Shown: piece by piece, positions 1-53,004 of the stretch
Position numbering within the stretch: position 1 is the first letter of the stretch
How the letters are laid out: every line of letters begins with the position of its first letter
Assembly (NCBI GenBank): GCA_024641705.1
Contig: JAHECO010000025.1
Span: 1-53,004, forward strand
Source: Candidatus Kryptoniota bacterium
GTDB taxonomy: Bacteria > Bacteroidota > Ignavibacteria > Kryptoniales > JAKASW01
Length of the DNA stretch: 53,004 nt
Direction of reading: 5' to 3'
Program-made: the position numbers and the translations under genes
Notes under the pieces: model-generated
What the model saw: only the letters and a program-made list of their open reading frames with translations
What the model was told of the DNA's origin: nothing
Databases searched by the model: none

Positions 1-2
1 TG

Positions 3-50
3 TCTGCTGATAAAAGCCTGATGGAATCGATTGTCACTGCTCCAAATTAA
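3..50 (+). CDS. possible C-terminal end of a gene entering from the left
   Basis: One plus-strand frame is open from the window edge to a TAA at 48-50 and would end in the residues SADKSLMESIVTAPN. The only support is that a good plus-strand terminator lies about 90 bases further on (143-182), so some plus-strand transcription unit should end here. Two other frames close within the first 21 bases. The product cannot be identified from 15 residues, and the bases from 51 to 142 show nothing else. Confidence 0.25.
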   Translation, partial: SADKSLMESIVTAPN

Positions 51-142
51 ATTGTCGTATGGACGATGCTGTAAAAATCTAAAACTCCTGAGTTTGCTTT
101 TTGACATAAAAGCGAACTCGATACATACCCAATGAAAGCCTG

Positions 143-182
143 CCCCGAAACGCGCAATGCGTTTTCGGGGAGCGTCTTTTTT
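143..182 (+). terminator. rho-independent terminator
   Basis: A stem of about 11 pairs (143-153 with 159-170, one bulged T at 162) closes a five-base loop and is followed by a T-rich tract at 175-182. The T run is on the plus strand only, so it ends a transcript coming from the left edge. Confidence 0.8.
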
Positions 183-289
183 GCGGTTCCTGTTATTTGC
201 CGTTGCCGCGACTGTCCGAGATAGCTTCATATTCATTTGGGATGTGTTATACCCCAGATAAATCCCGTAACGAAGCTCAACAAGATGAC

Positions 290-577
290 TTATCCCTCCC
301 GTATCCCTTTCGCCACATAGTCAAAGAAACGCCACGTTGTACCATTGCGGGTCCATTCGGACCGAAGTGTCGTTTTCTTTTCCACACGCCGTAGTGCCGA
401 TAGAAGCGAACGATTGAGTTCCCTTGCGCTGTCCCCTTCTATGACCGTTTTCACCTGAAAACCGGTTTCAGTTTGGGTTACCATATCCGACCCTAAAAGC
501 TCCCTAAGTACCGTTTCGATCCCCTTGGGATCGTGCGTGCGTATATCCGCAACGAGTCTGTACTCCTTCCGTGACAT
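290..577 (-). CDS. small conserved-looking hypothetical protein (95 aa)
   Basis: I do not recognise the family. The start chosen is the ATG at 577 (MSRKEYRLVAD); an in-frame TTG 51 bases upstream gives an unlikely 17-residue extension. The protein is short, soluble and mixed alpha/beta: a beta-like start, a helix IETVLRELLG, a strand GFQVKTVIEGDS, a second helix of the type ARELNRSLLSALRRVEKK and a basic end. This alternation and the composition look like a real small domain, possibly nucleic-acid or ligand binding, but there is no motif to fix a function. It is isolated: a terminator lies beyond its 3' end and an R2 repeat lies upstream of its start. Confidence 0.5.
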   Translation of the reverse strand: MSRKEYRLVADIRTHDPKGIETVLRELLGSDMVTQTETGFQVKTVIEGDSARELNRSLLSALRRVEKKTTLRSEWTRNGTTWRFFDYVAKGIREG

Positions 578-665
578 ACCCAATACCCATGTTTTTCTAA
601 CATTATGGAACAGGGGCGAGAATTGCAACTCGATTTGTCAAGCCCCCAGATGGGATCCCTTGGGG

Positions 666-760
666 TTTCACCGCAGAGGCGCCCGACTGCGTTGACACCT
701 CGTCGGGCAGGCTAAGGCGCAAAGAAGAATATGAATAACTGCAATGGGAAGGCGCCATCA
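666..760 (+). repeat. R2 hairpin repeat, copy 1
   Basis: This is the reverse-orientation copy of the element also found at 29613-29745 and 31955-32085. Its core hairpin has arms GCCCGAC (681-687) and GTCGGGC (702-708), framed by CCGCAGAGG and GGCGCAAAG. It fills the 361-base gap between the small gene and nagA. The rest of the gap (846-876) holds a heptad tract of the type CTTTGCGTCTTTGTGCC. No convincing gene lies in 578-938. Confidence 0.65.
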
Positions 761-938
761 ACTGGTTCGCATCCACGTTGGACATCCGTGAGAGATAAAT
801 ATAATCTTTGCGTCCCTGTTGGACTTCCATGGGTGAATAATACATCCTTTGCGTCTTTGTGCCTTTGCGGTAAAGATCCAGGCACCGAGCGTCAGGAGGC
901 GGTGTGAATGAGGTTGAGGATTCAAAATCGAAGACAAG

Positions 939-2114
939 TCAGGACACCGCTGCGTATTCTATTCCCCCGCTCTTCATCGTTAGCTCGACTTTGAAGTCGC
1001 TGTCCAACACGACAATGTCCGCGTTCTTTCCGGCTTCGATGCTTCCGATTTTCGCGTCCAACCCGAGCGAACGTGCAGCTGTCAGCGATGCAATGCGTGA
1101 CAAAACGGGCAATCCAACCTCCCCTAGAGACGCCGTGAGTTTCAGTCCCCTTTCAAAAGCTAGGGTGCTCCCCGCCAGGGTGCCGTCCGGCATCCTCGAG
1201 ACTCCGTTTTCAACCTTCACCGTGTTCCCTGCCGAGTCGTACCTGCCGTCAGCGAGGCCTGCGGCGCGCATCGAATCGGTAATTAACATGAGGTGATCGG
1301 CGGTCTTCAGTTTCAGCGCGAGCCCGACAAAATCCGGATGCACATGCGTTCCGTCGGCAATGATTTGCGCATCGAGCCTGTCGGAGAGGAGCGCCGCACT
1401 CAGAAGGTTCGGCTCACGGTGACGGAGTCCTTTCATGGCGTTGAAAATATGCGTCACCTGTCGGGCGCCGAGTTCTATCGCCTTCCCGACAGCCACGGCG
1501 TCCGCGGTTGAATGACCGAGAGCGACCACTATCCCCCGCTTCGCGGCGTCTTCGATAATATGGTCTATGCCTTTCAGTTCCGGCGCGACCGTTATCATCC
1601 GTATGAAACCTTCTCCCGCCTCATACACCTCGCGCCATCGGCCGGGGTCTGGTTCCTCGATGTATTCCTTTTTGTTTCCGCCGCTCATCGACCTGTTGAT
1701 ATAGGGTCCTTCAAGGTGGATCCCGGCGATATTGGAGTTTCTGCGGTGATCACGGCAGAATCGCGCGAGCCTCCCGACCGCGCCGACCAGGAGATCGTGA
1801 GGCAGCGGAGAAAGAGTGGCCAGGAGCGTGGTGACTCCGTGGCTGTAGTAATAATCCGACAGTCTCCCCGGAACCTCCGGCGATTCATCTTGGAAATCCA
1901 GGCCTGCGCCGCCGTGAGTGTGGACGTCTACGAAACCCGGCATAAGGTACTTCCCGGAGCAATCGATCCGTTCCCACTCTGCATCCCGGACGGAGTAATC
2001 TCCCTCCACCAGTCCGTGGATGACACCGCCCTCGATGATCACGGCGGTATGCGGCAGGACCTCCGCCGACGTTACGACTGCAGCATCAGTGAAAATATAT
2101 TTGCCGTTCGACAT
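939..2114 (-). CDS. nagA: N-acetylglucosamine-6-phosphate deacetylase
   Basis: Cytosolic amidohydrolase-superfamily enzyme that removes acetate from GlcNAc-6-phosphate to give glucosamine-6-phosphate, in amino-sugar and peptidoglycan recycling. At 391 aa it has family length. Visible motifs are HTHGGAGLDF (His65 and His67), HLEGPYI with the metal ligand Glu135, GHSTAD (His201), THIFNAM (His222), ADGTHVHP, and LITDSM with catalytic Asp280. An N-terminal beta-barrel half (TDAAVVT...AVIIEGG) and a C-terminal GKNADIVVLD strand complete the fold. It is divergent from the patatin gene, with 145 bases between the two starts, and no other nag genes are adjacent, so it seems to stand alone here. Confidence 0.95.
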   Translation of the reverse strand: MSNGKYIFTDAAVVTSAEVLPHTAVIIEGGVIHGLVEGDYSVRDAEWERIDCSGKYLMPGFVDVHTHGGAGLDFQDESPEVPGRLSDYYYSHGVTTLLATLSPLPHDLLVGAVGRLARFCRDHRRNSNIAGIHLEGPYINRSMSGGNKKEYIEEPDPGRWREVYEAGEGFIRMITVAPELKGIDHIIEDAAKRGIVVALGHSTADAVAVGKAIELGARQVTHIFNAMKGLRHREPNLLSAALLSDRLDAQIIADGTHVHPDFVGLALKLKTADHLMLITDSMRAAGLADGRYDSAGNTVKVENGVSRMPDGTLAGSTLAFERGLKLTASLGEVGLPVLSRIASLTAARSLGLDAKIGSIEAGKNADIVVLDSDFKVELTMKSGGIEYAAVS

Positions 2115-2259
2115 ACTGCTCCGATATTAACTCCGTGTATCGACTTATACAAATCGGTTTCACTCTCCCCTTTCGGCTCCGGAACGCCGGCGACACATGT
2201 TGCGCATTCACTCGCCGGGTCATCATCTTTACAGAGATACACAGAAAGGAGAATGCGTC

Positions 2260-3192
2260 ATGTCCAGATATCGCATCCTTTCCCTCGACGGAGAAGGCAT
2301 CAGGGGGATCATTACAGCATCGCTGCTTCATCGTCTCAACTCGGAACCGCGTCTAAGGGGTTTCCTCGACAAGACAGACCTGTTGGCCGGCACATCAACC
2401 GGCGGGCTTCTCGCGCTTGCCCTCGCCCACGGCCTGACACCCGGGGAGATGCGCGACATCTATGAGAAAGAAGGCAAGTATATCTTCCGGGATACCTTTC
2501 TCCACGACGTTCAAAGCATGTGGCGGCTCATAGGAGCCGGTTATCCCAACAAGCACCTGGAGGAAATTCTGCGGCGCGCGTTCGGCACGGCCACCCTGGA
2601 TCAGCTCGGGAAAAGAATGTTCATCACCGCGTTTGATCTCAGCAACGAGGCCGCAGACATCCAGCGCCGGACCTGGAAGCCGAAGATATTCCACAATTTC
2701 GAAGGGGAAGACAGCGATGGGGCGCAGCCGGCTTACAAAGTCGGGATGTACACGAGTGCCGCGCCCATTTACTTCCCCACTTGCGGCGGCTACGTGGACG
2801 GCGGCGTCTTCGCCAACAACCCGAGCATGTGCGCCCTGGCCCAATCGCAGGACTTGCGGTTTTCGGGATCTCCGCCTCTCGGCGACATCGTCATGCTGTC
2901 ACTCGGTACCGGCACCTCGCTCACTTATATAGAGGGAAAGAGACACGACTGGGGGTATGCACAGTGGGTACGTCCCATCTTGAACCTGATGCTCGACGGG
3001 GTCGCCGGCATCGCAGATTACCAGTGCCGACAAATCTTAAAGAAGAACTGTATGCGACTCGCCCCGGTTTTCCCGCACGATATTTCGGTACCCATGGATG
3101 CGGCAGATATGATTCCATATATGCTCGATTTCGCGGAACGTGTCAATCTGGGTCCGTCGATCGATTGGATAGAGAGGAACTGGATGGACTGA
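2260..3192 (+). CDS. patatin-like phospholipase
   Basis: Predicted Ser-Asp dyad acyl hydrolase of about 310 aa. The start is the ATG at 2260, preceded by AAAGGAGA at a good distance; the 21-residue upstream extension is not needed. Motifs: DGEGIRG (residues 10-16, oxyanion loop), GTSTGG with nucleophile Ser46, and DGGVFANNPS with Asp180. The usual oxyanion loop is DGGGxRG, so the second glycine is here a glutamate, which is worth noting. There is no signal peptide, so it is probably cytosolic. Similar stand-alone patatins include the CBASS effector CapV, but no nucleotidyltransferase neighbour is present, so a housekeeping lipase is equally likely. It is one of only two clear plus-strand genes and converges with the rhamnosidase. 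Confidence 0.9.
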   Translation: MSRYRILSLDGEGIRGIITASLLHRLNSEPRLRGFLDKTDLLAGTSTGGLLALALAHGLTPGEMRDIYEKEGKYIFRDTFLHDVQSMWRLIGAGYPNKHLEEILRRAFGTATLDQLGKRMFITAFDLSNEAADIQRRTWKPKIFHNFEGEDSDGAQPAYKVGMYTSAAPIYFPTCGGYVDGGVFANNPSMCALAQSQDLRFSGSPPLGDIVMLSLGTGTSLTYIEGKRHDWGYAQWVRPILNLMLDGVAGIADYQCRQILKKNCMRLAPVFPHDISVPMDAADMIPYMLDFAERVNLGPSIDWIERNWMD

Positions 3193-3245
3193 CTGTCAAT
3201 TCCTTGGTTCCACCTTCGGCTACGACTATCTACACGGGCAAATTA

Positions 3246-6038
3246 TCATTCCTCGATCTCCGAAACAAACTCGTATTCTCCCGACATCACCTTGAATACA
3301 GCCCTGTGGTTTTCCATCCTTAGAAATCTGATTCCGTACGATTTCGCGGCGGCCTTCCCTCCCTCACTCACATCGGACACAGATTTTGCGGGGACATAGA
3401 CAGTTGCCGAAGTGTTCGCCGGTACGGAAATGTGCCAGTAGAATTTCTTCCCTTCTCTCTTCCAGTCGCTGCGGATAAGGCCGCGAACCGAATTGTACGA
3501 TGCGTCGACATATTTCAGGCTGTCGATCTCTCTCGGATTCATGATAATCTCTCTGTAGCCCGGTTCCTCCCGGCTCGACTCTATCCCGGCCACGTCTTCG
3601 TAAAACCACACGACGAGATCGCCAAGGAGCATCACATGGTTTCCCGAGTTCATTGCGGGGTCCGCCTTGTTGCCGTTCCATAACTCCCATATCGTCGTCG
3701 CCCCGTTCTCGATCATGTAGCCCCAGCTCGGATATGTAGTGTTGGTCGCTATCCGATAGGCCAGATCTGCCCTGCCGTAATCGGTGAGAGTGCGCATGAG
3801 CCACTGCGCGCCTACCAGCCCCGTGCCGATATGACCGTCGAACTGGTCCAGCGTCTTTTCCACGATATTGGCGAATACCTTTTCTCGAATCGAATCGGTC
3901 GGGATGCCGAACCGCAGCGCGAGTACGTTCGCCGTTACGGTGTTGTTCGCATAGTAATGCGACTTCTCATTCAGATAGGCTTCGTTAATCGCTTTCCGGA
4001 CTTTCGACGCGAGCGACTCATATTCCGCCGCATCGTTCGACTTCCGCAATATGATCGCGTCGTGCCGCAGGACGTTCAGACAATAGTAAAAATAGACGGA
4101 GCCGATGTAAGCGCCCGGAGTTATCCGCGTCGAGTCCTGCGCGTGGATGAGGTCCATGTTTTCGGGCGGCATGCACCAGTCGCCGTACGTGTCCCTGGGG
4201 AGGAGATAGTCCTTCATATATTTGTCGCGCATGTAAAAGAGCCACTTACGCATCGCAGGGTAATTATCGGCGATTGCCTTCTCGTTCCCGAACTGCCTGT
4301 AGAGATGGTTTGCGATGAGGAGGTAGGCCGACGGCCACGTCATGTTATCGGTGTAAACCACCCAGTATGTCGGCGCCACGTTCGGTAAACTGCCGTCCGG
4401 TTTCTGCGAGTCGCGTATATCTGTCAGCCACTTCGAGTAAAGGAGGTTGTTTCCGAATATGAAGCTCTCACCGAACGAGTTCGTCGCGCGGTCGCCGAGC
4501 CAGCCCATCCGCTCGTCGCGCTGCGGGCAATCGGTCGGCATCCCCCTGTAGTTTCCGCGGATGCCCCAGTAAACCGCCTTGTAGATTTTATTGAGAATCG
4601 GATTCGACGTCTCGAAACTGCCTGTCGTCTCCATCCGGTCGTAAACCACCTTCCCGAGAATCGAGGCAAGTGCCGGCTTGTAGGACAGACCGGTAATCTC
4701 GATGTATCGGAAGCCGTGGTACACAAATTTCGGCTCCCAGGTCTCATTGCCTGCCCCCTTGAAAACATAACGGTCGGTTTGCTCCGCCTGCCTGAGGTTT
4801 GCGGTGTAAAGGGAGTCTTTCGTGTCGTTGAGGCGCTCAGCAAACCGCAGCTGGACGGCTTTCCCTCTCTCTCCGTGAGCGGTAATCTGCACCCAGCCGA
4901 CCATGTTCTGTCCCATGTCGACGATGTAATCGCCCGGACGCGGCTCGGAGATCGAAACAGGACGAACGGTGTCCATGACGGCAATGTTGGGATTCGGTTG
5001 TGCCTCGAGCATGTTGCACGGCGGTTTGACGAGCTGAACCTTCAGCCAATTTAAATCGTCGAAGCCGGCTTTGTTCCACCCGGGCATCTCGAGTCTCGCA
5101 TCGTAGTTCTCGCCGTCGTATTCGTTGTTGGAACGGATGGGGCCATCGGCAGTAACCTTCCACGATCCATCGCTCGCGACGACTCGCCTCGACCCGTCGG
5201 CCATTTCCATTTCGAGCTGCATTATCATTTTCGGAAAACCAAAGTTTGTTACGACCGGCATCTCGCTTGGAATCGGTCTCATGCTGAAGAACCTGCCGTT
5301 GCCAAGAGTTACTCCAATTGCGTCCCTTCCCTTTGTAAGAAAGTCAGTGACGTCGAAAGTGTTGTAGTAGACTCTCTTCGAATACTCAGATGGAGTCGGC
5401 GACAAAACCTGGTCTCCCACCCTCTTCCCGTTTATGTACAATTCGTAGAGACCAAGCCCGCTTATGTACAGCGTGGCTTTCTTCACATCCTTGCCAATGC
5501 TGAATTCCTTCCTGAAATATCTTGCCGCAAGCCTTGAATGAACGGAGTCGTCGTTCTCACCCTGGAACAGCGTGTCCAGCCCGATCCACTTCGCCGTCCA
5601 GTCCGTACTGTCCAGCGGCCCTATCGTCCATCGGGCAGTCTCGCTGTGCACGACTTTACCCTTATTCGTCCAGACCAATACTTTCCAGTAGCATGTCATT
5701 CGACTGGTCAGCGGTTTGCCGGAATACGTGATGTTCAGCGTGTTATCCGAGGTTATCTTCCCTGTGTCCCACAAGTCGCCTTCGTCGCGGGCAAGCCGCG
5801 CGTCAGATGATGAAACAATTATCCTGTAGGCAAGCTGGTACACGTCTCTGGCGCCGCTCCGGAGCTCCCAGCTCAGCCGTGGGTGCGTCGTCCCCACTGC
5901 GATCGGGTCGACTCTGTACTCACATTGCGAGTTCACGATTTGGGTAGCGCCGGTCGAATCAGAACCGGTTGTCTTCTCCTGTGATCTCGATGGGGTAAGA
6001 AACGCGAGGATGACAAGGGGAACAAGCAGTGTCTTCAT
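3246..6038 (-). CDS. alpha-L-rhamnosidase, GH78
   Basis: Secreted enzyme cutting terminal alpha-L-rhamnose from pectic polymers or glycosides. The start chosen is the ATG at 6038 (MKTLLVPLVILAFLTPSRSQ), which has a GGAG box upstream and begins directly with a signal peptide. Order of parts: signal peptide; N-terminal beta-sandwich beginning NSQCEYRVDP, typical of GH78; rhamnose-binding-type sandwich with DMGQNMVGW; (alpha/alpha)6 catalytic domain containing CPQRDERMGWLGD near residue 505, whose acidic residues are the expected general-acid region; and WELWNG near residue 783; C-terminal beta domain. About 930 aa is normal for the family. No type IX sorting domain is seen, so it is probably periplasmic. 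Not in an obvious operon. Confidence 0.94.
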   Translation of the reverse strand: MKTLLVPLVILAFLTPSRSQEKTTGSDSTGATQIVNSQCEYRVDPIAVGTTHPRLSWELRSGARDVYQLAYRIIVSSSDARLARDEGDLWDTGKITSDNTLNITYSGKPLTSRMTCYWKVLVWTNKGKVVHSETARWTIGPLDSTDWTAKWIGLDTLFQGENDDSVHSRLAARYFRKEFSIGKDVKKATLYISGLGLYELYINGKRVGDQVLSPTPSEYSKRVYYNTFDVTDFLTKGRDAIGVTLGNGRFFSMRPIPSEMPVVTNFGFPKMIMQLEMEMADGSRRVVASDGSWKVTADGPIRSNNEYDGENYDARLEMPGWNKAGFDDLNWLKVQLVKPPCNMLEAQPNPNIAVMDTVRPVSISEPRPGDYIVDMGQNMVGWVQITAHGERGKAVQLRFAERLNDTKDSLYTANLRQAEQTDRYVFKGAGNETWEPKFVYHGFRYIEITGLSYKPALASILGKVVYDRMETTGSFETSNPILNKIYKAVYWGIRGNYRGMPTDCPQRDERMGWLGDRATNSFGESFIFGNNLLYSKWLTDIRDSQKPDGSLPNVAPTYWVVYTDNMTWPSAYLLIANHLYRQFGNEKAIADNYPAMRKWLFYMRDKYMKDYLLPRDTYGDWCMPPENMDLIHAQDSTRITPGAYIGSVYFYYCLNVLRHDAIILRKSNDAAEYESLASKVRKAINEAYLNEKSHYYANNTVTANVLALRFGIPTDSIREKVFANIVEKTLDQFDGHIGTGLVGAQWLMRTLTDYGRADLAYRIATNTTYPSWGYMIENGATTIWELWNGNKADPAMNSGNHVMLLGDLVVWFYEDVAGIESSREEPGYREIIMNPREIDSLKYVDASYNSVRGLIRSDWKREGKKFYWHISVPANTSATVYVPAKSVSDVSEGGKAAAKSYGIRFLRMENHRAVFKVMSGEYEFVSEIEE

Positions 6039-6214
6039 TTCCGTGGCTCCGATGGTGAAGGGGTTCGAGTTCATGTCGGGACAGTCCGACGGCTGTCACG
6101 TTTGAATGATAACAATCGCCCTCTACAAAAGCCAAAATGCTGGCATTGGCCAGATTTGATCGATGCCCCTTTTGGCTGAATAAATCATCGCATGTGCTGT
6201 TCTCGAAAAACGAC

Positions 6215-6264
6215 ATGTCATTCTGAGGAGTCCGGCCACCTTGTGGGCGGACGGCGAAGAATCC
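6215..6264 (+). repeat. short relative of the R1 repeat
   Basis: The flanks ATGTCATTCTGAGGAG and GCGAAGAATCC match the corresponding part of the 145-bp R1 repeats at 31779 and 34145. The middle is replaced by a GC-rich hairpin (roughly TCCGGCCAC to GTGGGCGGA). It lies in the 267-base gap upstream of the rhamnosidase. Confidence 0.55.
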
Positions 6265-6305
6265 AGAAGAAGGAGTCTCAGCCGAAAGTCAGACCGGCGA
6301 CCGCC

Positions 6306-7004
6306 TTACATGCAGCTTGCACCGAGTTCTCTGAGGTTGCGGTTTTCTTCCACGCCAAATGTCGCGATATCCCTTCCCTGCGACAGGAGTTCCCCGGCGA
6401 ACGCGAGCGTCCTGCTCTTTGCCGCAGCATGGAAGAAGAAGAGCTTGTCCGCAGCCGCGGCAACGAACTTGTTCCTCAACCCTGCCGTCGCTGCGGTCGC
6501 CCGCCGCTGCCTGGCGCCGAATGGAGAAACGATCAGCAGCCGGCCTTCCGAGACAGGCTCGGCCCATTCACCCGGGACGCGCATTTTTTGGATCCCGCGC
6601 GGAGGACAGATCACGATAGGTTGATTCCCTTTAAGCAGCACATCGAGGCACATCTTCTCCACCGGTGTCTGAAATCCGCCGATTGCCGGTATACCTTTTC
6701 GCCTCAGCGAGTCGACATAGTCCCTGCCCTTCACGACCACCTTGCCCGGACACTTCCTTGAACAAAATAGCGCCACAAGTTCCGACTTCAACAGGTCCGC
6801 GTTGCCGATCGTCCAGATCGCCGGATACTTTTCTATATCCCAATCTTCAGTGATGTTGAGGAAGAAGGCGGGCTCTTTCTCGTATTCAATTTTCCTGACC
6901 TGGCGGACAGAAAACGTCGCCGGCCTGTCTCTCGCCCCGGCGCCTTTTTTTTCTTCCTGTTCCCCCCAAGACTCAAACCCGTTCCCTGACAGTTCCCCTT
7001 TCAT
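6306..7004 (-). CDS. short DprA/SLOG-like Rossmann-fold protein
   Basis: Start at 7004 (MKGELSGNGFE), preceded by an excellent GGGAGGAG box; the longer reading is not needed. After about 35 low-complexity residues the protein reads like the Rossmann (SLOG) core of DNA-processing protein DprA: AIWTIGNADLL, VVVKGRDYVDSLRR, IPAIGGFQTPVEKMCLDVLL, GRLLIVSPFG, RNKFVAAAADKLFFFHA and a final SLOG-like alpha/beta end. At 232 aa it lacks the SAM-like N-terminal and winged-helix C-terminal domains of true DprA. The usual GSR nucleotide-loop signature is also diverged. It may be a stand-alone SLOG protein that binds a nucleotide or ssDNA rather than a competence factor. No competence genes are near. Confidence 0.7.
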   Translation of the reverse strand: MKGELSGNGFESWGEQEEKKGAGARDRPATFSVRQVRKIEYEKEPAFFLNITEDWDIEKYPAIWTIGNADLLKSELVALFCSRKCPGKVVVKGRDYVDSLRRKGIPAIGGFQTPVEKMCLDVLLKGNQPIVICPPRGIQKMRVPGEWAEPVSEGRLLIVSPFGARQRRATAATAGLRNKFVAAAADKLFFFHAAAKSRTLAFAGELLSQGRDIATFGVEENRNLRELGASCM

Positions 7005-7170
7005 ACTCTCCTCCCGGCAGCTCCCTCTGCCATTGCTCTTTCCGTTGCAAGACCGATGGAAACGGCGGCAAACCATGCCGCCGTTTCCACCGTCAGATTA
7101 ATTCAATATGGGAAACCTTCAAAGCCTCCCAGCTTTTCCCTATCCACCACACCCTCGTCCTTTGCCACTC

Positions 7171-7288
7171 CTTATCTTAACCTATTGACCCTTTTGCTTT
7201 CTTACCTTTTCACCTGTTTGCCTATTCACCTTCTTCCCCAAAAATTGCAAATCCTATCTCCCATCATTCCATCATTCCATTATTCCAA
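7171..7288. repeat. degenerate heptad array downstream of the deacetylase gene
   Basis: Pyrimidine-rich on the plus strand with a clear 7-base period, for example TAACCTA TTGACCC and later units ending TTCCATC ATTCCAT. It occupies most of the 302-base gap 7005-7306 and ends about 20 bases from the stop codon of the deacetylase gene. Confidence 0.6.
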
Positions 7289-7306
7289 CAAAACGTAAAT
7301 CTCCTT

Positions 7307-8809
7307 CTACTTGATAACCAGCATCTTCTTCGTCAAAACGAGACTCCCGCATTCTAAACGGTAGAAATAGACACCGCTGACAAGTCTTGACGCGTCAAAC
7401 GTGACCCGGTAACGGCCGGGCGATTTGTATCCGTTGACAAGTGTCTCCACGCGGCGCCCGAGAACGTCGTAGACTGCGAGCATCACTTTGTCCCCTTTCG
7501 CGATGTCGAAGGCTATCGTAGTCGAGGGGTTAAAAGGGTTGGGGTAGTTCTGAAGTAGGTTGAAGGAGACAGGGATATTCTTTGCATCGGCGACCGCCTC
7601 CACGGCTGAACCGTTCTCCGCCTGCAGCATGTGGTAAAGATATACAATGCCGAGGTTCGCGTACCAGATGTCGCCGCGGCCGGAAATATGGCTGAGGTGT
7701 TGCGCGAGATAAGACTTGCTCCGGTCGTCGTATATGACCTGCGGGTGCCACATCAGGTGATACACGCCCCCTTTTGCCACTATAGTGTCGAATAAGTCGT
7801 TCAATGAAGTGAGGCTCGTATCTCCTCCTCCCCAGGACGGTGCACCGAGCTCCACGGTCGGGAAAAAGGCGCTGAAGTGGTTACGCGACTCGTCCCATGC
7901 CGCCAGCGTCGAATCGCCGTAGACATACGCCCGCGGGTTGGTGGTGTCAAGGTTCGCGTACAGCCGCGCCGCAAGGTAGCCTGAAGTGCCCAGTAAAGAA
8001 TCGACTGTCGTATCATAGTCACCGTAAGGCGCGATCCATGTGTATACGTATTCTTTTCTGCCTGCACTGAACGGGGGTGGGATTTCGAGAGTGCTCAAAA
8101 TGTCGCTCTTCGAACCCGCGATCTCACTTGTCGGATTCAGGTAAGGAACGTACGGGTGAGTCCGGCTGTGACTGGCAACTTCCACTTTCCCCGCATCGAC
8201 CTCGGCTTGAAGTGCACGCCACGTTTGATCGGAGCAGTCGCCGGTTATGACCCCGATGGTTGTGTACAAACCGTATGATCTGAAGAGATTCACGAGCGTC
8301 GGGAACCGGCCGTCGGCGACAACCCAATCCGACCAGTCATCCGCCGTAACCGTTACCACGGCCCGGCGGTTGTCGTAATACCTGCTGACCCCCTGGAAAT
8401 TCGGGACCATCGTGGTCCCAAGTTGATTTGTAATGTTGAGAAACAGAGTGTCGCTGTTCGGGGAGAACAATGCGGAAATATAAGCCGCGTTATCGGCGTA
8501 GTCGAAACGGGCAACCTGAATGCCGTTGAAAAATTCCGTATCAGTCCTCGTCGGGATCGGGATCCAGCTGTCCGCAGTCAAATATCTCTCGCAGCAGCTC
8601 AGCTCACCGGAACCGACCGGTATGCCGATCTTGTAGGTCATCGGGTAAGCGAAGCCATATGCTTCATGGACCGCGTGCGGAATCACTATCGCAAGCCCGC
8701 TGTTGCTGTCGAAGTGAAGCCGCAGCCTTGCTTCCTGTTGCGACAGTGCGACGGTTGAGGAAACGAGGATGAAAAGCGCGGCGGACAGGGACGAGACCTT
8801 TGACATCAT
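7307..8809 (-). CDS. polysaccharide deacetylase (NodB-like) with type IX sorting domain
   Basis: Signal peptide at residues 1-24, then a beta-rich N-terminal part and a NodB-homology domain. The metal-binding pair appears as TADDWSDW (Asp157/Asp158) and HSRTH (His214 and His218), which fits carbohydrate esterase family 4. Such enzymes remove acetyl groups from chitin, xylan or peptidoglycan; the exact substrate is not readable here. Residues from about 415 to the end form a type IX secretion C-terminal domain: NLLQNYPNPFNPSTTI, YDVLGRRVETLV, SGVYFYRL and a final KKMLVIK. It is therefore probably exported across the outer membrane and attached or released. At 500 aa, the catalytic domain is somewhat divergent. 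It lies next to the GH5 gene, another type IX cargo. Confidence 0.87.
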   Translation of the reverse strand: MMSKVSSLSAALFILVSSTVALSQQEARLRLHFDSNSGLAIVIPHAVHEAYGFAYPMTYKIGIPVGSGELSCCERYLTADSWIPIPTRTDTEFFNGIQVARFDYADNAAYISALFSPNSDTLFLNITNQLGTTMVPNFQGVSRYYDNRRAVVTVTADDWSDWVVADGRFPTLVNLFRSYGLYTTIGVITGDCSDQTWRALQAEVDAGKVEVASHSRTHPYVPYLNPTSEIAGSKSDILSTLEIPPPFSAGRKEYVYTWIAPYGDYDTTVDSLLGTSGYLAARLYANLDTTNPRAYVYGDSTLAAWDESRNHFSAFFPTVELGAPSWGGGDTSLTSLNDLFDTIVAKGGVYHLMWHPQVIYDDRSKSYLAQHLSHISGRGDIWYANLGIVYLYHMLQAENGSAVEAVADAKNIPVSFNLLQNYPNPFNPSTTIAFDIAKGDKVMLAVYDVLGRRVETLVNGYKSPGRYRVTFDASRLVSGVYFYRLECGSLVLTKKMLVIK

Positions 8810-9001
8810 GCGTTGACACAGCTCCCTTCGTGTATCATTGAATCCAGGCCGCCGGTTTTCCCGCGATCTTTTTGCTCATGTACATCGCGACTCGATGACA
8901 AACGATATCGCATTCGGCCCGGCGTCGGGACCCGAGCAGCCTTCGCTTTGAGAAGTTAATGAACCCGCTGATGAAGGCAAAGCCCGCCTGCCACACAGCC
9001 C

Positions 9002-9043
9002 CCCATCTCACAGTCCCCAAGTCTTCCCTTCTCCCTGTCTCCA
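9002..9043. repeat. heptad array abutting a stop codon
   Basis: Exactly six 7-base units (CCCATCT CACAGTC, then CCCAAGT CTTCCCT, then TCTCCCT GTCTCCA) end on the base next to the stop codon of the GH5/sorting-domain gene at 9044. On the transcript this is a purine-rich tract. The remaining 190 bases up to the deacetylase start hold no credible gene. Confidence 0.65.
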
Positions 9044-9417
9044 CTACTTCATAAGTACCATCTTCCTCGTAATAACCTGGCCGCCCGCCACGAGTCTGTC
9101 GAAGTACACTCCGCTCGCCAGGTGCAATCCGTCAAACCTGACCACGTAACTTCCAGGCCTCTTGACTTCATCGACAAGAGTTGCGACCTCTCTTCCAAGC
9201 ACATCGTACACTTTGAGGGTAACATGGCCGACAGCCGAAAGCTGATAGCCGATCGCCGTCGTAGGGTTGAACGGGTTGGGATAGTTATCGGAAAGTCCAA
9301 ACCGTACCGGGGCATCGACCGGTTTGACTGAAGTTAGATTGGCCTGCAGCATGACCGGGTATGACTGAACTTCCGTGGAATCTTTCATTATGATTTTCAG
9401 ACGGTAATAATACTGGT
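9044..9417 (-). pseudogene. out-of-frame type IX sorting domain of the GH5 glucanase
   Basis: This frame encodes a complete type IX secretion C-terminal domain (SDNYPNPFNPTTAIGYQL, YDVLGREVATLVDEV, ASGVYFDRL, TRKMVLMK) but has no start of its own. The nucleotides just upstream read QYYYRLKIIMKDSTE in this frame, the usual end of the fibronectin-like module that links a catalytic domain to the sorting domain. Adding one A in the GGAACC near 9418 would join it to the GH5 frame and give ITPGNQYYYRLK. So the two are one gene split by a single-base deletion or a sequencing error. Confidence 0.85.
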
Positions 9418-10599
9418 TCCCGGGGTTATCGAGCTGTCGACGAACTCCGAATCGGTCGGCGCAACTTCCGTGTAATCGACAAACTTGCCGCTGAAGATTC
9501 TTCGCTGCACGACTATGCTGTCGCTCCCGGCGTTCCTGTTATGCCATTGAAGAACGATGGATGCGCCGACCTGGCTTATCTTCATGCCGTTCTGGGATTC
9601 AGGATATGTATGTATGAGGATATCCTTGATCTCGTTGAATGTGCCGCGGGTCCTGTCGTATATGCGGAAATGGCCGCCGTCGTCCCAGGCGAACGCGCCC
9701 ACTCCATGCTGCAATGCTTGATCCACAACGGTCGCGTAGGCGCACATGCGTGAGTTGTACGCGCACGAGTCTATGTATCCAAACTCATCGAGTATGACGG
9801 GTATATTATTCGCCTGCGACCATGCTGTGACCTGATCGAACTTCGCTTTTGTCGCGGCTATGTCGGACGCGCTGCCGTATGTTCCGGGGCCTTGAAGGCC
9901 GAACGGCCACGGATCGTATGAATGATAATAACCGATTAGATACTTGTCGGAAGAGTCGGGGATGGCGGCGGTAACGAGCTCGCCGGAGTTCGACCACCTG
10001 TACCCGGAGAACGAGACTATGCGTGTCGGATTTGTCCGGCGAATTATTTTCAGCACTTCGGCATTGAGTGTGTCCGTATTCGCCTCGGACATCGGGTACG
10101 GCTCGTTCAGCATTTCAAATATCAGGCTGTCCGACCTGTCACTGAAATGCGCCGCTATTTGACTCCATATGCTGTCGAACCGCGCCGTGCATGAATCGGC
10201 GTGAGCGATATCGGTAGAGGTATCCGTAAGCGCGTTCTTGAGCCAGCTTTCATGGTGCGCATCGAGAACGACAAACAGCCCGCGCTGGAGCGCCCAGTCT
10301 ACGACCTGTTCCACGCGGCTCATGAATGGAGCGTCGATCGTGTACGGGGGCGTTAACGACGTATGTCCACCCCACGTAACGGGAATTCTGACAGCGGTGA
10401 AGCCGGCGTTCTTGTAATCGTCGAAGTAGCGCTCCTGTATGAGAGGATTCCCCCACGCCGTTTCAGTCGGTGCGTCCAATGAATTGCCGAGATTGATCCC
10501 CCTTTCCATCCCCTTTACCGCGTCCTGAGGCGTCAGTTGGGCTTTCGCGCCTGCCACAAACCCCAGCAGCAATGCCGCTATCAGCAAAGAACTCTTCAT
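9397..10599 (-). CDS. endo-beta-glucanase, GH5 (frame-shifted at the 3' end)
   Basis: Secreted family-5 glycoside hydrolase, expected to cleave beta-1,4-glucan or mannan chains. Signal peptide 1-20 ends AGAKA. The (beta/alpha)8 barrel shows RGINLGNSLD, AVRIPVTW (around residue 72), DAHHE at 113-117, acid/base Glu166 in EMLNEPYP, YYHSYDPWPF, nucleophile Glu272 in VILDEFG and AWDDGG. Residues 330-395 look like a fibronectin-type linker. The reading frame then ends at ITPGTSIITV because of a one-base slip at about 9418; the continuation with the sorting domain is in another frame at 9044-9417. As it stands the enzyme would be exported to the periplasm but not recognised by the type IX machinery. 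Confidence 0.9.
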   Translation of the reverse strand: MKSSLLIAALLLGFVAGAKAQLTPQDAVKGMERGINLGNSLDAPTETAWGNPLIQERYFDDYKNAGFTAVRIPVTWGGHTSLTPPYTIDAPFMSRVEQVVDWALQRGLFVVLDAHHESWLKNALTDTSTDIAHADSCTARFDSIWSQIAAHFSDRSDSLIFEMLNEPYPMSEANTDTLNAEVLKIIRRTNPTRIVSFSGYRWSNSGELVTAAIPDSSDKYLIGYYHSYDPWPFGLQGPGTYGSASDIAATKAKFDQVTAWSQANNIPVILDEFGYIDSCAYNSRMCAYATVVDQALQHGVGAFAWDDGGHFRIYDRTRGTFNEIKDILIHTYPESQNGMKISQVGASIVLQWHNRNAGSDSIVVQRRIFSGKFVDYTEVAPTDSEFVDSSITPGTSIITV

Positions 10600-10681
10600 A
10601 CCGACCTTCCTCGTTTAGTTTGGGTTAGTCCCTGTGAGAAGTTAGCAATCCGGACGGGCACAGGCAAGGAAGGGGGGGCTT

Positions 10682-10737
10682 GGTTCGGGGTTCGGGGTTC
10701 GTGGTCCGTGGTCCGTGGTCCGTGGTCCGTGGTCCTT
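10682..10737. repeat. eight-unit heptad tandem repeat
   Basis: Eight contiguous 7-base units drift from GGTTCGG to GGTCCGT, the last four full units being identical. It starts 24 bases beyond the stop codon of the sigma-factor gene (10761) and is the cleanest heptad array in the window. Confidence 0.85.
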
Positions 10738-10760
10738 GAAGCTCCGTCCCAGCCCTATGA

Positions 10761-11570
10761 TCAGTGTTCCATCTTCTTCCACGAGCTCAAGCGCGACTCC
10801 AGGATCGCGAGTAAAGCCGCCAGCCCTCCGATAGACAGCACCAGATATGTCGCCAGATGATTCCCCGCTACTATCTCCTTCAGTTCACTTGCCTGAAAGA
10901 GCATCGTGTTCAGCAGACTTATCGACCGGTTAGCAAGCTCGAATGCACTCATGCCGGTGAGCCGCAGGCCGAGCCAGATGAGCGCGTCGATGGCAATGAA
11001 TACCAGGAGGTTCACGAGAAAATTGTTCACTATGCGCCGTCTCCAACTCTCGCGAACGATCCTCTTCATGGTTGCCGCGCTGAATTCTGGGTCGGTCAAT
11101 TCCACGTAACTCTTCTTGAGAATGTCTCTCGTCAGCTTGTCGTCGTTCAGGTAATACAGGGTCAGGAGAAGCCTGTCCTCCATACTCAACTCATCCAACG
11201 CTTCATTTATCAACGCCTTCTGTTCCGACAGATCGAGATTGCGGTATGTCGATTCGACATTCTGAACGAGGAGATCGCCGGCGTCATTTTCGTCCAGGCT
11301 GCTCGATTGGGGCGCAGTGCTCCTCACTCTCGTCAGCGAGGTATTGACGACGATCCTGTAGAACCATGTTGAAAACTTCGAGCCTCCTCTGAACTTGCCG
11401 AGCGATCTGAACGCCTTCAGGAACGCGTCCTGTACTATCTCTTCCGCGTCCTCCCTGTTATTCACAATCCGATAAGCGATGGAGAACGCCATGCCCTTGT
11501 ATTTATCTATGAAATAGGAATACTTCGATACGTCTCCTTCGAGAACAAGTCGCAGGTAGAGTTCGTCCAT
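10761..11570 (-). CDS. ECF sigma factor fused to a two-helix membrane protein, region 4.2 missing
   Basis: Residues 1-85 are a normal ECF sigma region 2: YKGMAFSIAYRIVNNREDAE, VQDAFLKAFRSLGKF and FSTWFYRIVVNTSLTRVR. Residues 112-142 are the start of region 4 (ALDELSMEDRLLLTLYYLND). At that point, where the DNA-reading helix-turn-helix of region 4.2 should follow, the sequence continues DKLTRDILKKSYVELTDPEF, which looks like the beginning of a separate small membrane protein. Two hydrophobic helices follow (about 182-204 and 239-261). So this is an in-frame fusion, most simply a deletion at a shared Asn-Asp codon pair, that removes the -35 recognition helix. It follows the membrane-protein gene upstream with a TAATG stop/start overlap. 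Whether it is functional is open. Confidence 0.8.
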   Translation of the reverse strand: MDELYLRLVLEGDVSKYSYFIDKYKGMAFSIAYRIVNNREDAEEIVQDAFLKAFRSLGKFRGGSKFSTWFYRIVVNTSLTRVRSTAPQSSSLDENDAGDLLVQNVESTYRNLDLSEQKALINEALDELSMEDRLLLTLYYLNDDKLTRDILKKSYVELTDPEFSAATMKRIVRESWRRRIVNNFLVNLLVFIAIDALIWLGLRLTGMSAFELANRSISLLNTMLFQASELKEIVAGNHLATYLVLSIGGLAALLAILESRLSSWKKMEH

Positions 11571-11941
11571 TACCCGGGGTTCTTAGTCTCCGTTTTTTTC
11601 CTGTAAACATAGTAGCCGACCAGTCCGAGTCCGGCGAATATGAACGACAATGTCGGAACCACGTATTCCGCTTTCATCGATGCATAGTCAAAGAGAATAT
11701 AGCCAAGGAACGCTCCGAGTCCAATTCCGAGGATAAGCGTCCCCCACATGAGGGCATTATGGTAGGGGGTTTCTTCCTTCATATAGATCGCCGGGTCCAT
11801 CCCTTTTTCAATCAAGGCCATTCTTTCCTTGTGTTTGGCCCTCCGTCCGAAATAGTAGATCAACACGATTGTCGCCGGCACCCCTCCGAAAAGAAGTGTG
11901 ACCACTACCAGTCCGGTTATGTGTCCGATCACTTCACCCAT
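11570..11941 (-). CDS. small membrane protein, DUF6249-like
   Basis: 123 aa with three predicted membrane segments: about residues 6-30 (ITGLVVVTLLFGGVPATIV), 64-84 and 91-112. The cytoplasmic loop KHKERMALIEKGMDPAIY after helix one is typical of the DUF6249 family often found beside ECF sigma genes in Bacteroidota. Its stop codon shares one base with the sigma-factor start (TAATG), so the two are translationally coupled. It may act in the same signalling unit, for example as part of an anti-sigma system; this is inferred from position only. Confidence 0.7.
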   Translation of the reverse strand: MGEVIGHITGLVVVTLLFGGVPATIVLIYYFGRRAKHKERMALIEKGMDPAIYMKEETPYHNALMWGTLILGIGLGAFLGYILFDYASMKAEYVVPTLSFIFAGLGLVGYYVYRKKTETKNPG

Positions 11942-12023
11942 TTCATTCTCCTGTCATATGTTTTGAGTTTTGGCGAGCCTTACGGCTCACAATATATGAC
12001 TACAGAAGGTCGGTGCAAGTAAC

Positions 12024-12270
12024 GGGTTGGGGGGTTTGGGGTTCGTGGTTCGGGGTCCGTCGTCAGTGGTCATTCGTAAATCCTAAATCGTCGATCGTAA
12101 CTCCACCATTTCATCATTCCACTATTCTCCCGCATCACGGGATTTCGTCCGTCCTCTTTATCCGACGGGCTCAACATCATTTCATTATTCCCTCATTCTG
12201 TTAATCCATCAACCCATTAATCCATCATTCCAGTCCTCCATTACTCCCCTACTCCCCATACCCCCTTTTC
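12024..12270. repeat. long degenerate heptad region
   Basis: Two blocks with a 7-base period. The first (12024 to about 12121) drifts from GGGTTGG-type through GGTTCGT-type to ATCCTAA-type units. The second (about 12175-12270) is of the TCCATCA or TTACTCC type. Between them is a short non-repetitive spacer. The region ends one base before the stop codon of the TonB receptor at 12272 and fills the 330-base gap. Confidence 0.65.
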
Positions 12271-12271
12271 C

Positions 12272-14632
12272 CTAAAACTCCGCCCTCACACCAACATTGA
12301 AATACCTTGCCGAAAGAAGATTCGGGACTTCCAGCGGCTGCGGAAACTCCTGCGGAATCGTATACCAGGAATATGATACTATGTTGTTCTTGTCGAACAC
12401 GTTGAGAACCTCGGCACTCAAGGTCAGACTCCTTTTCGCGCCAAGGTCTAATTTCATCGTCAGCCCCATGTCTATCCTGTAATAGAACGGATACGGATAC
12501 ACGAGGTCGAAGTCGGGCACGGTCTGAACAGTATTTCCCGGACCCGTCACGTTCATCATAGGATGGTAAAGATAACCGGTGCCGAACAATATGCGGACAT
12601 GCGCCTGCGAATCGTGAAGCCCGGGCATCGCGTCCTGGAGGAAGATCCTGACGGTGTGAGTCTGATCGAGCAGACTCCTCTGATGCGCCCCGCCCTCTCT
12701 CCCGTCTCTTGCAACCAGGTAGCCATATCCGATCCACGTGTCGAGACGCTGCGAAAGCTTCCCCTCGTACTGAAGATCGAAACCGTAAGCGTATCCGTTA
12801 TAGTTGTTCGTGTCGCCGTAAGTCAGCTCCAGTTGGTTTGTGTAATAATACGGAAAGAGCCTGCTCAGGCTTTTGTAGTAGACCTCGGCCAGCGCGCGCG
12901 TGCCATTCCCGAATTTCCTCTCATATCTCAGCTCGTACTGGATAGCCAGCTGCGACCGGAGTTTCCCGGCCTGCTCCGGAGTCTTGTCGCGGGTTTCATA
13001 GAAGTATGGCGGCTGGTAGTAATATCCCCATCCGATACTCAGCGAGTTGGTGGAATCCGGTTTAAAAGAGGCGGATACCCGCGGCGACACGAGGAATTCT
13101 CCGGTGAAGTAATATTTCAGCGCTCGCAAACCGAGATTGAGCGCGATATCCCGGTTCAGATTGAAGTCCTCCGCTGCATAACCGGAGATCGAGTTAAACC
13201 TTATATTCTGTTTCCGGTCGGCGAAATAAGACGGCCCCGGCGGCGGGACATAATATGTTGAGTCGTTCAGAAAATTGTCCATGAGGGAAGTTCTCAAAGT
13301 GATCCCGGCCTTTGTTTCGTGTGTTCCGTAATCCGAATGGAAGTCCGTTTTGAATTCGAGCCGGTCCATATTGAGCGAGTTATCGGCAAATTCGTAACCC
13401 GTCCCGAGCTGGCTCACGTTGTCGCGCGGATTGTAAGCGTCGGGCGAGTAATAGATGTCATAGGACAAGTTTTCATTATAGGATTCTTTGTCGGAATAAT
13501 AGGCGAATGATGCCGAAAGGCTCGAGTTCGCGTCGAGCGGCGCGGTGAATCTCAGTCCGAGGAGGTTGGATTCGTACCTGTAGTTATCGGCGCCCGAAAA
13601 TTTCAGCACGATCCGGCGAAAAGCGTTCCACGCGTTGACGGCAAAATCGCCGGTCCAGTCGCGCGGAGTCAAGTCGAACGTGTTCCTCGCGGTCATGAAC
13701 AATAATTCCAGTTTGATGTCATCGGGGAGGGCGTATGAGCCGAGGAGCTGGAAATCCGTGTACCTCGGTATATATGTCCCCTTCGTCTGAAGAACATCAG
13801 TGAACGATGAGGGATAGGCATAACGGAAACCTGCGGTCCAGCTCAGCGCGCCGATCCTGTCATGCAGCGTGGCGCCGAGGTTGAGGAGGTCCGCGTTGAC
13901 TTCGCCGCCGAGGCCCGGTTCCTGTTCTTTCTTGTAATTGACGACCAGGACGGACGACATCTTGTCGCCGTACTGCACCGGGAAAGCCCCGTCATAAAAT
14001 TCCAGGTTCCCCACCATATTCTGGTTGATTGCCGACTGGCTTTCCTCTATCCCCTGCCGAACGAGGTACGGGCGATAGATTTCGAACCCGTCGAGGTAGA
14101 TGAGGTTTGCGTCGAAGTTCTGCCCGCGGACATTGTACGCGCTTGTCAGCTCGTTGTTCGTCGTCACGCCGGGGAGTATCGTGACGCTCCGGATGACGTC
14201 CCCATAAATGTTAGGTATGTATTGAAGGTTCTTCTCTTCTATGGTATGAATACCCGGTGAGATAACGGGTCTCTTCGCGCTCACCACAACTTCACGGGTG
14301 AGGTACGCGGTGGGTTTCAGCGAGATATTCAGATAAGAAATTCCGGTCCCCACCTCGATCTTGAGTTCCCTTGACACAGTCTCATATCCGACCCGGCTGA
14401 ACCGAATTGTATATTGCCCGGGCCTTATCTTCAGCGAAAAGTATCCCAGACTGTCGGTGGTTGTGCCGAGCGTAGTTTGAAGGACGAGGATGTTCACCCC
14501 CGTGAGGGGCAGGTTTGTTTTCGCGTCGGTCACATGCCCCTGGACCAATTCAGGCTTTTCTTGCGCGAGTGCCTGAAGCGAGACTAAGATAACGATGAAG
14601 AAACAGGTTTTCTTCCCCACACGGGCGGACAT
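12272..14632 (-). CDS. TonB-dependent outer-membrane receptor with carboxypeptidase-like N-terminal domain
   Basis: 786 aa. Signal peptide 1-23 (ends ALAQ). Residues about 29-113 form a carboxypeptidase-regulatory-like beta sandwich (VQGHVTDAKTNLPLTGVNI, GYFSLKIRPGQY) as in SusC-type and other Bacteroidota receptors. The plug follows: VVVSAKRPVIS, IRSVTILPGVTTNNE, YNVRGQNFDANLIYLDGFEI. The rest is a beta barrel ending in the aromatic GVRAEF. The substrate is unknown; no SusD partner is adjacent, and the neighbouring sigma/membrane pair might regulate it. Confidence 0.88.
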   Translation of the reverse strand: MSARVGKKTCFFIVILVSLQALAQEKPELVQGHVTDAKTNLPLTGVNILVLQTTLGTTTDSLGYFSLKIRPGQYTIRFSRVGYETVSRELKIEVGTGISYLNISLKPTAYLTREVVVSAKRPVISPGIHTIEEKNLQYIPNIYGDVIRSVTILPGVTTNNELTSAYNVRGQNFDANLIYLDGFEIYRPYLVRQGIEESQSAINQNMVGNLEFYDGAFPVQYGDKMSSVLVVNYKKEQEPGLGGEVNADLLNLGATLHDRIGALSWTAGFRYAYPSSFTDVLQTKGTYIPRYTDFQLLGSYALPDDIKLELLFMTARNTFDLTPRDWTGDFAVNAWNAFRRIVLKFSGADNYRYESNLLGLRFTAPLDANSSLSASFAYYSDKESYNENLSYDIYYSPDAYNPRDNVSQLGTGYEFADNSLNMDRLEFKTDFHSDYGTHETKAGITLRTSLMDNFLNDSTYYVPPPGPSYFADRKQNIRFNSISGYAAEDFNLNRDIALNLGLRALKYYFTGEFLVSPRVSASFKPDSTNSLSIGWGYYYQPPYFYETRDKTPEQAGKLRSQLAIQYELRYERKFGNGTRALAEVYYKSLSRLFPYYYTNQLELTYGDTNNYNGYAYGFDLQYEGKLSQRLDTWIGYGYLVARDGREGGAHQRSLLDQTHTVRIFLQDAMPGLHDSQAHVRILFGTGYLYHPMMNVTGPGNTVQTVPDFDLVYPYPFYYRIDMGLTMKLDLGAKRSLTLSAEVLNVFDKNNIVSYSWYTIPQEFPQPLEVPNLLSARYFNVGVRAEF

Positions 14633-14833
14633 GCCGGCCTCCTTGCTTTGTGTCTGACAATTTCTTCAGTACCTGATCACATCAGGATCAGTTGTAGCAA
14701 GAAGGTCTATGCTTCTCTCAGATAGGATTGATTCTTGAAATGGTTACCCAACACGCAAGATGTTAAGGTGAAGGGTGAAGAAAGTCAAGGATTGTCCCGA
14801 ATGTCTTACGGCAAAAGCTGGGAGCGCGCGTAT

Positions 14834-15694
14834 CTATTCCTTTTCCGCATATACAATCCGCTCGAGTGGGGTTGAAGCAAGTTTTCTCCCCGAAGGTTTG
14901 AGGTATTCCCCGGCCAGCTCGTCGTATCCCCTATCCTCTATTATCTTCCATCCGTATCCTTTCAGGAAGCCCGGCACGTCAGTCGGTTCCATTGCGGAGA
15001 GCCAGATCCTGCCCAGGACATATCGCTTGTAGCCGCTCTCCCAGCCGTACATCGCCCGGCCGTCGAGAAAGTCCTTGCGGACATAAGTGAAGATAAGCCT
15101 GCTGCCGCCTTTAGCCCCGGCGAGGAAATCGAAAGTCGCTCTTACACCCTCTTCAGTGAGGTACTGCGTGACCGCCTCCATGATGAAGAATGTCCGTCTT
15201 TCCGAGGAATAGCCGTGAAAAGCGAGCACGGCGGCAGGGTCCTCGTGATCGAAGTCGACCGCCACGAGCTTAACATTAGCGGGAACGGTCCCCAACGCCT
15301 TCCGCAACCGGACCAGCTTGGCTTTTATGTTCTCCGGCTGATCGACTTCCCAGACGGGCATAAGAGAAGTGAGATGGAAGGCCCTGGTATCGAAACCGGC
15401 ACCGAGATTAACCACCGCTTCCATATCGTTACAGGCGGCGGCGAGTTTCTCATTGATGTACCGCTTCCTGCAGAGAAGCCCGCCCCAGATGCCCGGCTGA
15501 CTCTTCTCGCTGAGGCCGATGATCCAGTCTCTCATCCATCGCGGCCTCATCATGCGCACGAAGACCTTGGAGCTCAGCGGGAGCATTTCATACGCCAGCT
15601 CGTCTGTCACGACGCGCTCTTCAATTGGGAAATACTGCTCCACCGCGATGAGCGCCGTCGGACCTATCCCGGTTTTCGCAGCTGCCTTTGACAC
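14834..15694 (-). CDS. class I SAM-dependent methyltransferase, leucine carboxyl methyltransferase type (TIGR00027-like)
   Basis: 286 aa, cytosolic. The Ppm1/Tcmp/LCMT type is shown by YINEKLAAA, then motif I as VNLGAGFDTRAFHL, motif II as WEVDQPENIKAK, the acidic post-motif VAVDFDH, and FIMEAVTQYLTEEGVRA. These features place it among bacterial methyltransferases of unknown acceptor, sometimes tied to secondary metabolism or polyketide modification. A single gene with 200 bases on its 3' side and 459 on its 5' side, so context gives no clue. Confidence 0.88.
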   Translation of the reverse strand: MSKAAAKTGIGPTALIAVEQYFPIEERVVTDELAYEMLPLSSKVFVRMMRPRWMRDWIIGLSEKSQPGIWGGLLCRKRYINEKLAAACNDMEAVVNLGAGFDTRAFHLTSLMPVWEVDQPENIKAKLVRLRKALGTVPANVKLVAVDFDHEDPAAVLAFHGYSSERRTFFIMEAVTQYLTEEGVRATFDFLAGAKGGSRLIFTYVRKDFLDGRAMYGWESGYKRYVLGRIWLSAMEPTDVPGFLKGYGWKIIEDRGYDELAGEYLKPSGRKLASTPLERIVYAEKE

Positions 15695-15998
15695 GCGGCC
15701 AATTTACCACCTTTCAAGATTCCGTTCTGGTGCTGACCGGGAATTGACAACCTTGCTCGATTACCCGCTCTCCGTGCAATTTCACGTACCAAATCAGCTG
15801 TCCGAGCTGCCCGCGTCTTAAGGGTGAACCACCCTCCGACGAGCTTGCAGTCTCACCACGAGTCGCACGGGCTGGAATAACTCTGATGCGGAACGGCTCT
15901 ACGCGGGCCGCACGAAACCGTGTCGGCAGCATTCAGAGCGGGACGTTCCATGGCCTTCACTGAAATGCTCGCGTAATTGGTTCATGCAAAAGAATATT

Positions 15999-16047
15999 AC
16001 ACAGAGTGACACAGAGAGCCACAGGCAGACCCGAGTACACAGAGAAC
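15999..16047. repeat. heptad array, ACACAGA type
   Basis: Seven 7-base units such as ACACAGA, GTGACAC and AGAGAGC. It lies in the 459-base gap 15695-16153, which otherwise holds no gene I can support. Confidence 0.55.
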
Positions 16048-16153
16048 AGCGTTTTGCGCCGTGGCTCTCTGTCTGTTCCACCGTTCATTAGTGCAATGAT
16101 GGTAAACGCAGGGTGCTTCTCAGTCGCATTCGTGCACTCTATGTAACGTTCAC

Positions 16154-16579
16154 CTACTCGGTGAACTCGACTACGTCCGCTCTCACGATGACCTTTGCCT
16201 GCGTATAAACGAACAGGTTCAGTGCATCCGAATCGTAATGCACGTTGACCAGCGCGAGCTTCTTCCCTTCCGCGGGGCCGTGTGCCGACTCGAAATTCTT
16301 CCACAAGCCGTCGAGCGCTTCCTTATAGAGCAATCCTGTCCCATCAACACGCACGAGAGCAAACGTGTTAGTCGCCATTCCTGCAGAGACGGACAGTCCG
16401 AGCAAATATCCCGCGCTGGCTTCGCCCGTCACGCCGCGCGCGAGTATCTTGAAGTTGCCTGTCTGAAGCCGGACATCCGTCAGGTTTGCGGCGGTAAACA
16501 TCCCTCCCGTCGAACATCCCGCGGCAGCAAACGACAATGCAACGATCATGGTCATGAAAAATGGAGCCTTCAGTTTCAT
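16154..16579 (-). CDS. small lipoprotein, DUF6567-like
   Basis: 141 aa. A lipoprotein signal peptide with lipobox AAAGC (Cys22) is followed by CSTGGMF. The mature part (NLTDVRLQTGNFKILARGVTG is split here as NLTDVRLQ and FKILARGV, then GEASAGYLLG and KLALVNVHYD) resembles DUF6567 lipoproteins of Bacteroidota, which are small beta proteins of unknown role. A strong GGAGG box precedes the ATG at 16579. It probably faces the periplasm on the inner or outer membrane. Confidence 0.75.
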   Translation of the reverse strand: MKLKAPFFMTMIVALSFAAAGCSTGGMFTAANLTDVRLQTGNFKILARGVTGEASAGYLLGLSVSAGMATNTFALVRVDGTGLLYKEALDGLWKNFESAHGPAEGKKLALVNVHYDSDALNLFVYTQAKVIVRADVVEFTE

Positions 16580-16927
16580 CTTGTCACCTCCCTGATGTTT
16601 TGTTAAAGCAGAACGAAAGTATTGCCTGCCACAAATCGCCTTTACAAGACGAGCCGATTTTCTGGCGTAACGCGGGATATGATTTGAAGTCGGGCAGCCG
16701 CCTGCAGGACTCTCTCACGTCCAGCTAAACAGACCCGTTCTTAACCTGAATCATTCCCGGTTGGTCAACGCGAAGCACTGCTCCAGTTTAGGGGGAGGAT
16801 TGGTTAATGTCAAGCGGGCGAGAGAGGGGCAGGACGCCTGGCGACCAGTGCCCCTGAGTTAGATCTCAGTTTGTTCGGAGATAAATGAGCACGAACGACT
16901 CGTCCACCCGCCCGCGGCAAGTACCTG

Positions 16928-17096
16928 CCGTGTTCCGTTTTCCGTGTTCCCTTCGTGAAGGTTACACGATCCGAAATTCGAAATCCGCAATCGGAAATGC
17001 TTCTCCCTACGTCTTCCAATCCACAATCGTAAATCCTAAATCTTAAACCCCAGATCCCACCCCTTTCCCTCTTAACCTTTTACCCTTAACCCCATT
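16928..17096. repeat. heptad arrays downstream of the 236-aa gene
   Basis: Several heptad blocks: CCGTGTT CCGTTTT at 16928-16948, ATTCGAA ATCCGCA at about 16970-17000, and ATCGTAA ATCCTAA running into pyrimidine-rich units up to the stop codon of the gene at 17098. They occupy the distal third of the 518-base gap 16580-17097; the proximal part shows nothing recognisable. Confidence 0.6.
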
Positions 17097-17097
17097 C

Positions 17098-17808
17098 CTA
17101 GTTCCTCCCCACCATCGCGAGCATCCGAGGATGGTTCAGATATCCCATGAGTATATCCCTGTCCGCGGGACCCGCCGTCACACCGCCGTAGACGCGGTTC
17201 AGCTCCTCGTCGAACGCCGCCAGGTGCATCTTCATATTCGTCGGTCTTCCCGGCCGGGGGATGTGGCGCGGCGCGTTGTAAAATCCGCTTCGCTGCATGA
17301 GGAACCGGATCACATCCAGATGGTACCCGATGTAAACGAATCCCTGCCTCTTGAAGAAGAGGAGATAACCCCGGTGCCACTTCAGCTGATCATAAGTGAG
17401 TGCCACGCCGTGTGCCGACAATATGGGGCACATGCTCTCGTGGCGGACAAGCATCCAGTACGGATCGTCGGGCACCTCGACGGCGCCGCCGGTAGTTACA
17501 ACGCTGAGCTTCCCCGGGTCGGTTGGGACGAGCGCTACCCAGGTGTCCTCCGTTATGGTATTCATCCACAGGTCGACATTCGGAAGGTAAGGGATATAGA
17601 GCCTGTGCGCGAGGTTCTCGACGCGGTCGGCAAGCGGCGGGCCGTACGGTTCGTCGGAGAACTTCTTCGGATACTCGTTCTGGTCGGGCGGGTCGTACCT
17701 GAGCACCCTTTCCACGAGGTAATTCATGACAAACCCCTCGTCCACATGCCCGTACCTGGCAATCGACTCAACCATCGCATCTGTAAGAATCTTATCACGT
17801 TTTGTCAT
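17098..17808 (-). CDS. hypothetical protein, 236 aa
   Basis: Family not recognised. It is soluble, without signal peptide or membrane helix. It starts with a helical stretch (MTKRDKILTDAMVESIARYG) and holds a central beta-rich part with PYLPNVDLWMNTITED, VALVPTDPGKLSVVT and WMLVRHESMCPILSA. A basic, Tyr/Phe-rich stretch follows (LKWHRGYLLFFKRQGFVYIG) and the end is helical. A good purine-rich GGAGG box lies before the ATG at 17808. Codon use is like the neighbouring core genes. It borders the restriction locus but is separated from hsdM by 128 bases, so no functional tie can be claimed. Confidence 0.6.
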   Translation of the reverse strand: MTKRDKILTDAMVESIARYGHVDEGFVMNYLVERVLRYDPPDQNEYPKKFSDEPYGPPLADRVENLAHRLYIPYLPNVDLWMNTITEDTWVALVPTDPGKLSVVTTGGAVEVPDDPYWMLVRHESMCPILSAHGVALTYDQLKWHRGYLLFFKRQGFVYIGYHLDVIRFLMQRSGFYNAPRHIPRPGRPTNMKMHLAAFDEELNRVYGGVTAGPADRDILMGYLNHPRMLAMVGRN

Positions 17809-17936
17809 CGCAGCACCTCCGCAAGCTTTGATGACAAAAGCTAATTCAGGAGATGGGTAGGAGTCGTATCATCGGGTGATAATTAATTTCACTTGGTCTA
17901 CGGATGGAATTCAGACTTACATCCAGACCGGGGCCA

Positions 17937-19400
17937 TCAGACGGCATTCCCGTTCGCCAACCCTTCCTTCACACTTCTGAACTGTTCCAGTGCCCCTTCA
18001 AGGTTCTCCATGATGTCTTGCGCGATAACATCCGGATCGGGAAGATTGGCAGAGTCTTCCAGGCTTTCGTCCTTGAGCCAAAATATATCGAGACTTGCCT
18101 TGTCCCGCTGGATAAGCTCGTCATATGTGAACGACTTGAAGCGTTCCGATTCCTTTCGATCGCGTCGGTTCTCGGGATTGTAGCATTGGATGAAGTCTTT
18201 CAGGTCTTCATACTTCAAAGTATTCGTCTTTAATGTAAAATGAATATTGGTTCGAAGATCATAAATCCAGAGCTTCTCCGTCCATGGTTTCTCACTTGCC
18301 GGTTTTCTTTCGAAAAACAGGACATTTGCCTTTACGCCCTGCGCGTAAAAAATTCCGGTCGGGAGCCTGAGAAGCGTGTGCACATCGCACTCGTGCAGGA
18401 GTTTCCGCCTGACGGTTTCGCCTGCCCCGCCTTCAAACAAGACGTTGTCGGGCACGACGATGGCAGCTCTTCCATTCATCTTAAGAAGCGATTTTACGTG
18501 CTGTAGAAAATTCAGCTGCTTGTTCGAAGTTGTAGCCCAGAAGTCTTGTCTCTCATACGTGATGGATTCCCTATCGGCTTTTCCTTCCCCGTTCACAATA
18601 GTAATACTGCTTTTCTTGCCGAATGGAGGATTTGTCATCACGAAATCAAAATGTTCACTCGGCTCGGAAGCTAAGCTGTCAGCGACAACAATCGGGCTGT
18701 CATCTCCTCCGATGCCGTGGAGGTAGAGATTCATCACGCACAAGCGGGCGGCACTGTCGACTATTTCCCAGCCCTTGAAGGTTTTGACTTTAAGGAAGTC
18801 CTTCTGCTTTTTGTCGAGCTGTTTGTGCTCGAGGTGATTGTGTGCCGCCATAAAGAAACCGCCTGTTCCACATGCCGGGTCGCAAATCGTCATCATCGGT
18901 TCCGGGCGGATCACCTCAACCATTGCCTTTATCAGAGGCCGCGGAGTGAAATATTGTCCTGCCCCGCTTTTCACATCCTCCGCGTTCTTCTGCAGCAGGC
19001 CTTCGTAAATCTCGCCTTTGATGTCCACGTCCAGTCCCATCCATGTCTCATCGTTGATAAGCTCGACGAGCCTTTTAAGCTTCGCGGGGTCCTGAATCCG
19101 GTTCTGCGATTTCCTGAATATTACTCCGAGCATCCCGGCTTCTTTTCCGAGTGAATCGAGAATATGCCGGTAGTGTACTTCGAGTTCGTCGCCATCTTTC
19201 TTAGTCAGGCTCTGCCAGTCGAGACCTTCCGGGATCGAAGACGGCCTGTTGAACGGCGGCTTCGTCTGTTCGTCCGCCATTTTCAGAAAGAGGAGATAAG
19301 TCAGCTGTTCGAGGTAATCGCCGTAGCTGACTCCGTCGTCGCGAAGGACGTTGCAGTAGTTCCAGAGACGTTGGACAATAGTAGAAGATTCTGTGAACAT
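17937..19400 (-). CDS. hsdM: type I restriction-modification DNA methyltransferase subunit
   Basis: 487 aa N6-adenine methyltransferase subunit that, with HsdS, methylates the recognition sequence and forms the core of the HsdR2M2S1 complex. N-terminal HsdM helical domain (LWNYCNVLRDDGVSYGDYLE), then GQYFTPRPLIKAMV, SAM-binding motif DPACGTGGFF (174-183) and catalytic NPPF (257-260). Family length and all key residues are present. It is the last gene of the minus-strand locus, 9 bases after fic, which is unusual since hsdM normally leads the operon. Confidence 0.96.
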   Translation of the reverse strand: MFTESSTIVQRLWNYCNVLRDDGVSYGDYLEQLTYLLFLKMADEQTKPPFNRPSSIPEGLDWQSLTKKDGDELEVHYRHILDSLGKEAGMLGVIFRKSQNRIQDPAKLKRLVELINDETWMGLDVDIKGEIYEGLLQKNAEDVKSGAGQYFTPRPLIKAMVEVIRPEPMMTICDPACGTGGFFMAAHNHLEHKQLDKKQKDFLKVKTFKGWEIVDSAARLCVMNLYLHGIGGDDSPIVVADSLASEPSEHFDFVMTNPPFGKKSSITIVNGEGKADRESITYERQDFWATTSNKQLNFLQHVKSLLKMNGRAAIVVPDNVLFEGGAGETVRRKLLHECDVHTLLRLPTGIFYAQGVKANVLFFERKPASEKPWTEKLWIYDLRTNIHFTLKTNTLKYEDLKDFIQCYNPENRRDRKESERFKSFTYDELIQRDKASLDIFWLKDESLEDSANLPDPDVIAQDIMENLEGALEQFRSVKEGLANGNAV

Positions 19401-19409
19401 CGGGTTTCC

Positions 19410-20123
19410 CTACATGAAGAGATTTAAGTATTCGGTGAAAGAGAAGAGTCTGTTCCTCTTGAAGCCGGTCATCTCTCTGAGAATTCCCAGCCGTTCGAAG
19501 TCGGCTGCGAGCGCGCTTGTAGAAGGATGCGACAGACCGAGCTTTTCCTTAGCACCGTTCACGCTTATGACCGGATTGCTATACAGAACGTTCATGAAGA
19601 TTTTCGCGGTCCTGGTCTTCTTCCCGAGGCTGACAATTCGGGTTCCCTCTATATCTTCTTTCAGTTGGAGGATCTTCTTCAAGGTCGAGACACCGATCGC
19701 GGATGTCTCGGCTATCGCAACAAGCATGAAACTCAGCCATTGCGTCAGATCGCCCCGGGTGCGTACAAGCATCAGGTTGTCGTAGTAAAGGTCCTTATGC
19801 TTCTCCAGGTAATCTGAGAGGTAAAGGGTCGGTTTGGAGAGGAGCCCTTTGCTCACAAGGTACAGCGTTATGAGCAGCCTTCCGATCCTGCCGTTGCCGT
19901 CGAGGAACGGATGAATCGTTTCGAACTGGTAGTGCGCGATGGCAATTCTTATTAGCTCGGGCACGTCGATGTTCGGGTTGTGGAGGAAATTCTCCAGGTC
20001 TCCCATCAGGCTTTCGATCATGGAATAATGCGGCGGGACAAAGACCGCGTCGTCAATCGTGGCGCCGCCGATCCAGTTCTGGCTTGTCCTGAACTCGCCG
20101 GGTGTCTTGCGCTCGCCGCGCAC
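19410..20123 (-). CDS. Fic-family AMPylator, N-terminally truncated
   Basis: Carries the full catalytic signature HPFLDGNGRIGR and the downstream winged-helix-like end (SVNGAKEKLGLSHPSTSALA), so it belongs to the Fic proteins that transfer AMP to a target hydroxyl. The reading frame starts abruptly at GTG within the conserved GVRGERKTPGEFR block; one residue-set upstream there is a TAA. Typical relatives have about 120-140 more residues in front, including the inhibitory helix. The 178-base gap to hsdS is too small to hold them in any frame. It is therefore either a decayed gene or an uninhibited short Fic. Fic genes between hsdM and hsdS are common in Bacteroidota restriction loci. Confidence 0.85.
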   Translation of the reverse strand: MRGERKTPGEFRTSQNWIGGATIDDAVFVPPHYSMIESLMGDLENFLHNPNIDVPELIRIAIAHYQFETIHPFLDGNGRIGRLLITLYLVSKGLLSKPTLYLSDYLEKHKDLYYDNLMLVRTRGDLTQWLSFMLVAIAETSAIGVSTLKKILQLKEDIEGTRIVSLGKKTRTAKIFMNVLYSNPVISVNGAKEKLGLSHPSTSALAADFERLGILREMTGFKRNRLFSFTEYLNLFM

Positions 20124-20301
20124 ACCCTTGGAATATTATATGTAAGTTTACGCCTTGAAACTAAAATAAGAGAATCCATATTAAAGGAAAAGCTCCCAAC
20201 CTAAAATAAAAGAGTTGGGGGGTCCAGTTTGCTTTGCAACTTCAGATGCAGAAAAAGGGGGAATTCGCGGACTCTGAATCAGAACTCCTGGAACGCGGCC
20301 G

Positions 20302-21854
<1,553 letters not shown>

Positions 21855-21858
<4 letters not shown>

Positions 21859-22394
21859 AATTTGGTTCGCAGATGGTCGCAGATGGTCATGATTTCTCGC
21901 TTGGCAACCTGAGCGTCCTTATTGGTTATGCACGGATACATATGAGCGAACAGATTCCTCACTCGCTTGATCACTTCCAAGTGTCCGGTAAAAAAGTCTA
22001 AGCTGGGGAAGAGCTGAGGTATCAGATCGGACTTATATTGCACAACGATTTGCTGCAATTGCCCAAGGGTAATGGCATGGAGTGGCAAGAGTTCCACGCG
22101 TTGAGAGTCGCCCAGCCATGGCATTTTGTTTCTTTGTAGCCTTTGCTGGTTCACATAGTTGTAGATGTCAATCAATTCTTGTTCTTTTCGGAGCCCAAGT
22201 GAAGTCTCCCACCATTTAGTCCCGTAAAATTCAGAGAGTTGCTTATTGACCGCCAACCTTAGACCATTTTCGAATTGAAATACATCCGAAAAAACTCGCT
22301 GCCCAACTACAATTGCATCTATGTACTCATACGGGATCCCTAAGAGACGATGTGGTCGACGAAAACGACGCCTTTTATTAATGACAGGGCCCAT
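21855..22394 (-). CDS. Swt1-like HEPN protein, second copy (unit 2)
   Basis: 179 aa. The HEPN ribonuclease motif is intact: RNLFAH (Arg146, Asn147, His151), following a helix LEVIKRV. The earlier helix has QFENGLRLAVN and a tryptophan pair KWWETS. Both match the larger HEPN protein at 22838 (VFENSVRNFLH, GWWNE, RNILAH), so the two are paralogues; this one lacks the 100-residue N-terminal part. The start is one base after the stop of the tiny gene at 22396 and has no clear Shine-Dalgarno, suggesting translational coupling; the stop overlaps the hsdS start (ATGA). Predicted role: RNA-cutting effector tied to the restriction complex. The role is inferred; the motif is seen. Confidence 0.75.
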
Positions 22395-22395
22395 G

Positions 22396-22605
22396 TCAAG
22401 ATTTTTTCTTCAAAGTCAAGCGTGCATTTGCAACGGATGGCACACTACAACTACAAACTCTTGCAATCTCTGCATCGGTCAAGTCAAATTGATCCAAGAT
22501 TTGAACCTTTCGTGGCAAACTGGATTCTATTTCGGTTGATATGCACAGGTACGCAAGCATCAGTTTTATTTGATCAGTTGCTTCTATTTTCACAGGGTTT
22601 TTCAT
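22396..22605 (-). CDS. tiny helix-turn-helix protein E (unit 2, second)
   Basis: 69 aa. Helical N-terminal half (TDQIKLMLAYLCIS) and a C-terminal helix-turn-helix of sigma-region-4 type, residues 40-66: FDLTDAEIARVCSCSVPSV, then basic KKK. It aligns with the C-terminal half of the 93-aa protein at 23652 (IGYAPLEIAKMFGKEKAT, ending in KKK). A GGAG box lies 6-7 bases before the ATG at 22605, and the start overlaps the stop of the preceding small gene (4 bases). Probably binds DNA, or binds and restrains the HEPN protein; not recognised as a named family. Confidence 0.65.
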   Translation of the reverse strand: MKNPVKIEATDQIKLMLAYLCISTEIESSLPRKVQILDQFDLTDAEIARVCSCSVPSVANARLTLKKKS

Positions 22606-22817
22606 TGTTGTCTCCTGCGATTTGATTTCTTAACCTTAACCTTCAAAGTAGCTACCACCTGTCTGTTCGTGCCACATATGGCTGCAATCTGTTCATTGCC
22701 GTAACCCAATCGACTCAGAACCGCAACTCGATCTTCAAGTCTTTGAAGCTCCTTTATTGCAATGTATCCGAACACCAATGCAAGACTGGGAAGTGCCGAT
22801 TCATCCTGTTTGGACAT
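22602..22817 (-). CDS. tiny helix-turn-helix protein D (unit 2, first)
   Basis: 71 aa. A hydrophobic helix (SLALVFGYIAIKELQRLED) precedes a helix-turn-helix, residues 35-60: SRLGYGNEQIAAICGTNRQV, then a basic tail KVKVKKSNRRRQ. It aligns with the first small protein of unit 1 (KELRAIKNLL, GFGFPSEEVGKAAEMHPGTV). The ATG at 22817 has a perfect GGAGGA box 8 bases upstream, so a fresh ribosome entry begins unit 2, 20 bases after the stop of the first HEPN gene. DNA-binding or antitoxin-like role is inferred. Confidence 0.65.
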   Translation of the reverse strand: MSKQDESALPSLALVFGYIAIKELQRLEDRVAVLSRLGYGNEQIAAICGTNRQVVATLKVKVKKSNRRRQQ

Positions 22818-22837
22818 AATTTTTTCCTCCTTATTTA

Positions 22838-23677
22838 TCAGACATTTTTGTTTATTGAAACCGAACCATGTTTCTCTTCAAGTTTCTCCTTGAGCTTTGG
22901 CAGTTGGCGCTGCCAATCGCCACAGATTACCTTAACTCTATCGATATCATGTTTCCCAAGAGGATTGCAGTGAGCAAGAATATTCCTGGATGGATAGATT
23001 TCTTTGATTTTCATTTTTAGCCAGTCCAAACCCTTAGGAAGATCTCTAAGATATTGGGTCAGTGTTTCCGTGTTCCTATCAATGATGCTTTCAAGTTCAT
23101 CCAAATCGACATAGTCAAGCATCCTGTTCGATCTTCCACCGTGCCATAGATTCTTCCCTTCTTCTTGTTTTCTCGACTCAGCCTTTTTCTTTGGAGTGCT
23201 TGGAATTCGTTTCTCGTTCCACCATCCTTCAGGAAACGCTTTGTCCAAAGCAAGGTGCAGAAAGTTTCTCACAGAGTTCTCGAAGACATAGATCATCGGG
23301 TATATCTCAGACATATTCTGTGCGTCCTGGATAACACTCGCCGGCAATAGAGGATCATCGATTCTTGTTCCTTTTACATTAAGAATTTTTTGCACATGAG
23401 AGATATTATTTTTCTTTGCAGTTCGAACAGGCACAGTAGCAGGCTGTCGAGATGATAGAAGGTTTCTGATCCTGTCCCTCATCTGATCGTTGTTCTTAAG
23501 AAAGCGAAAGACATCGATGCCTTGATTGGAGGCATAGATAAATGACGCTTCCTCTTTTGATATAGTGTTCCCGTACTTCTTGCGGATACTAGAGAATCCC
23601 TGATAGAGAGCCTGGACAGAGATTCTTGCGCCTTTTTTTCTTCGGATTGCCTCAAGCAGTTCTCGGTTTATCATCAC
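22838..23677 (-). CDS. Swt1-like HEPN protein, first copy (unit 1)
   Basis: 279 aa. Residues 1-95 form a basic helical part with a helix-turn-helix flavour (LLEAIRRKKGARIS, ISKEEASFIYASNQGID). Residues 115-270 form a Swt1-like HEPN domain: EIYPMIYVFENSVRNFLHLA, GWWNEKR and the RNase motif RNILAH (Arg231, Asn232, His236), then a charged C-terminal helix. The first 26 bases overlap the end of the preceding 93-aa gene. The family is known from HEPN surveys as a frequent partner of restriction loci, but the role has not been settled to my knowledge. The stretch is visibly more AT-rich than hsdR and hsdM. Confidence 0.8.
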   Translation of the reverse strand: MMINRELLEAIRRKKGARISVQALYQGFSSIRKKYGNTISKEEASFIYASNQGIDVFRFLKNNDQMRDRIRNLLSSRQPATVPVRTAKKNNISHVQKILNVKGTRIDDPLLPASVIQDAQNMSEIYPMIYVFENSVRNFLHLALDKAFPEGWWNEKRIPSTPKKKAESRKQEEGKNLWHGGRSNRMLDYVDLDELESIIDRNTETLTQYLRDLPKGLDWLKMKIKEIYPSRNILAHCNPLGKHDIDRVKVICGDWQRQLPKLKEKLEEKHGSVSINKNV

Positions 23678-23933
23678 CAGTCACTTTCTTTTTGGGATAC
23701 AAGTATGAAGATATCTCCGTAGCCTTTTCCTTCCCAAACATTTTTGCGATCTCCAGCGGTGCATATCCAATTGAATGGAGGAATGGGGACGCCACACTGA
23801 CCTTGACTTTGCCATCTTTATCCCTACACTCTTGAGGCAGAAGCAGGAACACGATTGTGTCCAATCGCTTTATCAAGGCATCCCATCGAGTATCTTTATC
23901 TGTTTGATTTCTTGTTGCGTTCGCCTTACTCAT
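23652..23933 (-). CDS. tiny helix-turn-helix protein B (unit 1, second)
   Basis: 93 aa. Polar N-terminus, helix WDALIKRLDTIVFLLLP, a short linker, then a helix-turn-helix at residues 53-80: SIGYAPLEIAKMFGKEKAT, SSYLYPKKK. It pairs with protein E of unit 2. It overlaps the preceding gene by 4 bases (ATGA) and the following HEPN gene by 26 bases; GGAG lies 10 bases before the ATG. Function inferred as DNA-binding regulator or HEPN partner. Confidence 0.65.
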   Translation of the reverse strand: MSKANATRNQTDKDTRWDALIKRLDTIVFLLLPQECRDKDGKVKVSVASPFLHSIGYAPLEIAKMFGKEKATEISSYLYPKKKVTGDDKPRTA

Positions 23934-24133
23934 TCCGGATATTCTCCTTTCTGGACTGATGACTTCTTCAAAGCAGCTTTGCTGAACATTTTCCTTACCG
24001 TTCCCGGATGCATCTCGGCAGCTTTTCCTACTTCTTCGGAAGGAAAACCAAACCCATATAACGCTAAAATCAGCAAGTTCTTGATGGCCCGCAGTTCTTT
24101 TGTAACTGTGTCGTCTTTCACTTCGTTTGACAT
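23930..24133 (-). CDS. tiny helix-turn-helix protein A (unit 1, first)
   Basis: 67 aa from the ATG at 24133, chosen because GGAG lies 6 bases upstream; an ATG 15 bases earlier has no such box. Helix TKELRAIKNLLILALYGFGF leads into the helix-turn-helix SEEVGKAAEMHPGTVRKMF (residues 32-50) and a basic tail. It pairs with protein D of unit 2. It begins the six-gene insert, 45 bases after the end of the RayT transposase gene. The family has the look of a sigma-region-4-like reader with nothing else attached. Confidence 0.65.
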   Translation of the reverse strand: MSNEVKDDTVTKELRAIKNLLILALYGFGFPSEEVGKAAEMHPGTVRKMFSKAALKKSSVQKGEYPE

Positions 24134-24178
24134 TTTAGTCTCCTTCATCCTGTTCGTTCTAGAATACGAGAAGCATCT

Positions 24179-24766
24179 TCAATTTCCGTGTGAATCCGCT
24201 GCCCATTCCCATTTCACCGGATTGTTGATGATATAATTCCGGATGCGGTTCAATTCGTTCTCGTCGCGTATAACATGTTCCCAATAATTCCGCTGCCATA
24301 CGGGATCGCCCGAAGGGGCATATTGCGATATGCCCTTACATCGTATTTCATTGATACGTTTCGTCGTGGCGGATTTGAAACCGCGAATGATGGCACCAAC
24401 CGTCCGTGATGGTGAACGGAATTTTGTGGGGCCGGATTGTTCCGTAGGGGCGTATTGCGATACGCCCCTACGATATCGCGACACATCCGTCTCATTTTCA
24501 TGAATAATTATTATACCGTGCATATGGTTCGGCATGACCACAAATTCATCCAATTCAACATTTGACCGGATCTCCGACGTACGATACCATTCCACGCGCA
24601 CGATATTGCCAATTTCATTCAACCTCATTTCTGCGCCTACAATTTCTCCAAAAATACATTCATGCTTCCATGTGTCAACCGCAACAAAATATCCGCCTTC
24701 CCGTGAATAATCGTAACCCTTCAAACGAATCGAGCGCCTGTGATGTTTATTGAAATTCTCGGTCAT
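24179..24766 (-). CDS. rayT: REP-associated tyrosine transposase (RayT, HUH family)
   Basis: 195 aa single-strand nuclease of the IS200/Y1 class. Visible are the N-terminal RSIRLKGYDYSREGGYFVAV, the HUH motif in VVMPNHMHGIIII, and the tyrosine helix region WEHVIRDENELNRIRNYI. Two palindromes (24443-24472 and about 24313-24338) lie inside the reading frame and add VSQYAPT and ISQYAPS. The start codon overlaps the hsdR stop (ATGA), so it is positioned as the second cistron of the restriction locus. RayT proteins act on REP hairpins elsewhere in the genome rather than moving themselves; that is family knowledge. Confidence 0.9.
   Translation of the reverse strand: MTENFNKHHRRSIRLKGYDYSREGGYFVAVDTWKHECIFGEIVGAEMRLNEIGNIVRVEWYRTSEIRSNVELDEFVVMPNHMHGIIIIHENETDVSRYRRGVSQYAPTEQSGPTKFRSPSRTVGAIIRGFKSATTKRINEIRCKGISQYAPSGDPVWQRNYWEHVIRDENELNRIRNYIINNPVKWEWAADSHGN
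24313..24338. repeat. degenerate REP-like palindrome inside rayT
   Basis: Ten-pair hairpin around the loop TGCG, with one G-T pair. It is a diverged copy of the palindrome at 24443 and encodes ISQYAP in the rayT frame. Confidence 0.7.
24443..24472. repeat. perfect REP-like palindrome inside rayT
   Basis: Two 13-base arms (24443-24455, 24460-24472; core GTAGGGGCGTAT) flank the loop TGCG. It is the type of hairpin that RayT enzymes recognise, and here it is part of the coding sequence itself. Confidence 0.85.
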
Positions 24767-27516
24767 CTCACAAGCTCCCGATTTAACTCGGCCATGACCC
24801 CTTCAAGCTTTTCCCCAAATACCTGGTACGCCTTTACCCTCCCGCCCTTGTCGAAGAACGGAGTGTTGTCCAGGTCATCCAGACCGATCACCGCCGACGT
24901 TGCGATGTGGTCCTTGATCATTTTAAGCCACACCATTTCTTCCGGCTTGAACTCGCGTCCCCGCTCTTCCTGTTTCCCGACCCAGGACTTGAACCTTTCT
25001 TCCACCATTTCAGGGAAAGGCTCGAGAACGTCGCTCGCACCGATCGCGTAGCGCACGAGCGCGATGATGTCGGTCATTAGTCTTGCCGGCCCGGCCCCGC
25101 GCACTTTTGTCTTCTCCAACTGCTCGTACGCGTGCCATACCACTTCTTCGGTAAGCCGGTAGGGCGGCTTTCGTATTGCGGTCGCAAGGTTCTCAATCAT
25201 CTCGTATGTCAGATGCCTCTGCCCGTACGGCTTCCCATAAATGATTCGTAGGGCGTCGATTTCGTCTTTGTTGTCGTCGATGAATTTCCTGAATGTCTCT
25301 ATGGTACTCTTCGCCTTCTCCTTCGCCTTCTCATCGAAGCCGGCGAAAATGAGCCCATCTTCGCTCACTCTGTCGATGACCTGTTCGTTCCGTTTCCTGA
25401 TTTCGATTATGGTTTCCCGAAGCATCGGGTCATCGAATGGCAGGCACGCTTTCGCGGCAAGAGCCTCCCCCGCCTTCTTAAGTTGTTGCTCCGTCGGAGA
25501 CTCGGTCTTAAAGGCGTCTTTCGCTTGTCGCAGCTGAACATTGGGATCAATGGAATCAAGGAGCGAGTTGACAATTTGCCTGATGCTCTTACCGCCTGAA
25601 ATCTTCTCAATCTGGTTCCTGTCTTCCTGGCTTATCTCCCTGTCCATCCGCGCAAGCCGCCCCGCGAGAGATGAAATCGTGTCCTCATCCCTGATTCCGA
25701 TGGCGACCGACTGGACGAGCTTTTCGAACGGAACGGTCCGCTTCCTTTCCAATGGTCTCGTATCGGTCTTGTCCGATTCGCAAACGCCCACCGCGTCCAC
25801 TATGACGAAATGTGTCTTGTTCTTAGCATCGTTCGTGACCGCGTGGAAATCGGTCTCGTCTATTACCCGCGTTCCTCTCCCCTTCATCTGGTCGAAGTAC
25901 AACAGCGATTTCACGTCCCGCATGAAAATCAGGCATTCGAGAGGCCTGATGTCCGTTCCGGTCGCAATCATGTCAACGGTTACTGCGATTCGCGGGTAAT
26001 ACGAGTTTCTGAAACTCTGAATCAAATCTTCAGGCTTTTCTCCGGTTGTCCTGTACGTGATCTTCTTGCAGAACTCGTTCCCTTTGCCGAATTCTTCCCT
26101 TACGATGTGGACAATGTCTTCAGCGTGCGAATCATCCTTCGCGAATATCAGCGTCTTGGGAACCTCGGTGCGTCCGGGGAAGATTTCCGTGAACAAGCGG
26201 TCCCTGAACGTCCTTATCACGGTGCGTATCTGGTCGGGAGCGACGACATCCCGGTCGAGCTGGTTCGAGCCGTAAGAGAAGTCTTCGTCGAGCTGCTCCC
26301 ACAGAGTCTCGCGAGTTCTCCTGTTACGCTTGCCGACCCAGAACTTAGCATCGACCTTGCTTCCCTTTTCGGTTATCTCAGTTTTGATTCGATAAACGTC
26401 GTATCCGACGTTCACCCCGTCCGCAACCGCACGTTCGTGGTTGTATTCCATCACGAGGTTTTTGTCGAAGAATCCGATTGTTTGCTTGGAAGGCGTCGCC
26501 GTCAGCCCCACTATGAAGCTGTCGAAGTACTCGAGGACCTGGCGCCAGAGGTTGTAAATCGAGCGATGGCATTCGTCGGTTATTATGAAGTCGAAGGTTC
26601 CTATCGGAATCTCCGGATTATACACGACCTCCTTTGGCTCCCCGTTGGTCAGCGAAAGGTCGAAAAGGGATGTCTCCTCGGCTTCCGGGTCGAATTCCTT
26701 CTCCCCTTTAAGCATCGAGTAGAGCCGCTGGATAGTCGTAATGCAGACACGGCTGACGGGATCGACGGTGTTGGAAGTCAGGTGCTGTATGTTGTATAAC
26801 TCCGTGAATTTCCTGCCATCGTCGGGAGTAATGTACTGCTCAAATTCCCGCTTGGCCTGCCTTGCAAGATTGTTCCGGTCGACGAGAAAGAGTATTCGTT
26901 TTGCCTTCGCAAACTTGATGAGCCGATACACGAAGCTGACCGCTGTATACGTTTTCCCGCTTCCCGATGCCATCTGGATCAACGCGCGTGGTCTCGATTC
27001 GGAAAAAGATTCCTCAAGGTTAGTGATTGCTTCAAACTGGCACTCGCGCAAATTATCCCTGGTGAGCTCAGGAAGGTCCTTGAGTCGATCCCGAAGCGTG
27101 TCTTCTTCGGAGAGCCACCCGGCGAGAATCTCGGGCTTGTGAAACGCAAAGACGCGGCGCGAGCGCGCGTCCGGATCCCTTACGTCCCGGAAGAAGGTCT
27201 CTTTGCCTGTGCTTTCATAGCCAAACGGAAGGGGCAGCTGCACGTGCGGAACCTTCTCTGCCAGGTCAGCCATGTAACCTTGCGACTGCTCGGCAACTCC
27301 GCTTAACGTGGTTCCGATGGGTTTCGCCTCTATCACCCCAACCGCTTTTCTATTGACAAAAAGGATGTAATCTGCAGGTCCGGTGTTCGTCGGAAATTCC
27401 CTGACAGCTACCCCCAACGACGCGCCGAGATTCAGATTTCGGAAGTCTTGAATTCCCCAGCCCGCCTGAGAGAGCAGATCGTCGATTATCTTTCGAGCTT
27501 CTTCTTCAGGCTTCAA
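24763..27516 (-). CDS. hsdR: type I restriction endonuclease subunit R
   Basis: 917 aa motor and nuclease subunit. N-terminal PD-(D/E)xK nuclease: PADYILFVNRK (Asp49) and VIEAK (Glu63, Lys65). Superfamily-2 translocase: Walker A MASGSGKT (182-189), LFLVDRNNLA, DECH box (314-317), VGLTATPSK, then VDMIATGTDI and the Gln-Met-Lys-Gly-Arg-Gly-Thr-Arg motif VI. A C-terminal helical region (LTYEMIENLATAI) binds the methylase. EcoEI-like type. The start is TTG at 27516 with an in-frame stop just before and no box; related proteins begin at the same point, so the start codon may have drifted from ATG. It is the first gene of the locus. All catalytic residues are present. Confidence 0.95.
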   Translation of the reverse strand: MKPEEEARKIIDDLLSQAGWGIQDFRNLNLGASLGVAVREFPTNTGPADYILFVNRKAVGVIEAKPIGTTLSGVAEQSQGYMADLAEKVPHVQLPLPFGYESTGKETFFRDVRDPDARSRRVFAFHKPEILAGWLSEEDTLRDRLKDLPELTRDNLRECQFEAITNLEESFSESRPRALIQMASGSGKTYTAVSFVYRLIKFAKAKRILFLVDRNNLARQAKREFEQYITPDDGRKFTELYNIQHLTSNTVDPVSRVCITTIQRLYSMLKGEKEFDPEAEETSLFDLSLTNGEPKEVVYNPEIPIGTFDFIITDECHRSIYNLWRQVLEYFDSFIVGLTATPSKQTIGFFDKNLVMEYNHERAVADGVNVGYDVYRIKTEITEKGSKVDAKFWVGKRNRRTRETLWEQLDEDFSYGSNQLDRDVVAPDQIRTVIRTFRDRLFTEIFPGRTEVPKTLIFAKDDSHAEDIVHIVREEFGKGNEFCKKITYRTTGEKPEDLIQSFRNSYYPRIAVTVDMIATGTDIRPLECLIFMRDVKSLLYFDQMKGRGTRVIDETDFHAVTNDAKNKTHFVIVDAVGVCESDKTDTRPLERKRTVPFEKLVQSVAIGIRDEDTISSLAGRLARMDREISQEDRNQIEKISGGKSIRQIVNSLLDSIDPNVQLRQAKDAFKTESPTEQQLKKAGEALAAKACLPFDDPMLRETIIEIRKRNEQVIDRVSEDGLIFAGFDEKAKEKAKSTIETFRKFIDDNKDEIDALRIIYGKPYGQRHLTYEMIENLATAIRKPPYRLTEEVVWHAYEQLEKTKVRGAGPARLMTDIIALVRYAIGASDVLEPFPEMVEERFKSWVGKQEERGREFKPEEMVWLKMIKDHIATSAVIGLDDLDNTPFFDKGGRVKAYQVFGEKLEGVMAELNRELVR

Positions 27517-27671
27517 TGCGCCCGACTTTGGTAGTGATTATTCATTGTGTAGAGAGCGTTACCCGGGTCCCTTATCCTCTACGTTGTTTCAATGAATTTG
27601 TGGATTATCGGGGTGGAATGCAAGCTTCAGCAGCAGTCCGATAATATCTGGCTTGTTTCGGCTCCAACAGG

Positions 27672-27705
27672 TTACCTGTTATACTTCACCGAGTTATGAC
27701 ACTCC
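27672..27705 (-). pseudogene. remnant of a second HNH gene 3' end
   Basis: About 21 of 27 bases from 27678 match the last codons of the HNH gene at 28028-28055; the translated end VECHNSVKYNR corresponds to LEWHNMEKYNG. The open frame extending to 27905 crosses the inverted repeat and is not believable as a gene. The rest of the 505-base gap 27517-28021 holds the MITE-like element below and a hairpin CCCGACTTCGTCGGG at 27970-27984. Confidence 0.4.
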
Positions 27706-27765
27706 ACTCCGTCCGATTCCGTCCCATTCATACTAGAGCCGGATCGCCGGACTTCGACGGGCATA

Positions 27766-27883
27766 CTAGTGCTCATCCAACTATCATTTGCTAATCCCGT
27801 CGAAGAAAAATCTGGCGAGGTGCTCATTCCAACGATAATTTTAGCCGCACGTTGTTTGCTAAAATTAGTTGGAATGGCACTAG
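27766..27883. mobile_element. MITE-like inverted-repeat element
   Basis: 118 bases with terminal inverted repeats of 18 bases (27766-27783 and 27866-27883; both begin CTAGTGC and end CCAACTA; 15 of 18 match). An internal copy of the left arm at about 27820-27845 pairs with the right end to make an extended hairpin with a 12-base loop. No transposase gene is inside. Mobility is inferred from the structure only. Confidence 0.5.
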
Positions 27884-28021
27884 CTTTGCCCTTGGCCATC
27901 CCCATCTGTTAAATGCGCGAGGCGCGGGGCGATCTGCCAATAGGCGGTTTAATGTGGGGGATTGCTTCTCCCGACTTCGTCGGGCTCGCAATGACTGTTT
28001 TTATGGCAGGGCTTTGACCAC

Positions 28022-28555
28022 TCACCCGTTATACTTCTCCATATTATGCCATTCTAGAAACTCCCTCGACGGCCTCACCAGCTCGGTCCTCGGAAGGTTG
28101 GCGAGCTGAGCGCCATGGTACTTGTAGTAATCTCGACCGTTCTCATACTCCTCCTTGATCTTCCTGCTCACCTCGACGCGCATTTCCGGTGTGACCGTGA
28201 TATACCCCTTGTCGAAAAGTATATGCACATCCGCCCGTAGTAGGAGTCCGTTCTGCGGCTTATTCGGACCGTGCTCGGAGAAGGGCTTGATGTGTGCCGC
28301 CTGCAGGACGGGCATCGTCTTCTCGCCGGTGATGGCACAACGGCGGTTGTAGAGGTCGAGGAGGAGTGCCGAGAACGCTTTTTGGCCCAGCCTGCCGCTG
28401 GTGAGGTAGGGCGTGCCGTAGCCATCCGGAATCTCAGACACGTATGGCCGCTCGCTCTTTGCACCATGCCCCATGCGTGCAACTATCGCGGCCTCAACTC
28501 TCGCCCAAACCTGTGCACCGATGGTTTCGGAGGTGTCGTAGATTTCTTTGTGCAT
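28022..28555 (-). CDS. HNH endonuclease, N-terminally truncated
   Basis: The HNH_2-type nuclease domain is clear: CAITGEKTMPVLQAAHIKPF, NGLLLRADVHILFDKGYITV, then VSRKIKEEYENGRDYY and a final EFLEWHN. Upstream the similarity runs to KEIYDTSETIGAQVWARVEAA; family members are usually about 300 aa and have another 100 or so residues in front. Here that part is gone: the DNA before about 28545 belongs to a lipoprotein signal peptide in another frame. The ATG at 28555 is the first usable start and its ribosome site is poor. Possibly an accessory restriction enzyme or a decaying one. Confidence 0.75.
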   Translation of the reverse strand: MHKEIYDTSETIGAQVWARVEAAIVARMGHGAKSERPYVSEIPDGYGTPYLTSGRLGQKAFSALLLDLYNRRCAITGEKTMPVLQAAHIKPFSEHGPNKPQNGLLLRADVHILFDKGYITVTPEMRVEVSRKIKEEYENGRDYYKYHGAQLANLPRTELVRPSREFLEWHNMEKYNG

Positions 28556-28629
28556 CCCGAGAGGAGAACTCCCAGCCCGGCCGCAAACAGAAATGACAGA
28601 CCGACTATCCCGATCGAACGCTTTCCCAC
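28483..28629 (-). pseudogene. lipoprotein N-terminus fused out of frame onto the HNH gene
   Basis: GTG at 28629 sits 6 bases after a perfect AGGAGG box. The frame encodes a textbook lipoprotein signal: KRSIGIVGLSFLFAAGLGV, lipobox LLSGC (Cys26), then TKKSTTPPKPS, and reaches a stop after 48 residues inside the HNH coding region. The promoter-proximal part of a lost lipoprotein gene seems to have been joined to the HNH fragment. The remaining gap 28637-29032 holds a heptad tract (28855-28885, CCGCAAAGTCACAAAG type) and nothing else recognised. Confidence 0.55.
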
Positions 28630-29032
28630 AATTCACCTCCTGACAAGGTTAATGCAGTACGGAAGAAGTACCCGAATATGTCTGCTTCGACATGAATATG
28701 CTTCTCCCCGAGAAGCTCTTCAAGTCAGATGACACGAATACCCTGCGAAAAGAATCTATCTCAGTGACTCAGCGGTGAAACCTCAAGCCTTACCACATGA
28801 GGGCCAGGGCCTCCTCACGACGACAGGTTAGTGGCAGCCGCACACCTCATTGTTTACCGCAAAGTCACAAAGACGCAAAGCCTCTTTGTCTCGTGAAAAA
28901 GAGTCCCACGAGCGCAAAGACAGAGGTATTGCACCTGCTTTAGTCGCGGGCCGCCTCCGGCTCCCGGCCTCCCGCGTCACATCTGCTCGATCAACCCTTA
29001 CCCTGCACCACCCGCTACTTGCTGCCTACTGC

Positions 29033-29536
29033 TTACCGCCTTACCCGCGAATTCGCGCTGACGTTCGGCATGTTGGAATTCCCTCTGAAGTACGACCCGC
29101 TGACGCTGAATCCCGAACCCGTTGCAAAGCCCGGGATCAGAACCGCGTTCATGGATAGTACCCGAAAATAAACATACGGGCAGGCATTCCCCGCACTGTC
29201 TTGCAGTACCACGGTCGCGCTGGTCGCCTGGGTCGCAAACGTCGAGTCCGCGACGAGTATGGTCTGCCAGTAATTGTACCCGGCCGCTTGCACCAGGTAG
29301 TAACTCGAGGTCACCGGGCTCCAGCTTAAGCTGAACGTGGTTTCGTTGTTGGGCAGATTCGCGGTTGAAAGTCCGGGCGATACCGACACACCGGATACCG
29401 ACGGCGGCACGTACACTACTCCCTTGACCGTGCCGGTCTTCTGATGCTTGATTACAAACTCCAGCGAGTCTCCCTCCGAAAACGCCATCGTAGTCCCGAG
29501 ATTCTGAAAATATCCGCCAAACGCATTCCCGATTTT
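29033..29536 (-). pseudogene. C-terminal fragment of a lipoprotein-like beta protein
   Basis: The frame is open from a TAG at about 29536 and reads like protein before any start codon: KIGNAFGGYFQNLGTTMAF, EGDSLEFVIKHQKTG, VVYVPPSVSGVSV, then a fibronectin-type module (TFSLSWSPVTSSYYLVQAAG, TSATVVLQDSAG, YVYFRVLSMNAV). It has no proper start and no ribosome site at the internal ATG (29488). Most likely the tail of a periplasmic or surface lipoprotein whose head has been lost; the orphan signal peptide at 28483-28629 may be from such a gene. Confidence 0.5.
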
Positions 29537-29612
29537 CTATGAATCTAGCCCGGGGAACCCGCAGAAGCAAGTTCCACCGATGATTTCGCCGCAGAGGCGC
29601 AAAGAGGATCAA

Positions 29613-29745
29613 GCCGCGCTTCTTTGCGCACTCCCATTGCAAAAGTATGTTCTCACTTTGCGTCTTAGTCTGCCCGCCGAAGGTTCAGCGTAGGCGGGCG
29701 ACTTTGCGGTAAAACTGAAGGGCCCTCCTACCGCGGAGGGAGATT
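29613..29745 (-). repeat. R2 hairpin repeat, copy 2
   Basis: Core arms GCCCGCC (29672-29678) and GGCGGGC (29693-29699), flanked by heptad-type CTTTGCG tracts. Similar along about 130 bases to 31955-32085. It is next to the 3' end of the outer-membrane gene at 29790. Confidence 0.7.
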
Positions 29746-29789
29746 GAGAGGGGGACGTCGGGCTCGCCCCCCAAATACTCCGACAGGTC

Positions 29790-31595
29790 TTACGGGTACA
29801 AATTCACGCCGATCCACCACTGGAAGTTGGTGACCGAGACGTTCTCGAATGTTGCGCGCACGCTCGGCGAAAGAAGAAGCCTGACGTTGAACTGCTTCGC
29901 CGGCGATACCGTCAGCCCCGCGAGGAAAGTCGTGTTCACATCGCTGATGTCCTGCGGCGGCGAAATGTAAAGCTCGCCGTAGTTCGTCTTGCTCGTAAGG
30001 CCGCTGTAGCTGTTGTTGTCGTAATTGTTGTAGTAAATCACCAGCGTTTGGTCGGTCATCTTCCATTCCGATATCTGCTTGTCGAGCCCGAGCATCAGCG
30101 ACACGACGTCGGAGAAGCGGTAATTGAAGATTACGGGAATGTCGAGCGACCACCTCTTGACCGTGAAATTCCACTGGATCGTCTTGTTCTGCGATGTCGT
30201 GTCGTAGTAGAGATAGTTGTACGTGTTCCCCGTCGTGCTGGAGTAAGAATGCCCGTTCGCGGTCGTCGGCTCGTCGGTGTTGGTCGCCTGGTCCATAAGA
30301 TTGAAGACGCCGCCGATCGTCAGCTCGGAGGCAGCGCTGAAATTCCACTTGAAGGATACGAGGAACCTGTGGCTCGTTTGAGTCAGCGTCCCGGTACCGC
30401 GTGTCTTCGCGAGGAACGCGGAGTTGGACGCGCTCGAGCTGTAGTTCGTGTCGTACGAATAGGAATAGGTATAGTAGGACGTGTCGACGATCGTCGAGCC
30501 GAGCCCTATGTCGTCGTTTTCCCTGTTGTACTGGTATAACAGCGTGATCGTCTGCCGGTCGTTGAGGCGTGAGGTAAGGTTGATCCCGCCGTAGTAGGTT
30601 TTGCCGTCGTGCTTCCAGTTCTGGATCGTTGATCCGGACGACACCGACAGGTTGTTCGAGCCGTAGCTGTAGTACGATGTGTCGCGGTCGGTAAGGTTCT
30701 GCGTGGCCGTACCCCACAGGTAGCCGCCCGTTACGCCGACGGTGGTCTGCGGCGTCATGCCGTACTCTATCCCGCCGGAGAGGTCCCAGTGGCTGTAATC
30801 CTGGTTCCTGCTCTCCATGTTGTAATAGAGCGAAGAGCCGGAGCCGTAGTAGTAGTTGTCCCAGTAGTTGTTGTTTCCGTACGAGCCGTCCCCGTTGAAG
30901 AGGACTCTCCCGACCCGCAGCCCGAGCCTGAGGTCCTGCGAGACCCGGCAGCCGGCGTAGAGCGAGAAGAGGTTGCCGGTGTGGTGCATGTTGTCCTGCC
31001 CTGCTGAGACCGTGGTTATCGGTATGCTGGAGCTGTTTGCGATGGACGCTCCCCTGTAGTCGTAGCCGAGGTATGTCTGGTAGATGTCGTACGGTATCGT
31101 GTAGTATTTCGAGTCCTGCATGATAGCCTGGTATGTCAGTCCGACGAAGAAGCCCGGCAACACGGACGGAAGAGGATTCGTGAGGAACGCGGCGGAGAGT
31201 ATCGGTTCGATAATCGGCCGGGAGTTGACGTAGTAGTACGGATAAAACGGCGGCATGTATGCCCTGGTCGCGTACATGGGATATATCGGCTGGTACAGGG
31301 TGGCAGTCTGGCGGTACGAACGGAAGTCGAGGTAGAGATGGTTGGTACCCGCGCTGTCGGCGCTGAACATCGCCGGGTTGACCTGCAGGTTGAGGAACGG
31401 GTCGTCGATGAGTCCCGGCATCGCGAGCGCGAAGGTGCCGATCCCGTAGGGGCTGATATAGCTCGGCTGGAAGAACATGCTGTTTTGTTCGAACGATTTC
31501 TCGATCGATCTCTCGCCGTAATATTGAGCGAAGGCCTCGCCGCACAAGAGCGAAGTCACGAAAAGAAAAGAGAATAGTGCTTTCTTCATCTTCAT
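29790..31595 (-). CDS. outer-membrane beta-barrel protein, 601 aa
   Basis: Signal peptide of about 23 residues (ends EAFAQ). The mature protein is very rich in Tyr, Ser, Asn and Thr and alternates hydrophobic and polar residues, as in porin-like barrels; strands such as LGLRVGRVLFNGD, YGGINLTSRLNDRQTITLLY and FLVSFKWNFSA are visible, and the end is WWIGVNLYP. The N-terminal YGIGTFALAMPGLIDDPFLN resembles the head of hypothetical membrane proteins in Ignavibacteria. Exact family and cargo unknown. An 1.8-kb shadow frame overlaps it on the same strand and was rejected. Confidence 0.75.
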   Translation of the reverse strand: MKMKKALFSFLFVTSLLCGEAFAQYYGERSIEKSFEQNSMFFQPSYISPYGIGTFALAMPGLIDDPFLNLQVNPAMFSADSAGTNHLYLDFRSYRQTATLYQPIYPMYATRAYMPPFYPYYYVNSRPIIEPILSAAFLTNPLPSVLPGFFVGLTYQAIMQDSKYYTIPYDIYQTYLGYDYRGASIANSSSIPITTVSAGQDNMHHTGNLFSLYAGCRVSQDLRLGLRVGRVLFNGDGSYGNNNYWDNYYYGSGSSLYYNMESRNQDYSHWDLSGGIEYGMTPQTTVGVTGGYLWGTATQNLTDRDTSYYSYGSNNLSVSSGSTIQNWKHDGKTYYGGINLTSRLNDRQTITLLYQYNRENDDIGLGSTIVDTSYYTYSYSYDTNYSSSASNSAFLAKTRGTGTLTQTSHRFLVSFKWNFSAASELTIGGVFNLMDQATNTDEPTTANGHSYSSTTGNTYNYLYYDTTSQNKTIQWNFTVKRWSLDIPVIFNYRFSDVVSLMLGLDKQISEWKMTDQTLVIYYNNYDNNSYSGLTSKTNYGELYISPPQDISDVNTTFLAGLTVSPAKQFNVRLLLSPSVRATFENVSVTNFQWWIGVNLYP

Positions 31596-31778
31596 CCTCC
31601 CTGAAACTTATCCAAACATTTCTCTATCCTGGCAGCGGGTTCCGCTTGCGGGCTCCCGCTCCGCCGTAATATATGCAAAAACCGATGCAAGAGAATGTCA
31701 GTCTGTCGTCCCGGAGTAATTCGGCGAGGAATTTCTCGCCCCGGAGTTTACTCGGCGCAGCTGGAGGACTTGCTCACA

Positions 31779-31923
31779 AGGTGAGGTTGTCCCAAAACAA
31801 GGAAAATGTCATTCTGAAGGAGCAGAGCGACTGAAGAATCCACTTATTCGTTCTGAAAAATGGATGCTTCACTTCGTTCAGCATGACAGACAAGACTTTC
31901 TGGACAGCCTCTTAAGAGGAGGG
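31779..31923. repeat. R1 repeat, left copy (145 bp)
   Basis: Differs from 34145-34289 at only two positions. Contains the ATGTCATTCTGAAGGAGC and GAAGAATCCAC blocks, the sentence-like CACTTCGTTCAGCATGACAG and the palindrome CCTCTTAAGAGG. It fills part of the 495-base gap 31596-32091. Confidence 0.9.
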
Positions 31924-31954
31924 CGGTCCGTCCCGAAACGCTCCCCAACTGAAT

Positions 31955-32085
31955 CAACCTCTTCTTCTTTGCGCTCTTCCACTGCGAAAGTATGTTCTTA
32001 CTTTGCGCCTCAGTCTGCCCGCCGAAGCTTCAGTGTAAGCGGGCGCCTTGGCGGTGAAACACAGAGGACCCCCTGCCACGAGGGA
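31955..32085 (-). repeat. R2 hairpin repeat, copy 3
   Basis: Core arms GCCCGCC (32017-32023) and AGCGGGC (32038-32044), which keep the stem with one wobble pair when read on the minus strand. Same flanks as 29613-29745. It ends 6 bases before the stop codon of the membrane protein gene at 32092. Confidence 0.7.
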
Positions 32086-32091
32086 TGATTC

Positions 32092-33873
32092 TCACCTCGG
32101 AGGTTCGTAGTAGAGCACGTACCCCAGTTCCGGATACTCCACAGAATCGACCCGGAACTCATATCTCCGGATCGTCTCCCGGATCATCTCGTTTTCCCTG
32201 CTCCGTACGGGAAAGACAAGGAACGGCCGCCTCCCTTCGGAGAAGAGCTTCCTCAGGAGTGCCGGGTCGCGGAGTATCCCCCTGTACCAGTAAATTTTCT
32301 GCGGGATGCCCGTGAACATCTGGTGTCTGTAGTTCAAGTCCGTATAAACCTGCGAACTCCCGAGCGTCCACTTCATCTTGTGCACCTCTCGCCAGAGGTA
32401 CATTTCCCTCGGGTAATTCACCTTCCACGAAAGCAGGTCAGAAGTCTTGAAATTCACATGCCTGTTCGTTGCGAGGAAAAGAAACGGCAGCACAAGGAGA
32501 AGATACCTCAATCTCCTCTGCCCGTTCGATTTGTACAACACCGCGAGACCGTAAAGGACCGAGAGCACGGCGAGAAGTATCGTCGGCGAGAGGAGCCTCC
32601 CGTTCAGATATGCGAACGTCGCCAGCAGCGATGAGCCCCACATCGTGCCGACCTGGAAGAGCGTTGCCATGACGAGCATGAGCCCGATCGTGCGCTCCTT
32701 GCTACCGCCGATCATGAGCGGCATGAACGCGAGGAGGGTGATGAGGAGAAACAAAACCGTCTGGTGAACGATCGGATCTTGAAGCAGGTAGAAGCAGAGC
32801 ATAATCGGGGCTTCGACTATCCCCTGCGGATTGAATTCTGTAAAGAGCCCGTGCGACCTCGTCATCATCCCGTAAATCATCTTGTTCCTAGCAAACCAAA
32901 TGACGGCAGGTCCGAACGCCGCAGCGAGCGCGAGGATGCGCATGCGATTTATCCGCGATGTCCAGCTCGTACCGCCCCCCACTTCCTCAATATGATTTCT
33001 CGCCTCGATGCCGGGGACGAATCCCAGCCCGACGATGAAGGCACCGGTCCCCATTATCAGCAGGATGAAGTGCATGAAATGGATCCGGTACGGGAGGAAG
33101 AAGCCGATCGCGTCTATCCAGACGGAGCCCCCGAGTATTAGTAGCCCCGCCGCGAAGAACGCCCTCGTGATCAGCTTCGTCGTCGGGTCATCCGGACTTC
33201 TTCTCAGGACAAACCTTGGAGCCAGGAGAGGCATGAACCAGCCGATGTTCGCCACGCCCGTGAACCTCACGGAGCTGGCGAGAAACGTGAAGACCAGGCT
33301 CATGATCCAGTGCTTTTTCGAATAGCCGTCCCGGACAAGCTTGACCGCCGAGCAGCCGGCGCCGAGCGAGAGGATGAAGAACAACGTCTCGCTGCCGTAT
33401 TGGGCGTTGGCAATCCGGAAAGGATCGATGAACGTGAAGGCCGCCAGGAGCGCGACGGTCAGGACGGCTCCGAGGTCGAGCGCGTCGGCCATCATGACAA
33501 GCGCGGCGTACGAGAGAAAAATGAGGAGGCACTGGGCTATTATGACCGCCAACATCGTGTCGTGGAAGACGAGTATGAACGGCGCAAGGAATAGCGGTGT
33601 CCCCGGAGGCCACTCGGTATACGGCTCAACCACGGGCGCCTCGGTGCGTGAGACCCAGTTGCCGTAGTCGAAGAGCTTGCCGGTATGGACGAGGTTTTCG
33701 GCGGCGTCGATGTAGCATGCCGGATCGTTGGAGACGTTATTAAAATTCACGAGCCAGTTGTGAGTGGTCCAGGCGCACGCCGCGAGTGCGAAGAGGAGGA
33801 CGAGAATCTTACCGGGTACGGCGCTCTTCATTAGCGAGGAGGAGGTAGCCTTGAGAGGCTCAGCGGTTTCCAC
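32092..33873 (-). CDS. multi-spanning GT-C-type membrane protein
   Basis: 593 aa with about ten to twelve hydrophobic segments (VLLFALAACAWTTHNWL near residue 30, many more to 480) and a soluble C-terminus. The first periplasmic loop carries NDPACYIDAAENLV and EWPPGTPLFLAP; the acidic Asp-based loop after helix 1 is the hallmark of ArnT/PMT-type glycosyltransferases that use polyprenyl-phosphate sugars, so an envelope sugar-transfer role is likely, but the usual EhPP-like motifs are only partly seen. Framed by the 145-bp R1 direct repeats at 31779 and 34145. Confidence 0.7.
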   Translation of the reverse strand: METAEPLKATSSSLMKSAVPGKILVLLFALAACAWTTHNWLVNFNNVSNDPACYIDAAENLVHTGKLFDYGNWVSRTEAPVVEPYTEWPPGTPLFLAPFILVFHDTMLAVIIAQCLLIFLSYAALVMMADALDLGAVLTVALLAAFTFIDPFRIANAQYGSETLFFILSLGAGCSAVKLVRDGYSKKHWIMSLVFTFLASSVRFTGVANIGWFMPLLAPRFVLRRSPDDPTTKLITRAFFAAGLLILGGSVWIDAIGFFLPYRIHFMHFILLIMGTGAFIVGLGFVPGIEARNHIEEVGGGTSWTSRINRMRILALAAAFGPAVIWFARNKMIYGMMTRSHGLFTEFNPQGIVEAPIMLCFYLLQDPIVHQTVLFLLITLLAFMPLMIGGSKERTIGLMLVMATLFQVGTMWGSSLLATFAYLNGRLLSPTILLAVLSVLYGLAVLYKSNGQRRLRYLLLVLPFLFLATNRHVNFKTSDLLSWKVNYPREMYLWREVHKMKWTLGSSQVYTDLNYRHQMFTGIPQKIYWYRGILRDPALLRKLFSEGRRPFLVFPVRSRENEMIRETIRRYEFRVDSVEYPELGYVLYYEPPR

Positions 33874-34144
33874 GACGATCCCTATCCGACGGATTCAATT
33901 GAATAATACCGTTGAAGTTTTTCCGAAGCAGCTTCCGAACGTCCCGATTAGTAAAGTACCAATGATGAAGTTATCCTACCTGGAAGTGAATATCAAACAT
34001 CAAACCTCACTGCAGAAGCCAAGAAACGGATACGTCTTCCCCGAATATTCCATCAAGCACAGGGAAAATTTCGCCCCTACGGGGCGCATCTTCTTTCTTT
34101 GGATGGCTCTGCAAATATCACGTCCCTATCGCGAAATAGTCAAC

Positions 34145-34289
34145 AGGTGAGGTTGTCCCAAAACAAGGAAAATGTCATTCTGAAGGAGCGGAGCGACTGA
34201 AGAATCCACTTATTCGTTCTGAAAAATGGATGCTTCACTTCGTTCAGCATGACAGACAAAACTTTCTGGACAGCCTCTTAAGAGGAGGG
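34145..34289. repeat. R1 repeat, right copy (145 bp)
   Basis: Near-identical direct copy of 31779-31923, at 2366 bases distance. It ends 5 bases before the stop codon of the SCO1 gene. The rest of the 420-base gap 33874-34144 shows nothing recognisable. Confidence 0.9.
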
Positions 34290-34294
34290 TGATT

Positions 34295-34969
34295 CTATTC
34301 CAGCGACTTGATGTCGCCGATGATCTGCTTGAAATCCAGCTGGCTTCCGCTATATACCCCGCGCACGTTTCCGCTCGTATCCACCAGCACGCACTCGTCG
34401 GAATGGTTGATGAAATAAGTAAGCTCGTGGCCTTTGGAATACGAAGAATCCGTCATCACGTACTTCATTCTGATGCGCCCGAGCACCGAGTCCACGTTCG
34501 CCTTCGGCCCCGACAGGAAATCCCAGTCGTCAATTGCGATCCCGCGTACTTGCGCGTAATCCTTGAGCACCCCCGGCGTGTCGCGGCTCGGGTCGAACGT
34601 GAGTGTAACAAATCGCACGTTTTTCTCGCCGTCCGATGCCAGCATCTTCTGGAGCGACTGCATGTTGTTCGTCGTCATCGGGCAGATATCCGGGCAGTGC
34701 GTGTATATGTACGACATCACCACGATCTTCCCCCTGTAGGCCGACGGGAAGAACACATAAGCTCCGCTCTGGTTGGTGAAGCCCGTCTTCAGGCCGGCAA
34801 AGGTGTAAATCACCGGCAGCTTGCTCGATTGCCTCGAACATCCCGCCATCGCCACCGACAGCGCCAGCAGCAATGCAGCATATTTGAATTTGTAAGCTCC
34901 GAGTTTCCCCCGATTGTGTCCGATCAGTTCACGCACTGCGGGGAATTTCTCAAAGAAATTTGATTTCAT
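34295..34969 (-). CDS. SCO1/SenC-type copper chaperone lipoprotein
   Basis: 224 aa thioredoxin-fold protein. Membrane/lipoprotein signal at residues 27-44, lipobox VAMAGC (Cys44), preceded by an unusually long 26-residue polar N-terminus. Metal-binding motif YTHCPDICP (Cys92, Cys96) and His189 in FINHSDECVLVD, as in the SCO family that inserts copper into the CuA site of cytochrome oxidase or acts as a thiol reductase. It lies 214 bases downstream of a TonB receptor on the same strand, so a shared copper pathway is possible (inference). Confidence 0.9.
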   Translation of the reverse strand: MKSNFFEKFPAVRELIGHNRGKLGAYKFKYAALLLALSVAMAGCSRQSSKLPVIYTFAGLKTGFTNQSGAYVFFPSAYRGKIVVMSYIYTHCPDICPMTTNNMQSLQKMLASDGEKNVRFVTLTFDPSRDTPGVLKDYAQVRGIAIDDWDFLSGPKANVDSVLGRIRMKYVMTDSSYSKGHELTYFINHSDECVLVDTSGNVRGVYSGSQLDFKQIIGDIKSLE

Positions 34970-35183
34970 CTTTCAGATTGTCTTCATTGCAAATGGGAAT
35001 CCTTCTCCACGGTTTCACTCCGGCAACCGGGTCGTACTTAATCTAATCAGACGTCACGGGCCGATCCAATCGTCCCGTTTAAAGAAATCAACAGGCGAAT
35101 GAGATGAAAGTTCCATCTCCGGTCGCGCGGTATCCGGGGAGAGGCGGAGCGACGAAGACCATCGCTCCGGCATCCCCTCGAAA

Positions 35184-37502
35184 TCAGAACATGAGGTCGT
35201 AGTTCAACCTGATGCCGCGTCCGGGCATCGGTATGAAGTCCTTGATCACGGAGAGATTATCTCTGTATACCTGGTTCAACAAGTTGTCGCAGTGGAGGCC
35301 GATATTGTGGACAAGCCCGCCGGAGACAAGCCTCACGCCGAAGCCGATATTCACCACGCCGTAACCGGCCGTGTAGGTATCGCCGTCGCCAAGCCTCGTC
35401 TGACTCGCCGCGAGCCTCCATTCGACGATTCCCGAATATGTGCCGTTCTGATACGTCAGTCTCAGGAAGCCGTGGAGCGGCGGTATGAACGGAAGAGGCA
35501 CGTCATTCTTAGTATCCTGGGCGTTCACGTAGCTTGCACTCGCCTCGAACGCGATATTGTCGAAAGGCTCGACCGTCGCGGTCGCCTCGAAACCGTAAAG
35601 CCTTGCGTCGGTGGCGGAGAACTGCCGAACCGGGAGATCCTGTATCGTGTCGCCTCTCAGGTATGCATAAATGTAGTTACTGATGAAGTTCACATACGGG
35701 GTCAGTTCGAATGAAACATTCGTGAAGTGTCCCTTCAGCGAGGCGTCGATGCCGAACGCCGTTTCGGGAGCTAGGCTCGCGTCTCCGATCGAATATGTAT
35801 TGCTCGCGGCGTCGGCTCCCTCTGCGAAGAGCTCCTGGACAGTAGGAGCCCTGAACGACCTCGCGATGCTCAGGGAGGCGGTCATGTCGGAGCCGAGGTC
35901 CTGTACCGCGCCCAAAGACGCCGTCAACGCGTTGTGGGAGCGGGATACGTCGAGCGTTTGAAAGACCGGGTCCTGCGACGCCGCGTATGGCTGTGTGTGA
36001 ATGTTGTTGTAGTCGTAGCGGACCGCCCCCTGGAACCGGGTGTCGCTGTCGAGGACATACTCTTCGTAAATGTATCCCGCCAAGCCCGTCGTAATCGAGT
36101 TCGGTCCGAGAGGCTGGTCGCCTTCGATCTTGAGATTATCGATCTCGGTCCACAACCCGACCGTGCCGCGCAGCGCTCCGAATTGAGGATGCATCAGCTG
36201 CAGCGTCGCGTTGAACGTCTGCTTATGGAAGAAATTCGCCTGAGGGTTGCTGACGCCGGTTGAATCCTGCTGCGTCGGGTATTCCGAATGATCATAGTCC
36301 ACGAAATCGGCATTCAGCCTGACCTGTTTGACGATAGCCCCGTCGACCGCCCAGAGTCCCCGCATCTCTACAAGGTTCTTCTTCTGCTCGATAAGAGAGG
36401 TAGTCGGAGGGTCGTTCAGCCAGTCGGAGTTCGGAGGTGTCCCCGGAATGCCGTAGGTCATCTCGAAATGCCTGTAGCCGACGCCGACGAAGCCGAATCC
36501 TCCCTGGTAAGAATAACCCGCGCCTTCTTCCTGGCTGTGGGCAAACGACTGAGGCATGCGGTTCAAATTAAGATTATCGACACCGTCGAAATAGCTTCTC
36601 TGCGGTATCCGCGTGTCTTGCGAATGCGAACCTCCGGCGGAGACGCTCAGTGCGTTTCCCCCGCTGCTGTAAACGGTATTGAAGTAGCCAGAGTAGAGAT
36701 CGCTCACCGTATTGCCGACGAGCGATACGGTGCCGGAGAGAGGTCTTGTGGAGGCGGTTGGAACCGTATTCGTGATTACGTTTATGAGTCCTCCTATCGC
36801 GTTCGGACCGAACATGATGCTTGCCGGCCCTCTTACCACGTCGATCTGAGATATGCTGAGCGGGAGGATCGGCACCGCGTGGGCCGGGTCGTATGTCGAC
36901 ACGTCGCCGGTGCGCAGGCCGTCCTGGAGCACGAGGACTTCGTTGTCGGACAGTCCGCGGACCATCGGCCTTGCCGGAGCCGCGCCGTTGTATCTCACGC
37001 TGACGCCGGGCATGTCGGCGATCTGCTGTGCGAAGCTCGCCCCGGGGTTATTGTGAAGTTGTTCCCCCGACATCGACTCGGTCGGCTGGTACTGTTCGTC
37101 GGCAGGCCGCGCAAAAGGCGAGGCGGACACGACGACTTCCTCCGACATAATTGCCGACTGCCGGAGTTCAAACGCGACACTTACCGAATCGTTTTCCACC
37201 TCGACGCGTTTTGTATCCGAAGCGTAGCCGATACACCTTACGAAGACATCGTACTCACCGTTCGGAACATCCGGAAAGGAAAATCCGCCGCGAGAGTCGG
37301 TATACGTAGCGCGGTCTGCTCCCAGCAACCGTACGGTCGCCGCGACCACCGGCTTGCTGCCGTTTCTGACGATGCCTGCAACAGTACCCGATCCCGCCGA
37401 TTCCAGGCGGCCCGGTTGTTGCGAATAAACCATGCTGCTTAAAGATAGTGTGATAAGAAAAGAAATCAGGATTGGGAAAATGTGGTACTTTCCAGATCTC
37501 AT
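35184..37502 (-). CDS. TonB-dependent receptor (possibly metal uptake)
   Basis: 772 aa from the ATG at 37502, chosen because GGGAG lies 9 bases upstream and a signal peptide starts there. Carboxypeptidase-like domain (TVAGIVRNGSKPVVAAT, GGFSFPDVPNGEYDVF), then the plug: EEVVVSASPFARPADEQYQP, QIADMPGVSVRYNG, MVRGLSDNEVLVLQDGLR, VVRGPASIMFGPNAIGGLIN. The barrel follows and ends in RGIRLNYDLMF. The plug is like those of OprC/ZnuD-type metal receptors, and the neighbour SCO1 gene makes copper a reasonable guess. No riboswitch or clear operator is seen in the 137 bases to the terminator. Confidence 0.88.
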   Translation of the reverse strand: MRSGKYHIFPILISFLITLSLSSMVYSQQPGRLESAGSGTVAGIVRNGSKPVVAATVRLLGADRATYTDSRGGFSFPDVPNGEYDVFVRCIGYASDTKRVEVENDSVSVAFELRQSAIMSEEVVVSASPFARPADEQYQPTESMSGEQLHNNPGASFAQQIADMPGVSVRYNGAAPARPMVRGLSDNEVLVLQDGLRTGDVSTYDPAHAVPILPLSISQIDVVRGPASIMFGPNAIGGLINVITNTVPTASTRPLSGTVSLVGNTVSDLYSGYFNTVYSSGGNALSVSAGGSHSQDTRIPQRSYFDGVDNLNLNRMPQSFAHSQEEGAGYSYQGGFGFVGVGYRHFEMTYGIPGTPPNSDWLNDPPTTSLIEQKKNLVEMRGLWAVDGAIVKQVRLNADFVDYDHSEYPTQQDSTGVSNPQANFFHKQTFNATLQLMHPQFGALRGTVGLWTEIDNLKIEGDQPLGPNSITTGLAGYIYEEYVLDSDTRFQGAVRYDYNNIHTQPYAASQDPVFQTLDVSRSHNALTASLGAVQDLGSDMTASLSIARSFRAPTVQELFAEGADAASNTYSIGDASLAPETAFGIDASLKGHFTNVSFELTPYVNFISNYIYAYLRGDTIQDLPVRQFSATDARLYGFEATATVEPFDNIAFEASASYVNAQDTKNDVPLPFIPPLHGFLRLTYQNGTYSGIVEWRLAASQTRLGDGDTYTAGYGVVNIGFGVRLVSGGLVHNIGLHCDNLLNQVYRDNLSVIKDFIPMPGRGIRLNYDLMF

Positions 37503-37644
37503 TTTAATTCTCCCGATAGTGAAAGGTAGTTTCTCGATTGAAATAATTAGAGTGGTTGATGTGTTGTGCTCCGGCAACAAATGACTTCATCGCTTATAGA
37601 CGGGTGATGTGCAAAGTGGTTTCGATTTCAACATGTCCGGATAC

Positions 37645-37678
37645 AAAAAAAACGGCGGACCGTCCACCGGTCCGCCGT
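37645..37678 (-). terminator. rho-independent terminator after rpsA
   Basis: A perfect 11-pair stem (37652-37662 with 37668-37678) around a five-base loop, followed on the minus strand by eight T. It ends the minus-strand transcript of rpsA (stop at 37711) ahead of the TonB receptor start at 37502. Confidence 0.95.
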
Positions 37679-37710
37679 CAAATCATCTTTCGTGAGATGA
37701 AGCGTTCGTC

Positions 37711-39570
37711 CTAAGCCTCCGGACTAGCCTGCGGCTTTTCCTCGGCCTGAGGGGCTTCGGAAGTTTCCACAGGCTCCTTGTGCTCTTTGGGCTTCTTCTC
37801 GCCGGTGCGCGGCCTGCGCTCGCGCTTCTCGTTCGGGTCGATGCTGTGTGCGACGAGAAACTCGTTGTACACCGCCGCCTCCTTGTCCTTGAAGTACTCG
37901 GACACGCTCAGCACAATGCGCTTCCCGTCCTTGTCGAACTCTATCACCCTCAGATTGATAACCTCACCGGCCGGGAAATGCGCCGAGAAGTTCTTCAGGT
38001 TGACGGGGGACATGTGCGAATGAGGCACGAAACCGTCGACTTCTCCGGGAAGCTCGACGATTGCGCCCTTTTCGATGTGACGCACGATCTTTCCCTGGAC
38101 TTCGTTGCCGGTTTTGAACTGTTCTTCGAACTTGTCCCAGGGGTTCTCGAGTGCCTGCTTGTGGCCGAGAGAGATCCTCCTCTGCTCCTTATCGACCGCG
38201 AGGACCACAACCTCGATCTCGTCTCCACGCTTCACGAGCTCGCCGGGATGACGGATCTTCTTGGTCCATGACAGGTCGGATATATGGACAAGCCCGTCGA
38301 CGCCCGATTCCAGCTCGACGAACACGCCGAAGTTGGTCAGGTTGCGGACGATGCCCTTGTGCTGAGATTCGACAGGGTACTTCTCGATCAGCTGCTCCCA
38401 GGGATCCGGCTCGAGCTGCTTCAGGCCGAGCGAAAGCTTCTTGTTGTCCTTGTCGAGGCTGAGTATGACCGCGTCGACAGTCTGCCCCATCGAGACTTTC
38501 TGGGAGGGATGCTTGACGTGCTCGGTCCAGCTCATTTCCGAAATATGGATCAAGCCTTCGATACCCTTCTCGATTTCGACGAAAGCACCGTACTCGGTCA
38601 GCGATACGATCTTTCCGCTCACCTTCTGCGTGACCTGGTATTTGTCTTCTATGTTCTTCCAGGGTTCCGGCTGCAGCGCCTTCATCGAGAGAGAAATGCG
38701 CTTCTTCTCTTCGTCGAAGTCGGTCACTACGACCTGAATCTTCTGGTCCAGTTTTACAATTTCCGAGGGGTGATTGACTCTGCCCCAGGAGAGATCCGTT
38801 ATGTGGATGAGTCCGTCCACGCCTCCGAGGTCGACGAACACGCCGAACTCGGTTATCGCCTTGACGGTCCCTTCGAGGATCAGGCCTTTCTCCAGCTTCG
38901 AGAGGATCCTCTTCCTTTGTTCCTCGAGTTCCGCCTCGAGCAATGCCTTGTGGCTGACGACCACATTTTCTGCAGCCTCGTTGATCTTGACGACCCTGAA
39001 GTCCATCGTTCGTCCAACATAGGCGTCGAAGTCGCGGACCGGCCTGACGTCGACCTGCGATCCGGGGAGGAATGATTCCAGCCCCATGAGGTTTACCATC
39101 AGTCCGCCCTTGACACGGCGAAGGACTGTTCCCTGCAATACCGTCTGGTTGTCGTGGGCGCTTACGATGCGGTCCCATATCCTGATGAAGTCCGCGCGGC
39201 GCCTTGAAAGGACGACCTGTCCGTCCTGGTCTTCTACACTGTCAAGATATACCTCTACCTCATCTCCGGCTTTAAGTTCGTTAAGGTTCGGGAACTCGAT
39301 CTTCGGCACGAGTCCGGAAGATTTGAACCCGATGTCCACGATCACGTCGTTCTCGGTCATCCCGATTATGCGTCCTTTTACGATCTCGCCCGCGTCGAAC
39401 TGCTTCAGGCTCTTGTCGTAAAGGTCCACCATCTCCTTGAGTTCCGCCTCGCTGTAGGGCGAGTCTTCGCCGGCGAGGAGTTTCACTTTGTTCGGTTGCG
39501 TTCTTCTAGGCGTTGTCTCATCGGGGCTTTGCATTACCATCGACTCTGAGGCCTTTTCTTCTTCCGCCAT
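37711..39570 (-). CDS. rpsA: 30S ribosomal protein S1
   Basis: 619 aa with six S1 RNA-binding repeats; clear ones begin at [90 protein letters not shown] and [17 protein letters not shown]. It delivers mRNA to the ribosome. Both ends are charged: an acidic N-terminus of about 20 residues and a Lys/Glu/Pro-rich tail. The order ispH-rpsA, with ispH 118 bases upstream, is common in Bacteroidota and their relatives. A small hairpin CGTGAG/CTCACG (about 39590-39606) lies in the leader and might be an autoregulatory site; not proven. Confidence 0.97.
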
Positions 39571-39688
39571 TAAATCTCTCCTTATGAAGCCGTGAGCTTC
39601 GCACTCACGACCGAATTGAATTTGCCATCCCGTTCCAGGTCGAAGCCGCGGTGAAGCCCGTCGCAGGATGAATTGTTTTTGTTTAACA

Positions 39689-40600
39689 TCAGTTTATGTG
39701 AGCGGCTTTATGTAAAACTTCATGATCGATCTTCTCTATGGCACCGCCGACTCTCTCCATGAGCCACTGCGGCGTAGAGGTCGCTCCGGTCACGCCCACG
39801 GTCCCGGCACCCTCGAACCATTGAGGCTGGAGCTCCTTTTCATTCTCAATGAAATAACTAGAGGAGTTCTCCTCCATGCAAATCTCGTACAACACTTTCC
39901 CGTTCGAGCTGGTCCTCCCCGCTACGAACACTATCACGTCGTTCTGCGCGGCGAATTCCCTGAGCTTCTTGTCCCGCCCGGACACCTGCCCGCATATCGT
40001 GTCCTTTGCGAGGAAGGTTTTCGCGATCTCTTCCATCGTCCCGACCACCAGATCCTTCACTTTCTTCGAAAGCGCCTCCTTGATGGCGTAGAACGTCGGC
40101 TTGTCCATGGTGGTCTGCGAGAAAAGCACGGTCCTGCGCTCGAAGTCGACTTTCGCCAGCGCCTCGTCGACCGTCTTAACGACTATCGCTTCGTCATTGC
40201 AGACTCCGCGGAGACCGATGACCTCGGCGTGATCCTTCTTTCCGAAGATTACCACCTGGTAGCCTTCGTCGTAAAACTTCTTGATGCGCTCCTGCAGCTT
40301 CGTGACGACCGGGCAGGTCGCGTCTACTATCTGCAGGTTGTATTTCTTCGCGGTCTCGTAGGTCGACGGCGGTTCACCGTGGGCCCTTATGAGAACCTTC
40401 GCGTCCTTTATGTTCTCCAGGTCCTTATGTGAAATAGTCTGAAGCCCCTTCGCGCCGAGCCTGTCGATCTCCTCGGGGTTATGAATGATGTCTCCGAGCG
40501 AGTAGAGCTTGCCGGATTTGCCGAGCTCTTCTTCGGCGAAATCGATCGCGCGAACGACGCCCCAGCAGAACCCGCTGTTCTTATCTATATTCACTTTCAT
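39689..40600 (-). CDS. ispH: 4-hydroxy-3-methylbut-2-enyl diphosphate reductase
   Basis: Last enzyme of the MEP isoprenoid pathway, making IPP and DMAPP; [4Fe-4S] protein. The three cluster cysteines are visible: Cys12 (SGFCWGV), Cys96 (DATCPVV) and Cys203 (TICGQVSGR). RAHGEPP holds a substrate His and SQTTMDKP lies near the active site. The 303 aa length is normal. It starts with a 4-base overlap (ATGA) with the end of cmk, so the two are co-translated. Confidence 0.95.
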
Positions 40601-41289
40601 TTCTTCTGCATCTCCTCCTGTCCCATCGTCACTTCATTAACATAATTCAGTACAATCTCAACCTGTTCATTGATCGTAAGCTTGGTTGTATCTATCTCTA
40701 TCGCGCCGTCCGCCTTTCTCAGCGGGCTCGTCTCGCGAGTGGAGTCCTTCCGGTCTCTCTCCTTGAGTTCCCTGACGACCTGTACTATCGGCAGCTCTTC
40801 GCCCCTGGCCGAAAGCTCTTCCTGTCTACGGCGGGCACGTTCCATTATGTCGGCGACGATATAAAATTTTAAGTCCGCGTCGGGGAATACCACTGTGCCG
40901 ATGTCCCTGCCGTCGATCACGCACCCCTTCTTCGAACCGATCTTGCGCTGTTCTGCGACCATCAGCTGCCTGACTTCCGGGTAAGAACTCACCAGGCTGA
41001 CGTTGTTTGTGACCGGCTCGGATCGTATCGCTTCGGTCACGTCATTCCCGTCGAGGAGCACGCGCATTTCGCCGCCGTTGACGAGAGAAATTGAAGTCGC
41101 CCGGGCCAACTCGACGACTGCGGCTTCATCTGCGGGATCGACGTTTGAATTCAGAACTTTCAGTGTCATCGCCCGATACATAGCCCCCGTGTCGATGTAC
41201 ACGTACCCAAGTCTCCGTGCCACGAGCTCTGCCGTCGTGCTCTTCCCGGAACCTGCGGGGCCGTCGATTGCGATGAGTATTCTCTTCAA
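40597..41289 (-). CDS. cmk: cytidylate kinase
   Basis: 230 aa. Phosphorylates CMP and dCMP. P-loop IDGPAGSGKST (8-18), LGYVYIDTGAMYRAMTL, the CMP-site arginine in RSEPVTNNVSLVSSY, DGRDIGTVVFPDADLKFY, and RRRQEEL lid region. Family length. It starts the cmk-ispH-rpsA group. Confidence 0.95.
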   Translation of the reverse strand: MKRILIAIDGPAGSGKSTTAELVARRLGYVYIDTGAMYRAMTLKVLNSNVDPADEAAVVELARATSISLVNGGEMRVLLDGNDVTEAIRSEPVTNNVSLVSSYPEVRQLMVAEQRKIGSKKGCVIDGRDIGTVVFPDADLKFYIVADIMERARRRQEELSARGEELPIVQVVRELKERDRKDSTRETSPLRKADGAIEIDTTKLTINEQVEIVLNYVNEVTMGQEEMQKK

Positions 41290-41421
41290 ACGTCTCCTGT
41301 TTAAGCTTTTTGCCGATGCTCAATGCGTCATCAGGGCTTTAAATTTAGCGTTTAGGGCTTAAACAAGCAACGCCCGGGCAGCTGGGGCCTCAACAGGCCG
41401 TCCGCAGGTGTCGTCCCCGGA

Positions 41422-42666
41422 TCACCCCTTCTTCGTGGCCCAGCGTACCAACTCGTTGAGACTCGGTCGCTTACCGTAGACGAGGATGCCTATCTTGAAT
41501 ATCCTCCCCGCCGCGATCATGCAGAAATATGTCGACGCAATCAGTATTCCCGTCCCGGCCAGCAGCTCCCACAGATCCGGTGTCTGGATCGGGATCCTGA
41601 AGGCCATCATCGTCGGAGTAAGCAGCGGGATCAGCGTGAGGATTTTAAGGTACCCCGCGCTCGGGTTCTGCGCGACAAGTGTGGCCAGCACGATCGGGAG
41701 GAAGAGGAGCATCGATACGTATGTGGTCGCCTGCTGGGCCTCCTGCTCCGTTGTCACCGGGGCACCCGCCATCACGAAGATGGATGAGTAAAAGAGGAAC
41801 CCCAGGATGAAGAAGACCCCCTCCCACCAGATGTTGTCCGGGATTGTTACGAAGGCGGCGAGCTGCCCGGCGAATGCCAGGGCGATTAGCCCCCACACCG
41901 CGAGTTGTGTAAGACCCAGGAGGCTGAGTCCGAGAATCTTTCCTGTCATGATCTCGTCGGCCGTGGTCGACGAAAGGAGCACTTCAACGATCCTGTTCGA
42001 TTTCTCCTCCACCACACTTCTGACCAGAAGCTGCCCCGATGTGAGGACAAAGAATGCCATGATGATTATGAATATGTAGCCGAGTATGAAGCCCGACCCG
42101 GCCTCGGTCTTCTCTTCCTTTCCCTCTTTGGACAGCCGTACGGTCTCCAGGTCAACCGGCTTTGTGACTTCCTTTACGATAGCCGGGCTTATCCCGCTTC
42201 GCTCCAGGTCGTTTGAAACGAGGATGTCCTTCACCGCGGATTGGAACCTCGTGATGTCTTTGAAATTGGAAACGTTCTCGGACACATACTGGAATTTCCG
42301 GGAGGTCTGTATGCCCGTGTCGACGACGAGGTATGACGAGATTTTCTTCCTGAGCACCATCTCGTTGGCTTCGATCTTTGCGCTGTCGCCGGGCGGGATA
42401 ACGACCACATCATAGTTCGGCCGGCCGTCGGGAAGTTTGTACTTCTCGGTAAGGTTGGTGTTCAGGACCGGCGCTATCTCACCGGTATTGTCGATTATTC
42501 CTATGTTGACTGTGGATGTATCCGCCTTGGTCATAAGGAGGGACGGCACGACGGACATGATTACAATGAAGGTCGGCATGAGTATCAGCGAGATGATGAA
42601 CGCCTTCGTCCTCACCTTCTCGATGAACTCCCAGCGGGCTACGACGAGCGATTTCTTAAGCGACAT
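41422..42666 (-). CDS. ABC-2 type exporter permease (NatB-like)
   Basis: About 414 aa from the ATG at 42666 (MSLKKSLVVARWEF), 11 bases inside the end of the ATPase gene. One N-terminal helix (AFIISLILMPTFIVIMSVV), a large extracytoplasmic loop of about 140 residues, then five helices (LGYIFIIIMAFFVLTSGQLL and on). This topology and the motif VRSVVEEKSNRIVEVLLSS are those of NatB-type sodium or drug exporters. Works with the ATPase below. Confidence 0.9.
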   Translation of the reverse strand: MSLKKSLVVARWEFIEKVRTKAFIISLILMPTFIVIMSVVPSLLMTKADTSTVNIGIIDNTGEIAPVLNTNLTEKYKLPDGRPNYDVVVIPPGDSAKIEANEMVLRKKISSYLVVDTGIQTSRKFQYVSENVSNFKDITRFQSAVKDILVSNDLERSGISPAIVKEVTKPVDLETVRLSKEGKEEKTEAGSGFILGYIFIIIMAFFVLTSGQLLVRSVVEEKSNRIVEVLLSSTTADEIMTGKILGLSLLGLTQLAVWGLIALAFAGQLAAFVTIPDNIWWEGVFFILGFLFYSSIFVMAGAPVTTEQEAQQATTYVSMLLFLPIVLATLVAQNPSAGYLKILTLIPLLTPTMMAFRIPIQTPDLWELLAGTGILIASTYFCMIAAGRIFKIGILVYGKRPSLNELVRWATKKG

Positions 42667-43570
42667 TTTCGCCTCCGGTCTTGTCGGCCTCCACGGCACT
42701 GATGAATATCGAGTTGAGCGACGCTTCCTCGACGGAGAATTTCGTCACGTCCACGAGCGACACGGCCTGTTTCAGGAACTCGTGGCGGCCGACGCCGTCG
42801 TTAGTCCTTATCTCGGCGTAGTTCTCGTAGAGGTCCATCGTTGCGATCCCGCTGAGCTTCTTCAGCTTCGACGAGTCCCCTTCGAATTCCATATGTATCG
42901 TATCGTTGCCGTATTTCCTCCTTATCTCTCCAAGCTCGCCGTATAAGACGACACGCCCTTTGTTAATTAGACATATGCGGTCGCAGAGTCTCTCGGCCTG
43001 CTCCATCTGGTGAGTCGAAAAGATGATCGTCTTTCCCCTGGTCTTCATTTCCCTGATCATGTCTTTAATGACGATCTGGTTCACGGGGTCGAGGCCGGAG
43101 AACGGTTCGTCGAGGATGAGAAGTTCCGGCTCGTGAAGCAGGCAGGAGATGAACTGGACCTTCTGCTGCATGCCTTTGGAGAGTTCGTCCACTTTGTGGT
43201 TGGCGACCCCGGCCAGCTCGAATTTCTCGAGCCAGTGCAGCGCACGCTTCCTCGCCTCCGGCGGGGCGATGTTCCTAAGGCCGCCGAAGTACACGAGGAC
43301 ATCCAGGACCTTGCTCTTCCTGTAGAGCCCACGTTCTTCCGGCAGGTAGGCAAGATGGTCCTTCATGGCAACGTTGAGTTCCCTGCCGTTGAAGCGCACC
43401 GTCCCCGAGTCGGCTTCTATTATCCCGAGGGAGATCCTTATCGTCGTGGTTTTGCCGGCGCCGTTCGGTCCGAGCAGCCCGAATATCTCGCCCGGCTTGA
43501 CCTCGAAGGACACTCCGTCAAGCGCCTTCGTGCTTCCATAAGTCTTTCTCAGTTCTGATACAGAAAGCAT
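42656..43570 (-). CDS. ABC exporter ATP-binding protein (NatA-like)
   Basis: 304 aa from the ATG at 43570, which has a strong AGGAGG box; the 18-residue longer frame is not needed. Walker A GPNGAGKTTT, Q-loop LAYLPEERGLY, signature LSKGMQQKVQF, Walker B LLILDEPFSGLDP, H-loop IIFSTHQMEQAE. A C-terminal 80-residue extension is as in NatA/CcmA-like subunits. Overlaps the permease start by 11 bases. Confidence 0.93.
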   Translation of the reverse strand: MLSVSELRKTYGSTKALDGVSFEVKPGEIFGLLGPNGAGKTTTIRISLGIIEADSGTVRFNGRELNVAMKDHLAYLPEERGLYRKSKVLDVLVYFGGLRNIAPPEARKRALHWLEKFELAGVANHKVDELSKGMQQKVQFISCLLHEPELLILDEPFSGLDPVNQIVIKDMIREMKTRGKTIIFSTHQMEQAERLCDRICLINKGRVVLYGELGEIRRKYGNDTIHMEFEGDSSKLKKLSGIATMDLYENYAEIRTNDGVGRHEFLKQAVSLVDVTKFSVEEASLNSIFISAVEADKTGGENVA

Positions 43571-43689
43571 CCTACCTCCTGTTCTTTTTCGGTGTGGGAC
43601 AAAGATCCAAAGGCACAGAGGCACAAAGCTAAGCGAGGGACCACGACCCGCCAGTCCTCGTGCCGTTGGTCAATCGTCCTTACGTCTCC

Positions 43690-43744
43690 ACAACAATCTA
43701 TCCCTTTGTGCCTCTGTCCCTGAGTCCCTTTGTACCTTTTACGA
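43690..43744. repeat. heptad array abutting the asnS stop codon
   Basis: Units CCCTTTG TGCCTCT GTCCCTG and so on run to the last base before the stop codon at 43745. A second heptad-like tract, ACAAAGATCCAAAGGCAC, is at about 43600. Together they fill the 174-base gap. Confidence 0.6.
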
Positions 43745-45064
43745 CTACGGCGTATTCCTGTAAATCATCCTCGGGAACGGTACCGTCTCCCGCACATGCT
43801 CCAATCCGCAGATCCAGGCAACGGTCCTTTCGATACCGAGGCCGAAGCCGGAGTGGGGAACGCTTCCGTATCGCCTCAGGTCGAGGTACCATTCGAAAGG
43901 CTCTTTCGGCAGCTTGAATTCCTCGAGCCTCTTCAGGAGCGTGTCGTAGTCGTCTTCGCGCTGGCTCCCGCCTATAATTTCACCGTACCCCTCTGAGGCG
44001 AGGACGTCGACCGACAGAGTCAGTTCAGGTCTCTCCGGGTCGCGCTTCATGTAGAAAGCCTTGCATGCCGCCGGGTAGTGATGAACCATCACCGGGCGGT
44101 CGAATTGCTGAGAGATTATCGTTTCATCCGTTCCCCCGAGGTCGTTCCCGTACTCGAATTCCACGCCGTTCTTTTTCAGAATCTCGACGGCCTCATCATA
44201 ATGCAGTCTCGGGAACGGCCGCTTGACCGGCTGGATCTTCGTCACGTCACGCTCCAGGTACTTCAGCTCCTCAGCCGAGTTGCTTAGCACCGTCTGTACG
44301 ACGTGCTCTATGAATTCCTCGGCAAGGTCCATGTTATCGTTCAGGTCCGCCCACGCAACCTCCGGCTCCACCATCCAGAACTCGGTCAGGTGTCTTCTCG
44401 TCTTCGATTTCTCGGCCCTGAAAGTCGGTCCGAAACAATAGACCTTACCGAACGCCATCGCGGCCGCTTCGGCATATAGCTGTCCGCTCTGCGTGAGGTA
44501 GGCCTTGCCCAGATCGAAATAGTCAGTCTCGAAAAGCGTACTCGTCCCTTCGACGGAAGCGGGAGTCAGTATCGGGGAATCGACCAGCGTGAACCCCTTG
44601 TTGTCGAAAAACTCGCGTACGGCTTTGATTATCCGGTGCCTCACGCGAAGTATCGCATGCTGCCTTGACGACCTCAGCCATAGGTGCCTGTGGTCCATGA
44701 GAAATTCCGTGCCGTGCTCTTTGGGAGTTATCGGATAGTCCTTCACTATGTGGACGGTGCTCATACTCTCGACCTGCAGCTCGTATCCGCCGGGCGCACG
44801 GTCATCCTTGTGGACCTTTCCCGTCACCGTAAGCGAACTCTCCTGCGTGAGGAGGTCGAATGCACCGAACACATCGGGCGCCACCTGGTTTTTGACGACG
44901 ACGCACTGGGCTATGCCGGATCCGTCGCGCACAAGTATGAAATGTATCTTGCCGCTCGACCGTTTGTTGTAGACCCAGCCGTGGATCGTCACGGTCCGGT
45001 CGTTGAAATTCGATAGCTCCCCTATCGTGGTCACGGGGTTGCCGTTCAGCGGATGATCTGACAT
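43745..45064 (-). CDS. asnS: asparaginyl-tRNA synthetase
   Basis: 439 aa from the ATG at 45064, 6 bases after a GGAG box; an ATG 15 bases upstream has a poor site. N-terminal OB-fold ([18 protein letters not shown]), class II motif 1 near [12 protein letters not shown], motif 2 [20 protein letters not shown], motif 3 [20 protein letters not shown] after motif 2 is of the AsnRS type rather than AspRS. Essential for translation. Confidence 0.95.
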
Positions 45065-45222
45065 CTGATTCTCCATCATTCTTATTCGGGTTAATGATCC
45101 AATATAATCTCCGCGGCCTATGCTTTCAATCGTGTGTCACCGCCTCCAACGCCGCATTATCGATAACGGTTTTTTGCCGAGGCTGTCTTAACTAAATTGG
45201 GACTAAGAAAGGAACACGAAGA

Positions 45223-46206
45223 ATGAAAGCTCTGGTTACAGGTTCGACCGGCTTTATAGGCAGCCACATCGTGGAGAGACTTGTCGCGCGGGACTACAGG
45301 GTATCGTGCCTCATAAGGAAATCCACGAAGATCGACTACATCGACGGTCTCCCGGTCGATTTCGTGAATGCCGACTACGGCGACATTGAATCGCTGCGCC
45401 CCGCCGTTGAAGGCGTCGATTACATATTCCACATCGGCGGCGTAACGAAGGCGAAGGACAAGCGTCTCTACTTCCTGGGGAACCACGAAACGACGAGGAG
45501 CCTCCTTGCCGCGGTGAACAAATACAACCCCGGCATCAAAAGGTTCGTGCTCGCCAGCAGCCTCACCGCAGTCGGTCCCGGTACCGGCACCGAACCCGTC
45601 GACGAGTCCATTCCGTACCACCCGATTACCACATACGGCAGGAGCAAGATGGAGGCCGAGAAGGAATGCCTCGCCAACGCTTCCTCAGTACCGGTCACGA
45701 TAATAAGACCTCCGGCAGTCTACGGTCCGCGGGACAAGGACATCTTCGAGTTTTTCAATTCCGTCAGCAAGCATTTCCTTCCGCTCTCGGGATTCGGCAG
45801 GAAGATACTGAGCTTCGTACATGCTTACGACCTCGCCGACGGCATAATTGCCGCCGCAGAACACCCGAAGGCCGCCGGTCAAGTGTACTTCATCTCCAAC
45901 GAGGAAGTCTACGATTGGAAGATGCTGGGAGACTTGGCGAAGAAGGCCCTGAAAACATGGGCAATCACCGCAAGGATTCCTCATTTCCTTCTCTACACGG
46001 CTGCCGGAATTAGTGAGTTCGTTGCGAGGATACAGGGGAAGGCCGCCCTTATGAACATAGAGAAGGCGCGCGACGGAGTGCAGTCAAACTGGCTCTGCAG
46101 TCCGGCAAAGGCATTCAACGACCTAGGCTTCAAAACCAGGCTGTCTCTGGAAGAAGGGGTGGCAAATACGATAGAGTGGTATAAGAAGAATGGCTGGATT
46201 AAGTAG
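45223..46206 (+). CDS. NAD(P)-dependent epimerase/dehydratase family protein
   Basis: 327 aa short-chain (extended) dehydrogenase. Rossmann start TGSTGFIGSHIVERL, NADYGD, HIGGVTKAKDK, active-site Tyr and Lys in TTYGRSKMEAEK, RPPAVYGPRD. Probably acts on a nucleotide sugar, a sterol-like or dihydroflavonol-like substrate; the C-terminal part HFLLYTAAGISEFVARIQGK points to the 3-beta-HSD/DFR side of the family. Start ATG has AAAGGA upstream. Second clear plus-strand gene. Confidence 0.88.
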   Translation: MKALVTGSTGFIGSHIVERLVARDYRVSCLIRKSTKIDYIDGLPVDFVNADYGDIESLRPAVEGVDYIFHIGGVTKAKDKRLYFLGNHETTRSLLAAVNKYNPGIKRFVLASSLTAVGPGTGTEPVDESIPYHPITTYGRSKMEAEKECLANASSVPVTIIRPPAVYGPRDKDIFEFFNSVSKHFLPLSGFGRKILSFVHAYDLADGIIAAAEHPKAAGQVYFISNEEVYDWKMLGDLAKKALKTWAITARIPHFLLYTAAGISEFVARIQGKAALMNIEKARDGVQSNWLCSPAKAFNDLGFKTRLSLEEGVANTIEWYKKNGWIK

Positions 46207-46223
46207 GGTAAAAAAGTGAAAAG

Positions 46224-46296
46224 GTAAAGAGGTCAAAAGGAGGAAACAGCCAAGTCAGGATAGGTTCACTTTTTCTTCTGACTTTTGACGCTTTAC
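46224..46296. terminator. inverted repeat between convergent genes (possible bidirectional terminator)
   Basis: Arms GTAAAG and GTCAAAAG (46224-46239) pair with CTTTTGAC and CTTTAC (46282-46296), with one to two unpaired bases between the segments. The loop is long (about 40 bases). Both arms are part of heptad-type sequence (AAAGTGA AAAGGTA and TGACTTT TGACGCT units), so it may be a by-product of the repeats. It lies between the plus-strand epimerase and the minus-strand carboxylase. Confidence 0.45.
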
Positions 46297-46304
46297 TTTT
46301 GACT

Positions 46305-47882
46305 TTACAGCGGAATGTTGCCGTGCTTCTTCTTCGGGTTTGTATCTACCTTCGTCTCCAGCATTTCGAAGGCGCGGATGAGCTTTGACCGGGTCTTGGC
46401 CGGTTCGATCACCTCGTCGATGTATCCGCGTTCGGCGGCAATGTACGGGTTGGCAAACTTGGCGGTGTAGTCGGCGATCAGCTTCGCTTCCACTTCTTCT
46501 GGCTTCTCCGCCTTCTCAATATCCTTCTTGAATATTATTTCCACAGCCCCTTTCGGCCCCATGACGGCGATTTCGGCCGAGGGCCAGGCGAAGTTCATGT
46601 CGCCGCGTATGTGTTTGGAATTCATGACATCGTAGGCGCCGCCGTAAGCCTTGCGGGTTATCACCGTGATCTTCGGAACGGTAGCTTCGCTGAACGCGAA
46701 GAGGAGCTTCGCGCCGTTCTTGATTATGCCCCTCCACTCCTGATCCGTGCCCGGGAGAAATCCGGGAACGTCTTCGAATACAAGGAGCGGGATACTGAAG
46801 GCGTCACAGAAACGGACGAATCTTGCCGCCTTGATCGATGCATCTATATCCAGCACACCGGCTAGCACGGACGGCTGGTTCGCGATTATCCCGACCGGCT
46901 TCCCGTCAAGCCTCCCGAAACCCACGATTATGTTCTGCGCAAAGAGCTCATGCACCTCCATGAAAGTGCCGTCGTCCACTATCAGCCTGATGATGTCTTT
47001 CATGTCGTAAGGCTTGTTCGGGTTTTCGGGAATGATCGAATTAAGCGACTCCTCCTCCCGTCCGACAGGGTCTTTGGTCTTGAGTCTTGGAGGATCTTCA
47101 CGGTAGTTCTGCGGGATGAATGAGAGAAGGTTCCTGATTCCGACCAGGCACTCCGCCTCGCCGTCGCATGCGAAATGTGCGACGCCGCTCTTCGTGGCGT
47201 GAGTGATTGCTCCCCCGAGTTCCTCAAATGAGACATCCTCATGCGTGACCGTCTTCACCACGTTGGGGCCGGTTACGAACATGTAGCTCGTGTTTTTCAC
47301 CATGAAGATGAAATCGGTAATCGCAGGAGAGTAGACCGCACCGCCGGCCGAAGGGCCCATGACGGCGGAGATCTGGGGTACCACTCCGCTCGCCAGCGTG
47401 TTTCTCAGAAAGATGTCCGCGTACCCGCCGAGCGAGACGACCCCTTCCTGTATCCTGGCACCGCCCGAATCGTTGAGTCCGATTATCGGTGCCCCCATCT
47501 TCATCGCCATGTCCATTATTTTGCAGATTTTCTCCGCATGAGTCTCCGAAAGAGAGCCTCCGAACACAGTGAAGTCCTGGCTGTAAACAAAGACAAGCCT
47601 GCCGTCGATCTTGCCGTAGCCCGTAACGACGCCGTCACCCGGGTAGCGCTGCTTATCCAGTCCGAAATCCGTAGAGCGGTGTTTGACGAACATGTCCAGC
47701 TCGACGAACGAGCTCTCGTCGAGGAGAATCTCCAGGCGTTCCCGCGCGGTGAGTTTGCCTTTCTTGTGCTGCTCATCGACGCGCTTCTTGCCGCCCCCTG
47801 CCTTCGCCTCTTCCGTAAGGTTCTTCAGTTCTTCAAGTCTGGGCGATCCTTCGGGCTTCTCTTTCATGTCTCCGCCGTTCAT
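46305..47882 (-). CDS. acyl-CoA carboxylase, carboxyltransferase (beta) subunit
   Basis: 525 aa, propionyl-/methylmalonyl-CoA carboxyltransferase type (PccB/MmdA). Crotonase-like halves: [79 protein letters not shown], then in the second half [37 protein letters not shown] and [12 protein letters not shown]. It transfers carboxyl groups between biotin and propionyl-CoA or related esters. The biotin-carrier and alpha subunits are not next door. Start at 47882 is chosen, 6 bases after the preceding stop codon; an ATG 15 bases later is the alternative. Confidence 0.95.
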
Positions 47883-47888
47883 AAGCTT

Positions 47889-49547
47889 TCAATTAAACGG
47901 GATTGTCGTCGCGAAATTATAATAGATGGTAAAGAGAAAAGAAAATACGCCCTTGTCGAGACCGGGCTGGTATTGGTAGTTGTGGTTTTGTGAATAGCTC
48001 AGTGTCGCCTGTCCGTAGACCTTCGGCCCGGGCTGGTAAAGCACTGAACCGCTGAACAGGTTGGTCGACTGGACCGTGCCGTACGGGAAAGGCTCGTTAT
48101 ACCCTGTCGCCACGGTGATGTTCGGGTCGGTCAGCCACGGCATCGTATAGGGGCCGCTGAAGTTCTGGCTTCCATGCTCGAGATGCATCGCTTCGATCCC
48201 GACTTTCCACTCGTATGTCAACCAGTGCGAAAGGCGGAGATCGACATTCCAGAAGTTGTCGCCGTACGGATTCGCAATCGGGTAGTTTCTTAACATGAGC
48301 TTCTCGAAACTTGCCCAGTTGTACTCATTATAAACACGATTTCTAACCATCGTATACTGAAGGTTAACATCAGTTCCGCTTATCCCTAAACCCGACAGGG
48401 CATTCGCGGCATTCATTCCGAGATTAAACGAATAGAGGTTCGGCTTCAGATCGCCGATGGTTTTGTGGTCCACCTGCCAGTCGTCTATCGTGAGATCGCC
48501 GTAGAAATTGAAATCCTTCGGCCAGAAAACGCTGATGTCGGCTCCGAGAAATGCGTTCACATCTTTCCCGCCGTTCGCCTCATTCTCATAAGTGAGGCGG
48601 AGTGGATTTATCAGCTCGAGGTCGATGGGAGCGTTAGGTCCGCCAAAGACACCTGCCTGGTAGGCTCCTAGATATACCTTATCGCCAATATTGAACTCGA
48701 ACCTGGAACCCGTGAGGTACCTGTTGGCAAGCGGATCGGGCTTCCCGACCGTCGGGGCGGGTCCGTAAATTCCGTAGTTGTTGGTGTCGGGCGTGAACTC
48801 CGGCATCTGGTTCAACTGAGCGACGAACCAATTGAACTTCACCACGCGCGTATTGACGAAGAGGGACGCGAGGTCCAGGGCCCCGGGCGTCGTCGAGATG
48901 AGCACGGTCCCGTTGTTTCCGTATCCCCACGAAAGATAGTCGCGTCCGAATGTGAAATCGAAATGCGGGTCTGAATAACGGACGTACGCCTGCTGGTGCA
49001 GCGCATCGAGACCTAACTTGGTGAAGCCCGTATAGAGTGTATCGTCTTTCAATGTCTGGTTCACGGTCGCGTCGGTATAGAGGGAGAGATGACTGCCGAT
49101 GTCAAACCCGAACTCGCTGCGCAGGAGAGGCCTGAACTCCGTCCGGCTCGCATATTTGAAAGTCTGGTAGTCTCCCTTCGCCAGATTCGCGTAAACCTCT
49201 TCGGAAAACCTTGCACCGACAAAGGAGGTGTCGGGGTTCGATCTCTTCGCGTCAAGCATCAGCAAGTCGGGAGCAAACTCCTCCTCCAGCTTGCGGGCAA
49301 GCCACCTGTCCGCCTGCGGCATCTCCGACATCACGGCGTGCGCTTTCAGGTTCTCCAGCGCTTTCGCGACATCGATCCTCCGGTACGGTTTGAATCCCGG
49401 ACTCAGGTCCAGCAAGTATCCCCTGTTCTGAAGCTGCTGTATGACGCCGTATGTCCAGTTATCGACGGGGATCGAGAAGTTGTCCTGCGCATACGCGACG
49501 GAGCCGATGAGAAACGCAGTTAGGAAAAGTATTATCCTGAATTTCAT
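47889..49547 (-). CDS. capsule assembly Wzi-like outer-membrane protein
   Basis: 552 aa. Signal peptide ends VAYAQ (about residue 21). The start IPVDNWTYGVIQQLQNRGYL and the helix IDVAKALENLKAH are characteristic of Wzi-family barrels, as is FGRDYLSWGYGNNGTVLIST. The barrel is beta-rich and ends TIYYNFATTIPFN. Wzi binds capsule polysaccharide at the surface in Gram-negatives; here there are no capsule genes nearby, so the role is inferred from family only. It is 6 bases upstream of the carboxylase gene on the same strand. Confidence 0.8.
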   Translation of the reverse strand: MKFRIILFLTAFLIGSVAYAQDNFSIPVDNWTYGVIQQLQNRGYLLDLSPGFKPYRRIDVAKALENLKAHAVMSEMPQADRWLARKLEEEFAPDLLMLDAKRSNPDTSFVGARFSEEVYANLAKGDYQTFKYASRTEFRPLLRSEFGFDIGSHLSLYTDATVNQTLKDDTLYTGFTKLGLDALHQQAYVRYSDPHFDFTFGRDYLSWGYGNNGTVLISTTPGALDLASLFVNTRVVKFNWFVAQLNQMPEFTPDTNNYGIYGPAPTVGKPDPLANRYLTGSRFEFNIGDKVYLGAYQAGVFGGPNAPIDLELINPLRLTYENEANGGKDVNAFLGADISVFWPKDFNFYGDLTIDDWQVDHKTIGDLKPNLYSFNLGMNAANALSGLGISGTDVNLQYTMVRNRVYNEYNWASFEKLMLRNYPIANPYGDNFWNVDLRLSHWLTYEWKVGIEAMHLEHGSQNFSGPYTMPWLTDPNITVATGYNEPFPYGTVQSTNLFSGSVLYQPGPKVYGQATLSYSQNHNYQYQPGLDKGVFSFLFTIYYNFATTIPFN

Positions 49548-49784
49548 TTACATCCTCATTTGCATTACAAATCTGTCCTTCTCCGGGGTCAGCGGTCGGT
49601 GCGAAGGATACAATGCACAAAGTTATCCGGCTTGATCAAAAAAAACGAGTGAAAAAATCTCCCGGGTGAAACAATGGGATAGAAATGGACGACGAAACAC
49701 GCGTATCCGGATCCGTACCTCTTTCCCGAAGAGAGATTGTCGGCTCCCCGTCTCACCGTCCGTGAAATCGGAGTAGCCTTCTAT

Positions 49785-50375
49785 CTAGTGGTATATAACT
49801 ATGTCGGTGCGGCGGTTGTCCGCCCTTCCGTCACGCGTGCTGTTGGGAGCGATCGGCTTGTTCGAACCGTTGGCGACAAGCGTGATCCTGTCCAATGGAA
49901 TGCCGAGACGCCTTGCCAGCGAGTCGGCGACCCTGGCGGCTCTCTTCCTCGAAAGCTCCACATTGTACCATGAAGGGCCGATGGAATCAGCATTACCTTC
50001 GACTACGATCCGCAGGCTATTTCCGCCGGACTGTTTCACGATCTGTTCTATCCGGTCAAATATGCAATAAACATTCTTGTTGATAGCCGCACGGTTGAAA
50101 TCGAAGTAAATCCGTACGGGAGAATTCCCGGCGGGGGCCTTCACGGCATACTGTTGTGCAGGCGGCTTCTGGGTGACGCTGGCTGGGACTTGTGCGGTTT
50201 GTGCCGGTGTTCGGGGTGTCTCCCGGGACTTTGCAACGGGAAGGGGTGCTGTGCTCTTCACCGCTTCTTTGGGGGTCGATGCGGGTTTTAGTTCGAAGAA
50301 CAGAAACAGGAGCGCACCAAAGACCACTACAGCGAGAAGTACGACACCTCCGGGTTTGATTCTGACTTTAGCCAT
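49785..50375 (-). CDS. OmpA-domain membrane-anchored protein
   Basis: 196 aa. One N-terminal membrane anchor (GGVVLLAVVVFGALLFLFF), a Pro/Ala/Thr-rich linker of about 45 residues, then a C-terminal OmpA peptidoglycan-binding domain (VRIYFDFNRAAINKN, GNADSIGPSWYNVELSRKRA, DSLARRLGIPLDRI, DNRRTDIVIY). The topology (inner-membrane anchor with periplasmic OmpA domain) is that of Pal-like or motility-associated tethering proteins. Nothing recognisable lies in the 237-base gap downstream. Confidence 0.9.
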   Translation of the reverse strand: MAKVRIKPGGVVLLAVVVFGALLFLFFELKPASTPKEAVKSTAPLPVAKSRETPRTPAQTAQVPASVTQKPPAQQYAVKAPAGNSPVRIYFDFNRAAINKNVYCIFDRIEQIVKQSGGNSLRIVVEGNADSIGPSWYNVELSRKRAARVADSLARRLGIPLDRITLVANGSNKPIAPNSTRDGRADNRRTDIVIYH

Positions 50376-50644
50376 TTGTCCTCTTCATTCGGTAACTGCC
50401 GGGCGGCAGGATGTACGTAGACTTTGGGCCGCCATCCATCGGCAAAACTCTGGCCTTTCTGTGGAAATTGCGGGGAGACAAACCGTGAGCTCTGAATCCA
50501 AGATTCCAATCGAGCCCAAAATGCTGGCTCTCAAATCCATGAATCATCCCCCGAGCCTTTCGGTTTCCGGATTTGAGACTCTGTCACGAGACTTGTGCCT
50601 GGAAATCAGAGTATCGCATTCCGCCTCTCGCGGCGGAGGCAAAA

Positions 50645-51307
50645 TCAGTTGTCGGACGAGGTCGTGCGTTTGCGCCTCGTGGCCGGAGTATGGGCCTGGT
50701 CGGGTACCTCCTGCGCAACGAAGTACTGCAAAACTCCGGACAACCGCTGTTCTTCTTTTTCCTTGTCTTCCTGCCACGCCTGGAATTTATCGCGAGATTC
50801 TTTGACCAGGTTGTTGTTGTCTTCCATCTTCTCGCGGATCTCGTTGAAGATCCTTTCCATCTCTTCCTGGAGGCGTTTGTTCTCTTCGCTCTTCTTCTGT
50901 TCCATCTCGCGCAGCCTTCGCTCTTCGATCTTCTCGAATTGCGTCAGGGCCTTGTCGCGCTTGACCGCATCCTGTATGACTTCCTCGGCGGGAATTCTCA
51001 GGGCTTCGAGAGCAACCATCAGTGCATTGCGCTTGGTCTCGGGAGAAGCTCCTTTCAGGTATACGCTCTTCAGCAACTCCTCGGCACGGTACACAGTGAA
51101 ACCGTTGATCGGTTCCTTTATGCCGAATGCCTGGTAGATAGCCTGAAAGCTTGGAAGTTCCTGCCCGACACGTGCCACGGGCTGTTCGAGCTGGGGCTCC
51201 GCTATCTCAACGCGCGAGGTAGTCTCGGCAGTCTGCACACCTTGCTCTGCCTTTTTTTCTTCATCTTCAACAGATACGAAAACGTTGTACCATTTTTTCT
51301 CTGCCAT
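50645..51307 (-). CDS. coiled-coil hypothetical protein, 220 aa
   Basis: Family not recognised. Soluble. Residues 1-60 are acidic (VSVEDEEKKAEQGVQTAETT). A helical core (FQAIYQAFGIKEPINGFTVY, AEELLKSVYLKGAS, LRIPAEEVIQDAVKRDKAL) looks like a small alpha domain. Residues about 118-190 form a long charged coiled coil (EERRLREMEQKKSEENKRLQ and on). The end is basic. Conceivably a cytoplasmic scaffold; next to the OmpA-domain gene with a gap of 269 bases. The ATG at 51307 has an AGGTAAT-type site. Confidence 0.6.
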   Translation of the reverse strand: MAEKKWYNVFVSVEDEEKKAEQGVQTAETTSRVEIAEPQLEQPVARVGQELPSFQAIYQAFGIKEPINGFTVYRAEELLKSVYLKGASPETKRNALMVALEALRIPAEEVIQDAVKRDKALTQFEKIEERRLREMEQKKSEENKRLQEEMERIFNEIREKMEDNNNLVKESRDKFQAWQEDKEKEEQRLSGVLQYFVAQEVPDQAHTPATRRKRTTSSDN

Positions 51308-51415
51308 ATTACCTCCAGAAATTCAACATAATTTAGGAGCAGTCAAACACTTAATCAAGCTTCCCGGCAAGATTTTTGGGGTCCAAGTGTGTTCTGCATC
51401 AAAATTCATCCGGGT

Positions 51416-51450
51416 AAAAAAATCCCGTGCCGCTTTGGGCAGCACGGGAT
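51416..51450 (-). terminator. rho-independent terminator after susD
   Basis: Arms ATCCCGTGC (51422-51430) and GCACGGGAT (51442-51450) with an 11-base loop and seven A on the plus strand at 51416-51422, that is a T run on the minus strand. It ends the SusC-SusD transcript. Confidence 0.9.
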
Positions 51451-51489
51451 CCTAAATCAAGTCGTGAAACCACGACTAACCACTTCCCC

Positions 51490-52911
51490 CTATTGGGAAA
51501 GCTTCGGGTCACTAACGCTGTTTGCAGGCGTCTTTGCAAACAGGGCGCTAGCCCCCTGGACTGGAGTATGCGGATTCGCGGTAACCTCGCTCGTTGGGTA
51601 GAAGAACCGCTGCGGGAACTGCGTCCCGTTAGTCGGGGTAAGCTTCACGGTACTCGTGCCGGAAGTGTAGATTACCTGGTAATCGACTCTTCTGACGAAA
51701 TCAAACGCCTCGACTTCGGGGAACAACGCCATGTATTCCTCGTTCCAAATCGTCTGCAACATCGCGCTCTGGGTGCTAACAGCAGCATCACCGGAGGCGT
51801 ATGCAGCCGTCGTATCACCATACGCATTGTTGTTGTAAGTCATCGCGTCGTTCAGATATGTCAGTGCGTTAGCCAAGTTGGCAGCGCCGCCCAACCTTGC
51901 ATAAGCTTCAGCAATTAGCAGGTTAGCTTCAGAGGCCCTGAATATCGGGAACGCAGTTGTCGCCCCGAAACCTGCTCCGTCGTTGTAATTCAGATCCTGG
52001 CCGCCGCCGGTGGTATCGAAGTAGAAGTTCATCTGAGAACCCATCCCGTATGCTTCGAGCATGGGAACCATGAAACTCTTACTCGCGCCGACGTAGCCGC
52101 TTCTGTCATACACGCCGAAAGAGTACCAGAGGTTCATATCGCCGTTGTAGACCCCGCCGGTATGCAGGAACATCAGATCCTGCGAGCCGTCGGTGGCGAT
52201 AATTCCCAGCTTCGCCCAAGCGATTACGTTATTGAGCTCCGCTGTGGTATATCCGTCTGCACGCGCGGCCTGCATCTCGTATCTCGCCTTCGCCGTGTAG
52301 CCTGCTGCCAGCCACACGTTCGGGTCGCTCGCCGAGCTGAAGACATCTGCCGGCAGTTTGGCCTTGTTGGCGTTCAGCAGCGCGATGCCTGTGTCGAGTG
52401 TGGCCTGCACTGCGGCGTAGACCGTGGCCTGTGCGTCGTACTTGGGCGTCGTGGTGACGCTGGGCTCCGCGGCCTGCGAATAAGGAACATCGCCCCAAAG
52501 AGCAGTGACAGTTCCCATCTGGATCCCCTCGAGGATCTTCGCCGCCCCTTCGAGGTTCTTCTGTCCGTTCGCTGCCGCCTCTTCCTGTGTCAGACGCAGG
52601 TTATACAACACGTTCGTGTAGGCAGTTCCCCAGTCGTTCGCATAGTCCTGGGCGGACGTGTTGTAGTTGTAGTAGCCTTGAAACTGCCTGTCCGTACCCG
52701 TGGCTCCTTGCGCCCAGAGGGACGAGACCTGCGAGGGGAAACCTTCCATGAATTCGTCGAAGGCTCCCTCAGAGCCGGTAAATAGTTGCGGAGCAGGTGC
52801 ACTCGTTGCGCCATACGGGCTCGTGGAATAACCCTTGGTGAACGACTTACAACCCACAAGGATTACGCCAAAGACCGTCAGTGTCGCGACGTATTTTAAA
52901 GTCTTCTTCAT
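51490..52911 (-). CDS. SusD/RagB-family nutrient-binding lipoprotein
   Basis: 473 aa outer-membrane lipoprotein: lipobox ILVGC (Cys21). SusD-like TPR helices: FDEFMEGFPSQVSSLWAQ, AYTNVLYNLRLTQEEA, LEGIQMGTVTALWGDVPYSQ, WLAAGYTAKARYEMQA and, near the end, the conserved FPIFRASEANLLIAEAYARL. The C-terminal part ends in FFYPTSEVTANP, typical. Forms a lid on the SusC receptor and binds glycans or other nutrients. 14 bases downstream of the SusC end, as usual. The GGGAG box lies just before the ATG. Confidence 0.94.
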   Translation of the reverse strand: MKKTLKYVATLTVFGVILVGCKSFTKGYSTSPYGATSAPAPQLFTGSEGAFDEFMEGFPSQVSSLWAQGATGTDRQFQGYYNYNTSAQDYANDWGTAYTNVLYNLRLTQEEAAANGQKNLEGAAKILEGIQMGTVTALWGDVPYSQAAEPSVTTTPKYDAQATVYAAVQATLDTGIALLNANKAKLPADVFSSASDPNVWLAAGYTAKARYEMQAARADGYTTAELNNVIAWAKLGIIATDGSQDLMFLHTGGVYNGDMNLWYSFGVYDRSGYVGASKSFMVPMLEAYGMGSQMNFYFDTTGGGQDLNYNDGAGFGATTAFPIFRASEANLLIAEAYARLGGAANLANALTYLNDAMTYNNNAYGDTTAAYASGDAAVSTQSAMLQTIWNEEYMALFPEVEAFDFVRRVDYQVIYTSGTSTVKLTPTNGTQFPQRFFYPTSEVTANPHTPVQGASALFAKTPANSVSDPKLSQ

Positions 52912-52924
52912 ATTGCTCCCTTTC

Positions 52925-53004
52925 TTAGTAATTCACCGCGATTGAGAATATCCAAGTCCTGACGCTTGGGTTGTTGAAGTAGTCAAGTCCCTGTCCGTTC
53001 GTCG
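52925..53004 (-). CDS. C-terminal end of a SusC-type TonB receptor (partial)
   Basis: The minus-strand frame entering from the right edge ends QGLDYFNNPSVRTW, then a beta strand IFSIAVNY and TAA at 52925. The sequence DYFNNPSVRTW matches the usual end of SusC/RagA receptors, and it precedes susD directly. Only the last 25 or so residues are in the window. Confidence 0.88.
   Translation of the reverse strand, partial: TNGQGLDYFNNPSVRTWIFSIAVNY

Follow-up and report, generated by a model that had tools for sequence, protein, structure and literature searches.

The window, that is, the whole stretch of 53,004 nucleotides analysed here, carries an open reading frame in which the front part of an ECF sigma factor continues directly into a two-helix membrane protein, two parts that are encoded by separate genes in every relative of the same genus that carries the locus. 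We consider it most probable (roughly 0.7) that a recent deletion, private to this genome, disabled a self-regulating module consisting of a sigma factor and its membrane partner. As such, the locus is most likely a recently broken switch rather than a new kind of regulator.

In ECF sigma factors, region 2 binds the RNA polymerase core and the -10 element, while -35 recognition falls to region 4, which makes contact with the polymerase as well. The fused ORF (10761-11570, minus strand) is a single uninterrupted frame of 269 codons, of which residues 1-142 form the ECF sigma part and residues 143-269 the two-helix membrane protein part. In Pfam it matches Sigma70_r2 (PF04542, E 6e-18, residues 21-85), and it scores above the TIGR02937 cut-off; no match to Sigma70_r4 or Sigma70_r4_2 was obtained, whereas the orthologue at locus L076 matches both region 2 and Sigma70_r4_2 (residues 121-171, E 2e-11). 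What remains of region 4 is thus confined to residues 121-142 approximately, and the helix-turn-helix (HTH) and the C-terminus are lost, so that of the two domains of an ECF (group IV) sigma factor the protein has region 2 and lacks a region 4 with the HTH for -35 recognition. Past residue 142, alignment with the relatives shows the sequence of another gene. The features of the fused ORF are as follows.

11145..11570, minus strand: sigma half, residues 1-142, with ECF region 2, linker and the start of region 4 (Pfam; identity to orthologues; 0 of 61 invariant positions changed)
11316..11510, minus strand: sigma-70 region 2, residues 21-85 (Pfam PF04542)
11145..11210, minus strand: region 4 remnant, residues 121-142, cut before the HTH (Sigma70_r4_2 span in L076; alignments)
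11144..11145, minus strand: deletion junction, Asn142-Asp143 (DNA alignment; 149-152 nt of all seven relatives missing)
10764..11144, minus strand: membrane half, residues 143-269, orthologue of the separate gene of about 130 aa that follows the sigma gene (alignment with relatives)
11031..11144, minus strand: N-terminal segment before the first membrane helix, residues 143-180 (family alignment; AlphaFold helices)
10959..11021, minus strand: putative transmembrane helix 1, residues 184-204 (Kyte-Doolittle 19-residue mean up to 2.4)
10800..10856, minus strand: putative transmembrane helix 2, residues 239-257 (Kyte-Doolittle mean 2.28)

An earlier, sequence-only reading of this DNA had described a good sigma region 2 and the start of region 4 running into a membrane protein, which is borne out by Pfam and the alignments. 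The absence of the region 4.2 HTH and the two membrane helices that it saw further on agree with the missing Pfam match for region 4 and with the two hydrophobic stretches on the Kyte-Doolittle scale, and the join that it set at the Asn-Asp of residue 142 is placed by DNA alignment at 11144/11145. AlphaFold gave a mean pLDDT of 48 for the whole fused protein, which is not interpretable, and 69 for the membrane half alone, where only helices were predicted. An ORF on the opposite strand (10857-11372, plus strand) was dismissed as merely a shadow of the sigma gene.

A search for orthologues of the sigma half in 61 genomes found them in seven genomes of the same genus, with 67-76% identity across residues 1-146. 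Aligned by themselves, residues 1-142 are 69-78% identical to full-length sigma factors, and residues 143-269 are 40-57% identical to the product of the relatives' separate gene. In all seven, a DUF6249 membrane protein is followed by a complete ECF sigma factor of about 188 aa, and directly 3' of the latter, overlapping it by four bases, lies the gene for a two-helix membrane protein of about 130 aa; the same three-gene order recurs in more distant Bacteroidota. Separate sigma and DKLTRDIL-type membrane genes are just what the sequence-only reading had expected at the orthologous loci. The orthology of the locus is further backed by the DUF6249 gene and by a syntenic methyltransferase gene (14834-15694), and five other genomes of the genus contain neither the membrane gene nor a close sigma orthologue.

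DNA alignment shows that the window is missing 152 nt relative to six of the relatives and 149 nt relative to the seventh, which, with the separate genes of the relatives, supports the idea of a deletion fusing two adjacent genes. The missing stretch contains the region 4.2 HTH, the C-terminal tail of the sigma factor and a few codons from the start of the membrane gene, its start codon among them. Its length is always 3n+2, which brings two frames offset by one base into register, and the chance of a gap length doing so is one in three. A microhomology-driven deletion would be possible, but the relatives share only TGAA and GA in register at the breakpoints, and we did not retain it.

How widespread, then, is this fusion? 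A profile of the membrane protein family was searched against two overlapping genome samples, 391 from the class and 395 from the phylum, and the strong matches elsewhere sit in open frames of 131-148 aa, the window genome alone having one of about 270-273 aa. Furthermore, no fusion was present at 25 loci inspected from named genomes, five of which are probably the same genus members again. Region 4 is intact at 23 of these 25 loci, the others being L083, with a stop codon before region 4, and L095, with a run of N. Relatives sharing the fused architecture, which the sequence-only reading had named as evidence against a fusing deletion, were thus absent among the genomes searched. In G000, the assembly of the window genome, neither a second copy of either half nor the lost region 4.2 segment was found elsewhere, the other matches to that segment being ECF paralogues (31-40%). 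As a separate observation, one in-frame TAA interrupts the sigma orthologue of another Bacteroidetes MAG (L083, 2776-3340) at codon 127, shortly ahead of most of region 4, whose remainder can be read beyond the stop; this is either a second sporadic lesion or a sequencing error.

The sigma half bears no mark of decay: the seven orthologues share 61 invariant positions, none of which has changed here, and no stop has appeared. Under neutral drift, the probability of retaining both a stop-free frame and all invariant residues would be 0.48, 0.21 and 0.04 after 0.005, 0.01 and 0.02 substitutions per site, respectively. Given that synonymous sites are close to saturation in comparison with the relatives (divergence of about 1 to 2.6), the fusion, if dead, died in about the last two percent of that divergence. 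Judged as a pseudogene made by deletion, the locus has intact counterparts in relatives and has lost a needed part, and the missing sign of relaxed constraint after the lesion fits only a very recent event. From these comparisons, either the deletion would be very recent, or the fused protein would still be constrained.

None of 11 members of the family to which the joined membrane partner belongs has a Pfam match above the cut-off (DUF5056, at E 0.05 and 0.02 in two members, falls below it and was kept as a lead only), and a PDB sequence search with the family returned only designed helical repeats and no anti-sigma factor. The partner gene is a conserved, overlapping neighbour of the sigma gene, and therefore it probably encodes the anti-sigma or a membrane regulator of the sigma factor. 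The conserved residues are concentrated in the first membrane helix and the stretch preceding it, a pattern consistent with sigma binding; the putative anti-sigma role draws on this pattern, on the gene position and on the topology of the protein. Most of them, S, P, F, I and others, fall within residues 143-180, a segment that is presumably cytoplasmic and may bind the sigma factor; the AlphaFold helices of the membrane half span 2-17 and 19-63 (pLDDT about 56-82). No recognisable ASDI or zinc-binding anti-sigma domain of a class I anti-sigma is present, and only 6% of Bacteroidetes ECFs are associated with class I anti-sigmas (PMC7406223). CnrY, the class II anti-sigma of the ECF CnrH, binds its sigma factor through two short helices that grip region 2 and region 4 (PMC7406223). 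By analogy with this pairing of an ECF sigma and a two-helix binder, which may be a model of the ancestral arrangement here, a class II-like binding mode is a reasonable guess for the partner, although it has no sequence match to CnrY or to a solved anti-sigma, and region 4 is now missing. Outside the genus, two genomes of another family of the class encode membrane proteins (G180:C200:7524-7913 and G233:C83:63178-63564, profile E 1e-49 and 1e-44) that come close to the genus members in similarity to the profile, possibly because the module has moved horizontally.

Upstream of the fused ORF, the first gene of the module and a promoter-like site are still in place.

11570..11941, minus strand: DUF6249 membrane protein, upstream of the fused ORF and overlapping it by one base (Pfam PF19762, E 6e-18)
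11995..12023, minus strand: promoter-like site GTTACT-N14-GTAGTCATA, upstream of the DUF6249 gene (comparison with relatives)

The DUF6249 gene occupies the same position in 7/7 genus relatives, and a similar protein is found at 13 more distant Bacteroidota loci. Of the 45 positions that all the others share, 8 are changed in the window copy; most relatives have fewer changes, L005 has a similar number, and the count is too low to interpret. The site GTTACC-N14-GTAGTCATA is exact in five genus relatives and has one mismatch in two, and no other match in any of these seven genomes is better than the operon copy; the window keeps this operon motif with one change in the presumed -35 (GTTACT). 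Similar sites lie upstream in L079, L083, L091 and L095, so that a promoter-like site GTTACC-N14(-17)-TAGTCATA marks the DUF6249-ECF-membrane protein operons of the window, of L002-L008 and of these four loci. Sites differing from the pattern at two positions were dismissed as noise, since a control with the reversed pattern gave similar numbers. The conserved site resembles an ECF promoter through which the module may activate itself. Downstream of the fusion, the window encodes a GH5 cellulase (9397-10599) and a polysaccharide deacetylase with a Por secretion tail (7307-8809), neither of which has a match in the sequence around the relatives' sigma gene. Between the fused ORF and the cellulase gene there are short tandem repeats of the GGTCCGT type (10690-10740), and the gap at 12020-12240 is repetitive too.

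Several known systems bear a likeness to the fused protein. IutY (ECF243) and ECF48/52/53 are sigma factors with C-terminal membrane anti-sigma extensions, and IutY becomes an active sigma once its extension is removed by proteolysis (PMC8999054). There too, the C-terminus of a sigma factor is joined in one chain to a membrane-embedded regulatory part; however, that type of extension is described as added to a working sigma (PMC8999054), whereas in the window the membrane part stands in place of region 4.2, and the fusion, found in one genome only, most probably goes back to a deletion. The fused ORF thus has neither the complete sigma factor nor the lineage-wide conservation of an IutY/ECF52-type fusion, being unique among the genomes searched. 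RsoA is likewise a region-2 sigma protein without a region 4 of its own, and works with SigO, which supplies region 4 (PMC8103513). Unlike the fused ORF, RsoA is not joined to a membrane protein, and no SigO-like partner was seen here. Closest are the Bacteroidota modules of DUF6249 protein, ECF sigma and two-helix protein (L076-L091 and others), which are direct orthologues with the same gene order, but with separate genes and an intact region 4, except at the stop-codon and the run-of-N loci.

Could the fused protein nevertheless work? Region 2 might be held at the membrane as a decoy for core RNA polymerase, or proteolysis might free it to work at -10-driven promoters or in concert with a distinct region-4 protein. 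In favour of such a regulator are the open frame, the 61/61 invariant sigma residues together with the partner's intact conserved N-terminal motif, the retained presumed operon promoter, and the existence of both natural sigma/anti-sigma fusions (IutY, ECF48/52/53; PMC8999054) and the split SigO-RsoA (PMC8103513). Still, we regard it as very unlikely, since no relative searched conserves the fusion, no region-4-only partner was seen beside the ORF, and recency explains the absent decay equally well. The membrane-tethered decoy proposed by the sequence-only reading is possible but gains no positive support, the fusion not being conserved and a very recent deletion explaining the signal of constraint just as well; the published fusions, moreover, act by proteolytic release of an active sigma, not as decoys (PMC8999054). 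That selection itself has kept the fusion, with a membrane-held region 2 competing for core or being released by a signal, without -35 recognition, is more doubtful again.

It is unlikely, too, that the join is missing from the main population, whether as an assembly error or as a deletion variant of a strain mixture picked by the assembler. The G000 assembly is a draft in 95 contigs, and those of the named relatives were assembled from metagenomes; the lesion is unique, the sigma half looks freshly functional, and sporadic lesions occur at related loci (the stop before region 4 in L083, the run of N in L095). However, the few scattered bases that the breakpoints share in relatives (TGAA, GA) are too little for assembler collapse, the joined product is a clean in-frame fusion, and G000 has no intact alternative contig. 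Least probable of all is internal initiation on the fused mRNA, which would yield the membrane partner alone, its function surviving while the sigma factor is lost. The coding sequence of the membrane half is otherwise intact, the only loss being a few poorly conserved residues at its start, but the native ATG lies inside the deletion, and the first in-frame Met, residue 168, is past much of the conserved N-terminal segment.

We therefore favour the disabling deletion. The ancestor would have been a self-regulated unit of the DUF6249 membrane protein, a complete ECF sigma factor and the two-helix membrane protein, the last probably holding the sigma factor at the membrane. The private deletion of about 150 bp would then have removed region 4.2, the sigma C-terminus and the start of the membrane gene, leaving the remainder in one frame by chance. 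The product, if made, would be a sigma region 2 irreversibly tethered to its cognate membrane partner; it would keep the core-binding and -10 part and be unable to read a -35 box. With region 4.2 lost and the partner in cis, no transcription start is expected at the module's own promoter, and the likeliest consequence is thus a loss of function, too recent for the sigma half to have decayed.

The fusion locus exposes a Bacteroidota module, comprising the DUF6249 protein, an ECF sigma, a two-helix membrane protein and its own promoter-like site, of which we found no description in the literature searched. Were the reading by selection true, a sigma factor would have been turned into its own anti-sigma. 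Provided that the deletion is real, the locus captures a signalling module in the course of its loss (or rewiring), one event having fused a regulator to its target and left the promoter-like site in place.
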